Positions 1 to 64,000 of a stretch of DNA of 64,000 nucleotides are shown in pieces. This DNA comes from Ereboglobus sp. PH5-10 (GTDB taxonomy: Bacteria; Verrucomicrobiota; Verrucomicrobiia; Opitutales; Opitutaceae). The notes under the pieces were generated by a model. That model searched no databases. It saw nothing but the letters and a program-made list of their open reading frames with translations, and was not told the origin of the DNA. How positions within the stretch are numbered: position 1 is the first letter of the stretch; each line of letters begins with the position of its first letter. The translations under genes and the position numbers were made by a program. The stretch covers positions 62,001-126,000 of the forward strand of contig NZ_JAQFIP010000007.1 in the NCBI RefSeq assembly GCF_029504735.1. The letters run 5' to 3'.

Positions 1-2
1 CG

Positions 3-1826
3 TCGCCCTACTACGATTCGAAAAACCATTTCGCCGGCTTCATAAGCGTGTGCATCGATTTTAACGACCAGCACGAGTTTGAAAACACGCTTGCGATGCG
101 CGCGCTCAAGCAGACCGCGCTCGCCGCCTACGGACGCCTCGCGCTCGAAGTGCGCAAGTTCGGCGAGCTCACGCACAAGGCGGTCAACGTGATTCTTGAG
201 ACGCTTCACGTCGATTGCGCCTACCTCGCCTCGCTCAACCACGACACGCACGAGCTCACCCTCGAGGCTTTCGCCTGCCGGCTCGGCCAGAACCCGCCGC
301 CCGAGCTCGGCCATGTCAAACCCGCCGCGCTTTCAATCACGCGCGCGATGCAACTGGCCGACGACCGCGAAAATTTTCCGCTCGCGCAGCTCCTTGCCAG
401 CAAGGGTATCCAGTCCTCGCTCATTTGCCCCGTCGGGTCGGGCGGGCAACTTTACGGCTACTTTTTTGCCAACACGCGCAGCGTCCGCACGTTTTCCTCG
501 GACGCCGTTGATTTCATTCAGGGACTTTCCAACGTCCTTGCCGCCGTGCACCAGCGCGAGCACGCCGAGAAGGCGCTGGCCGAAAGCGAGCAGAAACTCC
601 TGCAGGCGCAAAAAGTCGAGGCCGTCGGGCTCCTCGCGGGCGGCATCGCGCATGATTTCAACAACCTGCTCACTGCCATTTGCGGTTACACCGAGCTTCT
701 TCAAAAAGACATCACCCAGCTTTCGCTCAACGAGGCCGCCACGCGAACGCTCCGCGCGCACACCGCCGGCATCGAAAACGCCGCGCTTCGCGCCTCCAAG
801 CTCGTGCGCCAGCTCCTCACCTTCAGCCGCACCCAGTCAACGCAAATTGCCCGCATAGACATCAACGCCCTCATCCTCGATTTCAAGGACCTCATCACGG
901 CCTTTCTTCGCAGCGGCATCCACCTCGAGCTCAAGCTCGGCCCCGAGCCGGTCTACGCCTATGTGGATCGCAACCAAATCGAACAGGTCATCCTCAACCT
1001 CGCCATCAACAGCCGCGACGCCATGCCCAAGGGCGGAAGCCTCACCATCAGTGTTGCCGGCGCGGATGTCGCGGCCTCGCCGGAAAACGGCGGGCTTGAG
1101 CCGGGCCGTTACGCGCAAGTCTCCATCACCGACACGGGCGCCGGCATGCCGCCCGAGGTTCGTGATAAAATCTTCACGCCCTTTTTCACCACAAAACCCA
1201 AGAGCCGCGGCACCGGTCTCGGCCTGGTCACTTGCGCCAACATCGTTAAGAACGCGCGCGGAAAAATCAGCTTTGAGACCGCGCAAGGCAAGGGGACGAC
1301 ATTCACGCTGCTCCTCCCCGACATTGCGCCGGCGCGGACAGTCGCGCCCGCCGACGCCTCGGTGTCGCCCTTCTTTCTCGAACGCGACAGCAACCCGCCG
1401 ATTCCCGCGCCGCGCGCCATGCCGGACGCGCCCTCGGACGAACCCGACCTGCCCACCGGCGCCGAGACGATCATTCTCGTCGAGGATGACGCAGCCATTC
1501 GCGAAGTCACCGCCGCCATCCTCGAGTCGCTCGGTTACACCGTGCGCGCCTACGGCACAGGCGAGGCGCTCCTCACGCAATACCGCGTCGATGTGAACAC
1601 CGTGCTCGCCGACGCCAGGCTCCTCATCACCGACATCAACATGCCCGGCATCAGCGGACGCCAGCTTGCGGACCGCATGCGCGCCATGCACTCCGGGGAG
1701 ATGCGCGTGCTCTTTATATCGGGCTTTGTCACCGCCTCCCTTCAAAAAAGCACCGCGCATTTCCTCGAAAAACCTTTCACTCGCGACATCCTTGCCAGAA
1801 AAGTGCGTGAAGTTTTGGATGAATAA
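3..1826 (+). CDS. Hybrid sensor histidine kinase (5' end outside window)
   Basis: The reading frame is open to the window edge, and the first ~25 residues read like the end of a PAS domain, so the GTG at 48 is unlikely to be the true start. Counting from that GTG, a GAF-like domain covers about residues 25-165. It is followed by a HisKA region with the H-box GIAHDFNNLL, then a HATPase with an N-box (NLAINSRDAMPKGG), G1 (DTGAGMP) and G2 (GTGLGLV). A C-terminal receiver (about 470-592) has the phospho-acceptor Asp in TDINMPG and the conserved Lys in LEKPF. The AHDFNNLL H-box is typical of soluble hybrid kinases that carry a fused receiver. No membrane segment is visible in the part present. The signal and output partner are unknown. 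Confidence 0.9.
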   Translation, partial: SPYYDSKNHFAGFISVCIDFNDQHEFENTLAMRALKQTALAAYGRLALEVRKFGELTHKAVNVILETLHVDCAYLASLNHDTHELTLEAFACRLGQNPPPELGHVKPAALSITRAMQLADDRENFPLAQLLASKGIQSSLICPVGSGGQLYGYFFANTRSVRTFSSDAVDFIQGLSNVLAAVHQREHAEKALAESEQKLLQAQKVEAVGLLAGGIAHDFNNLLTAICGYTELLQKDITQLSLNEAATRTLRAHTAGIENAALRASKLVRQLLTFSRTQSTQIARIDINALILDFKDLITAFLRSGIHLELKLGPEPVYAYVDRNQIEQVILNLAINSRDAMPKGGSLTISVAGADVAASPENGGLEPGRYAQVSITDTGAGMPPEVRDKIFTPFFTTKPKSRGTGLGLVTCANIVKNARGKISFETAQGKGTTFTLLLPDIAPARTVAPADASVSPFFLERDSNPPIPAPRAMPDAPSDEPDLPTGAETIILVEDDAAIREVTAAILESLGYTVRAYGTGEALLTQYRVDVNTVLADARLLITDINMPGISGRQLADRMRAMHSGEMRVLFISGFVTASLQKSTAHFLEKPFTRDILARKVREVLDE

Positions 1827-1843
1827 CCTTTCGCTCCATTTCA

Positions 1844-2755
1844 ATGGATCTCATCACAACGCCCGCATTCATATTCTGCCTGTGCACCGTCGTGTGCATT
1901 GTGCTCTGCCACGCCATCTGGCGCTGGCGGGAAAACCGCAACAACGAGCGCGTCACCCCCGGCTTCAAGCTCCTGCGCGGCCCCGGTGAATCGCTCCAAC
2001 GGCAAATCGCCGCCATTGATGACAAACTTTTCTCGTGGCTGCTCAACATCCTCGGCCTCCCGCTCATCATGCTCGCGAGCACGGCGGGCGCATACCTCCT
2101 GTCCGGAAAAACGGCGTTCGATGGATTTGTCGCCATCCTCATCCAGTATGTGCTGCCCCTTGTTTTCATCTGGACCCTCTACTCGACGATCCACCTCCTG
2201 CGCCTCCTCTCCAAGCGCCGCAACCTCTACCTCGGTTATTTCGGCGAGCGCATTGTCAGCGAAAGCCTCGACTCGCTGCGCGCAAAGGGAGCCTGCGTTT
2301 TTCACGACGTTCCGGTTTCGGCGGAGCAGGGCCGCGTCAATATTGACCACGTCGTGATTTGCCCCGCCGGTGTTTTTGCCATCGAAACCAAAACCCGCCG
2401 CAAAGGCCCCGTGCGCGAAGGCCGCGCCGACGGCAAAATCATCTACGACGGCGCGCAACTCGCCTATCCTTGGGGAGAGGACACCTTCGGCATTTCCCGG
2501 GCTGCGAACAACGCGCTTTGGCTCGAAAAAACCATCGCCAAAACCGGCATCCCAAATGTGCCCGCGCACGCCATCCTCACATTCCCCGGCTGGCGCGTCG
2601 AGCTGACGGACTCCGCCGCCAACAGCGCCGTGCGCGTGCTCACACCCGCGCAAATCCCCCTCCACCTCGAAACGCTGCCGCCCAAGCTCGCAGCAAACCA
2701 AATCAAGCAACTCGCGCAACACATCGAAACCCTCTGTCGCGATGTGGAGTTCTAA
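1844..2755 (+). CDS. NERD domain membrane protein
   Basis: 303 aa. The N-terminus has a membrane helix (about residues 4-22), and two more hydrophobic stretches lie around 65-115. A NERD (nuclease-related) domain follows at about 125-245, with the characteristic run GYFGERIVSESL, then IDHVVICPAGVFAIETK, where the D...E-x-K residues match the nuclease-like core. NERD domains resemble Holliday-junction resolvase and restriction-endonuclease folds, but their substrates are mostly unknown. The gene starts 17 bp after the kinase stop and may be cotranscribed with it. The function beyond the domain is not established. Confidence 0.8.
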   Translation: MDLITTPAFIFCLCTVVCIVLCHAIWRWRENRNNERVTPGFKLLRGPGESLQRQIAAIDDKLFSWLLNILGLPLIMLASTAGAYLLSGKTAFDGFVAILIQYVLPLVFIWTLYSTIHLLRLLSKRRNLYLGYFGERIVSESLDSLRAKGACVFHDVPVSAEQGRVNIDHVVICPAGVFAIETKTRRKGPVREGRADGKIIYDGAQLAYPWGEDTFGISRAANNALWLEKTIAKTGIPNVPAHAILTFPGWRVELTDSAANSAVRVLTPAQIPLHLETLPPKLAANQIKQLAQHIETLCRDVEF

Positions 2756-2800
2756 AAAGTGGCCCGGGCCGCCAGCCCGTGACTTCGCCGACCGCTCCGC

Positions 2801-3220
2801 ATGACCCTCGCCGAAAAACAACAACGCCTCATCGACGACTTCCTGATTATTCCCGATCCGCAGGAACGGCTCGCCGCCGTCGTGGCGCATGCAACCCGCG
2901 CGCCCGCGCTTGATCCCGCCGGGCGCATCGACGCCAACCATGTCCCCGGCTGCGTTTCGACCGTGTGGCTCGTTGTCGAACTTGATCCGGTCACGCGCCG
3001 CCTCCGTGTGCGCGCCGACGCCGAATCCCCGCTCGTCAAAGGCCTGGTCGCGCTCATCTGCGAACTCCACGACGACACCGATCCCGCCGACGCCGCCACA
3101 TTTCAGCCGGAGCTTTTGGAAAAACTCCACCTCGCCCAAAACCTCTCGCCCACCCGTCGCGCCGGCCTGCTCGCCGTGCAAAAACGAATCAAGGAAAAGG
3201 CCGAAAGACTAAAAGGCTGA
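2801..3220 (+). CDS. sufE: SufE-family cysteine desulfuration protein
   Basis: 139 aa, the usual length for SufE. The catalytic cysteine lies in VPGCVSTVWL, matching the family V-x-G-C-x-S-x-V-W motif. The N-terminus (QQRLIDDFLIIPDPQERL) fits the SufE start, so ATG 2801 is the likely initiation codon. SufE accepts persulfide sulfur from SufS and passes it to the SufBCD scaffold for Fe-S cluster assembly. No suf genes lie next to it here. Its last codons form one arm of a long inverted repeat that continues into the region before tatD. Confidence 0.92.
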   Translation: MTLAEKQQRLIDDFLIIPDPQERLAAVVAHATRAPALDPAGRIDANHVPGCVSTVWLVVELDPVTRRLRVRADAESPLVKGLVALICELHDDTDPADAATFQPELLEKLHLAQNLSPTRRAGLLAVQKRIKEKAERLKG

Positions 3221-3296
3221 ATTAATCCAAGACAAACTGCGCCTTAAAATCTTCAAGTTTTCCGATTTCAGCCCTTCAGCTCTTCAGTCTTTCAGC
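3201..3296. repeat. Imperfect long inverted repeat spanning sufE end
   Basis: The arm at 3201-3221 (the last codons and stop of sufE) pairs with 3276-3296 at about 18 of 21 positions, leaving a loop of about 54 bases. The right arm lies inside an octamer repeat tract. It could fold in the sufE transcript and act as a stabiliser or terminator, but it has no clean T-run. Confidence 0.5.
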
Positions 3297-3300
3297 CCTT
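3269..3300 (+). repeat. Octamer tandem tract (CAGYYYTT x4)
   Basis: Four in-phase 8-mers: CAGCCCTT, CAGCTCTT, CAGTCTTT, CAGCCCTT. They end on the first base of the proposed TTG start of tatD. A nearly identical four-unit tract sits at 35580-35611 inside the signal peptide of an FG-GAP protein. Confidence 0.8.
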
Positions 3301-4133
3301 TGTATCACGACGCTCACAATCATCTGCAAGACCCCGCGCTCGCGCCGCACCTCGACGAGATTGCCGCCGCTTATGCGGAGATCGGCCTTGGGCGCGCCGT
3401 CGTCAATGGCACCTGCGAAGCCGATTGGCCCGATGTCACCGCGCTCGCCCGCCGTTACCAATTTGTCCTCCCCAGCCATGGCCTGCACCCGTGGGACGCC
3501 GGCAATCGCACGCCAAACTGGTTCGACACACTCCGCGCCACCCTTGACGCCAATCCCGGCGCGCACATCGGCGAAATCGGCCTCGATCGCTGGATAATTG
3601 ATCGCGCGCGTCCCGACGATCCGCGCCTCGCCGGACTCCGCCGCGCTCCGCTCGACGAACAAGCCGAAGTTTTTCGCGCCCAACTCGCGCTTGCCGCCGA
3701 GCGCAATCTTGCCGCAAGCATCCACTGCCTCGACGCCTTCGGCCTGCTTCTAAAAATCCTCGAAACCACGCCGCTCCCCGCGCGCGGTTTTCTCCTGCAC
3801 GCCTACAGCGGCCCGTCCGAAATGCTCCCGCAATTCATCAAGCTCGGCGCCTATTTCTCCTTCAACGGCTCGTTTCTATCCGAAAAAAACACCCGCCATC
3901 GCGAAGTTTTCCACCAAATCCCCGTCGAGCGCATTCTGGTCGAAACCGACGCGCCCGCCATGCCCGCGCCCGCGAAATACCGCCCGTTTTCATTTTCCGC
4001 GCCCGACGAAAAACTGAACCATCCCGCCAACATCGCCGGCACGCATGCCGGACTCGCCGGCGTGCGAGAGGTTGGGCCGGCGGCGCTCGGCGTTTCTATC
4101 GCGCAAAATTTCGCGCGCCTCTTCGGCGGATAG
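3300..4133 (+). CDS. TatD-family metal-dependent hydrolase
   Basis: 277 aa from a TTG start. No better start exists, and the first metal motif (D-A-H-N-H) begins at residue 4. Other TatD ligands are visible: E in GEIGLD, H in SIHCLDAF, H in LLHAYSG and D in VETDAPAM. Members of this family are two-metal TIM-barrel hydrolases, often DNases or dipeptidases, and the substrate cannot be told from sequence. The leader before the start is an octamer repeat tract with no obvious Shine-Dalgarno, so translation may depend on sufE upstream or the start may be atypical. Confidence 0.88.
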   Translation: MYHDAHNHLQDPALAPHLDEIAAAYAEIGLGRAVVNGTCEADWPDVTALARRYQFVLPSHGLHPWDAGNRTPNWFDTLRATLDANPGAHIGEIGLDRWIIDRARPDDPRLAGLRRAPLDEQAEVFRAQLALAAERNLAASIHCLDAFGLLLKILETTPLPARGFLLHAYSGPSEMLPQFIKLGAYFSFNGSFLSEKNTRHREVFHQIPVERILVETDAPAMPAPAKYRPFSFSAPDEKLNHPANIAGTHAGLAGVREVGPAALGVSIAQNFARLFGG

Positions 4134-4235
4134 TCCGGCGAATGCCCACGCCGCCGTTTTTTTGCATTTAATAAGGACTCGCCCTAAATCTCTTTTTCGT
4201 TTCCTTACGAGGTCTTCATTTTTTCGTGCAGCTAA

Positions 4236-5294
<1,059 letters not shown>

Positions 5295-5336
5295 CGCTTT
5301 AGGCTTTTCGCAACCCGCCCAAGCCTTCTTTGCAAC

Positions 5337-6320
5337 ATGCCCGAAAAAAATGCGTTCATAACCGGAATCACCGGACAGGATGGCTCGTATCTCACCGAGT
5401 TGCTTTTGGAAAAAGGCTACGCGGTGCACGGGCTTGTGACGCCGCTCGAGTCCGCCGCCAACGGCAACCTTCGCCACCTGGTCGCCGACCCCGCCATCCT
5501 CGGCAAGCGCCTGTTTCTCCACGCCGGCTCATTCGAGGAACTCACGCATCTGCGACGCATCATCGACCGGACGAAGCCCGATGAGTTTTACCACTTTGCC
5601 GGCCAGTCCAGCCCGCGCCTCAGTTTCGAACTGCCTGAAGTCACGGCAAACAGCGTTGGAATTGCCACGCTGCGGCTGCTGGAAATCCTGCGCGGTCTGC
5701 AACACCCGACCCGGTTTTTCAACGCATCCAGCGCCGAGGTGTTCGGCACGCCCTCCAATTCCCGCCAGGACGAGCAAACGCCCGTCAACCCCGCCACGCC
5801 CTATGGCGCCGCGAAGGCCTTCGCGCAGCAGATGACGCGCATCTACCGGACCGCCCACAAACTCCCGGCGTGCTCGGCGATACTCTACAACCACGAATCC
5901 CCCCGCCGCAACGAGTCCTTCGTCACCATGAAAATCGCCCGCGCCGCGGCGCGCATAAAAAAGGGACTCCAAACGGAGCTAAAACTGGGCAGCATGACGG
6001 CGCAACGCGACTGGGGCTGGGCGCCCGACTATGTCGAGGGCATGTGGCGGATGCTTCAAGCCGATCAATGCGACGACTACATCCTGGCGACAGGCGAGCT
6101 GCACAGTGTGGCCGACCTTGTCGAAAAAGCCTTCCAATGCGTCGGCCTGAATTGGCGCGACCACGTGAAACAAGATCCCTCGCTGATAACCGCCGCGGAA
6201 CCAGTCGCCCCATGTGGCAATCCCGCCAAGGCTGAAAAACAGCTAAACTGGTCCCGAACCGTAAACTTCGACAGCATGGTGGAGCGCCTCGTGGCATCAC
6301 AATACGACAGTGCCGGGTGA
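5337..6320 (+). CDS. GDP-mannose 4,6-dehydratase-type SDR (paralogue)
   Basis: 327 aa. It starts with GITGQDGSYL and is clearly homologous to the gene just upstream: SAEVFG, YGAAK, and YNHESPRRNESFVTMKIA near the substrate site. It differs by lacking the RRTSS stretch, with VTPLES instead. It may be a second dehydratase, or the reductase/epimerase partner that finishes a deoxysugar such as GDP-rhamnose. Sequence alone does not settle this. It is convergent with the YfhO gene downstream. Confidence 0.82.
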   Translation: MPEKNAFITGITGQDGSYLTELLLEKGYAVHGLVTPLESAANGNLRHLVADPAILGKRLFLHAGSFEELTHLRRIIDRTKPDEFYHFAGQSSPRLSFELPEVTANSVGIATLRLLEILRGLQHPTRFFNASSAEVFGTPSNSRQDEQTPVNPATPYGAAKAFAQQMTRIYRTAHKLPACSAILYNHESPRRNESFVTMKIARAAARIKKGLQTELKLGSMTAQRDWGWAPDYVEGMWRMLQADQCDDYILATGELHSVADLVEKAFQCVGLNWRDHVKQDPSLITAAEPVAPCGNPAKAEKQLNWSRTVNFDSMVERLVASQYDSAG

Positions 6321-6424
6321 TGCTTTTATTTGTTACAGGTTCAATGCCTCGAAGATAGCGTCGTTTTTTGGAAAGAAATCTGTTGTTGAAATCTCAAGCA
6401 CCTCGGGGCGTGGTTCAGGGATTT

Positions 6425-8863
6425 TCATTGGGGGCCACATGGCGCCCCTGCAGAGGCCGGCATGTTTTGCTGGTTGAGGTTATTTATGGTCTGCAGCTCA
6501 AATTTAGCGGGCGATGGTCTTCTCGTCATATCAAGTCGCAGCAGGAATATAATTAAGGGAATGGCGATAATGAACAGTCCGCAACCTGTATAAAAGCTGA
6601 CGGGAACACAGTAGAGTCGCACAGTATGCCTGCCGGCTGGAACCATTACGGCTTTTTGTGCCATGTTAGCTTTGAAAACCCGCGCGGGCACCCCATCGAT
6701 TTCGGCCCGCCACCATTTATAATAGGTGTCTGCAACAAGAAGAACTGTGTCCGTGACAATAGAGGTTGTGACTGTGATGGTATTGTTTGTCTGGACGACC
6801 GCCTGTGCGGGTGCATATCCCGTGTTTTGGTTCAGCAGATTCATCGGTATATCCGATGGCTTCGCATAAACTAAAACCGTGCCACGGGGATCAGAATCCT
6901 TGTGTATAAGCATTCTCAAAACATCGTTCGGATCGTTTGCGGTCATGACCTTTCCCGCATGCCATGCGCGCGGCATGAAATTCGAGTTTTCGCGCAGGTT
7001 GCTGGTATAGCCCTTTTCGGGGCTACGCTTGATATCCATGATCCATTTTACATTCCACAAGCCGCGCAGACGGTCATTTTGCCACGGTTTATAACGGTTC
7101 AAGGCGGAGGCCCAAAAACGCTCGGTTTCGGGAATGTTTAACGTGCCACTGATATTGGTCTGGCTAAAATTTAGGGCAAGTCCGACCGAACACGGTAAAA
7201 AGTTTCTAATCCAGGCAAACTCATTCGGATTATTGCTGCCGCTGAGTATATGAGACTCTCCCATCATGTGAAATGTTTTGTGTATACGGGCTAGTTCGCG
7301 ATCAGCCCCCACTTTTTTCAACGCATGCATGGATGGTGTTTCGAATACATAAACATTGACGTCCCCAAACATACGCATATCCTGACGCAGGAGAGTTTTA
7401 TCTGCGAATAAAAACAGGGTTGTCGCTAGCAGGGCCAACCTCCATCGGTGTGGGTTTGCCAATAATAAGATTACTCCTATTGAGCCGATTGCTAATATTA
7501 TAAACACATGCAAACTCGTATCTATGGGAAACGCATTCATGCCGGCTGTAAGCGAGCGAATGTCGGCTGAGAAATGAGGTAATGCACGCATTGAGGATCC
7601 CCATGTTTCTATTGGCTTTCTCACCAAGAAAACTGCGAGTGCAACCATGATTGTCGCGCAATACAGACATCTGCGGAATATTGGAGACATGCGTCGCAGT
7701 GGGCGTATGGACAATCCGGCCAGCACTGGGAGCGCTACCGTAACGAGGATGACATAGGTCGCGGGGTATGAATACATTCGATTCACGGCTGGCATGAGCG
7801 ACATTACTTTGTGCAATTGCAAGGAGGGCCCTGATGCCATGACTATGCCAGTCAGCATCAGGGCCGTTATTGCAATAACTGATGGGGTCCATCGCCAGCG
7901 GCGCAATAAGATTACAACGGCAATGATTTCGAGCAGCATCATGGGCAGAACCCCAAAATAAGCATGGCGCATCTCCATCGGCATTCCAAAAAAGGTTGGT
8001 ACTAGCGACTTTATCCAATCTGCCGCCCACATTGAGTAGTGAAGCTGGATCGCTGGGTCGCGCTGTAGGTGTTCGTTTGATGCTTGCAATGCAAGCTCCA
8101 GCATTGGCAGGAGTTGCGGCGCGGTAAGCAAAAAGACCAGCCCAGCCGAGATGACACCATGCTGCAGCACCTTGGGCAGGAGCAATCGTTTTTTTGAACA
8201 CAGCCAGAACGGAATCCCCGTCACGATCATGCCAATCAAGGTCATGAGCAAAGGATACGGGCTGCCTGCATACGTCATCAGCGAGCATGCCACGGCCAGG
8301 CCTACCGTCTTTTTCCATCCTCCCCCGCGAAGCACACCAAGAAAAAAATATAATATTAATGGTAGCCACGCAAAACCGCCCAAGTGCTCAGTGCATTCGG
8401 TAACATGCAGCAGTGAACTGGTTGCGAATGCGGTGCAGGCCGTTATCCACGCTCCCGCCATGCCGGCCCGGCATTCGCGCGCCAGAAGGTAGCTATACCA
8501 TGCAAACATCCAATGATGAAGTGCCGCAAACACGCCAAACGCGTAAGCTGTTGGAAAAATAATCCAAATTATTGAGGGAGGATAGAGCAATGCGTGTTGC
8601 CATGACGCGAGCAAGGGAGTCCCCCCCAGCAATTGGGGGCACCAAAAAGGAAAATCCCCGTTGAGCACACTTTCACGAAAGAAATGTTTAACCCCGTAGA
8701 ACCATATCGTAAAATCACGCCCGAGCAGTGTTTTTCCGCATAACAATACGGGGGCAAAAAATGCTATTACAACCATTGCCAAAACGCCTGCCGCAAGCAA
8801 TTTGTCATGCTTGGTGAGAAGCAATCGCATGGTTGATTTAAGTTTTTCCCTATGCCTGTTCAT
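6425..8863 (-). CDS. YfhO-family multi-spanning membrane protein
   Basis: 812 aa with about 12 hydrophobic helices. The N-terminal region (residues 20-110: LGRDFTIWFYGVKHFF, FPFWCPQLLGGTPLLA) has the look of the YfhO family. The C-terminal quarter is soluble except for a last helix (SFYTGCGLFIIAIPLIIFLL). YfhO proteins are GT-C-like membrane proteins linked to glycosylation of cell-wall or teichoic polymers; their exact reactions are mostly unproven. GC is well below the flanking genes. It is the last gene of the minus-strand block and is separated from the GT39 gene by 318 bp. Confidence 0.8.
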   Translation of the reverse strand: MNRHREKLKSTMRLLLTKHDKLLAAGVLAMVVIAFFAPVLLCGKTLLGRDFTIWFYGVKHFFRESVLNGDFPFWCPQLLGGTPLLASWQHALLYPPSIIWIIFPTAYAFGVFAALHHWMFAWYSYLLARECRAGMAGAWITACTAFATSSLLHVTECTEHLGGFAWLPLILYFFLGVLRGGGWKKTVGLAVACSLMTYAGSPYPLLMTLIGMIVTGIPFWLCSKKRLLLPKVLQHGVISAGLVFLLTAPQLLPMLELALQASNEHLQRDPAIQLHYSMWAADWIKSLVPTFFGMPMEMRHAYFGVLPMMLLEIIAVVILLRRWRWTPSVIAITALMLTGIVMASGPSLQLHKVMSLMPAVNRMYSYPATYVILVTVALPVLAGLSIRPLRRMSPIFRRCLYCATIMVALAVFLVRKPIETWGSSMRALPHFSADIRSLTAGMNAFPIDTSLHVFIILAIGSIGVILLLANPHRWRLALLATTLFLFADKTLLRQDMRMFGDVNVYVFETPSMHALKKVGADRELARIHKTFHMMGESHILSGSNNPNEFAWIRNFLPCSVGLALNFSQTNISGTLNIPETERFWASALNRYKPWQNDRLRGLWNVKWIMDIKRSPEKGYTSNLRENSNFMPRAWHAGKVMTANDPNDVLRMLIHKDSDPRGTVLVYAKPSDIPMNLLNQNTGYAPAQAVVQTNNTITVTTSIVTDTVLLVADTYYKWWRAEIDGVPARVFKANMAQKAVMVPAGRHTVRLYCVPVSFYTGCGLFIIAIPLIIFLLRLDMTRRPSPAKFELQTINNLNQQNMPASAGAPCGPQ

Positions 8864-9181
8864 TATGGATATTGTGATCGAAAACGCTAATCAGGAAAAA
8901 ATATTATATTTCAAAATGTCATTGATTTCGCGATCCCCGTCTCTCGCTTTTGTCTTTTGCTTCCTGCATGGGCGGATTCGCAGTCCGGGATGCGCCAACC
9001 GTAAATCACGCATATTGAGAGGGCGTTTTTGCTGTGATTTTAGAGCCCAGCCCCCTGCGACGGTTCTCCCCATCTTCGTATATTTTATAAATAACACAGC
9101 GCTTGAAGATATTGTAACATGCATCCATACTTGAGAGGGGCCATGTTTGTGAAATGGTATGGGTGGCGCCTTAATCGTTGC
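8864..9181. other. Low-GC intergenic region
   Basis: 318 bp between the GT39 gene and yfhO. Short ORFs are present on both strands (for example 8891-9124 minus), but none has a convincing start or composition. A weak palindrome-like stretch (CGGA...TCCG) lies around 8974-8988. It may hold the promoter of yfhO; no clear -35/-10 pair is seen. Confidence 0.4.
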
Positions 9182-10798
9182 TCATTGTATCCTTTTAAAT
9201 ATAATTACTTCATCCTGTCCTTTGGAGTAATTCTTGATGGACTTGAAAGTGCGCCAGAATAATTCTGGCCTATACATATCCTTCCAAAACACATCGATTT
9301 TCTCGACAATTTGATAGCGGGCGTTCGGATCGCCGTATTTTTGCAGGTTGTATTTTAATTCATTTACATATGGGCCGAAACCAATCAGATAATCAGGCAT
9401 TTCCTCCCCTTTGATAAGGGGCGGTTTGAGATTTATATATTGTTTTTGCAGGCGATCATTCAATTGCCAGGCATAAGTTGCTTTGGGCGCGTGAAACATA
9501 AGCGGATAGGCGGCATAGTTTGGGGCGACAAACACAGTTTTGCCTTCGGGTATATTTTTATTGATCCATTCAGATGTGGGTTTAAACGGTTCTTCCGGCG
9601 GAGTTCTCAACTCACCAATGTATGAGTATATTGTCGAGGGACGCTGAAAAAAATGCCCGCTTATTATGTTTGTGGAAAACAGGATCGCGCCCGCAATCAA
9701 CGCAGGCCGCGACCATTTCAACATTATGCCATGGATCACACCTATGCCCAGCGCAATCGATAAAGGCACGAGTGGCCCAAAATAGCGCACATCCGCGGCC
9801 GAGGTTCCATGCAAGTTTTGGGGGGAAAGGAAAGAAAGGACTATAACATAAGCGACAAGTGCCGTGCTCGCGCGCAGCAACCATGTTTTTTTTCGCATTA
9901 TTCCGATGACAAGTGCAAAAACCAAGACAACCCAGGTATAAAATTCGCAAACGTTGAGATCTCGAAAATTCCAATAGATGAGGGTAATGCGATCAAAAAA
10001 AGTATTGCCGTCAGCAAGGTTTCCTTGAGCGGTTTTCATTGGGTTCCATATCAGTGCAATCATGCCGCAGACAACGGCTTGCGGCAGCAGCAGCGCAAGC
10101 CAGTCTCGAAAGCCGAGAGTGTGCTCATGCCGCTTCCAAAATATGTAGTCAATCAACAGGCAACATTGCATGACGATGCAATTCAGATAGTTTGCCGTAA
10201 AGAGACAGATTGAGGCCAGCGCCATTAGTATTAATTTGCGCCGGTCGCCCCCCCAATAATAATATAAGTATGCGACGAGCACGCTGAAAAAAACGGTAAC
10301 CGCATAATATCGGCACTGTTTGAATTGCAATAACAAGGCCACATTACAGACAATACCAATTGCCAAAAGCGAAAATATGATAATATTTTGCCTTCTTGCC
10401 CAATATAAAACCAAGGCAAGCGTGGCCAGGCCGAACAAGGCGAAGGGCGCGCGCGCGGCCCATGCATTTTCGCCAAAAAGCATGAATGATATCGCGGTTA
10501 TGTATGTCGCAAGGGGAGGGGTGGATCGATCATGGAGATTGTGCAAAAGCCGGCCGTTTTCATATGCTACAATGTTGCCGTGATCTATGATGGCGGAGGT
10601 GTCTCCCGTGCGCACCACGCCTTTGGCCACGAGTGCAACCATGGTCTCATCATCCCAGAGAGAATAATGCCCCAATCTGGCGAAAAGCAGGGTCGCAAAG
10701 ACGATCATGCTTAAGATGGCGACAGCCCATTTTTTTGTGTCCCAATTCCGGATTTCCGATGCCGAACAGGAACGGGGTTCGATTGTTGAGACATTCAT
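9182..10798 (-). CDS. GT39-family membrane glycosyltransferase
   Basis: 538 aa, a polytopic GT-C fold protein. The first periplasmic loop carries the acidic catalytic-type motif in YSLWDDETM (about residue 50), followed by RSTPPLATY, matching the D-D/E-x-P arrangement of the PMT/ArnT superfamily. About 10 membrane segments follow, with a soluble C-terminal part. Such enzymes move a sugar from a polyprenyl-phosphate donor to a lipid or protein. It lies 23 bp downstream of a GT2 gene that could supply the polyprenyl-P-sugar. Low GC compared with the genome backbone. Confidence 0.82.
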   Translation of the reverse strand: MNVSTIEPRSCSASEIRNWDTKKWAVAILSMIVFATLLFARLGHYSLWDDETMVALVAKGVVRTGDTSAIIDHGNIVAYENGRLLHNLHDRSTPPLATYITAISFMLFGENAWAARAPFALFGLATLALVLYWARRQNIIIFSLLAIGIVCNVALLLQFKQCRYYAVTVFFSVLVAYLYYYWGGDRRKLILMALASICLFTANYLNCIVMQCCLLIDYIFWKRHEHTLGFRDWLALLLPQAVVCGMIALIWNPMKTAQGNLADGNTFFDRITLIYWNFRDLNVCEFYTWVVLVFALVIGIMRKKTWLLRASTALVAYVIVLSFLSPQNLHGTSAADVRYFGPLVPLSIALGIGVIHGIMLKWSRPALIAGAILFSTNIISGHFFQRPSTIYSYIGELRTPPEEPFKPTSEWINKNIPEGKTVFVAPNYAAYPLMFHAPKATYAWQLNDRLQKQYINLKPPLIKGEEMPDYLIGFGPYVNELKYNLQKYGDPNARYQIVEKIDVFWKDMYRPELFWRTFKSIKNYSKGQDEVIIFKRIQ

Positions 10799-10821
10799 AA
10801 GTTTAGCTGGTCTCTTGCGGC

Positions 10822-11559
10822 TCAGTCTTCATTAAAGTCATACTTGCCACGCAAATAATCGCGAATCACCCCAAGCACTTCAAAACCGTATTTGATTGGT
10901 TTCAGGTGGGACTCTTCGTCGCCATATCGGGTCGGAATCGGCAAGTCGGCAACCCGAAGTCCGCGCTTGGCCCCGACCAGCAGCATTTCGCCGTCAAAAT
11001 GAAATGTGTCGCTTAATTTTTCAAAGGGGATTGTTTCGAGTGCCTTTCGACTATAGAGCATGTAACCGCTGTGATACTCCGAAAAATGCAATCCATAGAC
11101 GAGATTTTCCAACTGGGTTAGGCATATGTTAGCGACAAATTTATATTTGGGCATTCCTCCTTTCAGGGCCGAGCGCCAGCTCCTCATGCGCGAGCCGAGC
11201 ACCATATCAGCACTGTCGTCAACCATGGGCTGGCACAGGCGCTCAAGCTCCTCCGGCGCATATTGACCATCAGCATGCACCATTGCGGCAATGTCGGCCC
11301 CCAATTCCAACGCACGACGATAGCCTGTTTTTTGCGCGCCACCATAGCCTCGATTGTGCTCGTGAAACAGCACTTCGACTTTTGGGTATTTTTCGAGTAA
11401 CTCGGCGCTGGTGGAGCGGGGCACTGTTTCCCCGCCGTCCTCAACGACCAAAATTTTTAACAACCGCTCATACATCTCGGGCACTATGCGCGCCAAGACG
11501 CTTGGTAGTGTTTCCGCCGCTTTGTAGGCGGGGATGACCACGACGATTTTTTTGCTCAT
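10822..11559 (-). CDS. GT2 glycosyltransferase (polyprenyl-P-sugar synthase-like)
   Basis: 245 aa from ATG 11559. A longer upstream-open frame is rejected because the GT2 fold starts at once with VVVIPAYKAAETL, and because the ATG overlaps the stop of the upstream epimerase (ATGA). GT-A motifs: VEDGG, HADGQ (DXD-like) and RYGDEESHLKP near the C-terminus. It resembles dolichol-phosphate-mannose-synthase-type enzymes without membrane helices, so it likely makes a lipid-linked sugar used by the GT39 protein encoded next. The overlap suggests translational coupling. Confidence 0.88.
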   Translation of the reverse strand: MSKKIVVVIPAYKAAETLPSVLARIVPEMYERLLKILVVEDGGETVPRSTSAELLEKYPKVEVLFHEHNRGYGGAQKTGYRRALELGADIAAMVHADGQYAPEELERLCQPMVDDSADMVLGSRMRSWRSALKGGMPKYKFVANICLTQLENLVYGLHFSEYHSGYMLYSRKALETIPFEKLSDTFHFDGEMLLVGAKRGLRVADLPIPTRYGDEESHLKPIKYGFEVLGVIRDYLRGKYDFNED

Positions 11560-12566
11560 GTGAACAATTTTTCCGTCCACGTTTTCGGGGTCTTCTCGTT
11601 GATGATTTCCACATCCAGATGATAGCGAAATTTCTTGGCGCCGCGTTTTTCTATCCACTGCGCCATTTCCTCGATGCTTTGTCGCAATGTGTGGTTTGTT
11701 TTGTAATTGAAAATATTGCGCGCCTTGTCCGCGCTGCATGTGGCATATTTGACTTCACGCGGGCGAGGAGCGACAAAGACGGGCTCAAGATTCTTGAAGT
11801 TCAGCACGTCGGCGATCGTTTTTGCCAAATCCAAAATTGTGATAAATTCTTCATCAGGTCCGATATTTATGGTTTGGCCTGCGGCAACCTTGTTATCCAG
11901 GGCTTGGGAGAAACATGTCAGAATATCGCGAACATCCGAGAAGCAGCGTTTTTGCAGGCCGTCACCATAAACGATGGGTTGTTTTCCTCGCAGCATCAGA
12001 TTAATCATGATGGACGCCACATTGCGAAACGGGTCGTCGTATTTTTGATGTGCGCCAATGATGTTATGAGGCACCAGATTCACGAACTCGAATCCATGAA
12101 CCTCCGAAAGCACTTGTAAAACTTGCTCCGCTGCGAGTTTTGAAATTCCGTAAGGATCCACTGGAACCGGCACCGCATGCTCGCGGAAGGGAATCACTTC
12201 TTGATGTCCATAACGCGCCATACTGGAGCAGTTTATGACGCGTTTTACATGATTGGCGGCACATGCCGCGAACACTGTTGATGAGATTTGAAAAGTGTTT
12301 TGAGTAACTACGTGAGGGGAAAATACACTCAGTCCTTCGTATGCCGTGCAGGCTGTATGGATCACCACGTCATGATCTTTGATGATTTTTTTCATGGCAT
12401 TCAGATACATGCAATCCACTTGAAAAAACTCCGCGTCATCCGGCACATTGTCGAGATAGCCTCCTATGAGGTTGTCACAGCCAGACACTTGATGTCCTTT
12501 GCTTAGCAGATCTTTCGCGATGCGACTTCCCAAGAAACCAGCAATACCTGTGATGAATACTTTCAT
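11556..12566 (-). CDS. NAD-dependent nucleotide-sugar epimerase/dehydratase
   Basis: 336 aa, an extended SDR. It has an N-terminal GIAGFLG Rossmann motif, NCSSMARYG with the catalytic Ser, and Y-x3-K in YGISK. It resembles UDP-glucose 4-epimerase/dehydratase relatives; the product sugar is unknown. It is the first gene of the low-GC minus-strand block, and its stop overlaps the start of the GT2 gene by 4 bp. About 145 bp upstream lies the truncated end of another epimerase gene in the same orientation. Confidence 0.87.
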   Translation of the reverse strand: MKVFITGIAGFLGSRIAKDLLSKGHQVSGCDNLIGGYLDNVPDDAEFFQVDCMYLNAMKKIIKDHDVVIHTACTAYEGLSVFSPHVVTQNTFQISSTVFAACAANHVKRVINCSSMARYGHQEVIPFREHAVPVPVDPYGISKLAAEQVLQVLSEVHGFEFVNLVPHNIIGAHQKYDDPFRNVASIMINLMLRGKQPIVYGDGLQKRCFSDVRDILTCFSQALDNKVAAGQTINIGPDEEFITILDLAKTIADVLNFKNLEPVFVAPRPREVKYATCSADKARNIFNYKTNHTLRQSIEEMAQWIEKRGAKKFRYHLDVEIINEKTPKTWTEKLFT

Positions 12567-12710
12567 GATTTGAAAACTTTTACGTGATTGGGTAGTTAGG
12601 GAGAATAAGATTCAGCTTGTCCGCAAATACAAATATTAGTCGATCGTTTGATTCTGAAAAATATTTCAAAATTTTTGAGAAGGGGGAGCCGGTGAATAAA
12701 GATTCAAAAG

Positions 12711-12989
12711 TTAAGCGGTCTTCAGGGAATAGAACTTGTGGCGAATAAATGTTGGCGAGGCGAGCACGCCGGCGCGGTCGCGGATGTCGAGTTCGTGGTG
12801 CTGAAAGGCGGGGAGTTCGCGGGCGAGGCGCTGCTGGTTCCAGCGGGTATCGCCTTGCGGGCCGAAGAAGACCGCGCGCTGGTTGTTGTCCACACCGTGC
12901 ACCGCGCAGCCGAGTTCGCGCGCGAAGTAGGTGCAGACTTCAGATCCGATAAGTCCTGACGAGCCGGTGACGAGTAGTTTTTTGGGCAT
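12711..12989 (-). pseudogene. Truncated CDP-paratose 2-epimerase-like gene
   Basis: From ATG 12989 the product begins [16 protein letters not shown] and continues with [18 protein letters not shown] and [13 protein letters not shown], a signature start for the CDP-paratose/tyvelose 2-epimerase group. After about 78 residues homology stops, and the frame ends at a TAA after an unrelated tail, leaving 92 codons of an expected ~340. The break lies exactly where the low-GC block begins, so the rest of the gene was probably lost when that block arrived. It lacks the Ser and Y-x3-K active site and cannot be active. Confidence 0.75.
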
Positions 12990-13041
12990 GAGTTTTTTGC
13001 GAAAATCGCAAGGTAGTTGTGGGTTTGTGGATGTAAAGAGT

Positions 13042-13076
13042 GTAGCCAAAGCGCAAGGACGTAAGCTTTGGCGTTA
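13042..13076. repeat. REP-like palindrome between epimerase remnant and dgt
   Basis: An 8-bp perfect stem GCCAAAGC/GCTTTGGC with a 12-base loop, extended outward by GTA/TAC. The loop contains the GCAAG motif also seen in the hairpin at 21977-21999. There is no T-run, so it is read as a dispersed palindromic repeat rather than a terminator. Confidence 0.5.
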
Positions 13077-13089
13077 CGGGTGCCGGGGT

Positions 13090-14424
13090 TTAGCTCAGAT
13101 CCCGGATGCTGCCGAACTCGGGATCGACGAGGCGGCGATAGGTGCGGACGATCATGCCGTCGGTCAGGCCGGCGAGCCAGTCGCAGATGCAGCGGGCCTT
13201 GCCTTCGCGCGTCCTGGCCTCGTTGATTTGGTGCGCGGCACGGATGGGGATGACTTTGATCGCGCGGCGGGCTTGGGGCGGCTCGACATAGTTTTCCCAT
13301 GCGGCTTCCCAGAGCGTGTGCAACACGCGGCGAGCCTTGTATTCGATTTGCTGGAGTTGCGGGCTTTCGAAAATGATGTCGTTCGCCATTTTCTTGTAGA
13401 ACTCGGCCTCGGCGACGGCGGCGGGCGCGATGGTGAGTTCGAAGCGGTAGCGGTTGGTGAGCGGCGACATGAAGTTGATGCGTTCCTTCAGGCGCGTGGC
13501 GCGGACGAAGGTGCCGATTTTCGCCGCGAACATGCGCTCGAGCTTGTCGGCGCGAATGCCGTCGATGAGTTTCCTCAAGCAATCACCGCGGGTCTTGGCG
13601 CTGAGTTTGTGCGGGCCGGTTTGCCCGTTCCAGTGAGATTCTGTTTTTGCGGCCCAGGCTTCGATGCGTTCGATTGTGAGAAAGCCGGCTTTCACGCCGT
13701 CAACGATGTCGTTGAGCGAATAGGCCGCGTCATCGGCCCAGTCCATGATCTGGCACTCGACGGATTTAAAGGCGTTGAGCGCGAGGCCGTCGTGAAGCTC
13801 GCCGGGGATCTTGCGGTTCGCGAAAACGAAGGAGCGCTGCTTTTCCTGATAATCGTAGAGGAAGTGGTTTGTTGGTTTCGCCCCGGGGCCGGTGAATTCG
13901 CGGTAGAGCTTTTTATATTTGAGAACACCGTCGGTGAGGGCGCGCGTGGGCTGCATGCCGCGCACGGCGGTTTCCGATTCAAAGATGGTCTCGCCGAGAA
14001 GGCGGAGCGTTTGCGCGTTGCCCTCGAATCCCCCGTGGTCGCGCATAATTTCCTGAAGCGTGCGCTCGCCCGAATGGCCGAACGGAGGGTGGCCGAGGTC
14101 GTGCGCGAGGCAAATGGCTTCCACGAGGTCGTCGTCGATATAAAAATCGGGGGCGAGCAGGGCGTGGCTCGGGCATTCCTCCGAGGCGAGATAGTGGCAG
14201 ATGGAGCGGCCGATTTGCGCGACTTCCATGGAGTGCGTGAGGCGCGTGCGGTAGAAATCGTATTCGCCGGAGAGGAACACCTGCGTTTTCGATTGGAGCT
14301 TGCGGAAGGCGTGCGAGTGAATGAGCCGGTCACGATCAACCTGAAACGCGCTGCGATAGTCTTTTTTGCGGGGTTCGCCGAGCGTTTGCGTGTCGAAGCC
14401 GGAATAAAACCGATTGTGTTTCAT
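13090..14424 (-). CDS. dgt: dGTP triphosphohydrolase-like HD protein
   Basis: 444 aa. It has the N-terminal RSAFQVDRDRLIHSHAFRKL segment typical of Dgt. HD-domain metal ligands are seen in TRLTHSMEVAQIGR, then CLAHDLGHPPFGHSGE. These enzymes hydrolyse dGTP, and often other dNTPs, to the nucleoside plus tripolyphosphate, and influence dNTP pools and phage resistance. It fits the shorter dGTPase type 2 group. It is monocistronic here. The large open frame on the opposite strand is a high-GC shadow. Confidence 0.9.
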   Translation of the reverse strand: MKHNRFYSGFDTQTLGEPRKKDYRSAFQVDRDRLIHSHAFRKLQSKTQVFLSGEYDFYRTRLTHSMEVAQIGRSICHYLASEECPSHALLAPDFYIDDDLVEAICLAHDLGHPPFGHSGERTLQEIMRDHGGFEGNAQTLRLLGETIFESETAVRGMQPTRALTDGVLKYKKLYREFTGPGAKPTNHFLYDYQEKQRSFVFANRKIPGELHDGLALNAFKSVECQIMDWADDAAYSLNDIVDGVKAGFLTIERIEAWAAKTESHWNGQTGPHKLSAKTRGDCLRKLIDGIRADKLERMFAAKIGTFVRATRLKERINFMSPLTNRYRFELTIAPAAVAEAEFYKKMANDIIFESPQLQQIEYKARRVLHTLWEAAWENYVEPPQARRAIKVIPIRAAHQINEARTREGKARCICDWLAGLTDGMIVRTYRRLVDPEFGSIRDLS

Positions 14425-14627
14425 GGAAGGTAAGCGGCGAGTTGAGCATGAATGCGGCCGGGCAGGCGATGTTTTTTGCGAGTAGAGAAAAATGTGGAAA
14501 TTAAGGGGTCCGCGGCGCGCCGCCGGGGGGGATATTTTTATGTAAGGCGTGCTCGCTTTTGTCTTTGCGGCGTGTTCAGTTTGGGCTCTGATTTTTGAGC
14601 ATCATTTTTCAGCTACCCTTTCATACC

Positions 14628-15998
14628 ATGAGAAAAACACTCCGAGGCGTTCATGCGTTTGTTTTTGCACTGGCGGCCGTCGCGCCGCTCGCGCTTTCAG
14701 CGGGTCCGTGGGAGCCGCTTTTTAACGGCAGGGATTTGTCCGGCTGGAAACAGGTCAACGGCACCGCGCCCTACAAGGTCGTCGATGGCGCGATCATGGG
14801 CACGACGGTGCCGGGTTCGCCGAACAGTTTCCTCGCGACCGAAAAGCTTTACGGCGACTTCATTCTCGAACTCGAGGTGATGCAGGACGCGCCGAGCAAC
14901 AGCGGCATCCAGTTCCGCAGCGAGTGCCGCGCCTCCGACGGGCGCGTGCACGGCTACCAAATGGAAATCGACCCGACGCCGCGCGCGTGGACGGGCGGCA
15001 TTTACGATGAGGCGCGGCGCGGCTGGTTTTACACCGGCGCGATGAGCCATGCCGCGCGCGATCTCTACAAGCTCAACCAGTGGAACCGCGTTCGCATCGA
15101 GGCCATCGGCCCGTCGATTCGCACTTGGATCAACGGCGAGCCGGTCGCGCATGTGATCGACGACATGGACGCGCGCGGATTCATCGCGCTGCAAATCCAC
15201 TCAATCTCGAAGAAGAAGCCCGAGGAGGCGGGCCGTCGCGTGTTCTGGCGCAACATCCGCATCCAAACCACCGACCTCAAGCCCTCGCCGGCGGACTCGC
15301 TTTTCATTCGCAACGTCATCGCCAACAACCTCGCCGACGCCGAGCGCGCGCAGGGCTGGAAGCTTCTCTGGGACGGCAGGACGACCGCGGGCTGGCGCGG
15401 CGCGGGCAAGAAGGCGTTTCCTGAAAAAGGCTGGCGCATCGAAAACGGCGAGCTGGTTGTCCAGAAATCCGACGGCAGGGAGTCGCAGAACGGCGGCGAC
15501 ATCGTGACCGAGGCGGAATACAAGGCGTTCGAGGTTGCGCTGGAATTTAAGCTCACCAAGGGCGCGAACAGCGGCATCAAGTATTACGTGACCGAGAAAT
15601 ACGTGACCAAGGGCTCCGCCATCGGGCTGGAGTTTCAGTTGCTCGACGACGCGAATCATCCCGACGCGAAACTCGGCGCCGCGGGCAACCGCCAGCTCGG
15701 CTCGCTCTACGACTTGATCCCGATCAACCGGATGCCGGGCGGGCTCGGCGTCAAGCCGCGCCTCGGCGAATGGCAGCACGCGCGCATCATCTCGCGCGCC
15801 GACGGCACGGTGGAGCACTGGCTGAACGGCATCAAGGTCGTCGAATACACGCGCGGCTCGCCACTCTTCATGGCGCTTGTCGAACGGAGCAAATACAACA
15901 AGCACGAGGGTTTCGGCCTCGCGAAGAGCGGGCGCGTTTTGTTGCAGGATCACGGCGACGAAGTGCGCTTCCGCAGCATCAAGCTCCGCGAATTGTGA
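14628..15998 (+). CDS. Secreted protein with two DUF1080 domains
   Basis: 456 aa from ATG 14628; an upstream in-frame TTG would only add residues before the signal peptide. The signal peptide runs to about LALSA/GPW. Two copies of the DUF1080 (3-keto-disaccharide hydrolase-type, LamG-like) fold follow, starting at LFNGRDLSGWK and LLWDGRTTAGWRG. DUF1080 proteins are abundant in Planctomycetes and Verrucomicrobia, and some cleave 3-keto-glycosides. The next gene is a Tat-exported Gfo/Idh/MocA oxidoreductase, consistent with an oxidise-then-cleave route for an extracytoplasmic sugar. Confidence 0.88.
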   Translation: MRKTLRGVHAFVFALAAVAPLALSAGPWEPLFNGRDLSGWKQVNGTAPYKVVDGAIMGTTVPGSPNSFLATEKLYGDFILELEVMQDAPSNSGIQFRSECRASDGRVHGYQMEIDPTPRAWTGGIYDEARRGWFYTGAMSHAARDLYKLNQWNRVRIEAIGPSIRTWINGEPVAHVIDDMDARGFIALQIHSISKKKPEEAGRRVFWRNIRIQTTDLKPSPADSLFIRNVIANNLADAERAQGWKLLWDGRTTAGWRGAGKKAFPEKGWRIENGELVVQKSDGRESQNGGDIVTEAEYKAFEVALEFKLTKGANSGIKYYVTEKYVTKGSAIGLEFQLLDDANHPDAKLGAAGNRQLGSLYDLIPINRMPGGLGVKPRLGEWQHARIISRADGTVEHWLNGIKVVEYTRGSPLFMALVERSKYNKHEGFGLAKSGRVLLQDHGDEVRFRSIKLREL

Positions 15999-16061
15999 CA
16001 AACAACCAGTTTTCCTCCCGCTTCCCATTTTTCACTCCTCACCACCACCCCTCACACTTCG

Positions 16062-17405
16062 ATGAATCGTCGCACATTTATACAAAGTCTCTCACTCGCG
16101 GGGCTTGCCGTCGGGGCAGGCAGTTTGTCGCCGCGCCTGCTCGCGCGCGCGCGCGGCGCGAACGACCGGATTCGCGTGGGCCTGGTCGGGTTTGCCGACC
16201 GGTCGCGCGACACGCTCATCCCCGCGTTTCAACGACTGGCGGGCGAACTGAATTGCGAAATCGTCGCCGTGTCCGACATCTGGAACCGTCGGCGCGACGA
16301 GGCGGTCGCGTTTTTCAAAACCAAATACAGCCAGGACATCGCCGTTTATCGCAACAACGAGGAGATGTATGAAAAGGCCGGCCTCGACGCGGTCATCATC
16401 GCCACGGCGGATTTTCAACACGCGCTGCATTGCATCGAGGCGGTGAACGCCGGGTGCGACGCGTATGTCGAGAAACCCTTCGCCGAAACGATGGCGGACA
16501 ATCGCGCCGCGCTTAAGGCCGTGCGTGCCAGCAAGCAGATCGTGCAGATCGGCTCGCAACGGCGCAGCGGACGCAGCTACCACGCCGCGCATGACTACAT
16601 AAAGTCGGGCCAGTTTGGTGACATCGTTTTTGCAGAGATGAGCTGGAACGTGAACCAGCCCGGCCGCTGGCGCCGCCCCGATCTCGTCGCGGGACTCAAG
16701 GAGGGCGATGTGGACTGGAAGCGTTTTCTCATGAACCGTCCGCGCGTCGCCTGGGATCCGAGAAAGTATGTCGAGTATCGCCTGTTCTGGCCGTATTCGT
16801 CGGGCATTCCCGGACAGTGGATGTGCCACCAGATCGACACCGTGCACTGGTTCACCGGACTGCCGCATCCGCGCAGCGTGAGCGCCAACGGCGGCATCTA
16901 CATGTGGAAGGACGGGCGCACCAATTTCGACACGATGACATCAGTCTTCGATTACGGCCCGCTCGACGACCCGACGAGGGGATTCCAAGTCGTCTACACC
17001 TCGCGCTTCAGCAACTCGGCGGGCGGTGTGAAGGAGATTTATTATTCCAACGGCGGCGAGCTGAACCTCGACACAAACGAAGTTTCGCCGAAAGGCGGCC
17101 TGACCGAGAAATACGCCACGCGCATGAAGATGCGGCCGAACCGGCTCAAGCCCGCGTCGTTGAAAGGCGACGGCCCCGCCGCGACCGACGCAAACACCGG
17201 CGTGGACAACATGGTGCTCGCGCACATGCGTAACTGGATGGAATGCCTGCGCTCGCGCAAGGAGCCGAACGCGCCCGTCGAGGCCGGCTACCAGCATTCC
17301 ATCGCCACGATCATGGCCAACGCCGCCGCCCGCACCGGCGAAAAAGTGACCTTCGACGCCGCGCGCCAGGAAGTGCTCGCCGGCGGAAAAGTGTTTCACC
17401 TGTGA
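16062..17405 (+). CDS. Tat-exported Gfo/Idh/MocA oxidoreductase
   Basis: 447 aa. The N-terminus MNRRTFIQSLSLAGLAVGAG is a twin-arginine signal. An NAD(P) Rossmann domain follows (RVGLVGFADRSRD), with the family E-K-P motif in YVEKPFAETMADN at about residue 145. The C-terminal domain is the MocA-type beta-sheet. Such enzymes oxidise or reduce sugars with tightly bound NAD(P), and Tat export fits a prefolded cofactor-bearing enzyme. It lies 63 bp after the DUF1080 gene, which suggests a shared role in 3-keto-sugar chemistry. Confidence 0.9.
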   Translation: MNRRTFIQSLSLAGLAVGAGSLSPRLLARARGANDRIRVGLVGFADRSRDTLIPAFQRLAGELNCEIVAVSDIWNRRRDEAVAFFKTKYSQDIAVYRNNEEMYEKAGLDAVIIATADFQHALHCIEAVNAGCDAYVEKPFAETMADNRAALKAVRASKQIVQIGSQRRSGRSYHAAHDYIKSGQFGDIVFAEMSWNVNQPGRWRRPDLVAGLKEGDVDWKRFLMNRPRVAWDPRKYVEYRLFWPYSSGIPGQWMCHQIDTVHWFTGLPHPRSVSANGGIYMWKDGRTNFDTMTSVFDYGPLDDPTRGFQVVYTSRFSNSAGGVKEIYYSNGGELNLDTNEVSPKGGLTEKYATRMKMRPNRLKPASLKGDGPAATDANTGVDNMVLAHMRNWMECLRSRKEPNAPVEAGYQHSIATIMANAAARTGEKVTFDAARQEVLAGGKVFHL

Positions 17406-17424
17406 TCCGGGCTCATTCCGGGAT

Positions 17425-17444
17425 CGCCGGGCCCCGGCCCGGCG
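17425..17444. terminator. GC-rich hairpin after oxidoreductase
   Basis: A 9-bp perfect palindromic stem (CGCCGGGCC/GGCCCGGCG) with a 2-base gap begins about 20 bp after the stop, followed only by TTCTCTCCC. It could be a weak terminator or a dispersed palindrome. Confidence 0.35.
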
Positions 17445-17483
17445 TTCTCTCCCGCGCGCCCATGTTTGCCCGCATGCCAAACC

Positions 17484-17511
17484 TTGACACCCCCGCCCGC
17501 GAACGCATAAC
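17484..17511 (+). promoter_or_regulatory. Candidate sigma-70-type promoter for efp
   Basis: TTGACA at 17484-17489 and CATAAC at 17506-17511 with 16-bp spacing, about 55 bp upstream of the efp start. The -35 box is a perfect consensus match and the -10 box is partial. Confidence 0.45.
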
Positions 17512-17564
17512 CAATCAACCTTTTAACACTCGGAAAACACACATCCCTCAAACGTAATCAGCAC

Positions 17565-18122
17565 ATGCCCGCAGCAAACGACATTCGCAAAGGACAAGTT
17601 ATCAAATACAATGGCGAGCCGCACCTCGTCATGGAAACACAACACCGCACGCCGGGCAATTTGCGCGCGTTCGTCCAGATCAAGATGCGCAACCTCCGCT
17701 ACGGAAAGGCGCTCGACCAGCGCTTCGCATCGACCGACACCATCGAGGTCCTCCAGACCGACAAGCGCACGCTCGAGTTCAGCTACGCCGACCGCGACAC
17801 CTACGCGTTCATGGATCCCGAGACCTACGAGCAGATCGAGCTCAACACGCAGCAGCTCGGCGACGTGGTCAACTACCTCGCCCCCGGCGGCAAGGTCGAC
17901 ATTCTCTTCGTTGATGAAAAACCGCTCAACGTCGATCTCCCCTCAGCCGTCGCGCTCAAGGTCATCGAAAGCGCCGAGGGCATCAAGGGCGACACCGCGA
18001 GCAACGTGCAAAAACCCGCCAAGCTCGAAACCGGGCTCACAATCCAAGTGCCGCTCTTTGTGAAGGAAGGCGAAGTCATTCGCGTAAACACCGCCGACGG
18101 CACCTACCTCGGACGCGCTTGA
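17565..18122 (+). CDS. efp: Elongation factor P
   Basis: 185 aa, full length, with KOW-like and two OB domains. It begins NDIRKGQVIKYNGEPHLVM and ends with the conserved VPLFVKEGEVIRVNTADGTY. EF-P enters the ribosomal E site and relieves stalling at polyproline. The tip loop of domain I reads TPGNLRAF: the position of the modified Lys34 of E. coli (PGKGQAF) is Asn32 here. No modification gene (epmA, earP, ymfI) lies nearby. The gene has its own promoter-like sequence and a strong terminator. Confidence 0.95.
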   Translation: MPAANDIRKGQVIKYNGEPHLVMETQHRTPGNLRAFVQIKMRNLRYGKALDQRFASTDTIEVLQTDKRTLEFSYADRDTYAFMDPETYEQIELNTQQLGDVVNYLAPGGKVDILFVDEKPLNVDLPSAVALKVIESAEGIKGDTASNVQKPAKLETGLTIQVPLFVKEGEVIRVNTADGTYLGRA

Positions 18123-18161
18123 AGCGCACCTGAACGAAAAACGATTTTTCGCTTTTTAAAG

Positions 18162-18190
18162 ACAGCCCGCCAAACCGCGGGCTGTTTTTT
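18162..18190 (+). terminator. Rho-independent terminator of efp
   Basis: A 9-bp perfect stem ACAGCCCGC/GCGGGCTGT with a 6-base loop, followed by T6, 40 bp after the efp stop. Confidence 0.9.
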
Positions 18191-18368
18191 ATGTCGGTTG
18201 CAATCGCAGGGGCGCGCCTTGATTGCGAGTTCCCCTCGGGGACCTTTAATGTCATCGCATGTTCATGGAAACTCGGGCGCCTTTTCCACTGCCTTGCGAC
18301 TTGGCAAAGGGTGAAAATCTCGTGAAACTTCACTCACTTTTTAGACAAAAACCATCAACAATCCATCC

Positions 18369-18935
18369 ATGAATAACAACGAAAACCTGCCCGTCGTCCA
18401 ACCCAAGCCCGAGACCTCCGAAGTGCGCAAAGCCAGCTTTTGGGTCAGCCAGATATGCGTCATCATTGCGACCGTCCTCGGCGTGTATCTCGCCGCCACC
18501 CAGGGTCTCAAGCAGGCCATCGCGTTCGACGACATCCGCTCCGACAAAAACAACGCCTACCTGCGCATGTCGCTCCGCACCGAGATGGCCGGCAACATCG
18601 AAGTCGTCAAAGACTACGTCGCCAAGGTTCGCAAGGACGGTTCGCTCGCATCCCGCAAGCGCGCGCTCGCGCTGCAGACGTTTGTTTGGGACAACATGAA
18701 GTTCTCGTCCAACACCCTCGAAACCCCGTCCGAATTCCTCATGGCCAACGCGGACTTCCTGCGCACCATCACCTATCTCCACGGCGAGATCGCCGGCAGC
18801 GGCATTTCCACCGATAACGGACTCAAGCGCATGGAGGCGGCGATCAAAAAACTCGAGGAAACCGTGCTCCCGAAACTCGACACCAACGTGGAGGAACTCC
18901 GCACCAGTCTCAAAAAACGCGACATCGACATTTAA
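18369..18935 (+). CDS. Hypothetical single-pass membrane protein
   Basis: 188 aa. A Pro/Glu-rich start is followed by one membrane helix at about residues 24-43 (FWVSQICVIIATVLGVYLAA). A hydrophilic helical domain of about 140 residues follows, ending in a likely coiled coil (LKRMEAAIKKLEETVLPKL). The topology is probably N-in with the bulk in the periplasm. No family is recognised. It has its own terminator and no obvious operon partner. Confidence 0.75.
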   Translation: MNNNENLPVVQPKPETSEVRKASFWVSQICVIIATVLGVYLAATQGLKQAIAFDDIRSDKNNAYLRMSLRTEMAGNIEVVKDYVAKVRKDGSLASRKRALALQTFVWDNMKFSSNTLETPSEFLMANADFLRTITYLHGEIAGSGISTDNGLKRMEAAIKKLEETVLPKLDTNVEELRTSLKKRDIDI

Positions 18936-18938
18936 TCC

Positions 18939-18968
18939 AAAAACACCGGGTTTCGACCCGGTGTTTTT
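18939..18968. terminator. Bidirectional hairpin terminator
   Basis: A perfect 13-bp stem AAAAACACCGGGT/ACCCGGTGTTTTT with a TTCG tetraloop, directly after the stop of the 18369 gene. Confidence 0.92.
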
Positions 18969-19103
18969 GCAATGGCATTGGAATCGCCATGCGGGACCGG
19001 GCATCATGCTTTTGTCTCGCAACCTCGCTTGCCAAACGCCCGTTTTTTCGCGAACCTGCCGGCATCATTTCCCGACAAACAAACCACACACACATAGCTC
19101 CCC

Positions 19104-19604
19104 ATGACCTATCACATCGCCCGCAACAACCAGCAACTTGGCACTTTTCTCAAGGATGAAGTAATCGCCCGCTACAACGCCGGGGCGATTCTCCCGACCG
19201 ATCTTGTGTGGACTGAGGGCATGGCCACGTGGGAGCCCGCCTCTAAAATTTTCGGCGCATCCGCGGCGCCTGCCGTTGGCGACGTTAGCGCCCCCGGCTC
19301 GCCCCCGCCTGTCACCGGAGTTGCGGAGCTGATGATGACGGTGCCCCCTGATGTCAAACCGGTCAAACCCGGCAACAATCTTATTGGCGCGATCATTGTC
19401 ACGCTCTTGTGCTGCGTGCCATTGGGCATTGTGTCCATCGTGTTTGCGGCGCAGGTGGACGGAAAATACAACAAGGGCGATTATGCGGGCGCCGAGGATG
19501 CCGCAAAAAAATCGAAGACCTTTATGTGGCTGTCGGTGGTTCTTGGCCTTGTGGCCAGCGTCATTATTTTTGCGATGAGCTTCGCGGGCGCGCTGGCGCA
19601 GTAA
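19104..19604 (+). CDS. GYF_2 plus CD225/dispanin membrane protein
   Basis: 166 aa. Residues 1-50 form a GYF_2 domain: YHIARNNQQLGTF, DLVWTEGMATWEPASKIF. A Pro-rich linker leads to a CD225/dispanin-type domain at about 90-166, with NLIGAIIVTLLCCVPLGIVS, the AGAEDAAKKSK cytosolic loop and a final helix. The CD225 family includes vertebrate interferon-induced transmembrane proteins. Bacterial GYF_2-CD225 fusions are known as domain combinations, but their role is not established. GYF_2 domains probably bind peptides or place the protein at the inner membrane. Confidence 0.85.
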   Translation: MTYHIARNNQQLGTFLKDEVIARYNAGAILPTDLVWTEGMATWEPASKIFGASAAPAVGDVSAPGSPPPVTGVAELMMTVPPDVKPVKPGNNLIGAIIVTLLCCVPLGIVSIVFAAQVDGKYNKGDYAGAEDAAKKSKTFMWLSVVLGLVASVIIFAMSFAGALAQ

Positions 19605-19671
19605 TTGCGCCCGCCAGTTTGAGGTTTGCCCGCGTCGCAATCTTGAGTGTGAAACCACAAGGCCGCCAGTT

Positions 19672-20106
19672 TTGACCGCGCTTGGAAATTTGTCCCGCGC
19701 CATTCGGCAACCGCGTGTGTTTGCCGCGGTGGCGCTGGTTGTTTTGATTTCCGGCTTTGCGTGGACTTATTATGCCGGCCCCTCGCCGCGGGCTTGGTAT
19801 CCGCCGTGTCCGTTGCGCGCAACGACGGGTTTGCTTTGTCCGGGATGCGGATCGGCGCGCGTGGTCCATGATCTTGTCCATGGAAATCTGCGCGCCGCGT
19901 GCGGGCACAACATCCTTGTTGTTGTCGTCGCGCCGTTCCTCGCGATATGGACGGCGCGTTCACTCTGGCGCGCCCTTCGGCACAATCTTCCGCCGCTGCC
20001 GGTGCGAACCGGCCTGGCGCGTGTCGTGCTTGTTGTCGTTGTTGTTTTCATGATCGCGCGCAACCTTCCGTGGTGGCCGTTTGCGCTCCTGGCGCCCGGA
20101 CCGTAG
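19672..20106 (+). CDS. DUF2752 membrane protein
   Basis: 144 aa from a TTG start. It has three hydrophobic helices and the DUF2752 signature YPPCPLRATTGLLCPGCGSA, with two conserved Cys motifs (C-P-L and C-P-G-C-G). The function of the family is unknown. It commonly sits beside CD225 or GYF-type genes, as it does here, 68 bp downstream of the CD225 protein; that association is known from bacterial genomes but remains unexplained. arnT follows 90 bp later. Confidence 0.8.
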   Translation: MTALGNLSRAIRQPRVFAAVALVVLISGFAWTYYAGPSPRAWYPPCPLRATTGLLCPGCGSARVVHDLVHGNLRAACGHNILVVVVAPFLAIWTARSLWRALRHNLPPLPVRTGLARVVLVVVVVFMIARNLPWWPFALLAPGP

Positions 20107-20195
20107 GTGCGTTCAAAAATATAGATGCGCTTATCCGTCAAAACATTCTCGCCCTGAATGCCCAAACCCCGCTCTATTCAGCTTTTCATCGCACG

Positions 20196-21923
20196 ATGAT
20201 CGCGGCTGAACAGAATTCGGGACTCTCCAACCCCCAAAATACCGACTCCACCTCGTGGCGTCGTGATTTGACATGGCTCGCGCTCATCCTCGTGGTGTGG
20301 TTCGGCCTTTTTCTCGGCTCGCGTCCGCTCAGCAATCCCGACGAGGGGCGCTACACGGAAATCCCGCGCGAGATGGCCGCGACCAACGACTACGTGACCC
20401 CGCGCCTCAACGGCGTTAAGTATTTCGAGAAACCGCCGCTGCTCTACTGGCTCACCGCGCTCACCATCGAGGTTGCCGGCGTCAACGAATGGACGGCGCG
20501 CGCGTGGGTCGCCATTTTTGCAACGCTCGGCTGTCTCGCCACGTATGCCGCCGCGCGCGGGCTTTTCGGGCGCGCCGCGGGCTGGTGGGCCGCCGTCGTG
20601 CTCGCGACGATGCTGCTCTACTACACGCTCAGCCGCGTTGTGATTCTCGACATGCCCGTGTCGGTTTTTGTCGCGACCGCGCTTTTCGCATTTCTGTTCG
20701 GCATACGAGCGCCCGCCGGACCCGGGCGCCGCTGGCTCTTCTGGGCGTTCTACGCGAGCATGGCGCTCGCCGTCCTCTCGAAAGGCCTCATCGGATTTCT
20801 CCTGCCGTGCACCGTCGCGTTTGTGTGGCTGCTCGTGTTCAACCAATGGAAACGCCTGCGCCCCTGCCATCCGTTCACCGGCGCGCTCGTGCTGCTCGCC
20901 ATCGCCGCGCCGTGGCACGTGCTCGCCGCGCGCGCCAACTCCGACTTCGCGCAATTCTACTTCATCCATGAGCACTGGACGCGTTTCACAACAACCGTGC
21001 ACGAGCGTTATAAACCGTGGTGGTATTTCGCGCCCGTGCTGCTCGTCGGCATTTTCCCGTGGACCGTCTTTGCGTTCCAGACGCTTCGCGAAAACGTGCG
21101 CGGCGGCTGGCGCGCGATTCGCAACGAGCGCGCCGACGAGTGGTTCTTCATCGTGTGGGCCGTGGTGATTTTTCTCTTCTTCTCGAAATCGCAGTCGAAA
21201 CTCCCGCCTTACATCCTGCCGATATTTCCCGCCATCGCCGTTCTCATCGGCAAATGGCTTGCCGACGCGTGGCGCGCACGCAAGGCGCCGGGATTGCGCG
21301 CCGGCCTCGCCACCTACGCGATCCTTTCCGCGCTGCTCGGCCTCGCGCTCGCGCTCTGGCCCCTCGTCTGGTCCGTGCCGGAAAAACACGCCGCGGCCAC
21401 CAAGCTCATCATAGGCGAGTCCATCTGGTTCGCCGTGATCTTCCTCGGCAGCGCCGCCGCGCTCGCCTGGTGCCTGCGCCGCGGGAAAATGCGCGACGCC
21501 CTGGTCGTGATGACGGCCGGTTTCGCGCTCTGGCTCGCGTCGGGCAACCACCTCGGCGACGAACTCGACACGCGCTCCTCAAAACCGCTCTCGCTCGAAC
21601 TCGCCCGCCGCCTCGCGCCCGGCGACACTGTGTATTCAGTCGGTGAATACATTCAGGACGTCGCGCCCTACATCGGGCGCGAAATCTCCGTCGTCGATTA
21701 TTTGGGCGAGCTCGAGTTCGGCGTGCGCGCCGAGCCGGAGAAGACCGACTCGCGCTTCATCGACAAGGCCGAGTTCTCGCGTCGCTGGCTCGCCTTCGAT
21801 TCGCGCGCCTACGCCATTGTGCGAAAACGCGCCGCCGATCGCTATTTCTCCTCGCTGCCGCACACCGTGGTCGGCGAAACCTCGCGCTACCTGCTCCTTG
21901 TAAACAAGCCCGACGCACAATAA
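20196..21923 (+). CDS. arnT: Lipid A Ara4N transferase-like GT39 protein
   Basis: 575 aa from ATG 20196; the frame is open further upstream but runs through the DUF2752 gene. A GT-C fold with about 12 helices. The first loop reads RPLSNPDEGRYTEIPREMAA, matching the catalytic D-x-D-E-x-R-Y-x-E segment of ArnT, followed by LNGVKYFEKPPLLYW. ArnT moves 4-amino-4-deoxy-L-arabinose from undecaprenyl phosphate to lipid A, lowering negative charge and giving polymyxin resistance. It leads an arn gene set that continues to 27809. Confidence 0.87.
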   Translation: MIAAEQNSGLSNPQNTDSTSWRRDLTWLALILVVWFGLFLGSRPLSNPDEGRYTEIPREMAATNDYVTPRLNGVKYFEKPPLLYWLTALTIEVAGVNEWTARAWVAIFATLGCLATYAAARGLFGRAAGWWAAVVLATMLLYYTLSRVVILDMPVSVFVATALFAFLFGIRAPAGPGRRWLFWAFYASMALAVLSKGLIGFLLPCTVAFVWLLVFNQWKRLRPCHPFTGALVLLAIAAPWHVLAARANSDFAQFYFIHEHWTRFTTTVHERYKPWWYFAPVLLVGIFPWTVFAFQTLRENVRGGWRAIRNERADEWFFIVWAVVIFLFFSKSQSKLPPYILPIFPAIAVLIGKWLADAWRARKAPGLRAGLATYAILSALLGLALALWPLVWSVPEKHAAATKLIIGESIWFAVIFLGSAAALAWCLRRGKMRDALVVMTAGFALWLASGNHLGDELDTRSSKPLSLELARRLAPGDTVYSVGEYIQDVAPYIGREISVVDYLGELEFGVRAEPEKTDSRFIDKAEFSRRWLAFDSRAYAIVRKRAADRYFSSLPHTVVGETSRYLLLVNKPDAQ

Positions 21924-21976
21924 TCAACGCGCCCATGTTTTCCCAAACACAAAACATCCACGCAAACGCCTCCGCA

Positions 21977-21999
21977 GGGGCGCACGCAAGGTGCGCCCC
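21977..21999. repeat. REP-like hairpin between arnT and arnB
   Basis: A perfect 9-bp stem GGGGCGCAC/GTGCGCCCC with loop GCAAG, 12 bp before the arnB start. It contains an in-frame GTG that could be mistaken for a start. No T-run. It resembles the other GCAAG/CTTGC-loop palindromes at 13042 and 25532. Confidence 0.6.
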
Positions 22000-22011
22000 T
22001 ACATTTCACGC

Positions 22012-23172
22012 ATGAGCCCGACCGACGACACAAAGCCGTTTCTTCCTTTCACGCGTCCCGACATCGACGAGGAAACCATCGCCGGTGTCGCCGACGTGCT
22101 TCGCTCCGGCTGGATCACCTCGGGCCCGCAAGTGAAGGCTTTCGAGACCGCGCTTTCGCAACTTTTCGGCGGACGCCCCGTGCGCGCCTTCAACTCCGGC
22201 ACCTGCACCATGGAAATCGCGCTGCGCATCGCCGGGGTGGGGGAGGGCGACGAGGTTATCACCACGCCGCTTTCGTGGATCGCCACAAGCAACGTCGTGC
22301 TCGAAACCGGAGCGCGCCCCGTCTTCGTGGACATCGACCCGGTCACGCGCAACATCGACCTTGAAAAAATCGAGGCCGCCATCACGCCGCGCACCAAGGC
22401 GATCATCCCCGTCGATCTCGCCGGCCTGCCCGTTGACCGCGACCGACTTCACGCTATTGCGCAAAAGCACAATCTCCGCGTCGTCGAGGACGCAGCGCAA
22501 GCGGCCGGCTCCAAATGGCGCGGCAACCTGATCGGCACGAAAGCCGCGAGCCGCGATTTCGCCTCCTTCAGTTTTCATCCCAACAAAAACATAACCTCCA
22601 TCGAGGGCGGCTGCCTCGTCCTCAACGACGAACGCGAGGCCGCGCTCGCCGAGCAATACCGGCTGCAAGGCGTCGTCCGCACCGGCTTCGACGGGATGGA
22701 TGCCGAAGTGCTCGGCGGCAAATTCAACCTCACCGATGTCGCCGCCCGCGTCGGCCTCGGCCAGCTCCGCCGCCTTGACGAGTTCAACGCAAAACGCCGC
22801 GCCCTTGCGCAACACTATTTCAAGCTCCTCGACGCCCCCGCCGCGCGCGCCCTCAACCTCGGCCTGCCGCCCGCCGATTTTGAGAACAGCAACTGGCACA
22901 TGTTTCAAGTGGTGCTCCCCGAGGGTCCCGGCTGTCTCACGCGCGCGCAAGTAATGGAGAAAATGCGCGCCGCGAATATCGGAGCGGGAGTCCATTATCC
23001 GCCCATCCATCTCTTCACGCTCTATCGCAATCTCGGCTGGAAGCCCGGCGATTTCCCCAACGCCGAACGCATCGGCCGCACGATCCTCACGCTCCCGCTT
23101 TTCCCCGCGATGACCACCAATGATGTCGGGCGCGTGGTCGCGACCTTGGGCGAAATCCTTCAAAAGAAATGA
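22012..23172 (+). CDS. arnB: DegT/DnrJ-family aminotransferase (ArnB role)
   Basis: 386 aa from ATG 22012, chosen over GTG 21991, which lies in a hairpin. PLP-dependent type I fold: VEDAAQAAG, then SFHPNKNITSIEGGC with the Schiff-base Lys at residue 192. C-terminal GVHYPPIHLFTLY matches ArnB. ArnB transaminates UDP-4-keto-arabinose to UDP-Ara4N with glutamate as amino donor. The place of the gene between arnT and arnC supports this role over other DegT sugar aminotransferases. Confidence 0.9.
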   Translation: MSPTDDTKPFLPFTRPDIDEETIAGVADVLRSGWITSGPQVKAFETALSQLFGGRPVRAFNSGTCTMEIALRIAGVGEGDEVITTPLSWIATSNVVLETGARPVFVDIDPVTRNIDLEKIEAAITPRTKAIIPVDLAGLPVDRDRLHAIAQKHNLRVVEDAAQAAGSKWRGNLIGTKAASRDFASFSFHPNKNITSIEGGCLVLNDEREAALAEQYRLQGVVRTGFDGMDAEVLGGKFNLTDVAARVGLGQLRRLDEFNAKRRALAQHYFKLLDAPAARALNLGLPPADFENSNWHMFQVVLPEGPGCLTRAQVMEKMRAANIGAGVHYPPIHLFTLYRNLGWKPGDFPNAERIGRTILTLPLFPAMTTNDVGRVVATLGEILQKK

Positions 23173-23187
23173 ACCGCGACATGGAAA

Positions 23188-23258
23188 GTAGCACGGACAT
23201 TCCTGTCTGTGCAGAGAGACTTCACGAATCAAGGCACAGACAGGAATGTCTCTGCTAC
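23188..23258. repeat. Inverted-repeat element (25-bp arms)
   Basis: Arms 23188-23212 and 23234-23258 are complementary at 23 of 25 positions, with a 21-bp spacer. The arms start GTAGCA and carry the core GACATTCCTGTC. It lies between arnB and arnC and would form a long RNA hairpin in the operon transcript. It has no coding capacity; a small MITE- or REP-type element is likely. Confidence 0.75.
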
Positions 23259-23293
23259 CTTCAAAGTTTCGCGTCCATTAGCGGTTAAAAATT

Positions 23294-24307
23294 ATGAGCA
23301 CTAATTCCTCCGCCTCCCTCACCCAAACGCCCTTTGCGCCGCCGTCCCTCGATGTCTCCATCGTCATTCCTGTTTACAACGAACAGGGCAACCTGCCGCT
23401 CTTGTTTCAGCGGCTTTATCCCGTGCTCGACGCGCTTGGGCGCAGCTACGAAGTCGTTTTCACCAACGACGGCAGCGTGGATGCGTCCATCGAGCTGCTC
23501 ACCGAGCAGTTCAACGCGCGTCCCGATGTCACGCGCGTGATCGACTTCAACGGCAACTACGGCCAGCACATGGCGATCATGGCGGCGTTCGAGCGCGTGC
23601 GCGGCAACGTGGTCGTCACGCTTGATGCCGACCTGCAAAACCCGCCCGAGGAAATCCCGAAGCTTTTGGAGAAAACCGACGCCGGCTACGATTGTGTCGG
23701 CGGCGTGCGCCAGAACCGGCAGGACAGTTTTTTCCGCCGCTACGCCTCGATGTTCGTGAACTTTGTGCGCCGCAGCTCGACGAGCATTGAGATGACCGAT
23801 CAAGGCTGCATGTTGCGCGCCTACAGCCGCGCCGTTGTCGAGGGCATCGTGCGCAGCGGGGCGATCAACACATTCCTCCCCGCGCTCGCCTACACGCTCG
23901 CCAAAAATCCGACCGAGGTGCCCGTCGCGCACGAGGAACGGCACGCCGGCGTGTCGAATTATTCGCTAGGAAAACTCATCCGTTTGAACTTTGACCTCAT
24001 CACGGCGTTCACGACGGTTCCGCTGCAACTGTTCACCATGCTCGCGATGGCGTGTTCGGCAGGCAGCCTCCTGCTTGTCTGCGTGCTCGCCTTCCGCCGC
24101 ATCTTCCTCGGAGCCGAGGCCGAGGGATTGTTCACGCTGTTTGGAATTTTGTTTTTTCTCATCAGCGTCTGCATGGTCGGCATCGGCATCATCGGCGAAT
24201 ACGTGGGAAGAACGTATCAAGTGGTTAGGGGGCGGACGAGGTATCAGGTGAATCGGGTGCTGGAGAATGACCCAACGCATGAAGGAGGAAATTCCAAATT
24301 CCAGTGA
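23294..24307 (+). CDS. arnC: Undecaprenyl-P Ara4FN transferase (GT2)
   Basis: 337 aa. A GT2 domain (VSIVIPVYNEQGNLP, TNDGS, TLDADLQNPPEEIPKLL) is followed by two C-terminal membrane helices at about 235-255 and 265-295, as in ArnC. It should transfer 4-deoxy-4-formamido-L-arabinose from UDP to undecaprenyl phosphate. The last residues (GGNSKFQ) and the stop codon are encoded by the left inverted repeat of an inserted cassette, so the native C-terminal tail has been replaced. Confidence 0.9.
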   Translation: MSTNSSASLTQTPFAPPSLDVSIVIPVYNEQGNLPLLFQRLYPVLDALGRSYEVVFTNDGSVDASIELLTEQFNARPDVTRVIDFNGNYGQHMAIMAAFERVRGNVVVTLDADLQNPPEEIPKLLEKTDAGYDCVGGVRQNRQDSFFRRYASMFVNFVRRSSTSIEMTDQGCMLRAYSRAVVEGIVRSGAINTFLPALAYTLAKNPTEVPVAHEERHAGVSNYSLGKLIRLNFDLITAFTTVPLQLFTMLAMACSAGSLLLVCVLAFRRIFLGAEAEGLFTLFGILFFLISVCMVGIGIIGEYVGRTYQVVRGRTRYQVNRVLENDPTHEGGNSKFQ

Positions 24308-24770
24308 TCAAATTCCAATAAAATTCCAAAATCCAAATACCAAACCCTCTATGCCATATGAGTGAAAACCTTGAAGAACGCACGGAGAAATTTGCGGTTG
24401 CGGTCAGGACATTTGTGAGGGCGTTGCCGCGCACGGTTTCCAACATCGAGGATGTCAAACAACTCGTGAGAGCGTCGGGTTCGGTGGCCGCAAATTATAT
24501 CGAGGCCAATGAATCGCTTGGAGGGAGAGACAAGCTGCTGCATTTCAAAATATGCCGAAAGGAGGCCAAGGAGTCCGGACTTTGGCTGCGGCTTGTTCAT
24601 GTGGGTGACAATAATGCACCACTTGAAAACCAACGACAGATTCTGCGCCAAGAAGCACGCGAACTCACACTGATATTCGCCGCCATCTTGAGAAACATGG
24701 AGTAATCTAATGCATGCATTGATAATTGGAATTTCGTTGGCATCTGATCACTGGAATTTGGAATTTCTCC
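24284..24770. mobile_element. IR-bounded four-helix-bundle cassette in arn operon
   Basis: A 487-bp segment with complementary ends: 24288-24310 equals the reverse complement of 24745-24767 over 23 bases, and the match extends to 24284/24770 with a one-base indel. It encloses one S23-type gene. The left end overlaps the arnC stop, and the right end touches the ATG of arnA-FT. The ends and the inner left side are built of AAATTCC-type heptamers. There is no transposase. It looks like a small non-autonomous insertion that kept the operon readable. Confidence 0.75.
24358..24705 (+). CDS. Four-helix-bundle (S23/IVS) protein
   Basis: 115 aa, all helical. It has the family pattern NIEDVKQLVRASGSVAANYI, EANESLGGRDKLLHFKICRK and a central KEAKESGLWLRL. 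This family was first seen as proteins encoded in intervening sequences of 23S rRNA genes, and is related to the Avd accessory protein of diversity-generating retroelements. Its own function is unknown. It sits inside an inverted-repeat cassette between arnC and arnA. No reverse transcriptase is nearby, so a DGR role is not supported. Confidence 0.88.
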   Translation: MSENLEERTEKFAVAVRTFVRALPRTVSNIEDVKQLVRASGSVAANYIEANESLGGRDKLLHFKICRKEAKESGLWLRLVHVGDNNAPLENQRQILRQEARELTLIFAAILRNME

Positions 24771-24771
24771 C

Positions 24772-25779
24772 ATGAAGCCCCGCATTCTCTTTCTCGGTTA
24801 CAGCGAAGTCGGCTACGAGTGCCTTTCGCTTCTGCTCTCCCGTGGCGACAACGTCGTTGCTCTCATCACACACGAGGACAACCCGGCCGAAAAAATCTGG
24901 TTCAAGACACCCGCTGTTGCCGTTCGCGAGTATAATTCCGCAATCCGCAATCCGCATTCCGCATTCCCCGCCATTCCCATTTTTGCTCCCGCTTCCATCA
25001 ACACGCCCGAATGGTTTGCGCGCATATGCGACGAAATCCGGCCCGACCTGATCCTTTCCGTTTATTATCGCAATATGATCAGCGAGCGCACTCTCGCGCT
25101 TCCGCGACTCGGCGCGTTCAACATGCACGGCTCGCTCCTTCCCAAATACCGCGGACGCGCCCCGATCAACTGGGCCGTTCTCAATGGCGAGCCGCGCATT
25201 GGCATGACGCTTCACAAAATGGTCAGGCGCGCCGATGCGGGCGACATTGTTGACCAGCAGGGCGTTGACATCGCCCCGCGTGACACCGCCGAACAGGCTT
25301 TCCGCAAAGTCCTCCCTTGCGCGCGCGCCATTCTCTCCCGCCAAATCGACGCGCTCCTCGCAGGCACTGCCCAGGCCACGCCGCAGGACGAATCGCAAGC
25401 GACCTATTTCGGCGGACGAAAACCCGGGGACGGACGTATTCAATGGACGGATACAAGCGCGCAAATCTTCAACCTAATCCGCGCCGTCACCGATCCCTAC
25501 CCCGGCGCGTTCACGGATGTCCCACCCGTAGGGGTGTCGCTTGCGACGCCCGGCTTGCGAGGCACGGGCTTCCAGCCCGTGAATCCGAACCCCTCCGCTC
25601 CAGCTCGCCTCATGGTCTGGTGGGCCGAGCAAATCGCCGCGCCGCGCCGCGCCGCGCCCGGCGAAATCCTTTCACTCTCACCGCTCATCGTCGCCACCGC
25701 CGACGGCGCGCTTGAGCTCACCCGCACCGAATGGCGGGGCGCGCCCGCGGCCCCGTTGCAAATCGGACAAATCTTATAA
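24772..25779 (+). CDS. arnA: UDP-Ara4N formyltransferase (ArnA N-domain, stand-alone)
   Basis: 335 aa. A formyltransferase fold with catalytic N117, H119 and D155 (FNMHGSLLPKYRGRAPINW and RADAGDIV), matching N102/H104/D140 of E. coli ArnA. It formylates UDP-Ara4N using N10-formyl-THF. In E. coli this domain is fused to the decarboxylase; here the two are separate genes. Two repeat-derived insertions are visible. Residues 54-66 come from five heptamers (24935-24969), and about 251-278 come from two palindromes (25531-25581), including the peptide GTGFQPV in the C-terminal barrel. Both keep the frame. Confidence 0.9.
   Translation: MKPRILFLGYSEVGYECLSLLLSRGDNVVALITHEDNPAEKIWFKTPAVAVREYNSAIRNPHSAFPAIPIFAPASINTPEWFARICDEIRPDLILSVYYRNMISERTLALPRLGAFNMHGSLLPKYRGRAPINWAVLNGEPRIGMTLHKMVRRADAGDIVDQQGVDIAPRDTAEQAFRKVLPCARAILSRQIDALLAGTAQATPQDESQATYFGGRKPGDGRIQWTDTSAQIFNLIRAVTDPYPGAFTDVPPVGVSLATPGLRGTGFQPVNPNPSAPARLMVWWAEQIAAPRRAAPGEILSLSPLIVATADGALELTRTEWRGAPAAPLQIGQIL
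24935..24969 (+). repeat. Heptamer tract x5 inside arnA-FT
   Basis: In-phase 7-mers ATTCCGC, AATCCGC, AATCCGC, ATTCCGC, ATTCCCC. It is translated as part of YNSAIRNPHSAF. The same consensus, on the opposite strand, occurs at 43516-43543. Confidence 0.85.
25531..25581 (+). repeat. Two REP-like palindromes inside arnA-FT
   Basis: The first is GGGTGTCGC-TT-GCGACGCCC (25532-25551), 9 pairs with one wobble. The second is CACGGGCT-TCC-AGCCCGTG (25563-25581), 8 perfect pairs. Both lie in frame in coding sequence and produce a stretch absent from E. coli ArnA as remembered. Confidence 0.8.
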
Positions 25780-25819
25780 CAGGCTCGCCCGCCCGCCGCC
25801 CTTGCCTTACTTTCCCATC

Positions 25820-26866
25820 ATGCCACTCAAAGTCCTCATCCTCGGTGCCAACGGATTTATCGGAAGCTGCCTCACCGCCGCGATCCTCCAGCAAAAAGAC
25901 TGGGAGGTTTACGGCATGGATATCGGCGACAACAAACTCATCGGCAGCCTCGGCAACCCGCGATTCAAATTCGTCGAGGGCGACATCACCATCAACCGCG
26001 AGTGGATCGAGTATCACGTGAAAAAATGCGACGTCGTCATCCCGCTCGTCGCCATCGCGAACCCGAAGCAATACGTGATCGCGCCGCTGCGCGTGTTCGA
26101 GCTCGATTTCGAGGCCAACCTCGAAATTGTGCGCAAATGTGTTAAATACAAAAAGCGCGTCCTCTTCCCCTCGACCTCCGAGGTTTACGGCATGAGCCCC
26201 GACGCCGTGCTCGACGAAACGACCACGAATCCCGTTTACGGCCCCATCGACAAGCAGCGCTGGATCTACGCCTGCTCGAAACAACTCCTCGACCGCGTCA
26301 TCTACGCCTACGGCATCCACGAAAACCTCGACTACACGCTCTTCCGCCCCTTCAACTGGATCGGCCCGAAACTCGACAACGTTTTCGAAGCGAAGGAAGG
26401 CAGCTCGCGCCTTTTCACGCAGTTCATCAGCAACGTGATTTTTAAGAAACCGCTCCAGCTCGTCGACGGCGGCGCGCAAAGTCGCTCGTTCACCTACATC
26501 GACGACGGTGTGGACTGCCTGATGCGCATCATTGAAAACAAAAACGGAGCCGCCTCGCGTCGCATTTTCAATATCGGCAACCCGGCCAACAACGTCAGTG
26601 TCGCCGACCTCGCAAAAATCGTGATCGAAATCTTCCGCGAATACCCCGCCTGGCGAGAGCACGCCGATCATGCAAAAATCGAAGTGGTTTCATCCGGCGA
26701 ATATTTCGGCAAACATTATCAGGACATCCAGACGCGCGTTCCCTCGATCAATGCGGCGAAGGAAGCCCTCGGCTGGGAACCCAAAACCGACCTCGCCACG
26801 GCGATCCGCCTGACCCTCGACTACCACCTCGCCCAAAAAGACCACGACCTCGGCGCGCAAAATTGA
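25820..26866 (+). CDS. arnA: UDP-glucuronate oxidative decarboxylase (ArnA C-domain, stand-alone)
   Basis: 348 aa from ATG 25820; the frame is open further upstream through the end of arnA-FT. An extended SDR: LILGANGFIGSCL, E121 in STSEVYG, Y150-x3-K154 in IYACSK, and R222 in SRSFTYIDD. These align with E434, Y463, K467 and R619 of E. coli ArnA. The ArnA-specific run EWIEYHVKKCDVV is conserved. It should convert UDP-GlcA to UDP-4-keto-arabinose with loss of CO2 and reduction of NAD. No ugd gene is in the window, so UDP-GlcA must come from elsewhere. Confidence 0.92.
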   Translation: MPLKVLILGANGFIGSCLTAAILQQKDWEVYGMDIGDNKLIGSLGNPRFKFVEGDITINREWIEYHVKKCDVVIPLVAIANPKQYVIAPLRVFELDFEANLEIVRKCVKYKKRVLFPSTSEVYGMSPDAVLDETTTNPVYGPIDKQRWIYACSKQLLDRVIYAYGIHENLDYTLFRPFNWIGPKLDNVFEAKEGSSRLFTQFISNVIFKKPLQLVDGGAQSRSFTYIDDGVDCLMRIIENKNGAASRRIFNIGNPANNVSVADLAKIVIEIFREYPAWREHADHAKIEVVSSGEYFGKHYQDIQTRVPSINAAKEALGWEPKTDLATAIRLTLDYHLAQKDHDLGAQN

Positions 26867-26909
26867 GTTGGAAGTGTGGCTCTACAGAGTCGTGTCATAA
26901 AAATTTCGC

Positions 26910-27809
26910 ATGCCCAAACTCGCCCTGAAAATTGATGTTGATACGGAACGCGGGACGCGTGTCGGCGTGCCGGCGCTGGTTGCGCTGTTGCGCGAGTTTG
27001 AAGCGCCGGCGTGTTTTTTGTTTTCACTCGGGCCGGACAACACGGGCAAGGCGATCAGGCGGGTGTTTCGCCCGGGTTTTTTTAAGAAGGTCAGCCGCAC
27101 GTCCGTCGTGAGCATGTATGGCGTGCGGACGCTGCTTAACGGCACGTTGCTGCCCGCGCCGCATATCGGGAAAAAACACGCGGGCATCATGCGCGCGGTG
27201 CGCGAGGCGGGGTTCGAGACGGGCATCCATTGCAACGACCATTTTCGCTGGCAGGATTACGTGCGCACCATGCCGCTCGAAAAGGTGCGCGCGGAGTTCG
27301 GCGCCGCGCTTGCGGAATACGAGCGCATTTTTGGCACGCGCGCGCCCACCGCGGGCGCGCCGGGCTGGCAGACGTGCGTGAACGCGCGCCAGGTTTACGA
27401 CGAGGCGGACTTGCTTTACTCAAGCGACACGCGTGGGCGCGCGCCGTTTTTCCCGCGCATCGACGGGCGTGTTTTTAACACGCTCGAAATCCCGAGCACG
27501 CTGCCGACGTTCGACGAGTTGCTGGGGCGTCCTGAGTTTCCCGACGACAAGATCGTGGCGCATTACATGAGTTTGTTGCGCGAGGATGCGTTGAATGTGT
27601 TCACGCTGCACGCCGAGATCGAGGGCATGATGAAGGCGCCGCTTTTTCGCGCGCTGCTCGAGGCCTGCCGCGAGGCGGGCGTGGAGTTTGTCCGCCTCGA
27701 CGATTGCGCGCGCGAGTTGCTCAAAACCCGCGGGGCGATTCCCGTGCGCGACATCGTCATGGCCGAGATCGACGGGCGCTCGGGGTTCGTCGCGACGGAG
27801 GGTGAATAG
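26910..27809 (+). CDS. arnD: 4-deoxy-4-formamidoarabinose-PP-undecaprenol deformylase
   Basis: 299 aa, a NodB/polysaccharide-deacetylase fold. The start LKIDVDTERGTRVGVP matches ArnD (RIDVDTFRGTREGVP), with metal-binding Asp residues and later His in GIHCNDHFRWQDY. SSDTRGRAPFFP and FTLHAEIEG are also ArnD-like. It removes the formyl group after ArnC so that Ara4N can be flipped and used by ArnT. It is the last gene of the set. No arnE/arnF flippase was found next to it. Confidence 0.93.
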   Translation: MPKLALKIDVDTERGTRVGVPALVALLREFEAPACFLFSLGPDNTGKAIRRVFRPGFFKKVSRTSVVSMYGVRTLLNGTLLPAPHIGKKHAGIMRAVREAGFETGIHCNDHFRWQDYVRTMPLEKVRAEFGAALAEYERIFGTRAPTAGAPGWQTCVNARQVYDEADLLYSSDTRGRAPFFPRIDGRVFNTLEIPSTLPTFDELLGRPEFPDDKIVAHYMSLLREDALNVFTLHAEIEGMMKAPLFRALLEACREAGVEFVRLDDCARELLKTRGAIPVRDIVMAEIDGRSGFVATEGE

Positions 27810-27847
27810 CGAGGTCGCGGTGGCCGGTTACTGGTTTCTCGGCCAGC

Positions 27848-28870
27848 TTATTTTAAATCATACCGAAGAAGCGCCGCGTTTTTATTCTCCTCGGTTACGA
27901 AGATGGTTTTTCCGTCGCTCGAAAAACACGCGGCCTCGGCCTGGCCGAGTTTGTGCGGGGGCAGCACGACCGGGTTGCGCACGAGCGCGGAGAACCAGCT
28001 TTCGCCTTCGCGTCGCGCATATAAAAGCACGTTGCCGTAGGTCAGCACGACCGCCGAGCGTCCGTCGGGCGAAAAATCCATTCCGGTCGGTTGTCCGCGG
28101 AAGCGTCCCGTCGGCACGGGCAGCAGGTTTTGCACGGACGATGTTTGGGGCAACAGGGCGATTTTTCCCAACTCCCACGCAATTTGCGGCACGCCTGCGG
28201 CCTCCGGTTTTAGCGGCACGGAGAACAGGCGGTTCGGTGCCTCGCGTTTTGTCAGCAGGTAGATTTTTCCGTCACTTCCGTCGCCTTTTGCGCCCGGATC
28301 GACCGCCACCGCCTCGCAGTCGTGCGGTTTGTCGGGATACAAGATCGGCACGTTCCACGCCACTTGCACCACGAGTTCTTTTGCCGGGGAAAGTTGCGCG
28401 ATGTTCGGTTCCTCGATCACGTAGAGGCTGCAATTTTTTCGCCTCGCGTTGTTGTCGCCCGTGTCGGCCACGAGCAGATAGGCGCGTCCGTCGATTGTGA
28501 ACGAGGCCATGTCCTCCCAGTCGATGTTGTCCGCGCCCGCGAGCCAGACTGAGCCGAGAAAACGGCCGTCGGTTCCGATCGCATAGAGCACGGGATCGTT
28601 GCCGCTGTCGTTGTGCGTCCAGAGCACGCCGTTTGTTTTTCGCGACGCCGCCAGCCCGCTTGCCTCGTTGATTTTCGGGTTGGCGAGTTTGCCGGCGCGC
28701 ACGATCTCCGCCGATGTGAATTGGCCGCCCGCGGCAGTCGCAGCCGGAGCCGGCGCGCGCGAACAGCCGGCGTGTATCAACAAAATGGATACGCACATCG
28801 CGCGCGCAAAAATTCCGAGGCCGCGCGCGTGTGCGTTGCCCGATCCCTCGTCTTTTTCCGCCGAAGCCAT
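27848..28870 (-). CDS. Lipoprotein with predicted beta-propeller
   Basis: 340 aa from ATG 28870. A longer open frame upstream runs through deoC and is rejected. A basic start and hydrophobic stretch end in a lipobox-like LIHAGC (about residue 36), so it is probably lipidated. The rest is beta-rich: ASGLAASRKTNGVLWTHNDS, DNIDWEDMASF, LVADTGDNNARR and DGKIYLLTKRE suggest propeller blades. The conserved DWED and DxGDN motifs occur in uncharacterised secreted bacterial proteins. It lies 17 bp after deoC on the same strand and is probably cotranscribed. Confidence 0.72.
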   Translation of the reverse strand: MASAEKDEGSGNAHARGLGIFARAMCVSILLIHAGCSRAPAPAATAAGGQFTSAEIVRAGKLANPKINEASGLAASRKTNGVLWTHNDSGNDPVLYAIGTDGRFLGSVWLAGADNIDWEDMASFTIDGRAYLLVADTGDNNARRKNCSLYVIEEPNIAQLSPAKELVVQVAWNVPILYPDKPHDCEAVAVDPGAKGDGSDGKIYLLTKREAPNRLFSVPLKPEAAGVPQIAWELGKIALLPQTSSVQNLLPVPTGRFRGQPTGMDFSPDGRSAVVLTYGNVLLYARREGESWFSALVRNPVVLPPHKLGQAEAACFSSDGKTIFVTEENKNAALLRYDLK

Positions 28871-28887
28871 GCCCGCGGCGTTCACGA

Positions 28888-29601
28888 TCAATACGCGCCC
28901 GGCGCCTTTGCCGCCGCGCCGCCCTTGAACTCGGTGAGCAGCGCGCCCGCGTTTGAGGTGCCGAGTCGTGACGCGCCCGCCTCGATCAGGGCGAGGGCGT
29001 CCGTTAGCGTTTTGATACCGCCCGCCGCCTTCAATTTGATCTGCCAGCCGTTCAGGTCGCGTCGGTTTTTTGCCCACAGTTCGATCTGTTCGCGTTTCGC
29101 GCCCGCGGAGCCGAACCCGGTGGATGTTTTGATGAAATCCGCGCCGGCATCCTCGCACATTTTCAGCGCCTCAAGCATTTGTGTTTCCGTGAGGAAGCAG
29201 TTTTCCGTGATCACCTTGATTAATTGTCCGTTGCCATGCGCGACGCGCGTCAGCTCGACCAGCTCCGCCAGCACGTCCGGGCCGCGGCCCGCGCGCAATG
29301 CCGCGTAGTCCATCACAATGTCCACCTCGTGCGCGCCCGCCCGCGCCATCGCGTTGATTTCGGCCTCCTTTGCGGCCGTGGTGAAGCGTCCGCTCGGAAA
29401 ACCGACCACCGTGCCGATTCGCATTTTGGAGCCCGCGAGCACGCGCGCCGCGAGCGGCACGCTTGTCGGGTAAATCATCACGCAGGCAAACCCGCCCTCG
29501 ACGGCCTCTCGGCAAAGCGCCTCGATGTCGGCCTCGGTGGCGTCGAGGCGAAGGTTGGTGGAGTCGAGCGTGGCGGCAAATTCGGCGGGAGTCAGGCTCA
29601 T
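28888..29601 (-). CDS. deoC: Deoxyribose-phosphate aldolase
   Basis: 237 aa from ATG 29601; the extra N-terminal residues of the longer frame do not look like DeoC. A class I aldolase TIM barrel, with the Schiff-base Lys in DFIKTSTGF and other active-site residues in EVDIVMDY and LKAAGGIKT. It cleaves 2-deoxyribose-5-phosphate to glyceraldehyde-3-phosphate and acetaldehyde in deoxynucleoside salvage. No other deo genes are adjacent. Confidence 0.93.
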   Translation of the reverse strand: MSLTPAEFAATLDSTNLRLDATEADIEALCREAVEGGFACVMIYPTSVPLAARVLAGSKMRIGTVVGFPSGRFTTAAKEAEINAMARAGAHEVDIVMDYAALRAGRGPDVLAELVELTRVAHGNGQLIKVITENCFLTETQMLEALKMCEDAGADFIKTSTGFGSAGAKREQIELWAKNRRDLNGWQIKLKAAGGIKTLTDALALIEAGASRLGTSNAGALLTEFKGGAAAKAPGAY

Positions 29602-29725
29602 GGGAAATGGGAAAAGCGGGTTTGTTTGTTGGATTGCGCCCGATTGAACCTTTTTGCCCATTAATCGCAACTCCAGCTTTACGCACGCGCCCCGCCCGCC
29701 TACGCTGCACATTTATTTTACAACC

Positions 29726-30799
29726 ATGATTATTCCGAAACCCGCACGTCTGTCGCCCGAACAACTCGCCGAGATATCCGCAATCGTCGAGCCCTTTGGC
29801 TGCCGCATTCAGCCCATCATAGGAGCCGTGCGCAATATTTATGCCATCGTGGGGGATGAGCGCGACGAGCTCATGACCAACCGCCTCGAGGGGCTTCCCT
29901 ACATTGAGCGCGTGGACAAGATGCAGTCGCCCTACAAGCTCATGGACCGGCGCTCCTCGCTTTCGGGCAACAAGATCAAGGTCGGCAACCTCACCATCGG
30001 CGAGGATCTGCTCGTCATCGCGGGCCAGTGCACCATCGATCCCAAGAACCCGAATTACTTTTACGAAACCGCCCACGCCGTGAAGGAAGCCGGCGCCAAC
30101 TCCATCCGCGGCGGCGTTTGGAAACCGCGCACCAATCCCTACTCGTTCCAGGGCGACAACAAGTCGCTCGACATCCTCATGGAGGCGCACCGCCGCACCG
30201 GGCTTCCCGTCGATGCCGAGGTGATGGACGAACACCAGCTCCACCTGGCCATTGAGGCCGGCGTGCACATGCTCCAAGTCGGCGCGCGCAACGCCCTCAA
30301 CTACTCGCTCCTCCGCGCCATCGGCGGCGCCGTTGCCAGCCGCCCCTCGACCGTCGTGCTCCTCAAGCGCTCCATCCACATGGGGCCGCTCAACGAGTTC
30401 ATTTCCGCCGCCGAGTATATTGCCGCCTTTGGCAACCCCAACATCCTGCTTTGCCCGCGCGGCACCTCGCCCGCCATCGACGGCTACCGCAATCATCCCG
30501 ACGAATCCATCACGCCCCTGCTCAAGGAGAAAACCTGGGCGCCCGTCGTGGTCGATCCCTCGCATTCCGTCGGCAAGGCCGCCTATGTGCCCGCCTGCGC
30601 GCTCGCCGCCGTCGCCTATGGGGCCGACGGGCTTTGCATCGAATCGCACGTCTCGCCCAGCAAGGGCATAGGCGACGATCCCAAGCAGGCGCTCACGCCG
30701 GAAGTGCTCGCTTACACCATCCGCGAGGCCCGCCAGCTTTGGGCCGCGCGCCGCGAAGCCCGCGCTCACGCGCCCGAGGGGATTTCATCAGCAAAATAA
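29726..30799 (+). CDS. aroF: DAHP synthase, type I (AroF-like)
   Basis: 357 aa from ATG 29726. A ferredoxin-like N-terminal regulatory domain (about 1-80) is followed by the barrel. Motifs: IAGQCTI, GGVWKPRTNPYSFQG, NALNYSLL, VVVDPSHSVGKA. This is the aroFbeta arrangement seen in Thermotoga and in Bacillus-type relatives. It condenses PEP with erythrose-4-phosphate, the first step of the shikimate pathway. Feedback control by the N-terminal domain is likely but not visible in detail. Confidence 0.94.
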   Translation: MIIPKPARLSPEQLAEISAIVEPFGCRIQPIIGAVRNIYAIVGDERDELMTNRLEGLPYIERVDKMQSPYKLMDRRSSLSGNKIKVGNLTIGEDLLVIAGQCTIDPKNPNYFYETAHAVKEAGANSIRGGVWKPRTNPYSFQGDNKSLDILMEAHRRTGLPVDAEVMDEHQLHLAIEAGVHMLQVGARNALNYSLLRAIGGAVASRPSTVVLLKRSIHMGPLNEFISAAEYIAAFGNPNILLCPRGTSPAIDGYRNHPDESITPLLKEKTWAPVVVDPSHSVGKAAYVPACALAAVAYGADGLCIESHVSPSKGIGDDPKQALTPEVLAYTIREARQLWAARREARAHAPEGISSAK

Positions 30800-30854
30800 A
30801 AAAACACGCCCAATCCGGCCGGTCAGTTTGATCAACCGGGCCCGACCGATCTTT

Positions 30855-31934
30855 ATGATTTTCCGAAAACTCTCCGCGCCCGTCCTCGCGGCACTCGCCG
30901 TTTCCGCGCTCCAGCCAGCCGGCTTTTGCGCTCCTGTTGCCTTGGAGGAAAGCGCGGCGGAATCGGCGCCCCGGGCCGCCACTTCAAGCAAGGCGGTTTT
31001 TGCGCCGCCGCGTCCGTCAGCTTTTTCGCTAGGGCGCGTCAGGCTCAAGAACGGCTCCGCCATCCAGGGCGACATTATTGCCGAGCGCGCGGACCGGGTC
31101 ATCGTCGATCTCGGATTTGATGTTGTCGCGATTCCCCGGGACGACATTGACAGCGTCACCACCGAGGCCGCGGGGGATTTTTCCGACAACGCAGAAACCG
31201 AAACCGGCGACTCCGCGCTTTTCCGCACCGCGCCCAACCAGCCCGCCCTCACCGTCAAGGAAAACGTCTCCCGCGTCGGCGAAGCCGTTGTGCAAATCCG
31301 CACGCCCACGGGGCTCGGCTCCGGTTTCATCATCGATCCCGCCGGCTACATTGTCACCAACCAGCACGTCATCGCCGGCGAATACAACATCTCCGTCACA
31401 CTCTTCCGCAGCGGACGCAACGAACTCGAAAAAGTCGTTTATCATAAAATCCGCATAGTCGCGCTCGACCCGCGACTCGACCTCGCCCTTCTCAAAATAG
31501 AGGACCTCTCCGCCGCCGTGACGCTCCCCGCGCTTCCCCTCGGCGATTCCAACACCCTCAATGAAGGCCAGACTGTCTTCGCCATCGGAAGCCCGCTCGG
31601 GCTCGACCGCACCGTCTCGCAGGGCATCGTCAGCAGCCGCAACCGCCCCCTCGGCGGCCAGCTCTACATCCAGACCACCACGCAAATTAATCCCGGCAAT
31701 TCCGGAGGCCCGCTCTTCAACCTCCAAGGCGAAGTGGTTGGCGTGAACAACATGAAACCCATGATCACCGGTGTCGAGGGGCTCGGCTTCTCGATTCCCG
31801 CCGCCGTCCTCAAAAACTTCCTCCGCAACCGCGACGCCTACGCCTTCGACGCCCGTAATCCCAACTCAGGCTATCGTTACCTGGAGCCCCCGCGCATCCT
31901 TAAGACCGGCGGCACCGCCAACCCTGAACAGTGA
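30855..31934 (+). CDS. Secreted trypsin-like serine protease, no PDZ
   Basis: 359 aa from ATG 30855. A signal peptide (to about GFCA) is followed by a small beta-barrel-like segment (RVRLKNGSAIQGDI...IPRDDIDSV, residues 61-101). A DegP-type protease domain follows, with H171 (NQHVIAG), D209 and S283 (GNSGGPL). Unlike DegP or DegS it ends soon after the protease domain, without PDZ repeats or a membrane anchor. It is followed by two paralogous exported proteins and an FG-GAP protein with short gaps, so a shared periplasmic role is likely. Confidence 0.87.
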   Translation: MIFRKLSAPVLAALAVSALQPAGFCAPVALEESAAESAPRAATSSKAVFAPPRPSAFSLGRVRLKNGSAIQGDIIAERADRVIVDLGFDVVAIPRDDIDSVTTEAAGDFSDNAETETGDSALFRTAPNQPALTVKENVSRVGEAVVQIRTPTGLGSGFIIDPAGYIVTNQHVIAGEYNISVTLFRSGRNELEKVVYHKIRIVALDPRLDLALLKIEDLSAAVTLPALPLGDSNTLNEGQTVFAIGSPLGLDRTVSQGIVSSRNRPLGGQLYIQTTTQINPGNSGGPLFNLQGEVVGVNNMKPMITGVEGLGFSIPAAVLKNFLRNRDAYAFDARNPNSGYRYLEPPRILKTGGTANPEQ

Positions 31935-31957
31935 GCACCATTCCAAATCCAAACCGC

Positions 31958-33715
31958 ATGAAAAAAACATCCACCTCCGCCTTCCGCATCGTCCTTCTCG
32001 TCGCCTGCGGTTTTGTTCTCTCCGCCTTCCGCATGACGGCGGTCGCATCCACGCCGCTCATCAACCTTGTGGGCGAGGACGCGGCCTTTGTCATGATCGC
32101 GCACGACGCCCCCAAAATAGTGAAGTCCTGCAAGGACGGCCCGTGGCTCGAAATGTGGAACGACGATCAAATCAAGCGCTTCCTCGCGCCGCTCCACGCC
32201 AAATTGAAAAGCGAGGAATGGGACGAGAAAGTGAAAGCCAAAACCGGCCTCACGATCGAGGAGCTTTTGGGTCTCGTCCAGGGCGACTATCTCATCGCAC
32301 TCAAAAGCATGCCCGCGAACATCGACAAGATTTCCAACGAGGACGTCCCCCTGATCATCGCCGCGGAAATCGGTGACAACAAAGCCAGGGTCGAAAAACT
32401 CATCGCCACGCTTGTTTCCGAAAAAAGTGCGTCGCGCGCAACAGACTCCGAGGACTACGCGGGCGTCACCATCAACATCATCAAAAACACCGGCAAAGCC
32501 GACGGTGCCGAAAACACCGCCTGGGCCATTGTCGACAAGACATTCCTGCTCAGCCCCTCGAAGGCCGCGGTCATCTCGACCATCGATGCCATCAAAAACG
32601 GCGGCGCGGAAAACGCCTTCGGCAAATCCGAGCGTTACCTGCGCATGCGTCAGAGAACCGGCGACGCGCAAGTCATGTATGCGGTGAACTTCCAGGCGAT
32701 CTACCCCGCGATCAACGCCGCCTTTGCAAAAAAAGCGGCCTCCGGCGGTCGCGACGCCGCTTATGTTGATTACACAACCCTCGCGTCCGTCCTCGGCTTC
32801 AATGCGCTCAAGGATATTTATTTCGGGGCCAATTACGGCACCGACAACGTCACCGCGAGCGGTGCCATCACTTACACCGAGCGCCGCGGCCTTCTGAGCC
32901 TGCTCACATTCGGCGACGGTGCCGTGAAAATCCCCGAATACGCCTCCGCCGACTGGCCGACGGTCAGTGTTGTCAACTACAGCATCCCGCGGGCGTTCAC
33001 CGCGCTTGAGCAACTCCTCGAGGCCGTCAACCCCGGCGTCTCGATGATGATTCAGGGCCAGCTCGAAAGCGCCAAGCAACGCCTCGGCATCGACATCAAG
33101 CGCGACCTCGTCGAAACCCTCGGCGAGCAAATCGTGAGCGCCAACATCCTCCCCGCCGGCGTGACGGCCAACGACACCGGCTTCAGCGAAAAAATCGGCG
33201 TCCTCTATGTGATCTCGCTCAAGGACGCGCGCACATTCCAGAACGCGATCGAAACCCTCAAGCGCTCCACCGGCCTCGAAAACCATCCCATGCTCGTCCA
33301 GCGCGAATACCTCGGCAACACAATCACCACGATCAACACGGGCGCCAAGCAAGTCAGCTACACGATTGCGCGAAACCAGCTCGTCGTCGGAATCGGCTCG
33401 CCCACGATTGTTGAGTTCCTCGTGCAAAACCTCGCCAACGGCACCACCGCGCCCCTCGCCGAGCGAAACGACGTGCGCGAAAACTTCGCCGCCGCGCCCG
33501 CCGACACGGTCTCCTTCAGCGTGCAAAACACCGCCTTCACCTTCCGCCTGCTTTGCGACGCCTTCGCGGCGCTGCCGCAGTTGAGCGAATACCTGGATTC
33601 CTCCGCCACGCCCGGCGTCGAGTTTTTTGAAAAACATTTCGGTAACAGTTACGGCTGGATGACCTCCGAATCCGACGGACTCTACTTCACGTCAAAGATG
33701 TTTTATAAAAAGTAA
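31958..33715 (+). CDS. Exported protein of unknown function (paralogue A)
   Basis: 585 aa from ATG 31958. A signal peptide (about MTAVAS) is followed by an alpha/beta protein with no recognised catalytic motif. Recurring parts: AFVMIAHDAPKIVKSCKDGP, DYLIALKSMP, LLSLLTFGDGAVKIPEY, LGEQIVSANI and a C-terminal GLYFTSKMFYKK. The following gene matches it in length, order of segments and ending, so the two are tandem paralogues. It weakly resembles secreted DUF3352-type proteins; that is a guess. The start lies 23 bp after the protease stop. Confidence 0.72.
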   Translation: MKKTSTSAFRIVLLVACGFVLSAFRMTAVASTPLINLVGEDAAFVMIAHDAPKIVKSCKDGPWLEMWNDDQIKRFLAPLHAKLKSEEWDEKVKAKTGLTIEELLGLVQGDYLIALKSMPANIDKISNEDVPLIIAAEIGDNKARVEKLIATLVSEKSASRATDSEDYAGVTINIIKNTGKADGAENTAWAIVDKTFLLSPSKAAVISTIDAIKNGGAENAFGKSERYLRMRQRTGDAQVMYAVNFQAIYPAINAAFAKKAASGGRDAAYVDYTTLASVLGFNALKDIYFGANYGTDNVTASGAITYTERRGLLSLLTFGDGAVKIPEYASADWPTVSVVNYSIPRAFTALEQLLEAVNPGVSMMIQGQLESAKQRLGIDIKRDLVETLGEQIVSANILPAGVTANDTGFSEKIGVLYVISLKDARTFQNAIETLKRSTGLENHPMLVQREYLGNTITTINTGAKQVSYTIARNQLVVGIGSPTIVEFLVQNLANGTTAPLAERNDVRENFAAAPADTVSFSVQNTAFTFRLLCDAFAALPQLSEYLDSSATPGVEFFEKHFGNSYGWMTSESDGLYFTSKMFYKK

Positions 33716-33783
33716 TCCGCGGCCAAAAAGCACGGCGGCAGCCCGGAGGCGAACGCGCGCCTGAATGCCCGAAAATCTTCGAC

Positions 33784-35535
33784 ATGACATCAATAATCCC
33801 CAGTTCCCTCCGGTCCGCCCTGTGCGCGCTGGCGCTTGGTGCGGCCGCCTGCCTGGCCTCCGCGCCGGTCCGCGCCGCCAACCTCGCCGAAGTCCCGGAT
33901 GAAAACGCGCCGGTTATCATCATGCTGCGCGACATTCCGGAAATCCTCCGCCTCTGGGAGAAAACTCCGATCGCCGCCTTGATCAACGATCCCGAACTCA
34001 GCCAGTTCAACGACCAAATGAACGCGCTGCGCGGCATCGCATCGCTTCCCCCCGACGCCGGCGGCATGGATGAAATCACCGCCATTATAAAACAGGTCTC
34101 GAAACTCGCGCCCAACGCCATTGTCGCCCTTGCGGACACCAACTTTACATCACCCGAAATGTTTCTCGGCTCTTTGATTGTCGCGCTGGATCTCGGGACC
34201 GGGGCTCGCGAAACCGAAAAGCAAATTTCCACGATGCTGGCCGAAGGAAAATGGGAACGCCGCGTCGAGGATTATTTCGGTCTGCCAATCAACATCGAAG
34301 TTGTGCCGCAACCTTCCGGCGGCGAAAGCATCACGATCTACTGGACCGTCCTTGACAGCACCCTGATCGCCTCCTGCAACCGCGAGCACCTTCACGCCTC
34401 CATCGACCGGGTCAAACGGATCGGCAAAACCATCTCGTTCGCCATGTCGGCGCGGCACAGCCGCATGATGGGCACGATTGGCATGGCCCAGATCGCATAC
34501 GCCGCCAATATCAAGTCGCTTTTCGCCACCGTCAAAAAAGCTGCGAGCGAACAACTCGCTAAGAACCCGGAAAGCGCCGTGATCAGCATGGACGCCATCG
34601 AATCGGCGCTCGGCATCGACGCATTCGGCGACGCCTTTTTCGGGGTTATTCTCGATAACAATGAAATGCAAATCGCGGGAGCCTGCACCCACGACAATCC
34701 CCACGGCTTGCTGCGGCTGCTCGCGCCCAAAGCCGGTTCGCTTCCCCGTCCGCCCTTCCTTCCCCAAACCCTTTCCAGCGTCTCCATATCCAACTTCGAC
34801 GCCGCCGGCACCTTCGCCACGGTAAAGGCATCCGTCCAGCAAATCGCCCCTTTTGTCGGCGCGCTGATTGATGCGCAAATCAACAACCTCAATCAAAACA
34901 TGGGCGTTAATCTGGAAAACGATTTGCTGGTCAATATCGACGGCTGCATGATCACGGGCATGTTTCCGCCCGCGAAAAACAGCAGGGAAACCAGCATGTT
35001 CCTCGCCTTTCCATTGAAAAAGCCGGAAGCCTTCACCGCCGCCCTCGGGAAACTTATCGTGGCCGGCGGCCTTCCCGAAAAAACGCGCCAGCTCGGCGAT
35101 ATCACCATTCGCAGTGTGTCCAACGGAACCAACTATCCCGGCTCGAGGTTCGAGTATGCGATTGTTCGCAACTATTTTTTGGCGGCCGGCGGCACGGGCG
35201 GCATCGATCAAGCCGTGCGTTGCTGGGCCGGTCAAAGCGCATCGGTTTGGACGGACCCCCGGTTCGTTGAAATGGCGGACACCATGCCCGGCAATCTCTG
35301 CGGCATTTCCCGTTATTCCCTGCGCGACATGGCCCGCCTTTGGTTTGTTCCCGCGGGCACCGCCGTGCAGCGCGCGGCCATCGAAACCCGGCCCGCCGAC
35401 CCCGGGCGCGCAAACACACCGGCTCCCCGCCTGCCAAGTCCTTCCTTTGACTCCCTGAAAGACTACCAAGTTTACAACTATTTCTATCGCAAAAACGACG
35501 GCACCTACTTCAGGACAAAAATCACACGCAATTAA
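33784..35535 (+). CDS. Exported protein of unknown function (paralogue B)
   Basis: 583 aa. The signal peptide ends near APVRA/AN. It shares with the upstream gene the start pattern (PVIIMLRDIPEILRLWEKTP), a central LLRLLAPKAGSLPRPPFLP versus LLSLLTFGDGAVKIPEY, a segment of about 35 residues with INNLNQNMGVNLENDLLVNI versus GIDIKRDLVETLGEQIV, and a C-terminal YFYRKNDGTYFRTKI. Its function is unknown. The next gene starts 1 bp after its stop, so coexpression with the FG-GAP protein is likely. Confidence 0.72.
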   Translation: MTSIIPSSLRSALCALALGAAACLASAPVRAANLAEVPDENAPVIIMLRDIPEILRLWEKTPIAALINDPELSQFNDQMNALRGIASLPPDAGGMDEITAIIKQVSKLAPNAIVALADTNFTSPEMFLGSLIVALDLGTGARETEKQISTMLAEGKWERRVEDYFGLPINIEVVPQPSGGESITIYWTVLDSTLIASCNREHLHASIDRVKRIGKTISFAMSARHSRMMGTIGMAQIAYAANIKSLFATVKKAASEQLAKNPESAVISMDAIESALGIDAFGDAFFGVILDNNEMQIAGACTHDNPHGLLRLLAPKAGSLPRPPFLPQTLSSVSISNFDAAGTFATVKASVQQIAPFVGALIDAQINNLNQNMGVNLENDLLVNIDGCMITGMFPPAKNSRETSMFLAFPLKKPEAFTAALGKLIVAGGLPEKTRQLGDITIRSVSNGTNYPGSRFEYAIVRNYFLAAGGTGGIDQAVRCWAGQSASVWTDPRFVEMADTMPGNLCGISRYSLRDMARLWFVPAGTAVQRAAIETRPADPGRANTPAPRLPSPSFDSLKDYQVYNYFYRKNDGTYFRTKITRN

Positions 35536-35536
35536 A

Positions 35537-37996
35537 ATGATCCCGCGCCTCCGCATCATACTCCTCCTCTTTTCACTTTCAGTCCTTCAGCCCTTCAGTC
35601 CTTCAGCCCTTTCAGCGCAATCTCCGCTCGCGCTCACCGGCCCCGAGGTTGTGAAACTCGACTGGGGCACGCGCTCGCTTCAAGTCGCCGACCTCAACGG
35701 CGACGGCCTGCCCGACATCGCCGTCGCGAACAACGACCGCTCCACCATCGAACTCCTTTACCAGCTCAAGCCCGGCGAGCCGCCTCCCCGCGTTCCCGCC
35801 TCGCTCAGCCCCAATCGCTGGGAGCCCGTTGTCGAGGACGCCCGCTTCCGCAAGGCCACCATCACCACCGGTGTCGTCATGTTCGACCTCTGCGCCGGCG
35901 ACCTCAACGGCGACAAACTTCCCGACCTCGTTCACACCGGCTCGCCCCAGGCGCTCACGCTCCGCCTCCAGCAAGCCGATGGCTCGTGGGTTGAGAAAAA
36001 AATCCCCGAGGCCCCCGCGCCCAACCAGCTTGTCGGTTCGCTCAAAATCGCCGACCTCGACGGCGACGGTCGCGCCGATCTCGCCATGCTCGGCAAAAAC
36101 GAACTCGCCGTTTTTTATCAAACGGACGGCGGCGCCCTCGCCGCGCCCGAGCGCTACACTCTTCCCGACAACAACTGCTACGGCCTCGAGGTTTGCGATG
36201 TCGATGGCGACGGGCTCGCGGACCTTGTTTACCTCTGCAACGGCGCGCGCCAGACAGTTCGCGTCCGCCTCCAAACTCCGTCTCGCCAGTTTGGCCCCGA
36301 GCTTTCCTACGAAATCAAGCACTCCCGCTGCACGCTGCAAATCCTGCAACAAGCCGACGCCAAAACCGGCCGCCACGCCATCTTTGCCTTTGCGCAAGAC
36401 GGCACCGGCCAGCTGGAGGAATTCACCCTCAAGCCTGGCGACGCCTCCTCCGGGACCGTCGGGTTCCAGCCGGGCGCCACGCCGCTTCCTTCCCTCAATC
36501 CCCGCATCTTCAGCCCCCGTCCCGGCGCAAAAACCCCCGCCGCCTACGCCATCGGCAATTTCACCGCCGAGCCCAAACCCCGCGCCTCGCTTCCCCAAAA
36601 AACATCCTCGCGTTTTTCCGGCCCCGACATCGTCGTTTCCGATCCCGACGCCGCGCAAATTTATCTCTATGCGCGCCAGCCCGACGGCGGTTTCACCACG
36701 GCAAAAAAATCACCCGTTTTTTCCGACGCGCGCGCCCTCGCCGCGGGCGATTGGTATGACGAAGGCCGCGACGCGCTCTTCATCGGCAGTCCCAAGGAAC
36801 AGGCCGTCGGCGTTTCCCGCCACATTGACGGACGCTTCGAGTATCCCAAGCCGCTTCCCGTTACCGGGCGCCCCCTCGACGTTGCCTACGGTGATTTCGA
36901 CGGTCTTGGGCAAAAACTTCTGGCCGTTCTTCTTGAGAACAAAGGCAAGCGTTCCATCGAACTCTGGTCGCGCGACGGCGACACAGCCAAACTCGAGCAC
37001 ACCATCCCGATCACCAACCTCAAGACCGACCCGCGCGCGCTCCGCCTCCTCGACGCCAACCAGGACGGCAAGCTCGACATCGCCGTATTCACTCCGCTCG
37101 ACGCCATGCGCCTCTACGTGCAGGGAGACGGCCTCGAATTCACCGAGGCCAGCGCCGACTCCGGGTTCCGCCGCAGCCTTGTGGACAAACTCGAATCCTC
37201 CGCGCTCACGCTTGGCGATATCGACGGCGACGGCAAACACGAGCTAGTCACCGCTCATTCCGGGTTTGCCCGCGCACTCCGGCTCGACGCCTCCGGCGGC
37301 CTTCAAGTTATCGAGCAATTCAATGCCCGCGATCCCAACACCGAGGTCGCCGCAGTCCTTGCCATTCCCGACGCGCCCTCGCCCGTCACCGCCTCCGACT
37401 GGCAAAAACCCGGCCTTGGCGCGACGGTGTCCCAATCCAAAACCCAGGGGCCAAAACCCAGGATCACAGTGGTTCTCTACGATCGCAAATCCGAGCAATT
37501 CCAAATCCTGCGTCCCGACGGCGACGGGTTGTATCAAATAGTGGATACGATCCCCGCCGGAAAAATCGAGGTCACGGGGGCCGAGGTTCTTCCCTCCACC
37601 AACGAGGCGTTCATTTTCGGGCGCGACCGCTTCTGGTGGCTCCCGCTGGGACGGCGCGACTTCGCCGCCTCCACGCTTTCCACGCACACCACCGACCTTC
37701 CCGGCATCAGTTATGCCGACATCATCGCCGGCGATCTCGTTGGCGACGGCCGGCCCGAAATCATTTGCGTTGATCCCGCGAAAAACCTTCTCGAAATCCT
37801 GCGCCGCGACGCCGGCGGCATGCGCTGGGACAGCGTCATGCACTTCAAGGTTTTCGAAATCGACCAGCACTATCAGGGCCGTCGCGGCGGGCAGTTAGAG
37901 CCGCGCGAAACCGTGATCGCCGACATCACCGGCGACGGCAAAAAATCAATCCTCCTCCTCGTTCACGACCGCCTGCTCATCTATCCGCAAGAGTGA
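35537..37996 (+). CDS. Exported FG-GAP/VCBS repeat protein
   Basis: 819 aa. A signal peptide is followed by a beta-propeller-type protein with at least eight Ca-binding-like FG-GAP motifs: DLNGDGLPDIAV, DLNGDKLPDLV, DLDGDGRADLAM, DVDGDGLADLVY, DANQDGKLDIAV, DIDGDGKHELVT, DLVGDGRPEIIC, DITGDGKKSILL. Such proteins are extracellular or periplasmic binding scaffolds. The hydrophobic core of the signal peptide (SVLQPFSPSALSA) is encoded by an octamer repeat tract. It is the last gene of the protease/paralogue cluster. Confidence 0.88.
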   Translation: MIPRLRIILLLFSLSVLQPFSPSALSAQSPLALTGPEVVKLDWGTRSLQVADLNGDGLPDIAVANNDRSTIELLYQLKPGEPPPRVPASLSPNRWEPVVEDARFRKATITTGVVMFDLCAGDLNGDKLPDLVHTGSPQALTLRLQQADGSWVEKKIPEAPAPNQLVGSLKIADLDGDGRADLAMLGKNELAVFYQTDGGALAAPERYTLPDNNCYGLEVCDVDGDGLADLVYLCNGARQTVRVRLQTPSRQFGPELSYEIKHSRCTLQILQQADAKTGRHAIFAFAQDGTGQLEEFTLKPGDASSGTVGFQPGATPLPSLNPRIFSPRPGAKTPAAYAIGNFTAEPKPRASLPQKTSSRFSGPDIVVSDPDAAQIYLYARQPDGGFTTAKKSPVFSDARALAAGDWYDEGRDALFIGSPKEQAVGVSRHIDGRFEYPKPLPVTGRPLDVAYGDFDGLGQKLLAVLLENKGKRSIELWSRDGDTAKLEHTIPITNLKTDPRALRLLDANQDGKLDIAVFTPLDAMRLYVQGDGLEFTEASADSGFRRSLVDKLESSALTLGDIDGDGKHELVTAHSGFARALRLDASGGLQVIEQFNARDPNTEVAAVLAIPDAPSPVTASDWQKPGLGATVSQSKTQGPKPRITVVLYDRKSEQFQILRPDGDGLYQIVDTIPAGKIEVTGAEVLPSTNEAFIFGRDRFWWLPLGRRDFAASTLSTHTTDLPGISYADIIAGDLVGDGRPEIICVDPAKNLLEILRRDAGGMRWDSVMHFKVFEIDQHYQGRRGGQLEPRETVIADITGDGKKSILLLVHDRLLIYPQE
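35580..35611 (+). repeat. Octamer tract x4 in a signal-peptide coding region
   Basis: In-phase 8-mers CAGTCCTT, CAGCCCTT, CAGTCCTT, CAGCCCTT. The unit is the same as in the intergenic tract at 3269-3300. Here it is translated as the hydrophobic core of the FG-GAP protein signal peptide. Confidence 0.85.
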
Positions 37997-38081
37997 TGCC
38001 GCAAAACGCCGGCGGATTGCGCCGGGGGGAAATTTTTTGGCCGGGCGTGCCGGAGCATGCCCCGATCAGCGCCCGGGGTTT

Positions 38082-40340
38082 CTACGCCATCGCGAAATCC
38101 ATCTGGCGTTTGGTGCGGTCCACTTTTTTCACAACGACGGTGATGTGCTCGCCAACCTTGAGGTGTTTCTTGGTTTTGCGCCCGACGAAAGCCGTGTTGC
38201 CCGCGTTCGGGAAATAAATGTCGCCCGTAAAACTGTCCTTGTTGATGAAGCCGAAGCTCATCGACTCGGTCAGCTCGATGAAGATACCCGCGCCGCGCAC
38301 ATCGGTGATGACCGCGTCGAACTTGGTTTTCTTTTTCTTGGAGAGTTCGCGCTCGAAAAATTCGAGTGTTTTGATCTTCACGCTCTCACGCTCGGCCTCG
38401 GCGCTGTTGGTTTCGGTGAGGCTGAGGTGCTCGCCGAGCGAGGCCATGCTGCCGGCGCTGTAGCCGAATTTGTAATCGGCGGGAACGGGGTGCCCGGCGT
38501 GCTTGATGAGATAATACGCGAGGACGCGGTGCACGACGAGGTCGGAGTAGCGGCGGATGGGCGAGGTGAAGTGCGTGTAGTCCTTTTTCGCGAGCCCGTA
38601 GTGGCCGTCGGGCGTGGCGCGGTAGCAGGCTTTTTTCAAGCTGCGCAAGAGCTGGCTGCGGAGCACGTAGCCCTGCGGGTGTTTTTCGAGGGCGGCGAGC
38701 ACCTTGACGATTTCCTTGCGCTGCGTGAGGTCGCCGGCCTCGACGCCGGCGGTGGCGAGAACCTTTTGGTATTCGATGAGCTTGTCCTCGTCGGGTTCGT
38801 CGTGCACGCGGTAGAGCGAAACGAGCTTGTGCGCGCGCGTGAGGCGCGCGACGGCCTCGTTGGCGGCGAGCATGAACTCCTCGATGAGCTGGTGGCTTTC
38901 GTCGTTTTCGATGCGCTCGAGCCGGTCGGCGTAGCCTTTCTCATCAACGAAAATTTTCGTTTCGGGCATGTCTAGGTCGAGCGAACCGCGCGCCATGCGT
39001 TCGCGGCGGAGCTTGGCGGCGATTTTCCAGAGGCTGCGCAACCAGTGCTGCAAGTCCACGAGCTCGAGGTCGGTCAGTTCCTTGAGCGCGCGCCCGGTCG
39101 AGCCGGTTTGGTGCGCGGGCGGAACGGGAAGCGCGCGGATTTTCGCAATGCTGTTTTCAAACATGAACGCGTAGGCCTGTTTGTAGGTGAGGCGCTTGCG
39201 CGAGCGGATGACTGTGCTGGCAAAGGTGGTGTTGGTGACGCGGAGTTTTTTGTCGAAGGTGAGGAAGACCGCCTTGCAGAGACGGTCCTGCCCCTCGACG
39301 AGCGAGCAAAGTCCGTTGGAGAGTTTTTGGGGCAGCATCGGAATGACGGTGCCGACGAGGTAGGTGGAGTTGCCCCGGCCCCGCGCCTCGCGATCGAGCG
39401 CGGTGCCGGGGCGCACGTAGTTGGAAACGTCGGCGATGTGGATGCCGACGCGCGTCTCGTCGTTGTCGAGCGTCTCGATGGAGAGCGCGTCGTCGAAATC
39501 CTTCGCGTCGTCGGGGTCGATGGTGAACGTCGGCGTGTCGCGGTAGTCGAGGCGTCCGGGAAGTTGCGTCGCGACGACCTCGGAGGGAAGCGCGGCGACT
39601 TCGCGCTCGACGTCGGCGGGGAACTTCGGGTCGAGGTGGTGTTTTATGAGAATGCCCGCGAGCTCCGCGCCCGGCTCGAAGGTTTTTCCGAGGCATTGCG
39701 TGATTTTGCCCTCGAGCGGTTTGTGGCGCGCGGTCCATTCGGAGAGTGCGACGACGACCTTGTCACCGGGGCCGGGCACGGGCTTGATGCGGCTCGCGGC
39801 GGGATCACCGACGGCGATGTCCTGCACGAAGCGCGGGTCGTCCACGTTGACGTAGAATTTGTTGCGGATGCGCACGAGGTTGCCGACGACGGTGTTGCTG
39901 GCGCGCTCGACGATCGACGCGACGCGGCCCTGCGGCTCGGGCGGGCGGCCGTTGCGCGCGCGCGACATTCGCGGGGAGATTTTTACGAGCACCTTGTCGC
40001 CGTGGAGCGCGACGCCGGTGTCCTCGGGCGCGATTTGGATGGCGGGTTCGTCGATGGCGTTCGCGCCGGCGCGTCCGGGCAGCGGGTCGAGAATGACAAA
40101 CGCCGAGCCGCCCTGCCGGAACATGATTTTGCCCGTGCGCGTGTCGTCCTCGCCCGCAAGCGCGAGGCGGTCGCCCTGCACGTGAACGATGCCGCCCTTG
40201 GAGAGGAGCTGGCGGATTTCAAATTTGAGCGAGTTGCGCTCCTTTTTATTGAGCGCGAGCGAGTGCCCGAGCGCCTTGATGTCCTGCGGCCTGTAATGGC
40301 GCTGGCGCAGATGTGCGAGTATGCGGTCGCGAAGTTTCAT
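38082..40340 (-). CDS. rnr: Ribonuclease R
   Basis: 752 aa. Order: an N-terminal helix-turn-helix-like region, cold-shock OB domains, a catalytic RNB domain with TIDPDDAKDFDDALSIE (the Asp cluster binding Mg) and HIADVSNYVRPGTALDREA, then a C-terminal S1 domain ending in HITVVVKKVDRTKRQMDFAM. A 3'-5' processive exonuclease that degrades structured RNA. The usual Lys-rich tail beyond S1 is missing. It has its own transcription unit, convergent with the FG-GAP gene. Confidence 0.94.
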   Translation of the reverse strand: MKLRDRILAHLRQRHYRPQDIKALGHSLALNKKERNSLKFEIRQLLSKGGIVHVQGDRLALAGEDDTRTGKIMFRQGGSAFVILDPLPGRAGANAIDEPAIQIAPEDTGVALHGDKVLVKISPRMSRARNGRPPEPQGRVASIVERASNTVVGNLVRIRNKFYVNVDDPRFVQDIAVGDPAASRIKPVPGPGDKVVVALSEWTARHKPLEGKITQCLGKTFEPGAELAGILIKHHLDPKFPADVEREVAALPSEVVATQLPGRLDYRDTPTFTIDPDDAKDFDDALSIETLDNDETRVGIHIADVSNYVRPGTALDREARGRGNSTYLVGTVIPMLPQKLSNGLCSLVEGQDRLCKAVFLTFDKKLRVTNTTFASTVIRSRKRLTYKQAYAFMFENSIAKIRALPVPPAHQTGSTGRALKELTDLELVDLQHWLRSLWKIAAKLRRERMARGSLDLDMPETKIFVDEKGYADRLERIENDESHQLIEEFMLAANEAVARLTRAHKLVSLYRVHDEPDEDKLIEYQKVLATAGVEAGDLTQRKEIVKVLAALEKHPQGYVLRSQLLRSLKKACYRATPDGHYGLAKKDYTHFTSPIRRYSDLVVHRVLAYYLIKHAGHPVPADYKFGYSAGSMASLGEHLSLTETNSAEAERESVKIKTLEFFERELSKKKKTKFDAVITDVRGAGIFIELTESMSFGFINKDSFTGDIYFPNAGNTAFVGRKTKKHLKVGEHITVVVKKVDRTKRQMDFAMA

Positions 40341-40668
40341 ATAAATGCGGAATGTGGATTTTCAGGCTGCTTCGTAAGCGGAGTGCGAAAAAGAGGGGGC
40401 GAATGGTTCAGTTATTCACCGGCAAATTTTTTCCGGCCCAACACTCCCGAATGGATGGGGAGGGGTTGGTCCGCCACGGGCGGCGCATGATGAAGATGTC
40501 GTTTGGGTTTCCAAAAGATTGGTGTTGGAGGCAAGGAATCACCTCTCATGCGTTGTTGCCATGAAAATCTTCCCGGCCTGTCGCGAAAGCGAACGGCTGC
40601 CGGGTATCGCGCAAACATTCATGCTGGCAAAAACGGGAGCAATCCTGCTACTGCTTTTTTCATCTGCT
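40341..40668. other. Intergenic region before tRNA-Leu
   Basis: 328 bp between rnr and the tRNA gene, running away from rnr. ORFs crossing it are short and not convincing. It should contain promoters for rnr (leftward) and the tRNA (rightward), but no clear consensus boxes are seen. Confidence 0.4.
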
Positions 40669-40754
40669 GCCCGAGTGGCGGAATGGTAGACGCTGGGGAC
40701 TTAAAATCCCTTGCCTGAAAAGGTGTGCGGGTTCGAGTCCCGCCTCGGGCACCA
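40669..40754 (+). tRNA. tRNA-Leu (UAA)
   Basis: 86 bases including an encoded CCA end. The acceptor stem GCCCGAG/CTCGGGC is perfect. The anticodon loop CTTAAAA has anticodon TAA at 40702-40704, there is a long class II variable arm, and the T-loop GTTCGAG is canonical. Confidence 0.97.
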
Positions 40755-40853
40755 TTTTGGAAGGGTTGTTGCTTCGCGCGGGCGCGCCCAGGCGCCCGAT
40801 CCCACGGCAAGCCGGCGCGCGGGGTTTCGCAAAAAAGATTTGGCGCGGGTTTT

Positions 40854-41849
40854 TTAGAACAGGCCGTTGGCGACGACGCCGACGGCGGTGATGGGGCCGG
40901 AGTCGGCGAAGCCGTCCATGGCGCGATCGACTTTGCGCAACGTCGCCTTGGCGTCGCGCACGAGGTTGTCGTTCGTGATGAGCTGGCCGAAGCTGCTTTC
41001 GTCGCTGTTCATTTTGTTCGTGATGTCGCTGATGTTCTTGACGGCGACTTTCAGGTTTTGCGCGGTGGCCTCGTCGTAGATGAGCGTGCCGATGGCGCCG
41101 CGGCCGCTTTTCACGTCGGCTATGATCGTCTGCGTTTCGCCGATGAAGCCCTTCGCCTCGGTGGCGGCGTTTTTGATTTCGGTGACCGCGGCGAGGAGCT
41201 GGTCGTAGGCCGCCGGGTCGTTGATGAGCTTGGCGAGGGTGCCGTCGCCGGCGCGGATTTTCTCGGTGATTTCGTTGAGGTTCGCGATGGAGGCGTTGAG
41301 GTTGGCGCGGTTTTCGTTGACGAGGTTGTTGACGTTGGTGATGAGGCCGGGCGTGCCGTCGGGGTTGTCGCTGAAGGCGGCGCCGATTTTGCCGACGGCG
41401 ACCTTGATGTCGGCCCCGAGTTCGCCGAGGTCGGACATGATTTTGTTGAAGTCGGGGACTTCGTGCGTGCGGAGGCTGTCGCCGGGCGCGACGGTGCCGG
41501 AGGCGGGGGTGCCGAGGTCGAGCGAGATATAGTTCGAGCCGATGAGGCCGGAGGTGGCGATGGTGGCGACGCAGTCCTTGTGGATGGGGACTTCCTTCTT
41601 GATGCTGAGGACAGCCTCGGCGCGTCCGTTGTTGATGCGCACCGCGGTGACGGCGCCGATGGTCACGCCGGCCATGCGCACTTCGTTGCCGACTTTGAGT
41701 TCGCGGACTGATTTGAAGGGGGCGGTGACTTCGTAGCCGTCCTTCACGTTGAAGCTGCCGGTGTGCAGCGCCTGGAATGTGATCCAGAGCAGCGCGATGC
41801 CGAGGACAAAAAAGATGCCCACGCGGGCGTTTGTTTGAGCTTGGTTCAT
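40854..41849 (-). CDS. mlaD: MCE/MlaD-family lipid-transport protein
   Basis: 331 aa. One N-terminal membrane helix (about 10-28) is followed by an MCE domain at about 38-117 (TAPFKSVRELKVGNEVRMAGV, GLIGSNYISLDLG). A long helical C-terminal tail is rich in LNEITEKIRAGDGTLAKLIN-type repeats, longer than E. coli MlaD (~180 aa). It binds phospholipids in the periplasm and works with MlaF and MlaE. It is the last gene of a minus-strand operon, 53 bp after mlaF. Confidence 0.92.
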   Translation of the reverse strand: MNQAQTNARVGIFFVLGIALLWITFQALHTGSFNVKDGYEVTAPFKSVRELKVGNEVRMAGVTIGAVTAVRINNGRAEAVLSIKKEVPIHKDCVATIATSGLIGSNYISLDLGTPASGTVAPGDSLRTHEVPDFNKIMSDLGELGADIKVAVGKIGAAFSDNPDGTPGLITNVNNLVNENRANLNASIANLNEITEKIRAGDGTLAKLINDPAAYDQLLAAVTEIKNAATEAKGFIGETQTIIADVKSGRGAIGTLIYDEATAQNLKVAVKNISDITNKMNSDESSFGQLITNDNLVRDAKATLRKVDRAMDGFADSGPITAVGVVANGLF

Positions 41850-41902
41850 GGTGAGTTGGTTTGCGTTTGGTGTTTAGAGTTGTGGAAAAGTGGCGGGTCG
41901 CG

Positions 41903-42733
41903 TCACGCGCCCATGGTTTTGTAGCGCGGGTTTTTGAGGTCGATTTTCGGGTGCATGAAGTCGGCGATTTCCGGGTTGTCGGTGTGCTGGAGTTCGCCGG
42001 GCGTGGTGAGCGAGAGGAGTTCGCCGCGCATGAGGATCGCAACGCGGTTCGAGATGGTGAGCGCGAGTTCGCGGTCGTGCGAGACGACGATGCTCGTGAC
42101 TTGATACTGCTCCTTGAGCGTGGCGATGATTTCGCTGATGGTGGCGCTCATCACCGGGTCGAGCTCGGAGGTGGGTTCGTCGTAGAGGAGGAGTTGCGGT
42201 TCCATGACGAGGGCGCGGGCGATGGCGACGCGCTTTTTCATGCCGCCGGAGAGTTCGGCGGGGGACTTGTTGACGGCGTTTTCGAGCGAGAGGATTTTGA
42301 GGGCGCGCATGACGCGGTCGCGTATTTGCGCGTGCGTGCCGATGCGGTGCTCGAGCGGGTAGAGGGCGAGGTTGTCGTAAACGGAGAGCGAGTTGAAGAG
42401 CGCGCCGGCCTGGAAGACGAGCGCGATGGCGAAGCGGTCGCGCGTGTCGGGGTCGTGGGGGTCGTGACCGTTGATGCGGATGGTGCCGGAGGTGGGCTGC
42501 TCGAGTCCGGCGATCTGGCGCAGGAGCACGCTTTTTCCGGAGCCGGAGGGACCCATGATGGTGAAGATTTCGCCGGGCTCGACTTTTAGCGAGATGTCGG
42601 TGAGCACGGTTTGCGGGCCGTATTTTTTGAAGACGTTGGAGACTTCGACGCCCACGGGCGCGCGCGCCTGGCCGATGCTCGCGGGCTGGTGCGGCTCGGA
42701 TTGGAAGCGTTCCTTTTGAATTTCTTTTTTCAT
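41903..42733 (-). CDS. mlaF: Mla-type ABC transporter ATPase
   Basis: 276 aa. Walker A GPSGSGKSVLLRQ, signature LSGGMKKRVAIARAL, Walker B LLYDEPTSELDP, and switch His in VVSHDREL. The M-K-K-R form of the signature is typical of MlaF. It powers phospholipid movement through MlaE. It lies 18 bp downstream of mlaE. A separate mlaB (STAS) gene is not present in the operon. Confidence 0.93.
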   Translation of the reverse strand: MKKEIQKERFQSEPHQPASIGQARAPVGVEVSNVFKKYGPQTVLTDISLKVEPGEIFTIMGPSGSGKSVLLRQIAGLEQPTSGTIRINGHDPHDPDTRDRFAIALVFQAGALFNSLSVYDNLALYPLEHRIGTHAQIRDRVMRALKILSLENAVNKSPAELSGGMKKRVAIARALVMEPQLLLYDEPTSELDPVMSATISEIIATLKEQYQVTSIVVSHDRELALTISNRVAILMRGELLSLTTPGELQHTDNPEIADFMHPKIDLKNPRYKTMGA

Positions 42734-42751
42734 CGTGCGGATGCGTGGTTG

Positions 42752-43510
42752 TCAGGAGCCGCCGAGGGCCTTGGTGATAAAGTAGTCGAGGCCGAGGATC
42801 GCGATGAGCGAATAGACGACCGAGTTGGTGACGGCGAAGCCGATTTCGCGCGGGCCGCCCTTGGTGCGCAGGCCGGTGTTGCACGCGATGAGGATGATGA
42901 CGAAGCCGAAAATCTCGGCCTTGAGGAGGCTGTCGACCATCTTTTGCGTGGTGAGAAAGGCGCTCACGCTTTGAAAATATTCCGCGGGTTCGACGCCGAT
43001 CACGCCGACGTATTTGCAGACGACCGCGCCGCCGATCCAGCCGATGACGATGCCGACCATCGTGAGTATCGGCATGTAGGAGAGGACGGCGAGCAGGCGC
43101 GGCAATACGAGGAATCGCTCAGGCGGAATGTTCATGGTGACGAGCGCGTCCACTTCCTGGTAAACGCGCATCGAGGCGAGCTCGGCGGTGGTGGCGGAGG
43201 CGACGCGGCCGGCGACGAGAATGGCGACAAACACGGGCCCGAGTTCGCGCACGAGCGCCTCGCCGACGAGCGTGCCGATGAGTTGTTTCGCTCCGAAATC
43301 CTGCAAGGTGAGGCCGGCCTGAAGCGCGAGCACGGCGCCGATGAAGAAGCTGAGGATCGACACGATGGGCAGCGACGCGTAGCCGCCTTGAAGCACGTGC
43401 TCGAAGGTGCGTTTGAGGATGCGCGGCGCCTGGGGCAGCATTCGAAAGGCGCGCAGCGCCATGATAACGGCGCCGCCGAGCCAGTCGAAAATTGTGATGA
43501 TGCGGTTCAT
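42752..43510 (-). CDS. mlaE: Mla-type ABC permease
   Basis: 252 aa with five or six helices. Family motif: GTLVGEALVRELGPVFVAIL, then VAGRVASATTAELASMRV. A long N-terminal amphipathic helix is present, as in MlaE. It forms the inner-membrane core of the lipid transporter with MlaF and MlaD. A heptamer repeat tract separates its start from the WPLF protein gene upstream. Confidence 0.93.
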   Translation of the reverse strand: MNRIITIFDWLGGAVIMALRAFRMLPQAPRILKRTFEHVLQGGYASLPIVSILSFFIGAVLALQAGLTLQDFGAKQLIGTLVGEALVRELGPVFVAILVAGRVASATTAELASMRVYQEVDALVTMNIPPERFLVLPRLLAVLSYMPILTMVGIVIGWIGGAVVCKYVGVIGVEPAEYFQSVSAFLTTQKMVDSLLKAEIFGFVIILIACNTGLRTKGGPREIGFAVTNSVVYSLIAILGLDYFITKALGGS

Positions 43511-43515
43511 TGGAA

Positions 43516-43543
43516 ATGCGGAGTTCGGAGTGCGGAATGCGGA
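43516..43543 (+). repeat. Heptamer tract x4 in the mla operon
   Basis: In-phase 7-mers ATGCGGA, GTTCGGA, GTGCGGA, ATGCGGA, followed by ATTTCGGA. It lies in the 48-bp gap between the WPLF gene and mlaE. It has the same consensus, on the opposite strand, as the tract within arnA at 24935. Confidence 0.8.
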
Positions 43544-43558
43544 ATTTCGGAGACGGGG

Positions 43559-45292
43559 TTAGCGGCGGGTGCGGACCTTGGGGTAGGTTTCCATCGGGGG
43601 CGTGGTGGAAACGCGCGCGGGTTTTGCGGGCGCGGCGGCGGCGGGGTTGGAGGCCTCGGCGAGCTGGCGCTGGAGGCTTTTGAAGCGGAATGCGAAGGGG
43701 CGCCAGCCGATGCCGGGTGTTTTTTGCGCGCCGACGACACCGCGGAAAAGCGCGCGGCGCTTGTGCCCGCCCACGCGCTCGCCGCTGTAAATCGGGCCGA
43801 CGTGAAACTCGCGCAGGCCGGGTTCGCGGCGGTGCGTGATGACGTTCCAGAGAAAGCTGTGGCGCGTGCGGCCGGGCGCTTCCTGCTCGTAACGATAGAG
43901 CGCGAAGAGCGGCGTGTAGATCAGGCGCGTGGGTTCGTTTTGCGGGAGAAAGACCTCGAACGGGCTGAGTGCCTGGAGTTGTTTGCGGCCGCGTCCGTCG
44001 GTCCAGTAGGTGTAGAACGGCCAGAGGGAAATTTTGCGCGCGGGCTTGATGGCGTCGATGGCGGCTTTTTGCGCGGGCGTGGCGCCGGGCGGGACGAGGG
44101 GTTTTTGCGATACGCTGTTGTAGAGAAAATAGAAGAAGCGTTTTCGCACGTGGCTGTTGACCGTGTCGTCGGTGCGCTTGTGGTTCCAGAGCGGCCACAT
44201 GACCCAGGTTTTTTCGCGTCCCTTGTGATTCGAATAAGTGTAGAACGGCGCCCAGCGGTTCACGCGATGCTCGGGGCCGCGGCCCTGGACGAAGAGCGGC
44301 CAGAAGTATCGGTTTTCTGAATACACATAGGGCTCGACGCGGCGCGAACGTCCCCAAAAAAGCATGTAGCTGTCGGAGCGAAAACCGGGCGCGGTTTCGC
44401 GATAATAAAAGGGAAGCACGGCGAGGGCGCGCGCGGGATCGGCGGCGGGATTGTCGCGATTCCAGGTGGTGTTGTTAAAATAAAACGGCCAGAGGACGAA
44501 GGTGTTTTTGTAGAGGGGCGCGCCGGTCTCGATGTCGTTTTTTGTGTCGCGCCCGAAGAGCGGCCACACTTTCCAACCGTCCGCGCCGCCGCCCGTGGTG
44601 CGGCGAAAAATCGGCCAGAGAACGGCGCGCGACGTGGTGCCGTTGCGCTCGGACCAGCCGTAGATGGGAAACAAAAACCAGCCGAGGCGATCCTGCAAAA
44701 GACGTCCGCTGACATTGCCGTAGACCGGAAACACGGCGCGGTAACTCGTCGCCGGATCGCCGGTGTTGTTGGAAAAATAAAACGGCCAGACGTCGAATTG
44801 GTTGTCGGCATCGTGGGCGGCGGTTTTGCGCGTGGCGGGGCCGTGCTCGTGATTGATGAGGTTAAAAATGTCCCAGCGGTAACCGTCGTCCTTCACTTTG
44901 CGCCAGTTGAAGAGCGGATAGAGAACGTGAAACTGGAGGAGCTGCCCGGAGGCGTCGCGCTTCTCGACATAAAGGGGACGAAACCCGCGCGCGACAACCG
45001 CACCGTCGTCGTAACGCGGACGCGCGACAAGCGGCTGGCGAAAAATCAGCGGCCCGATCGCGTTCCACGAGGCGGCGGGGGCGTTGGCGCGGGAAAGCGG
45101 ATTGCCCGGTTCGGCGCGGCCAACCCAGAAAGGTGAGAGGTTGTTTTCAGCTCCGAAGACAAAAGTCCGGGATGCGGCGGGCGGCGGCGGAGCCTCCGGC
45201 TGAGCCGTGGGCATTGCCTGTCCGGGCGCGCGAATGCCCAGTCCCGCGAGGACTGCAAAAAAAACGAGGGCGGTTGCGCGCCGAGGCTGCAT
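43559..45292 (-). CDS. WPLF-repeat protein, candidate outer-membrane barrel
   Basis: 577 aa from ATG 45292; the longer open frame upstream is not signal-like. A signal peptide ends near APGQA/M. The mature part repeats short aromatic strands every ~20-40 residues: YPLFNWR, VWPFYFSN, FPIYGWSE, LWPIFRR, VWPLFGRD, LWPFYFNN, VLPFYYRE, YFWPLFVQG, APFYTYSN, MWPLWNHK, LWPFYTYW, YTPLFALY, HVGPIYSG. Alternating polar/aromatic strands suggest an outer-membrane beta-barrel or a large beta-sheet. No named family is recognised. As first gene of the mla operon it may be an outer-membrane partner of lipid transport. Confidence 0.65.
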   Translation of the reverse strand: MQPRRATALVFFAVLAGLGIRAPGQAMPTAQPEAPPPPAASRTFVFGAENNLSPFWVGRAEPGNPLSRANAPAASWNAIGPLIFRQPLVARPRYDDGAVVARGFRPLYVEKRDASGQLLQFHVLYPLFNWRKVKDDGYRWDIFNLINHEHGPATRKTAAHDADNQFDVWPFYFSNNTGDPATSYRAVFPVYGNVSGRLLQDRLGWFLFPIYGWSERNGTTSRAVLWPIFRRTTGGGADGWKVWPLFGRDTKNDIETGAPLYKNTFVLWPFYFNNTTWNRDNPAADPARALAVLPFYYRETAPGFRSDSYMLFWGRSRRVEPYVYSENRYFWPLFVQGRGPEHRVNRWAPFYTYSNHKGREKTWVMWPLWNHKRTDDTVNSHVRKRFFYFLYNSVSQKPLVPPGATPAQKAAIDAIKPARKISLWPFYTYWTDGRGRKQLQALSPFEVFLPQNEPTRLIYTPLFALYRYEQEAPGRTRHSFLWNVITHRREPGLREFHVGPIYSGERVGGHKRRALFRGVVGAQKTPGIGWRPFAFRFKSLQRQLAEASNPAAAAPAKPARVSTTPPMETYPKVRTRR

Positions 45293-45617
45293 ATTGGTGA
45301 TGGTGCGGATGCGGAAAGTAGGCTTCAGAAGGTCGGACAGAAAACGAATCAACGGTAACACGACGCGCCGGGCAAATGTTATTAAACCGGGGCGGGCGGT
45401 CAAAATTCCTGTCAGACGGTCGCGAATTCGCCGGGTTCCAAAAGTTTTGGGATTGGTGCGCGGGCTTGCCGGACGCACACAGCTTCCAAATGTGCGGGTG
45501 CGGCAATGAGGCAAGTCGTTTGGATGATTTTGAATCAGCCGGGGGCTTCGCCCTGAAAAAACCACGGAGCGGTTGGGCTCCGTGGTCTGGTAAAAACAAA
45601 ACTATGCGCGGTTGCGC
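45293..45617. other. Intergenic region between gnd and the WPLF gene
   Basis: 325 bp. It holds the gnd terminator (45555-45586) and presumably the promoter of the WPLF-mla operon. ORFs on both strands are short. No other structure is seen. Confidence 0.45.
45555..45586 (-). terminator. Rho-independent terminator of gnd
   Basis: A 10-bp perfect stem ACCACGGAGC/GCTCCGTGGT with a 6-base loop. Read leftward it is followed by a run of six T, 31 bp after the gnd stop. Confidence 0.9.
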
Positions 45618-47123
45618 TTACATCGCGATCTGCGGGCGGTCAGCCTTCGGCCAGTCGATGTGGAAGAACTTGCCGCGCTTCCGGTCAACGCGCTCGTAGG
45701 TGTGCGCGCCGAAATAATCGCGCTGGCCCTGGAGCAGGTTGGCCGGGGTGCGCTCGGCGCGGTAGCCGTCGTAGTAGGCGAGCGCCGAGCTGAAGGTCGG
45801 CACGCTGATGCCGTTTTGCACGGCGAGCGCGACGACTTTGCGCCAGTTGTCCTGCGCCTTCCGGATCGTCTTGTTGAAATACGGGTCGAGGAGCAGGTTC
45901 GCGAGTTTCGGGTTCCCGCGGAACGCCTCGGTGATCTTTTGCAGGAACGCGGCGCGGATGATGCAGCCGCCGCGCCAGATTTGCGCGATCTGGCCGAAGT
46001 TGAGTTTCCAGCCATACTCTTTTTGCGCCTCGCGCATGAGCTGGAAGCCTTGCGCGTAGGAGCAGATTTTCGAGCAGTAGAGCGCGTCGTGGATGGCTTC
46101 GAGAAGGGCTTTTTTCGAGCCGGTGTATTTTTTCGCCTTCGGGCCCTTGAGGATTTTCGAGGCGGCGACACGCTCGTCCTTCACCGCGGAGAGGCAGCGC
46201 GCGAAGACGGACTCGGCGATGGTCGGCGCGGGCACGCCCATGTCGAGCGCGTTGACCGAGGTCCATTTGCCGGTGCCTTTCTGGCCCGCCGTGTCGAGGA
46301 TGATGTCAACGAGGGGCTTTTTTGTGACGGGGTCCTTTTGCTTGAGGATGTCGGCGGTGATTTCAATGAGGAAGCTGTCGAGAGCGCCCTTGTTCCATTG
46401 CGAAAAGACCTCGCCCATTTCGGGGGCTTTCATGCCAAGCACGCCTTTCATGATGGCGTAGGCCTCGCAGATCATCTGCATGTCGCCGTATTCGATTCCG
46501 TTGTGGACCATTTTTACGTAATGGCCGGCGCCGTTTTCGCCGATGTAGGTGGCGCAGGGCACGCCGCCCTTGACGGGTTTGCCGGCGGTCGCGCCGAGGA
46601 GGGGCTTGCCGGTTTTTTTATCCACCTTGGCGGCGATGGCGTTCCAGATTTTTTCGAGTTCCTTGTAGGCGGCCTTGTCGCCGCCGGGCATGAGGGCGGG
46701 GCCGAAGCGCGCGCCTTCCTCGCCGCCGGAAACGCCGGAGCCGATGAAGCGCAGGCCTTTTTCCTTGAGCGCCTTTTCGCGGCGGATGGTGTCGGTCCAG
46801 AGGGCGTTGCCGCCGTCGATGACGATGTCGCCCCGGTCGAGGAGCGGCACGAGGCCGTCGATCACCGCGTCGGTGCCCTTGCCGGCTTGCACGAGGATGA
46901 TCATCTTGCGCGGCCTGGCGAGGGACTTGACGAAGTCCTCGAGCGTTTTTGTGCCGACGATGCCGCCGGGCGTGGCGGGATTTTCGGCGACAAACTTGTC
47001 CACCTTTTCGGTGGTGCGGTTAAAAACCGAAATCTGGAAGCCGTGGTCGGCTATGTTGAGGGCGAGGTTTTGACCCATGACGGCGAGTCCGATGAGTCCG
47101 ATGTCCGAGTATTCTTTAGGCAT
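45618..47123 (-). CDS. gnd: 6-phosphogluconate dehydrogenase (decarboxylating)
   Basis: 501 aa, the long dimeric form. NADP motif [13 protein letters not shown], substrate motif [21 protein letters not shown], catalytic Lys and Asn in [14 protein letters not shown]. The C-terminal all-helical domain ends with [19 protein letters not shown]. It oxidises 6-phosphogluconate to ribulose-5-phosphate plus CO2 in the pentose phosphate pathway. Single gene with its own terminator. Confidence 0.96.
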
Positions 47124-47232
47124 AAATAAAAAAGTGAACAGGTGTGCGAATGTTTATAATTTTATGGGAAAACTGAATCCTAAAATACCCCGGATTCCGT
47201 TTTTTGCCGCGGCGTTTTGTGATTTTTGGCAA

Positions 47233-47532
47233 TTACTTTCCCGGCTGCGCGGGCGGGGGAGCGGGGGACGAGGGCTGCGGAAAAAAACGCGCCACGAAAT
47301 CCACGATCGGCGTCATGAACGCCGGCTCATTTCTTTGGCGCACCCACTTGTAGCCGATCACGCCCAGAATGAACAAAACCAGCAGCAGCGTGGCGATCTG
47401 CCCGAGGCGCGCCGCTTTTTTGACCACCGTGAACAACAGAAACAGCACGCCCGCCGCGATGAGTGTTTTTACCCAAAAATCCACCGGCATTTCCATGAAG
47501 GTTTGGAAAACATGTTTGACGGTTTCGGACAT
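47233..47532 (-). CDS. Small membrane protein, unknown
   Basis: 99 aa from ATG 47532; an upstream in-frame start would extend over the promoter of the divergent gene. Two hydrophobic segments (about 21-37 LIAAGVLFLLFTVVKK and 44-60 QIATLLLVLFILGVIGY), then an amphipathic stretch and a Pro-rich tail (PQPSSPAPPPAQPGK). No family is recognised. It is divergent from the 47643 gene. Confidence 0.6.
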   Translation of the reverse strand: MSETVKHVFQTFMEMPVDFWVKTLIAAGVLFLLFTVVKKAARLGQIATLLLVLFILGVIGYKWVRQRNEPAFMTPIVDFVARFFPQPSSPAPPPAQPGK

Positions 47533-47642
47533 GGTTTGTGCAAAATTGAAACGTGCGCGAAGTGAAAGCCCGCATACATTGCGCAAAGGGTCCGTTGAAA
47601 CAAGACATTGCGAACAGAAAACCTCCGCGCCATCTTCCCGTC

Positions 47643-48737
47643 ATGAGCACCAACCCGGCCGCCGCGCGCCGCACGCAGCACAAAAAGCCCAGCTTCCCCA
47701 TCGGCGAGGAGTTGCGCCTCTACCTCAAGCGTTACCGCCGCGAACGCGAACTGCCCGTCACCTACGAGCGCCTCCGCCGCTTCACCGAGTGCGCGCCCTA
47801 CACCGACCCCGAGGGCAACATGACGCTCTGGGAAACCGTCGTTTACGACCACATGGAAATGGAGTCCATCCACGAGGGGCTAAAACACATTTACGCGCTC
47901 CTGCGCACCGACGGCGACATGTCCGTCATGCAGCATCTTTACGTGGACCGCATCGACTTTTGCGCGTTCGGCAACTCCGCGCCGTTTCGCGTGCGAATCG
48001 TCAACGCCTACAACGACAACCCCGACCACTTCTACGTCAAGAAGGGCGACGCCTCGCGCGTTTACGGCCTGGAGCTCGAGCATCTCCTTTCACCCAACCG
48101 CATGCATTTCATGACCTGTGGCAACACGCTCGTCGAGGAGCACGTCGCGGGCATTCCGGGCGACATCTTTGTCGAACGCTGGCTCGACCAGCGCTCCGAA
48201 ATCAAGCCCATCCGCCTCGCCAAGGAACTCGTCAAGTTCAACGAACGCTGCTTTGTGCGCCTTCTCGGCGACATGCGCAGTTATAATTTTGTCGTCGTCA
48301 TCACGCCCGATTTTGAGGGCGCGCAAATCCGCATCCGCGCGATGGATTTCGACCAGCAATCCTACGAGGGCCGCATGAACCTCTACCGCCCGCAGTTCTT
48401 CAAGGAAAACCAGTCGCTCGCGCTCTACTGCATGAAGCACCTCAATGTGGCCAGCGCGCGCCAGTATCAACGCGAGGAGCAGGCGCTCATGCTCCAGCGC
48501 GCCGACACCGGAGAGGAGCGCCTCAACGCCCTGCTTAGCGCCATGTCGCAAGCCGAAATCGCGCCGCATTCGCACGTCGTCGAACTGCGCGAGGGTTTGG
48601 CCGCGCATTACGGCCGCCCGTCCTATTTGCACTGCAACACAATGGGCGAGCTCGTCATCGAAAACCTCACCTCCATCCGCCTCAATGTCGCCGCCCCCAT
48701 TCCCAGCGAAACCCCGCGCAGCGACGAAGTGGAGTGA
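47643..48737 (+). CDS. Conserved-looking protein of unknown function
   Basis: 364 aa from ATG 47643. Soluble, with no signal peptide. Notable segments: EELRLYLKRYRRERELPVTY, WETVVYDHMEMESIHEGLKH, YVDRIDFCAFGNSAPFRVRI, RMHFMTCGNTLVEEHVAGIP, RAMDFDQQSYEGRMNLYRPQ. The late D-F-D-Q with upstream acidic and Lys residues is loosely kinase-like, but no glycine loop is visible. Codon use is like the backbone, so it is not part of the island that begins just after it. Confidence 0.65.
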   Translation: MSTNPAAARRTQHKKPSFPIGEELRLYLKRYRRERELPVTYERLRRFTECAPYTDPEGNMTLWETVVYDHMEMESIHEGLKHIYALLRTDGDMSVMQHLYVDRIDFCAFGNSAPFRVRIVNAYNDNPDHFYVKKGDASRVYGLELEHLLSPNRMHFMTCGNTLVEEHVAGIPGDIFVERWLDQRSEIKPIRLAKELVKFNERCFVRLLGDMRSYNFVVVITPDFEGAQIRIRAMDFDQQSYEGRMNLYRPQFFKENQSLALYCMKHLNVASARQYQREEQALMLQRADTGEERLNALLSAMSQAEIAPHSHVVELREGLAAHYGRPSYLHCNTMGELVIENLTSIRLNVAAPIPSETPRSDEVE

Positions 48738-48755
48738 TGCGGCAACGTTTGTGTT

Positions 48756-48850
48756 TCACATTCGCGCCGCCACGATGAAATCCCCGACTTGTTTGCCGGC
48801 GTTTTGAAGCATGATGCGGAGGCGGTTCATCATGTTGGCCCCGCGTGCGT
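48756..48850 (-). pseudogene. Decayed copy of the activase 3' end
   Basis: The minus-strand translation contains GANMMNRLRIMLQNAGKQV, closely matching EANMMNRLHFMLQNARNQV at the C-terminus of the activase encoded at 51675-56192. At DNA level 48785-48843 and 51701-51759 agree at 51 of 59 positions in the same orientation. No upstream coding remains. This marks the left edge of an accessory island. Confidence 0.7.
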
Positions 48851-48952
48851 GCGAATGGTGTTCCGGCCGCGTTACAACTAAGGGGAAATCAACAAGCATT
48901 GCCAGTCCCTTCAAGGATTCCTCAAGTGAAGATCGTTGGGAAAAGATGGAGA

Positions 48953-49471
48953 CTATTTGGGCAAGAACTCTGACTTCATGATCACCAGTTGTCCTAGTGT
49001 GCCGCGAATACGCGTGGAAAAATCATTTACCCATTGCACAGCGTTGGGGTGTATTTTTTTACCCGATTGGTCGAGGTTTTCGGAAGCTATTATGGTCGGC
49101 ACGATTTCATTTTCGCGCACCTCGTATTTCACGCGCATATAGTGTCTCCTTCGTTTATAGCCATAGGTGACGCTATCGGAATTCACATTCTCCACATACC
49201 ATCCGGAGCCGCGTGGATTAAACTGGCTTTCGTATCCCCACACACGGGCGCTCAGGAGCGAGTCCACGATGCGCTCCCAGTTTTTGCCCTGATCATCTAT
49301 GGGCAGTTTCTCATTCAGTGTCTGCACCAACGCCGCTGTTGCCTCTCGGGTGGTCAATCCATTAGGTATTTGCACGCGGCTCACGCTATCGGTTTTTGCC
49401 CGGCTGGAGCAGCCGAATGTAACTACGATGGCAAGAGTAAGGAGCGTTGCGAGAATGGCTTTTCGTTTCAT
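48953..49471 (-). CDS. Lipoprotein of unknown function
   Basis: 172 aa. A lipoprotein signal: basic start, hydrophobic helix, then lipobox VTFGC at about residue 21, followed by SSRAK. The mature domain (about 150 aa) is alpha/beta, with NPRGSGWYVENVNSDS and YGYKRRRHYMRVKYEV. No family is recognised. Its GC is lower than the backbone. It is the first gene of the island between the two activase 3' ends. Confidence 0.65.
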   Translation of the reverse strand: MKRKAILATLLTLAIVVTFGCSSRAKTDSVSRVQIPNGLTTREATAALVQTLNEKLPIDDQGKNWERIVDSLLSARVWGYESQFNPRGSGWYVENVNSDSVTYGYKRRRHYMRVKYEVRENEIVPTIIASENLDQSGKKIHPNAVQWVNDFSTRIRGTLGQLVIMKSEFLPK

Positions 49472-49563
49472 AGAGCTATTGTATTATGATGTAATTTTAT
49501 CGCACTGTGCGTGGACGGGGCGGAGTGAGTTTTGTTGCTTTTAGGATTACTTCCTTTGGCTCA

Positions 49564-49716
49564 TCACGACTTCCAAACCAAGGGCTTTACCCCGTCGCGC
49601 TTGGCTTTGGCTCGGATTTGGCGTCCTACTTTTTTGAAAGCTCGCTCGGCACGGAGGGCGAACTCGGGCATAGGTTGCTTTTTCCCGGCGGATGGCTTGG
49701 TTGTTTTTGGTTTCAT
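49564..49716 (-). CDS. Small basic protein, antitoxin-like (tentative)
   Basis: 50 aa starting MKPKTTKPSAGKKQ and containing ALRAERAFKKVGRQ and ending GVKPLVWKS. A Lys/Arg-rich helix followed by G-x-x-x-x-V-W recalls short antitoxin-like proteins ending in a G-x-P-x-x-V-W pattern. The ATG overlaps the stop of the upstream small ORF (TAATG). Real coding is suggested by the overlap and by the composition; it is not proven. Confidence 0.4.
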   Translation of the reverse strand: MKPKTTKPSAGKKQPMPEFALRAERAFKKVGRQIRAKAKRDGVKPLVWKS

Positions 49717-49859
49717 TATTTCAACAATTCAACGACCGCGTTTATGTCCGAAGATTCGGATGAGGCGAGTTGTTTTGCGGGGATGCGGGCATTGTCCCAA
49801 ATCACCCAACGCGTGGCGAGGGGCGGGTAATCGGCGACAAGGTGTTCGCGACTGCGCAT
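49716..49859 (-). CDS. Small ORF upstream of the antitoxin-like ORF (tentative)
   Basis: 47 aa: MRSREHLVADYPPLATRW, then VIWDNARIPAKQLASSESSD and a short hydrophobic end. The frame is open ~12 codons further upstream to a TGA, so it may be a decayed gene that has lost its start. It shares a TAATG overlap with the next ORF. No family is recognised. It is the antisense neighbour of the brnT leader. Confidence 0.35.
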   Translation of the reverse strand: MRSREHLVADYPPLATRWVIWDNARIPAKQLASSESSDINAVVELLK

Positions 49860-49976
49860 AAAGCGGCGGTTGATGTTTTTCGCAGGGTAAAATCAGCAAG
49901 CATCGCCCCATCGCATTTGTCCGTTGCCTTGAAACTCAATGTTGACAATCAAATCAAATACCCCACGTTTTCTGAC

Positions 49977-50267
49977 GTGCGCTTCACATGGGACACGCAA
50001 AAGGAGCAGGACAACATCGCCTCGCACGGTGTTGACTTTTCCGAAGCGCAAAAGGCGTTTGACGACCCGCGCGCCCTTGTCGTTTTCGACGAGGCCCATG
50101 GCGGCAAAACGGAGCTGCGCTGGTGGCTTCTCGGCATGGTCGGCGCACGGGTTATGCTCGTGCGCTACACCCATCGCACGCCGGGAATCGTTCGCATCAT
50201 CGGCGCGGGATACTGGCGAAAAGGAAAGGATTATTATGAAAACTACTGGAAAACGAATTCACGCTAA
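49977..50267 (+). CDS. brnT: BrnT-family toxin
   Basis: 96 aa from GTG 49977, the usual BrnT length; the longer frame upstream has no BrnT-like sequence. Family pattern: FTWDTQKEQDNIASHGVDF, EAQKAFDDPRALVVFDEAHG, VGARVMLVRYTHRTPGIVR, IIGAGYWRKGKDYYENY. BrnT is a RelE-like ribonuclease toxin that slows translation. It overlaps the antitoxin gene by 32 bp, in the toxin-first order normal for brnTA. Confidence 0.85.
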   Translation: MRFTWDTQKEQDNIASHGVDFSEAQKAFDDPRALVVFDEAHGGKTELRWWLLGMVGARVMLVRYTHRTPGIVRIIGAGYWRKGKDYYENYWKTNSR

Positions 50268-50520
50268 GCCCGCATTCGATGCGGATGGCTATCAGACCGG
50301 CATGAACACGCTGAACAACGAGGCGCTGCCCGCGCTTGATGGCGCGGCGTGGCGTCCGCTTCACGGCGGGGCGAGGCCGGGCGCGGGTCGCAAACCATCC
50401 GGACGCGAACCGATCACGCTGCGGCTGCGCCCGGTTGTGGCGCGCAAGCTGCGCGCGGCCGCGAAACGCGAAAAGGTTTCGATCTCCGACATTGCCGAGC
50501 GGTGGCTTGCGGATGTGTGA
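50236..50520 (+). CDS. brnA: BrnA-family antitoxin
   Basis: 94 aa from ATG 50236, with a good Shine-Dalgarno (AAGGAAAGGA) just upstream inside brnT. An N-terminal region (about 1-45) is followed by a linker RPGAGRKPSGR. A ribbon-helix-helix-like end follows: PITLRLRPVVARKLRAAAKR, VSISDIAERWLADV. The antitoxin neutralises BrnT and likely represses the pair. The Gly/Arg linker resembles repressors of the GARPGAGRKP type found in phage and plasmid genes. Confidence 0.75.
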   Translation: MKTTGKRIHAKPAFDADGYQTGMNTLNNEALPALDGAAWRPLHGGARPGAGRKPSGREPITLRLRPVVARKLRAAAKREKVSISDIAERWLADV

Positions 50521-50625
50521 GCGGTGTTCGTTCGCATTGCGAACAAGGAGAAAAATCAACAAACATCGACCCGACGCGGCTGCATCCCATCTCAGGCTTC
50601 TAAACGAACTCTGGTAGTGTTTCCA

Positions 50626-51624
50626 ATGAAAGCCATAACTTATAAAAATACTAAAACGAGAATACCTAATTGGGAAAATACATTGCATATTTCAAATCCG
50701 CGAGGATACGCGTATGAGACACCGACGCATTTCGTGCATTTTTATGGAAAAGACTCTGGATGGTTTGTGATTTCAATCGGATTGACCGCTATTCAGAAAA
50801 AGCAAGGAACATTGGAAAATTGGGTAAAGGATGTTTTTGGAGCTGAAAATATTGAACCGATGGATAGGGAAGTTGGCGAATCGTTGACTGGTGTCTGGCG
50901 TCCGTCATTATACTATTTTAATGACACGCTACAAGCTCTTGGCTCAACAATGGAAATGCTATCACCAAGCCAACAAGCTATAAAATTATTAATAGAAAAA
51001 CTTGACGAGATATTCTACTATATTGAACCAACAGAAGATAGCATCAAAACATATAGCCATAAGACAAGAGAATTGTTAATATTGGCCTGCACTGAGGTTG
51101 AGAACTGCTGGCAAGAATATATGCGGGAGGCTGGATTAAAAAATGCACATGGGCGTGGATTTTCGACAAATGACTATGTCAATCTCAAAGACAGTTTGTT
51201 TTTGCAGGAATACCAATTCCAATTGATCACATATCCAAGATTGCCACCAATCCGGGCGTTTTATGGATGGGAGAGTCAGAAGCCGACAGAATCTTTATCT
51301 TGGTATAGCGCCTACAATAAGACAAAACACAATCGGAATAATTATTTTCGCCTAGCAACTTTAGAGAACTGCATAGCAGCAGTTATTGCATCATTGACTC
51401 TTTATTGTGTGAGATATGGGCCAAATGTATTATTTCAAAACGAGAACTTGTTTTCATCATTAATAAACCAACATTTTAGAATGAAGTTGATTAATAGTAA
51501 TCCTAAAACATTTTATTTGCCTAATATCGTATTGCCTGGGAATATCAGAAATGACTTATTTGTGTTTGATCCAAGACGCGACAAATTTACGCAACCATTT
51601 AAGCAAGTTTCATTAATACTATAA
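50626..51624 (+). CDS. AT-rich ORF, unknown (possible HEPN-like)
   Basis: 332 aa from ATG 50626. Base composition is far more AT-rich than any neighbour, so it was probably acquired recently. No signal or membrane segment. The second half contains HKTRELLILACTEVENCWQ and, around residue 230, WYSAYNKTKHNRNNYF. An N-K-x-K-H-x-R stretch inside helical sequence is seen in HEPN/Abi-type proteins, but the match is short and tentative. It lies next to brnTA in the island between the activase 3' ends; a defence role is inference. Confidence 0.65.
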   Translation: MKAITYKNTKTRIPNWENTLHISNPRGYAYETPTHFVHFYGKDSGWFVISIGLTAIQKKQGTLENWVKDVFGAENIEPMDREVGESLTGVWRPSLYYFNDTLQALGSTMEMLSPSQQAIKLLIEKLDEIFYYIEPTEDSIKTYSHKTRELLILACTEVENCWQEYMREAGLKNAHGRGFSTNDYVNLKDSLFLQEYQFQLITYPRLPPIRAFYGWESQKPTESLSWYSAYNKTKHNRNNYFRLATLENCIAAVIASLTLYCVRYGPNVLFQNENLFSSLINQHFRMKLINSNPKTFYLPNIVLPGNIRNDLFVFDPRRDKFTQPFKQVSLIL

Positions 51625-51674
51625 ATTAAAAAAGGGAATGCTTATTACGTTTCCCTATTACACTTTACGAAGCA

Positions 51675-54600
51675 TCACACAACGGTCGCAGCGGTCTGCT
51701 CCACTTGGTTTCTGGCGTTTTGGAGCATGAAGTGGAGGCGGTTCATCATGTTGGCCTCGCTGGCGCCGCTGTCCAGGTCGAGGAAGAGGAGGCTCATGTC
51801 GGGATAGAGGTCGCGGATTCGTTTTTCTATGCCTTTTGACACGAGGTGGTTCGCTATGCAGCCGAAGGGTTGCAGGCTCACGGCGTTCATCACGCCGCGC
51901 TCGGCGAAGCCCGCAAGCTCCGCGGGGATCAGCCAGCCTTCGCCGTATTGCGAGGCGATGTTGAGCACGCGCGATGCCGACTTGGCCTGCTCGTAGGGGT
52001 TGTGCGAGGGGTGGAAATACGCGAAGGACGAGGCGGCGCGATCGAACTTTTTCTCGACGCGGCGGATGAGCGCGAAGGCCGCCGTGTCCAAAAACGGGAT
52101 GCGCGGCTTGTGCTTGAGGTGCTGCTCGATGTTGGTGCGGTGATTCGGGAATTCCTGGAGGAAGAACGTGGCGACGGAGGGCACCACCGCCTCGGCGCCC
52201 TGGTCGATGAGCCATTGGACGACGTTTTTGTTTCCTATGGAATTATACTTTACGTAAATCTCGCCGACGATGCCGATGCGGGGGACGCGGCGGTCGTGGT
52301 CGCAGATGGCGTTGAAGTCGGCTGCCGCCTCGGCGAGGAGGCGGTAGAGCGCCTTGGTGTCGCGCACCGCCACGCGGGCGATGGCAGCCTGGATGTATTC
52401 GTCGCGAAGACGCGCGGCGGAGCCGGGTTCGCGTTCGCGGGGCACGGAGGCGTAATACATCTGCGAGATGCGGTCGGCGTAGAAGACCGAGCCAATGATT
52501 TCGCTAAGGTTGCCGAGGAGCTTGAGTTTGAAACCGGGCTGGGTGTTCGAGACCGCGCCGCTCGATGTGCCGAGCGAGACGACGGGGATGTTGCCGTGAC
52601 CGGTGGCGATCATCGCTTTTTTGATGAGGGCGATGTAGTTTGACGCGCGGCATTGTCCGCCGGTCTGGCTAATGCCGATGGCGATTTCGTCGGGTTTGTA
52701 TTTGCCGCTGTTGAGCGCGCGGACGATGTCGCCGACGACGAGCGTGGCCGGGTAGCAGACTTCGTTGTTGGCGTATTTGAGGCCGAAGTCGATCGAGGCG
52801 GCGTCGCTCGGCGGCATGACTTCGCATTTGTATCCCATGAGCCCGAGGAGCATCGGGATGAAGGGCGAATAGACTTCCGAGAAAAACGGCAGGAGGATCG
52901 TGCGATGCCGGTCGGCCTCGGTGAAGATGGGCGTGGTGAGGGGTTGGGTGGATTGGGTGGCATGGGCGACCCGCCCATGTGGATTGGGCGCGAGGGAGAG
53001 TTTGCGCGCGGTGGCGGGGGAGGCGGGGAGTTTTTCCCAGCGGTTGGGATTGGCGGGGGGGGACATGGGCGAGTCGCCCATGCCACTCGATCCGCGGTAG
53101 GCGAGGCTTTCGACGAGGGAGCGGATGCGCAGGCGCAGGGAGCCGAGGTTGCTGATGTCGTCGATTTTTAGAATGGTGTGGCTCTTGCCGTTGCGGCGGA
53201 GGATGTCACCCGCCTCGTCGATGATGAACGCGTCGGGGCCGCAGCCGAACGAGGTGAGTTGCACGAAGTGCACGTTCGAGGGCGCCTCGGCAACCCAGCG
53301 AGCGGATTTGAGGATGCGGTTGGTGTAGGCCCATTGGCGGACACTGCCGGGGCCGCCGGCGTCGGTGTCGTCGTCGAGGCGCACGAGGTCTTCCGAAATC
53401 ACATCGACGCCGAAGCCGGCGATCATGTCGGCGACTTTGTGCTGGATGAGCGGGTCGGCGTGGTAGGGGCGTCCGGCGAGGAGGATGGTGACGCGGTTTT
53501 CGGCGGCGGCGCGCGCGGCGATGGCGCGGGCTTTTTCGGCGAGGGTGCGGAAGTGCTCGGTTTGCGCGGCGAGCGCGGCAGCGAAGGCGCGCTCGAAGGC
53601 GCGCGGGGCGACGCCGAGCGTTTTGGTCATGTAGTCGCGGCAGGCGCGTTCGAGGAGTTTGCGGTCGCGGAAGCTGAGCGTGGGCGCGTCGAGCGGGATG
53701 CCGTGCTTGCCCTCGGGGTTGATGGCGCTGCGGATGACGTCGGAGTAGCCGGTGACGATGGGGCAGTTGTAGGTGTTGACGGCGTTTTTGTCCTCCTGCT
53801 CCTCGTAAACGACGAAGGGCATGAGGATGCGGTCAACTTTGCGCGCGATGAGGTCGTAGATGTGCCCGTGGACGAGTTTCGCGGGGAAACAAATGTTGTC
53901 CGACATGACGGTGTGCACGCCTTTGCCGTAGAGCTCGAAGGTCGAGCGCGAGGAGAGCGTGACCTTCATTCCGGCGTGCGTGAGGAGCGCGTGCCAGAAG
54001 GGGTAGTTTTCGTAATAATTGAGCGCGCGCGGGATGCCGATGGTGATGGGATTTTCGATTTTCGATTCTCGATTTTCGATTGCTCCGGCTGCGGGTGACG
54101 GCGCGGTTCGTCCGAAGAGTTTGCTGTATTTGAAGGCGTAGATGTTTTCGCCTTTGCGGGTGTCGGCTCCGCGGTTGGTGAAGATTTTTTCGCACTTGTT
54201 GCCCGAGAAAAATGTGTTCGCGTTTGCGAAGGTGTATTTGCGGACAACACATTTGTTTTCACAACCGGGGCAGGTGGTTTCCTCGGTGGTGGAGGTGGCG
54301 GGATGGGCTAAAGAAGAGAGAAGAGTGAAGGGTGAAGGGTGAAAATCCGATCCTTTGGAATTTGGAACTTGGGGTTTGGGATTTGCACGCGAAGCGTGTA
54401 TGGCGGCGCCATACGCGCCCATGAGTTCGGGCATGTCGGCGAAGGCGACGTCGCGGTCGGTGAGGTGCTCGAGCGCGCGGACGACGGCGTGGTTGCGCAT
54501 GGTGCCGCCTTGGACGACGATGTGCGCGCCGAGGTCGTCCACGTTTTTTAATTTGAGAACTTTGTAGAGGCAGTTTTTGACGACGGAGTAGGCAATGCCC

Positions 54601-56192
54601 GCGGCGATGTCGGGCAACGTGGAGCCTTCGCGGAGCGATTGCTTGACCTTCGAGTTCATGAACACCGTGCAGCGCGTGCCGAGGTCGCAGGGATACTCGG
54701 CGGTGCAGGCGGAGGTGGCGAATTGCGCGGCGGTCTGGCCGAGGGTGTTGGCGAAACTTTCAATGAAAGAGCCGCAGCCGGAGGAGCAGGCTTCGTTGAT
54801 GTCGAGGCGGACGATGGAGCCGTTTTCGATGAACGTGGCTTTCATGTCCTGACCGCCGATGTCGAGGATGAAGGTGACTTCGGGGTTGAGTTTGTGCGCG
54901 GCGAGGTAGTGCGCGATGGTTTCGACGAGGCCGCTGTCGAAATTGAACGCGGCCTTGATGAGGTCCTCGCCGTAACCGGTGACGGCGGCGCGGGCGAGGC
55001 GGAGCGCGGGGCGTCCGGCGGCGATGGCGGCGGCGTTGAGCCCGGCGAGGCCCTTGGCGACGACGGCGAGCGGATCGCCGGAGTTTTTTTCGTAGAAGGT
55101 GTGGAGGACGTTTTCGCGCGCGTCGGTGGCGACGATTTTTGTCGTCGTGGAGCCGGAGTCGATGCCGAGGTAGATTTCCCCGTTCTCGGGCAGGTCGGCG
55201 AAGTGTGCGCGCGGGAGCGCGTAGCGTTGCTTTTCGATTTTCCAGGCTTCGTGTTCGGCGGCGCTGTCGAAGAGCACGCGGAGCGGCTGGCCGTTGAGGA
55301 GCGGGCGGCCGGCGCGCGTGGTGTTGGCGAAGCGCGCGAGGAGTTCGTCGATGGTGATTGCGAGGCGCGGGGTGTCGGTCGCGAGCGCGCAACCGAGCGC
55401 GGGGATGAGCGCGGCGGCGTCGGGCACGACGCAATCGTCGTCGGTGAGACCCATGACCTTGAGGCACGCCTTGCGCAGTTCGGGGATGAACGCGAGCGGG
55501 CCGCCGCACAGGAGCGTGAGCGGCGCGATTTCGCGTCCGCGCGCGAGCGAGGTGACGAGTTGCAGCGCGACGGCGTGAAACACGGACGCGGCGATGTCGG
55601 CCTTGGAGACGTTGCGCGCGAGAAGATTTTGAATGTCGGTCTTGGCAAACACGCCGCAGCGCGAGGCGATGGGATGCAGGGCGGTTGAGTTTTTGGCGAG
55701 TTCGTTGAGCTCGGAAACCTCGCAGCCGAGGAGCGTGGCCACCTGGTCGATGAACGCGCCGGTGCCGCCGGCGCAGGAGCCGTTCATGCGGATGTCGGGC
55801 GCGCGGCCGGGCGAGAAGAAAATCATTTTCGCATCCTCGCCGCCGATGTCGACGAGCGTGCGGATGTCGGGGTAACGGCGCTGGGCAACCTCGCCCGCGG
55901 CGACGACCTCCTGGATGAACGGGATGCGGTAGGTTTCCGAGAGTCCCATGCCCGCCGAGCCGGTGACGGTGAGCGAGACAGGGGCGTTGCCGATGCGCGT
56001 GTCGCGCGCCTGCGCGAAAGCCGCGCGCAACGCGGCGGGCACGTCGGCGTTGTGGCGCCGGTAATCGGTGAAGAGGATTTCGCCCGCGGAATCGGTGATG
56101 ACGATTTTAAGCGTGGTCGAGCCGACGTCGAGGCCGGCGAAAAGCGAGGGTGCTGGTTTGTCCGCGGGTGCAACTGTGTTAGCCGTGCTCAT
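51675..56192 (-). CDS. Giant acyl-CoA dehydratase activase (BadF x2, DUF2229, HgdB-like)
   Basis: 1505 aa. Two BadF/BcrA ASKHA ATPase domains: 17-275 with GLDVGSTTLK, Cys140 and Cys179; 340-600 with GIDSGSTTTK, Cys469/473 and Cys508 (likely 4Fe-4S ligands). A CPGCENKC motif (641-648) precedes a DUF2229 region (~715-930). An HgdB-like part (~1085-1500) includes NNEVCYPATLVVGD and GISQTGGQCRASNY. Such activases use ATP to inject electrons into 2-hydroxyacyl-CoA or benzoyl-CoA-type enzymes; the substrate is unknown. In-frame repeats form linkers at ~603-628, 704-714 and 1037-1078. Follows tetR by 34 bp. Confidence 0.88.
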   Translation of the reverse strand: MSTANTVAPADKPAPSLFAGLDVGSTTLKIVITDSAGEILFTDYRRHNADVPAALRAAFAQARDTRIGNAPVSLTVTGSAGMGLSETYRIPFIQEVVAAGEVAQRRYPDIRTLVDIGGEDAKMIFFSPGRAPDIRMNGSCAGGTGAFIDQVATLLGCEVSELNELAKNSTALHPIASRCGVFAKTDIQNLLARNVSKADIAASVFHAVALQLVTSLARGREIAPLTLLCGGPLAFIPELRKACLKVMGLTDDDCVVPDAAALIPALGCALATDTPRLAITIDELLARFANTTRAGRPLLNGQPLRVLFDSAAEHEAWKIEKQRYALPRAHFADLPENGEIYLGIDSGSTTTKIVATDARENVLHTFYEKNSGDPLAVVAKGLAGLNAAAIAAGRPALRLARAAVTGYGEDLIKAAFNFDSGLVETIAHYLAAHKLNPEVTFILDIGGQDMKATFIENGSIVRLDINEACSSGCGSFIESFANTLGQTAAQFATSACTAEYPCDLGTRCTVFMNSKVKQSLREGSTLPDIAAGIAYSVVKNCLYKVLKLKNVDDLGAHIVVQGGTMRNHAVVRALEHLTDRDVAFADMPELMGAYGAAIHASRANPKPQVPNSKGSDFHPSPFTLLSSLAHPATSTTEETTCPGCENKCVVRKYTFANANTFFSGNKCEKIFTNRGADTRKGENIYAFKYSKLFGRTAPSPAAGAIENRESKIENPITIGIPRALNYYENYPFWHALLTHAGMKVTLSSRSTFELYGKGVHTVMSDNICFPAKLVHGHIYDLIARKVDRILMPFVVYEEQEDKNAVNTYNCPIVTGYSDVIRSAINPEGKHGIPLDAPTLSFRDRKLLERACRDYMTKTLGVAPRAFERAFAAALAAQTEHFRTLAEKARAIAARAAAENRVTILLAGRPYHADPLIQHKVADMIAGFGVDVISEDLVRLDDDTDAGGPGSVRQWAYTNRILKSARWVAEAPSNVHFVQLTSFGCGPDAFIIDEAGDILRRNGKSHTILKIDDISNLGSLRLRIRSLVESLAYRGSSGMGDSPMSPPANPNRWEKLPASPATARKLSLAPNPHGRVAHATQSTQPLTTPIFTEADRHRTILLPFFSEVYSPFIPMLLGLMGYKCEVMPPSDAASIDFGLKYANNEVCYPATLVVGDIVRALNSGKYKPDEIAIGISQTGGQCRASNYIALIKKAMIATGHGNIPVVSLGTSSGAVSNTQPGFKLKLLGNLSEIIGSVFYADRISQMYYASVPREREPGSAARLRDEYIQAAIARVAVRDTKALYRLLAEAAADFNAICDHDRRVPRIGIVGEIYVKYNSIGNKNVVQWLIDQGAEAVVPSVATFFLQEFPNHRTNIEQHLKHKPRIPFLDTAAFALIRRVEKKFDRAASSFAYFHPSHNPYEQAKSASRVLNIASQYGEGWLIPAELAGFAERGVMNAVSLQPFGCIANHLVSKGIEKRIRDLYPDMSLLFLDLDSGASEANMMNRLHFMLQNARNQVEQTAATVV
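52961..53082. repeat. Paired REP-like palindromes in the activase gene
   Basis: CATGGGCG-ACC-CGCCCATG (52961-52979) and CATGGGCGA-G-TCGCCCATG (53064-53082). Both lie in frame; on the minus strand they yield peptides such as GMGDSPM and HGRVAHAT in an interdomain linker. Confidence 0.85.
54051..54078. repeat. Heptamer tract x4 in the activase gene
   Basis: In-phase ATTTTCG, ATTTTCG, ATTCTCG, ATTTTCG. Translated on the minus strand as part of IENRESKIENP, just before the DUF2229 region. Confidence 0.85.
54325..54388. repeat. Two adjacent heptamer tracts in the activase gene
   Basis: GTGAAGG, GTGAAGG, GTGAAAA (54325-54345), then TTTGGAA, TTTGGAA, CTTGGGG, TTTGGGA, TTTGCAC (54354-54388). Translated on the minus strand as NPKPQVPNSKGSDFHPSPF, the linker between the second ATPase domain and the Cys motif. 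Confidence 0.85.
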
Positions 56193-56226
56193 GGCTTGTG
56201 GATGCAGATGTGGTTGAGTTGGGGGG

Positions 56227-56943
56227 TCAGGCGGCGGCGCGGGCGGCCTTGCGTCCGGAAACCGCCGCCTTCGTTTTTGCGCGCGCGGTTTTGTTTTTTG
56301 CGGAGGAAGACGCCGGCGCGGCGGATGTGGCCGCGGCGCGTTTCATCGACGCAAACAGGGTTTGCATCATGGAAACGATGTAGGGCTTGCGCTCCATCAT
56401 GAACGCGCGGAAGGCGTCGGGGTTGTTGTCGAAGAAAACCTCGTCGAGCGCGGGCTTGGCGAGGAATGGGAAAATGAGCATTCCGTAGAGGCTCGTGAAA
56501 ATATGCGCGAGCGCGGCGTCGGTGTCGCCCTCGATGCAAAGCTCCTTGCCGATCTGGGCCTTGAGGCGCGAGACCTCGCCGAACTCGCCGCGCTTGTCGC
56601 GGAAGAGCTGCACGAGCACGCGCGGGTCGCGCTGGATTTCCATCACCATGAAATGCGGCAGGAGCGGGTCCTCGAGCAGGAGCGCGAGGTAGCCGTCCAC
56701 GAGCAGTCCGGCTTTTTCGATGAGCGGGATGTCGAGCTCGATGAGCATGGCGACCTTGGGGATGAATTCGCCGACGGCGCCGTCGAGGATGGCGCGGAAA
56801 AGGGTGTCCTTGTTGCGGTAGTAATAGTGCAGGAGGGTGCGCGAGATTTTCGCCTCGGCGGCGATATCCTGCATGGTGGTGGCGCCGAGTCCCTTGCGGA
56901 GAAAAACGGTCTTTGCGGCGTGAAGTATGGTCTGTTCGGTCAT
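56227..56943 (-). CDS. TetR/AcrR-family regulator
   Basis: 238 aa from ATG 56943; a TTG at 56997 would place the start inside the operator palindrome. The N-terminal helix-turn-helix reads TILHAAKTVFLRKGLGATTM, then DIAAEAKISRTLLHYYYRNK. The ligand domain is ~150 aa. An unusual Ala/Lys-rich tail (SSAKNKTARAKTKAAVSGRK) of about 35 residues may bind nucleic acid. It is cotranscribed with the activase gene 34 bp downstream and is probably autoregulated. Confidence 0.9.
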   Translation of the reverse strand: MTEQTILHAAKTVFLRKGLGATTMQDIAAEAKISRTLLHYYYRNKDTLFRAILDGAVGEFIPKVAMLIELDIPLIEKAGLLVDGYLALLLEDPLLPHFMVMEIQRDPRVLVQLFRDKRGEFGEVSRLKAQIGKELCIEGDTDAALAHIFTSLYGMLIFPFLAKPALDEVFFDNNPDAFRAFMMERKPYIVSMMQTLFASMKRAAATSAAPASSSAKNKTARAKTKAAVSGRKAARAAA

Positions 56944-56980
56944 CCGGTGCTTTTGTAAAGAGGTGGCGAAGGAGACGCAT

Positions 56981-56998
56981 TTTGACACCTGTGTCAAA
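56981..56998. promoter_or_regulatory. Palindromic operator upstream of tetR
   Basis: TTTGACAC-CT-GTGTCAAA, an 8-bp perfect palindrome 37 bp before the tetR start. It is followed by a related TGTTTGTCAAACA at 57000-57012, containing a further TTTGACA on the minus strand. Likely TetR sites overlapping the promoter. Confidence 0.65.
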
Positions 56999-57044
56999 CA
57001 TGTTTGTCAAACAAATCTTGCAGGCAAAAAACGCGCCTTTTGGC

Positions 57045-57629
57045 TTACTTTTCGGGCTGATTGCCCTTGAGGACGAACCGCCACGGCTTGGCCGACCAGA
57101 CGGGACCGGCGTAGTCGATGCCGATGCGCGGGGTGATGAGTATTTGTTTTTGGGATGCGCGAACCGGCGCCGGTGTGTCCTCGATCCAGAGGCCGCTGGC
57201 GGGATCGCAGGCGCAGGCGCCGTTGAGCGCGCGGTTGATTTTGAGGGCCTTGGTCAGGCGTCCGGGGCCGGTGACTCCGCCCGCGGCGCGGATGAGAATT
57301 GCGCTCGGAAAATCTTCGGGGCCGGTCACGAGATTGAGCATTTCGTGCACGCCGTAGCAGAGATAAACATACCAGACGCCGCCGGCGCGATACATGACAT
57401 CGGTGCGCGCGGTGCGGCCTTTCGATGCGTGGCAGGCGAGGTCGGTTTCGCCGTGGTAGGCCTCGGTCTCGGTGATGATGGCGCGTTGAGTTTCGCCGCC
57501 GGGCAGGCGACGGGCGAGTGTTTTGCCAATGAGCCGGCGGGCCAGGGCGACAGTGTTTTTGCAACGCAATACCTCGGGAGACATCACGTTGCCTGCCCGG
57601 TTTGGTTTCGCTTTGATTGATTTGCCCAT
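57045..57629 (-). CDS. 3-methyladenine DNA glycosylase (AAG/Mpg family)
   Basis: 194 aa. Family motifs: LARRLIGKTLARR, ITETEAYHGETDLACHAS (catalytic Glu), TDVMYRAGGVWYVYLCYGVH, and GPGRLTKALKIN. This enzyme removes alkylated and deaminated purines in base excision repair. It is divergent from tetR's operator region and from pfkB. Nothing is unusual apart from a short Lys-rich N-terminus. Confidence 0.93.
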   Translation of the reverse strand: MGKSIKAKPNRAGNVMSPEVLRCKNTVALARRLIGKTLARRLPGGETQRAIITETEAYHGETDLACHASKGRTARTDVMYRAGGVWYVYLCYGVHEMLNLVTGPEDFPSAILIRAAGGVTGPGRLTKALKINRALNGACACDPASGLWIEDTPAPVRASQKQILITPRIGIDYAGPVWSAKPWRFVLKGNQPEK

Positions 57630-57792
57630 GCGCGTTCAGTCCACTGATTCAGTCACATTTTTGCGTCAACGCATCCTTTGTGTCAAAACGCGCCCGTGTT
57701 TCAACACCGACGCGATGCCCGGGCTTGGCTTCCTCGTGAAGCATGTCTTGTATTGCCCGCAAAACCGGCGCCGCGCCGCGCAATAATTTCCA

Positions 57793-58731
57793 ATGATCAT
57801 CACGCTTACCGGAAACCTCCTCGCTGAACGCACTTTCGAATTTGCCTCGTGGCAACCGGGCGGGACGCAGCGCGCCACGGCGGAGTCGTTTCAAGTCGGA
57901 GGGAAGGGCATCAATGTCTCGAAAATGCTCGCGAACCTCGGCGCGCCCACGCTCGCCGTCTGTTTTGCCGGTGGCGAAACGGGCGATGAATGCCTGCGCT
58001 GGCTGAAGGCGCGCGGCCTTCCGCATCATGCGTTTCACACGGGCGCTCCGACGCGCAGCGGCACGGTGGTGCGCGCGCCCGATCGCGCCGAGACGACTTT
58101 TCTCGGCGTCGATGTCGAGCCCGGCGAGGCTGCGTTTGCCAAATGCGCCGCGTGGCTCGACGCGCAACCGCCCTCGCCCTCGCTCGCCATTTGCGGCAGT
58201 TTTCCCGGTTTGCTCGAGCCCGCGGGCGCGCTTTTGCGCGAGGCGATTGTCCGGCGCGTTGCGCACGGCAGTGTCTTTGTCGATACCTACGGGCCGCCGC
58301 TCGCGTGGCTCGTCAATGAGCCGGTCGCGCTCGTGAAAATCAATCGCAACGAATTCGACCAGCTATGCGCCTCCGTGAAAAACCCGGAGCTGGCGCGCGC
58401 GCTTTCTCCGTCCAACCCGATGCCCGACCGCCTCGTCGCCGCATGCCGCAACTGGCCCGTTCGCGCCTGGGTGATTACCGACGGACCCGGTCCGGTCTGG
58501 CATGCCGGGACCCCGACGGATGGGAGCGCCCCCGCCCCTGTTTCGCACCAACCGCCGGCAATCCGCGAGGTCTCGGCGACCGGTTCGGGCGACGTGCTCT
58601 TTGCCGTGTTGCTGCATAATCTCAAAAACCGTCATTTTTCACTCGCAGACGCGGTTGCGAACGCCATACCTTACGCCTCGGCCAACGCCTCAACCTCAAC
58701 CCTTGCAGAGATAAACGAAAAACAGGACTGA
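57793..58731 (+). CDS. PfkB-family sugar kinase (1-phosphofructokinase-like)
   Basis: 312 aa. N-terminal ITLTGNLLAERTF and VGGKGINVSKMLANLG, typical of the FruK/LacC group. The C-terminal ATP motif is ATGSGDVLFAVLL with the catalytic Asp. INRNEFDQL is also FruK-like. It probably phosphorylates fructose-1-phosphate, tagatose-6-phosphate or a related hexose phosphate; no PTS genes are adjacent to decide. It is relatively short and ends in a low-complexity NASTSTLAEINEKQD. Confidence 0.85.
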   Translation: MIITLTGNLLAERTFEFASWQPGGTQRATAESFQVGGKGINVSKMLANLGAPTLAVCFAGGETGDECLRWLKARGLPHHAFHTGAPTRSGTVVRAPDRAETTFLGVDVEPGEAAFAKCAAWLDAQPPSPSLAICGSFPGLLEPAGALLREAIVRRVAHGSVFVDTYGPPLAWLVNEPVALVKINRNEFDQLCASVKNPELARALSPSNPMPDRLVAACRNWPVRAWVITDGPGPVWHAGTPTDGSAPAPVSHQPPAIREVSATGSGDVLFAVLLHNLKNRHFSLADAVANAIPYASANASTSTLAEINEKQD

Positions 58732-58820
58732 ACCAACCGCCGACTTTCCGGTCTGACACAAAAACCGGGCAAACTTTAAATTCTCACCAACAACCAACAC
58801 TCAACCGTTAAAAAACAGCC

Positions 58821-59486
58821 ATGAACAAAGCCGTAATCGCAGCCGTCATCATCATCGCCCTGCTTGTCGGAGGCTACTTTGGTTACCAAAGCCATCAGAC
58901 AAAAAAGGAGAAAGCACTTATGGAACAACGCATCGCGGACGAACAGGCCGCCCATGAGCGCGCCCTCGCCGAGGCCAAGAAAAACGCGGAAGCCGCCGCC
59001 GAGGCCGCCCGCCTCAGCGACCTCAAGGCCAAGCAGGAAGCCGAAGCCGCCCAGCGTGAAATCGCCCGCTTGCGCGCCGAACAGGCCGCCGCCGAGGCCG
59101 CCCGCCGCAACGCCGAGGAGCAAGTCCGCTTCGCCGCCGCCGAGCGCGCCCGCCTTGCCAAGGAAAAGGAGCAGGCCATCGGCGAAGCCCGCCGCATTGC
59201 CGAGCAACGCGAGAGGGAAGCCGCCGCCGCCGAGGCCGCCCGCAAGGCCACCCTCGAAAAACTTGCCGCCGCCGAGGCCGCCCAGCGCGCCGCCGCTGAC
59301 CGCGAGGCCGCCCGTCTCGCCGCGCTTCAGACGCAGCAGGCCGTCGAGCGCGAACAGGCCCAAACCGTGGTCGCCAAGACCCGGGCCGAATACGAGGATC
59401 GCGCCGTTTACAACACCGACTACAAGCGCCGTTCGCACTACAACCTCAGCGTTGAAATGAAAAACGCCGAGACGGAAGGCCAATAA
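58821..59486 (+). CDS. Membrane-anchored Ala-rich coiled-coil protein
   Basis: 221 aa. One N-terminal helix (AVIAAVIIIALLVGGYFGY) acts as anchor. About 150 residues of Ala/Glu/Arg-rich coiled coil follow, with recurring AEAA(Q/R) units (AEAAQREIARLRAEQAAAEA, AAAEAARKATLEKLAAAEAA). A short basic-aromatic tail ends it (YNTDYKRRSHYNLSVEMKNA). TolA-like in build, but without a TolA C-domain. The function is unknown; it could be a periplasmic or cytoplasmic spacer. The DNA is repetitive in this part. Confidence 0.7.
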   Translation: MNKAVIAAVIIIALLVGGYFGYQSHQTKKEKALMEQRIADEQAAHERALAEAKKNAEAAAEAARLSDLKAKQEAEAAQREIARLRAEQAAAEAARRNAEEQVRFAAAERARLAKEKEQAIGEARRIAEQREREAAAAEAARKATLEKLAAAEAAQRAAADREAARLAALQTQQAVEREQAQTVVAKTRAEYEDRAVYNTDYKRRSHYNLSVEMKNAETEGQ

Positions 59487-59649
59487 CCCGCAAACGCAAC
59501 CGGTGCGAAACCGGCGGGGATCCAAAAATGCCCAAAACGCCGCCGCGCGTCCCTCAAAAAGGGGCGGCGGACGGCTTTTCTGATGTTTTTGGCAAATAAT
59601 CCTTGCTACCGTTTGCGCCGGGCTTCTTATTCCGACCTTTTATTTTCAC

Positions 59650-59964
59650 ATGAAAGCCATTATTAAAACGCAAGGACAGCAGTTCGCCGTGACCGAAGGC
59701 GACATCCTCGTCGTCAACCGCTATCCCAAGACAGAAGCCGGTAACACGGTTGAGATCAAAGAGGTGCTCTCCGTCGGCGAAGGCGATTCTTTCCGCGTTG
59801 GCACGCCTCTCATTGAAGGCGCAACCGTCACCGCCAAAATCCTTGAAAACAAGCGCGGCGATAAAATCGTCGTCTTCAAGAAAAAGAAACGCAAAGGCAT
59901 GGAGCGCAAACAAGGCCACCGCCAGGAACTCTCCGTGATCAAAATCGAATCAATCAAAGCATAA
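59650..59964 (+). CDS. rplU: 50S ribosomal protein L21
   Basis: 104 aa. [20 protein letters not shown] at the start and [14 protein letters not shown] near the end are diagnostic of bL21. It is followed 9 bp later by rpmA, the standard order. The upstream region has a promoter-like TTGCTA at 59603, and no stop-proximal alternative start is likely. Confidence 0.97.
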
Positions 59965-59973
59965 GGAACAGTC

Positions 59974-60213
59974 ATGGCGCACAAAAAAGGTCAGGGAACA
60001 TCCTCCAACGGACGCGAGAGCCATTCGAAACGACTCGGCGTGAAGAAATTCGGCGGCGAGTCCGTTATTGCCGGAAACATCATCGTCCGGCAGCGCGGCA
60101 CCAAGCTCCACGCCGGCCGCAATGTCGGCACCGGCCGCGACTGGACGCTCTTCGCCCTCAAGGACGGCAAGGTCGTTTACGACAAGCCGCACCGCAAGGT
60201 CTCCGTCGAATAA
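59974..60213 (+). CDS. rpmA: 50S ribosomal protein L27
   Basis: 79 aa. It starts [20 protein letters not shown], with the mature-type N-terminus that reaches the peptidyl-transferase centre and no Firmicutes-style cleaved extension. [19 protein letters not shown] is the family core. It is in an operon with rplU and ends before a clear terminator. The obgE gene often found next is absent here. Confidence 0.97.
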
Positions 60214-60258
60214 GACGTAAACGCGGAGCATCCGCGCAACACGCGCAACCCATTTCAA

Positions 60259-60284
60259 ACGCGGCCCGAGGGCTGCGTTTTTTT
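60259..60284 (+). terminator. Rho-independent terminator of rplU-rpmA
   Basis: A 9-bp stem ACGCGGCCC/GGGCTGCGT (one G-T pair), loop GA, followed by T7, 45 bp after rpmA. Confidence 0.88.
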
Positions 60285-60481
60285 ATTTTGCGGGGTTGGC
60301 CCGCCCATCCTTTGCGGGCTTGCGGGCAGGGCGGTTTCGCCGTTTCGAGCGATAACGACAGTCCGCCAATTGCCGCGTTTTGTGTTTCCCGCACCCGGCA
60401 CCCGCGATTCTCGGAGCGCTTGGCGAAACGGCTCGACTTCGCGACAATCCTTTTCATTCTCGGGGACAACCCCGCTTCCCC

Positions 60482-62368
60482 ATGCAAATCCCCCCGCTTC
60501 GTCTGCTTGCGTCTAAATTGTCGCTGCTGTTGTTTGTTTTCTTGCTCGCTCCGTTTGCTCCCGGTGCCGGCGATGACGCCGCGCGCATCGAGCAACTTCG
60601 CGTCGAGATCGCGCGCCACGACGACCTTTATTACAAAGCCGCGGCGCCGGAAATTTCCGATACCGAATACGACGCGCTCAAACGCGAGCTGCGCGAACTT
60701 GAGGCCGCCAATCCCGGGCTCGCCTCCAGGCAATCGCCCACGCGCCGTGTCGCAGGCGACGGGCACGACAATTTTTTCAAACGCCGCTCGCACATCGCGC
60801 CCATGCTCAGCCTTGAAAACACCTATGATGAGAACGCCGTTCGCGCCTTCGACCGGAAAATCCGCAAGCAGCTCGCGTCCCCGCCCGCCGCGGTCGCCAC
60901 GCTTCAATATGTCGTCGAACCAAAAATCGACGGCGCGGGCATCAACATCGTTTATGAAAACGGAAAACTAACCCAGGTAATCACGCGCGGCGACGGCGCG
61001 GAAGGGGACAACATCGTCGCCAATGTGCGGGCCGCCCGCGCGTTGCCCGAGCAGCTCGTTGACGACGGCAACGGTCTGCCCTCATTCATCGAAATACGCG
61101 GCGAAATCCACATGCCGCTCGCCGATTTCAACCGCATCAACGCGCAACGCGCCGCCGAGGGCCGCCCGCTTTATGCCAACGCACGCAATCTCGCCGCCGG
61201 AAGCATGAAGCTGCACGATCCCGCCGAGGTGGCGCGACGCGGTTTGCGTGTTTTTGTCTTTGGCATCGGCGCGTGCGAACCCGGCACCGAGATGCGCAAG
61301 CCCATTGCCAGCCAGGGCGAATTGCACGCGCGTTTTCGCGCGTGGGGTTTGCCCGTTATGGAAAAAACATGGGTTGCCGACTCCCCCGAAAAACTTCTCG
61401 CGGCAATTAGCGAGCTTTCCGCCATGCGTCCGCAACTCGCGTATCTGATCGACGGCGCGGTCATCAAGGTTGACAGCTTTGCGGCGCAAAACCGGCTAGG
61501 CTCGGGCGCCACCGCGCCAAATTGGGCGATCGCCTACAAATACTCGCCGCGCAGCGCCGAGACGCGCGTGCGCGCCATCACGCTCCAAGTCGGACGCACC
61601 GGCGCGATCACTCCCGTCGCGGAGCTGGAGCCCGTGATGCTCGCGGGCACAAAAATCACGCGCGCCTCGCTCCACAATCCGCGCGAAATGGTGCGCAAGG
61701 GCATCGGCGTTGGCGACATTGTGGTGATCGAGAAGGCGGGCGAAATCATCCCCGAGGTTGTGCGCGTGAAACCCGAGGCGCGCTCGCCGGAGAATCCTGT
61801 CGCGCCGTTTTCGTTTCCAAAAAATTGCCCCGAATGCGGCACGCCTCTTGTCGGTTCGGGCGACGCCGGTGATGAAATTGCGAACCGCTGTCCCAACACA
61901 CAGTGCACCGGGCAGGTGAAGCGCCGCATTGCGCATTTCGCGTCCAAGCAATGCGTCAACATCAGCGGACTTGGCGAGGCGACGATTGGGAAACTTGTGG
62001 ACGGCGGTCTCGTGCGCGACGCCGCCGACCTTTACGAATTGGAGGCGGCGCAAATCGCAAAAATAATCAGAAGCGAAAAAACCGCCGCGCGTTTGCACGC
62101 ATCCATCGCCGCCAGCCGCCGCGCGGATTTGTGGCGCGTGATTGCCGGGCTCGGCATTCCCGACGCGGGCGCGGCAACGGCAAGGGCGCTCGTCAAAAAA
62201 TACAATTCACTCGAGGCATTCATCGCGGCGGACGAGGCCTCGCTTGTTGCGATTTCCGGCGTCAATAAAAAGTCGGCCGCCAGCATCGCCGCATGGCTTG
62301 CCGACCCGGCCAACCGCGCGCTTGTCGAGCGACTCGACAAGCACGGACTCGGTTTGCGCAAACGGTAG
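60482..62368 (+). CDS. NAD-dependent DNA ligase-like protein with signal peptide
   Basis: 628 aa from ATG 60482. The start is a clear Sec-type signal (LLASKLSLLLFVFLLAPFAP, then GAG). Domain Ia follows (RHDDLYYKAAAPEISDTEYD), then the adenylation domain with Lys148 in EPKIDG, an OB fold, a zinc finger with Cys449, 452, 470 and 475, and HhH repeats. The C-terminal BRCT domain of LigA is missing; the protein stops at LDKHGLGLRKR. Active-site and zinc residues look intact. Export of a ligase is unusual; E. coli LigB is a possible parallel. The housekeeping ligA may lie elsewhere. Confidence 0.88.
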   Translation: MQIPPLRLLASKLSLLLFVFLLAPFAPGAGDDAARIEQLRVEIARHDDLYYKAAAPEISDTEYDALKRELRELEAANPGLASRQSPTRRVAGDGHDNFFKRRSHIAPMLSLENTYDENAVRAFDRKIRKQLASPPAAVATLQYVVEPKIDGAGINIVYENGKLTQVITRGDGAEGDNIVANVRAARALPEQLVDDGNGLPSFIEIRGEIHMPLADFNRINAQRAAEGRPLYANARNLAAGSMKLHDPAEVARRGLRVFVFGIGACEPGTEMRKPIASQGELHARFRAWGLPVMEKTWVADSPEKLLAAISELSAMRPQLAYLIDGAVIKVDSFAAQNRLGSGATAPNWAIAYKYSPRSAETRVRAITLQVGRTGAITPVAELEPVMLAGTKITRASLHNPREMVRKGIGVGDIVVIEKAGEIIPEVVRVKPEARSPENPVAPFSFPKNCPECGTPLVGSGDAGDEIANRCPNTQCTGQVKRRIAHFASKQCVNISGLGEATIGKLVDGGLVRDAADLYELEAAQIAKIIRSEKTAARLHASIAASRRADLWRVIAGLGIPDAGAATARALVKKYNSLEAFIAADEASLVAISGVNKKSAASIAAWLADPANRALVERLDKHGLGLRKR

Positions 62369-62386
62369 GGCGGTTTCGCCGAAAGG

Positions 62387-62460
62387 TGGCGCGGACTGGC
62401 ACGCCTGCCTCGGAAAAAAATTGCACGATTGACGGAAGCCAGACTTGGCAGTCCGCGCTA
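62387..62460. repeat. Imperfect inverted repeat between ligase and ppk1
   Basis: Arms 62387-62409 and 62438-62460 share the paired core GCGCGGACTG/CAGTCCGCGC and further GCC/GGC pairs. The spacer contains A7. It lies between two convergent genes. A dispersed repeat or bidirectional terminator is possible. Confidence 0.5.
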
Positions 62461-62490
62461 CGTTACAGCTTGTTTGCCATCCGGTTTTTC

Positions 62491-64000
62491 CTACGCACTC
62501 CGGCTTGGAGCGGTGCCGGCGGCGCGAGCAATCGCATCCGCCATGAACTTTTCCTGCGCGGAAACGAGCGCGGCGTTTGGCGCGTGCGCGACTGGCGTGT
62601 AGTTTCCGTTTGAGCGCAACTCGCGCGCATTTTCGTTGTCGGCCATCTCGGTCGGGAAAAAGCGGCTGGTTATCCATTCGCGAATCGCGGGCGCGTCGAT
62701 CGGATAAAGCACCTCGACGCGGCGGAAAAAGTTGCGCGGCATCCAGTCGGCGCTGCCGGCGTAGATGAGCGGCGCGGAATCGATGTCGCCGCCGTTGTTG
62801 TTCTCGAAATAAAACACGCGGGCGTGCTCGAGGAAGCGGCCCACGATGCTGCGCACGCGGATGTTTTCGCTGCGTCCGCGGATGCCGGGCACGAGGCAGC
62901 AGATGCCGCGCACGATGAGGTCGATCTTCACGCCCGCGCGCGAGGCGGTGTAGAGGTTGTCGATCGTCTCCTGGTCAACGAGCGAGTTCATCTTGGCCAT
63001 GATGCGCGCGGGGCGGCCGGCGGCGGCGTTGGCCGCTTCCCGGAGAATGAGTTCCTGCATGCGCTCGTGCATTCCGAAGGGCGCGACGATCAGCCGGTCA
63101 AACGCGGGCGAGCGGCTGAAGCCGGTGAGCGTGTTGAACAGGTTGGCGGCGTCCGCGGTGATGGTTTCGCGCGCGGTGAAAAGGCTGAGGTCGGTGTAGA
63201 GGCGCGCGGTGTTCGGGTTGTAATTGCCGGTGCCGAGGTGGACGTAGCGGCGGAGCGCGTCGCCCTCGCGCCGGACGACGAGCGAGCATTTGCAATGCGT
63301 CTTGTGCCCGACCAGGCCATACACGACGTGCACGCCGGCGTCCTCGAGCTGGCGCGCCCAGTGGATGTTGTTGGCCTCGTCGAAGCGCGCCTTGAGCTCG
63401 ACGAGCGCGGCGACTTGCTTGCCGTTGCGCGAGGCCTCGATGAGCGCGCGCACAATGGGCGAGTCGCCGCTGGTGCGATACAGGGTTTGCTTGATGGCGA
63501 ACACCTGCGGATCGCGCGCGGCATACGAGACAAAGTCGACGACCGGCGCGAAGCTGTCATACGGATGATGCAGCATCACGTCCTGCTCGCGCAGGATTTC
63601 GAAAATGTTTTTGCTGTCGGCGTGATTGGCCCTTGTGTTTCCGGCGGCGGGGATGTCCGGGTTTGCGAGCGCGAGCGGCGAGCAATTCACCGGTGTGAAG
63701 GAGGGATACTTGAGCTCGGGCCTGTCGATGGCGGTGAGGCTCATCAGGCGGAAAAGGTTGAGCGGGCCGCGCAGGCGGAAAACGTATTCGGGCGCGATTT
63801 TCAGGTGCGAGCAAAGGGTGCGGTAGATGAAGCCGGGCGCGTGGTCCTCGATCTCAAGGCGCACGGCGGCGCCTCGCCGCAGGTTGCGGAGTTGCTCCTC
63901 GATGTGCTTGAGCAGGTTGTCCGACTCCTCGTCGTCGATGTAGAGGTCGCTGTTGCGCGTGACGCGAAAGGCGCATGTGTCGCTGATTTCGTAACCGGGG
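62491..64000 (-). CDS. ppk: Polyphosphate kinase 1 (5' end outside window)
   Basis: The frame is open to the right edge, and residues before the GTG at 63864 ([20 protein letters not shown]) belong to Ppk1, so the gene is cut by the window. Visible parts: [20 protein letters not shown] with the phospho-accepting His region, [54 protein letters not shown] and [18 protein letters not shown]. It makes polyphosphate from ATP. About 500 residues of an expected ~700 are present. Confidence 0.95.

Follow-up and report, generated by a model that had tools for sequence, protein, structure and literature searches.

How did a tandem array of 7-bp repeats come to lie in frame inside the gene of an ArnA-type formyltransferase? 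The array is located in a 64,000-nucleotide stretch of the genome of Ereboglobus sp. PH5-10, referred to here as the window. This genome is called G000 and its three congeners G001, G002 and G003. The features of the window are collected in Table 1.

Table 1 Features of the window that bear on the heptad array and on related repeats
Feature	Positions	Strand	Remarks
Left inverted arm of IVP unit	24277..24329	+	AAATTCC-type heptads; 53 nt, 83% complementary to 24726-24778
23S_rRNA_IVP / TIGR02436 four-helix-bundle gene	24358..24705	+	between arnC-like and formyltransferase genes
Right inverted arm of IVP unit	24726..24778	-	pairing reaches past formyltransferase start codon 24772
Stand-alone ArnA-FT-type formyltransferase, 335 aa	24772..25779	+	profile matches, AlphaFold model, Z 31.9 to E. 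coli ArnA-FT 5j63
Peptide NSAIRNPHSAF, codons 55-65	24934..24966	+	belongs to a net insertion of 36 nt (12 aa) compared with family homologues
Heptad array	24935..24969	+	five contiguous units ATTCCGC AATCCGC AATCCGC ATTCCGC ATTCCCC, within formyltransferase ORF
Second in-frame repeat segment, residues ~251-277	25522..25602	+	between Formyl_trans_N and Formyl_trans_C
REP-like palindrome CACGGGCTTCCAGCCCGTG	25563..25581	+	inside second segment
Degenerate array, same heptad family	43515..43549	-	between two minus-strand ORFs 48 bp apart; overlapped by other mechanical ORFs
REP-like palindrome, HGRVAHATQ in frame	52953..52979	-	activase-like ORF 51675-56192
GAAAATC-type heptads, IENRESKIENP in frame	54048..54080	-	activase-like ORF 51675-56192
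TTCACCC-type heptads, FHPSPFTLLSS in frame	54312..54344	-	activase-like ORF 51675-56192
AAATTCC/AAATCCC-type heptads, NPKPQVPNSK in frame	54354..54383	-	activase-like ORF 51675-56192

The array and its host protein

The initial annotation of this DNA described five exact heptamers. Their position and contiguity hold, but the units are not exact copies: there are three variants, two of them present in two copies each. TRF assigns the array a period of 7, with 4.4 copies and 95% matches. When up to three mismatches are allowed, the pattern CCGCAWTCCGCAWTCCGC has 7 matches in the window versus a mean of 1.12 in shuffled sequences, and 7 matches were reached in 0 of 100 shuffles. The enrichment of heptads over shuffles is clear in the window, and exact matches are also found in the genome, with a reversed control of 0. 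The peptide NSAIRNPHSAF is present as annotated. The annotation also held that 35 bases, not being a multiple of three, required flanking changes to restore the frame. Compared with its relatives, the gene carries a net insertion of 36 nt rather than 35, so the frame of the ORF is kept.

The assignment of the gene to the ArnA type is supported by a match to NF005414 (358.9 bits versus a cut-off of 316), and the solved structures closest to it are ArnA (8gjh, E 4.7e-64). It is a stand-alone formyltransferase, though: the full-length ArnA model gives 274.3 bits, below its cut-off of 777, and the gene is not fused as in bifunctional ArnA, the dehydrogenase-type protein being a separate ORF downstream. 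The gene clusters with an arnC-like gene. An AlphaFold2 model built from a 32-sequence alignment (mean pLDDT 87.3) matches E. coli ArnA-FT (5j63) with Z 31.9 and rmsd 1.9 over 290 residues. The model contains a helix at residues 47-57, a loop at 58-69 and a short strand at 70-71, and the block pLDDT values of this region are 88 (residues 51-60) and 83 (61-70). The insert therefore forms a helix-to-strand loop in the model, at a point where the aligned ArnA chains have only a short link, as the annotation had stated for E. coli ArnA. We infer that this loop is exposed on the surface and that the insert is near-neutral. Residues N117, H119 and D155, which we take to correspond to the catalytic residues of ArnA, are invariant in the alignment and lie at sequence positions away from the array peptide. 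A catalytic role of the peptide is improbable, and selection probably acts on it only to prevent loss of frame.

The insert was compared across 102 homologue rows, made up of 22 loci (L002-L023) from 57 related genomes and the best 80 of 355 sequences (one genome per species). Some genomes occur twice among these rows, and seven loci of other formyltransferases (L024-L030) were left out. In 96 of the 102 rows, the protein is exactly 12 aa shorter at the array than the window protein, and a conserved loop of the formyltransferase family was rejected on this basis. Three rows differ by -9, -11 and -13 aa, and two are equal in length, both from G002, an Ereboglobus congener found twice. The remaining row (L003, from G001) is frameshifted and could not be scored by script. 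The insert is absent from the family homologues examined. Conservation of the peptide in ArnA homologues of distant bacteria would have refuted the annotation's reading; the peptide is not conserved in the homologues examined. In the DNA alignment, the net 36-nt insertion is found in G000 and G002, and G001 has only 6 extra nt relative to the family. The array is absent from G001, the closer congener, and among the rows compared an insert of the same length is found only in G002. No close orthologue of the gene was found in G003, a 65% complete draft. The G001 gene (L003, 1290-2235) also has a 1-nt frameshift (AACACCCCGAATGG) past the array position, which may be a sequencing error or decay; this genome is a single contig.

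Three properties may explain why the array is tolerated: the loop is permissive, the three frames of a period-7 repeat all translate into one seven-residue cycle, and all six frames of ATTCCGC (read as IPHSAFR / AECGMRN) and of AATCCGC (NPQSAIR / ADCGLRI) are free of stops. Such an insert need only preserve the frame through its length modulo three, as the net insertion of 36 nt does. We note that stop-free heptads are not special and should be regarded as permissive only, since 50% of heptamers lack stops on both strands and 69% lack them on one strand.

Heptad arrays and two-armed elements in other genes

Exact matches to the array pattern were found in all four genus genomes (8 in G000, 13 in G001, 22 in G002 and 5 in G003), with 0 in the reversed controls. 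Counted by hand, there are 31 array clusters (6, 8, 13 and 4, in the same order), and 22 of them lie inside ORFs of known families (5/6, 5/8, 10/13 and 2/4); one representative of each gene was searched against Pfam, and the other members were placed by orthology. In two of these 22 (L057 and L120), the array lies beyond or between the recognised domains of the ORF. A single open frame runs through 21 of the 22 ORF-borne clusters, and 9 of the 31 were not placed in genes. The annotation had spoken of a repeat of intergenic type that became protein sequence; the second half of this statement stands, but the term intergenic has to be revised for this genus, where 22 of 31 clusters are in known-family ORFs. 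The array-bearing ORFs include gcvP, purL (two sites), mnmG, an RluA-like pseudouridine synthase, nadE, rsmA, glnS, aroE, uvrA and valS, together with a CrtI-like oxidase, an ATPase and an FAD oxidoreductase. In the RluA-like protein, the domain match runs across the array. Empty sites were found for the RluA-like gene (G002, G005 and G011), for GlnRS (G005 and G011) and for the formyltransferase (in the family), with flanks too diverged to define a target-site duplication.

Other repeats occupy some of the same linkers. The GlnRS linker of G000 is filled by AAATTCC heptads and other species carry other repeats there, while the nadE linker of G003 is filled by a different tandem repeat. In G002, nadE (L124/L134/L136, C63) is split into two frames at the array. 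This split may be a one-unit slip or an assembly collapse, and the site is possibly phase-variable. The G001 GlnRS match contains 2 TGA. The same heptads are also found in the gap between two ribosomal-operon genes of G000 (L040) and G001 (L047), presumably rpmC and rpsQ, judging from the translation.

Across the wider sample, heptads occur in 16 of 61 genomes. For the other genera, 20 stretches and L259 were read, and Pfam was run on 10 chosen ORFs. In-frame arrays were found in UvrA (L259 and L264, with three arrays in one genome) and TilS (L276), and an ORF of the tRNA_U5-methyltransferase type (L275), a weaker match, has an in-frame array before the matched domain. The arrays of the DnaJ (L271) and UbiE (L268) ORFs are outside the domains, the result for L260 was ambiguous, and three of the 10 ORFs had no family by Pfam.

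Some heptads belong to two-armed copies of ~110 nt, in which a left arm [AATGCGG]n is followed by a ~45-nt internal stretch ending in CGCTTGCGTCCGM and by a right arm [ATTCCGC]n. The core CGCTTGCGTCCGM is not heptad-periodic and is common to the two-armed copies. Its pattern is present in 4/4 genus genomes and in only 4 of the 61 genomes searched, three of them of this genus. A family-wide two-armed element was therefore rejected, as the core is nearly confined to the genus although the heptads are not. These dispersed, multiple short copies without a transposase gene resemble MITEs, and terminal inverted repeats are present in the two-armed copies, while the formyltransferase site has one arm and no core. 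The array there corresponds to a solo right arm.

Thirteen copies of the element were compared, 11 coding and two apparently outside genes. The core search was the source of the murC copies, of the CrtI-like and valS copies of G002 and of one uvrA copy, all of which are outside the 31 clusters. The 11 coding copies are distributed over seven genes (two each in murC, the CrtI-like gene, nadE and valS, and one each in glnS, uvrA and the RluA-like gene), and all 11 use one strand and one frame, in which the core is read as LAS in ten copies and as LGS in the RluA copy. The two copies apparently outside genes are also open over the element in this frame. However, another forward frame is open over the shown stretch in glnS, valS (G002) and the CrtI-like gene (G003), so the shared frame is not fully accounted for by stops. 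The uvrA copy L096 is without the left heptad arm, and nadE of G002 departs from the gene frame after the core. An excess of RNA folding was detected for the RluA copy (z -6.30) and the murC copy (z -4.51). The GlnRS copy showed no such excess (z 0.58) over a folded stretch that missed part of the left arm.

IVP genes and the origin of the array

Upstream of the formyltransferase, 66 bp from its start, ends an IVP gene with a TIGR02436 match of 53.6 bits (cut-off 24) and a Pfam match of 31.8 bits, just under the cut-off of 33.8. This ORF is bounded by inverted repeats, like that of a 23S rRNA intervening sequence (IVS), and is flanked by two protein genes, not by 23S rRNA sequence. With the 99th percentile of 300 randomly chosen window positions as threshold, inverted repeats exceeding it were found at 25 of 30 IVP loci in the genus and 22 of 28 in the family. 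Among the five genus loci not above this threshold, L067 is at it (16), and L086, L087, L089 and L090 match only weakly, with scores close to the curated cut-off or under it. Six of the 28 family loci were not above it. The period test used 25 of the 30 genus loci (without the short locus L072 and the four weak matches) and 27 of the 28 family loci (without L255). Lag 7 outperforms the other lags in the range 4-12 upstream of the IVP genes in 21/25 genus and 24/27 family loci, and downstream in 16/25 and 21/27, versus 11/200 controls. The controls are random window positions, mostly coding and unmatched in base composition, so the other lags in the same flanks are the better control for period 7. 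The orthologous IVP loci of G000 and G001 were counted separately and are not independent.

The heptad of the IVP arms differs from locus to locus, and at the arnC-formyltransferase locus it differs between species. When the arm limits are placed manually, left and right arm agree at 88% within G000 and 92% within G002, versus 71% and 80% for the same arm between species. As the arms match better within a genome than across species, the two arms of IVP units seem to change together, judging from these alignments. The IVP gene L073 of G001 has AATGCGG/ATTCCGC arms, and a gene-less two-armed copy lies ~0.85 kb away, which makes IVP units a natural candidate source of the arms. To our knowledge, IVP is not a known transposase. 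The IVP gene of the window is 99% identical between G000 and G001 (344/347) versus 92.8% for the neighbouring formyltransferase, which may reflect recent spread or unusual conservation.

We lean towards reading the formyltransferase array as repeat DNA that turned into protein: a solo arm from an element with heptad arms that is dispersed in the genus, acquired in frame in or near the genus ancestor and lost in G001. The parent of the solo arm would be the MITE-like element described above, from which one arm would have entered the surface loop in frame. We infer that it arrived by element movement or ectopic copying rather than by local slippage, that it derives from the two-armed element, and that G001 lost it again, which would have left about two extra residues. 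The IVP genes, with their family-wide period-7 inverted arms, would be a candidate source or partner of the arms. Slippage, in which the array grew from a native ATTCC-like seed and its likeness to other loci reflects a general heptad bias, is rather unlikely in our view. Tandem arrays are prone to slippage, the codons just downstream of the array read CATTCCC, and the loss of frame at the array in G002 nadE is what a one-unit change could give. However, slippage does not readily account for AATCCGC and ATTCCGC turning up together, in varying order, at scattered loci in four genomes, or for the two-armed elements sharing a core without a heptad period.

Over the initial 740 nt of the gene, with the array excluded, G000 is 92.8% identical to G001 and 83.3% to G002. 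In contrast, the array is identical between G000 and G002 at 34/35 nt (97.1%), the third positions are identical at 12/12 within the array versus 143/234 outside it, and no 32-nt stretch other than the array is fully identical between the two genes (2 overlapping windows of 709). A single difference in 35 nt runs counter to one old insertion followed by neutral drift, though the closer G001 is without the array. Because the array is so unusually unchanged, recent copying or conversion at the DNA level may have occurred. These values favour separate recent events in G000 and in G002, in which a hot-spot linker acquired the array in parallel or through gene conversion, as does the presence of different repeats in the same linkers of different species (GlnRS, nadE and the activase described below). 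We nevertheless find this history doubtful: the 6 extra nt that G001 keeps relative to the family look like a deletion scar, and the same position and unit order are easier to obtain by descent. On the sequences compared, insertion in the genus ancestor followed by loss in G001 with a 6-nt scar would be the simplest history. The invariance of the 32-nt stretch and of its third positions could also be taken to mean that the peptide is kept by selection, for instance for oligomer contacts or as a DNA or RNA feature. This is quite improbable, as the peptide is absent from the closer G001 and from the other homologues examined, the conservation of silent sites speaks for copying of the DNA rather than for selection on the protein, and the RNA of the array shows no structure excess over shuffles (z 0.82).

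A broader proposal, which extends the solo-arm reading, is held here only tentatively. IVP genes with inverted period-7 arms might be a mobile-element family whose arms co-evolve and whose heptad changes by lineage, with gene-less derivatives and solo arms repeatedly colonising permissive linkers of essential proteins in one preferred frame. The heptad would then be a frame-tolerant, protein-invading repeat.

Several known repeats are similar in part. Rickettsia palindromic elements (RPE) are described in a review as dispersed repeats of ~105-146 bp with terminal inverted repeats, inserted in frame in conserved protein genes and apparently tolerated; small repeats that invade housekeeping genes in frame are reported for Rickettsia and for some enterobacterial and neisserial repeats (PMC2229807). 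As with RPE, arrays here are in frame in conserved genes with empty orthologues (22/31 clusters, 21 in one frame, and three genes with empty sites). Unlike in that description, the arms here are arrays of a 7-bp unit, solo arms are common and the host is Opitutaceae; the two are likened by description, with their cores unaligned. The GGGAATC heptads of Xanthomonas and GGGGA(T/C)T heptads of Nostoc often form inverted pairs at close range, with 70 and 75 cases counted in two genomes of Xanthomonas, and are reported as under-represented in coding regions and G-quadruplex forming, in contrast to the mostly ORF-borne clusters of the Ereboglobus genus (PMC4692102). The TAACTGA direct repeats of Beggiatoaceae are dispersed heptamer arrays with few inside ORFs, all but 25 sets being wholly intergenic, and the available portion of that report describes neither an inverted-arm element nor an IVP link, unlike the Ereboglobus arrays (PMC4679880). 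The Coxiella 23S rRNA IVS has a four-helix-bundle S23p/IVP ORF between inverted repeats (PMC4990558), while the Ereboglobus unit is flanked by protein genes and has period-7 arrays as arms, which vary by locus. Borg tandem repeats also produce amino-acid repeats when located in ORFs, but they are perfect and belong to archaeal extrachromosomal elements, while the arrays here are short, imperfect, of period 7 and in bacterial genomes (PMC9879509).

Heptad-armed IVP units or in-frame heptads in Opitutaceae did not appear, by title or start of abstract, among the literature matches listed, in a search that mostly excludes subscription journals; nor did the combination of heptad arms, in-frame copies in many housekeeping genes and period-7 inverted arms of IVP genes. 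The heptad arms and the IVP link look new, while in-frame repeat invasion itself is known from Rickettsia. This further setting adds arms made of heptads, empty orthologues for several sites and a connection to IVP genes throughout the family. It allows tests of how a non-coding repeat turns into protein, of whether a frame-neutral period is of benefit and of whether IVP genes are parts of mobile elements. For annotators, peptides such as NPHSAFR, PLASD-HSAF and ENRKSKI can be repeat-derived.

Other repeats in the formyltransferase and the window

The linker between the two formyltransferase domains contains a second in-frame repeat segment, with low pLDDT (block means 60, 45 and 70) and an RNA fold of z -2.84 over 25530-25600. 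In the place of the palindrome CACGGGCTTCCAGCCCGTG, a different palindrome is found in G002 and a palindrome-like sequence in G001. The palindrome CACGGGC-N5-GCCCGTG has four copies in a 3.2-kb Y1_Tnp locus of G002 (L113, C10; positions 1368, 1440, 2076 and 2148), which is a likely REP/RAYT system. As this palindrome family occurs four times around the Y1_Tnp gene, and in frame in the formyltransferase linker too, the second insert most likely belongs to a REP/RAYT-type system. This likeness covers the second insert and is a matter separate from the heptad array, as the palindromes show no heptads. A RAYT as the mover of the heptads was rejected, with two adjacent AWTCCGC heptads in 0 of the 12 Y1_Tnp loci examined (of 62 matches). 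The draft G003 has 42 Y1_Tnp matches versus 6-8 in its three congeners.

Elsewhere in the window, three heptad stretches and a REP-like palindrome are read in frame in a CoA-enzyme activase-like ORF of 1505 aa (51675-56192, minus strand; BcrAD_BadFG and DUF2229). In place of the linker IENRESKIENP of G000, G001 and G003 have different heptad-like peptides and G002 has none, the relatives having been compared as peptides only. Two period-8 arrays of the unit TTCAGCCC are also present in the window, far apart, at 3267-3300 and 35578-35616.
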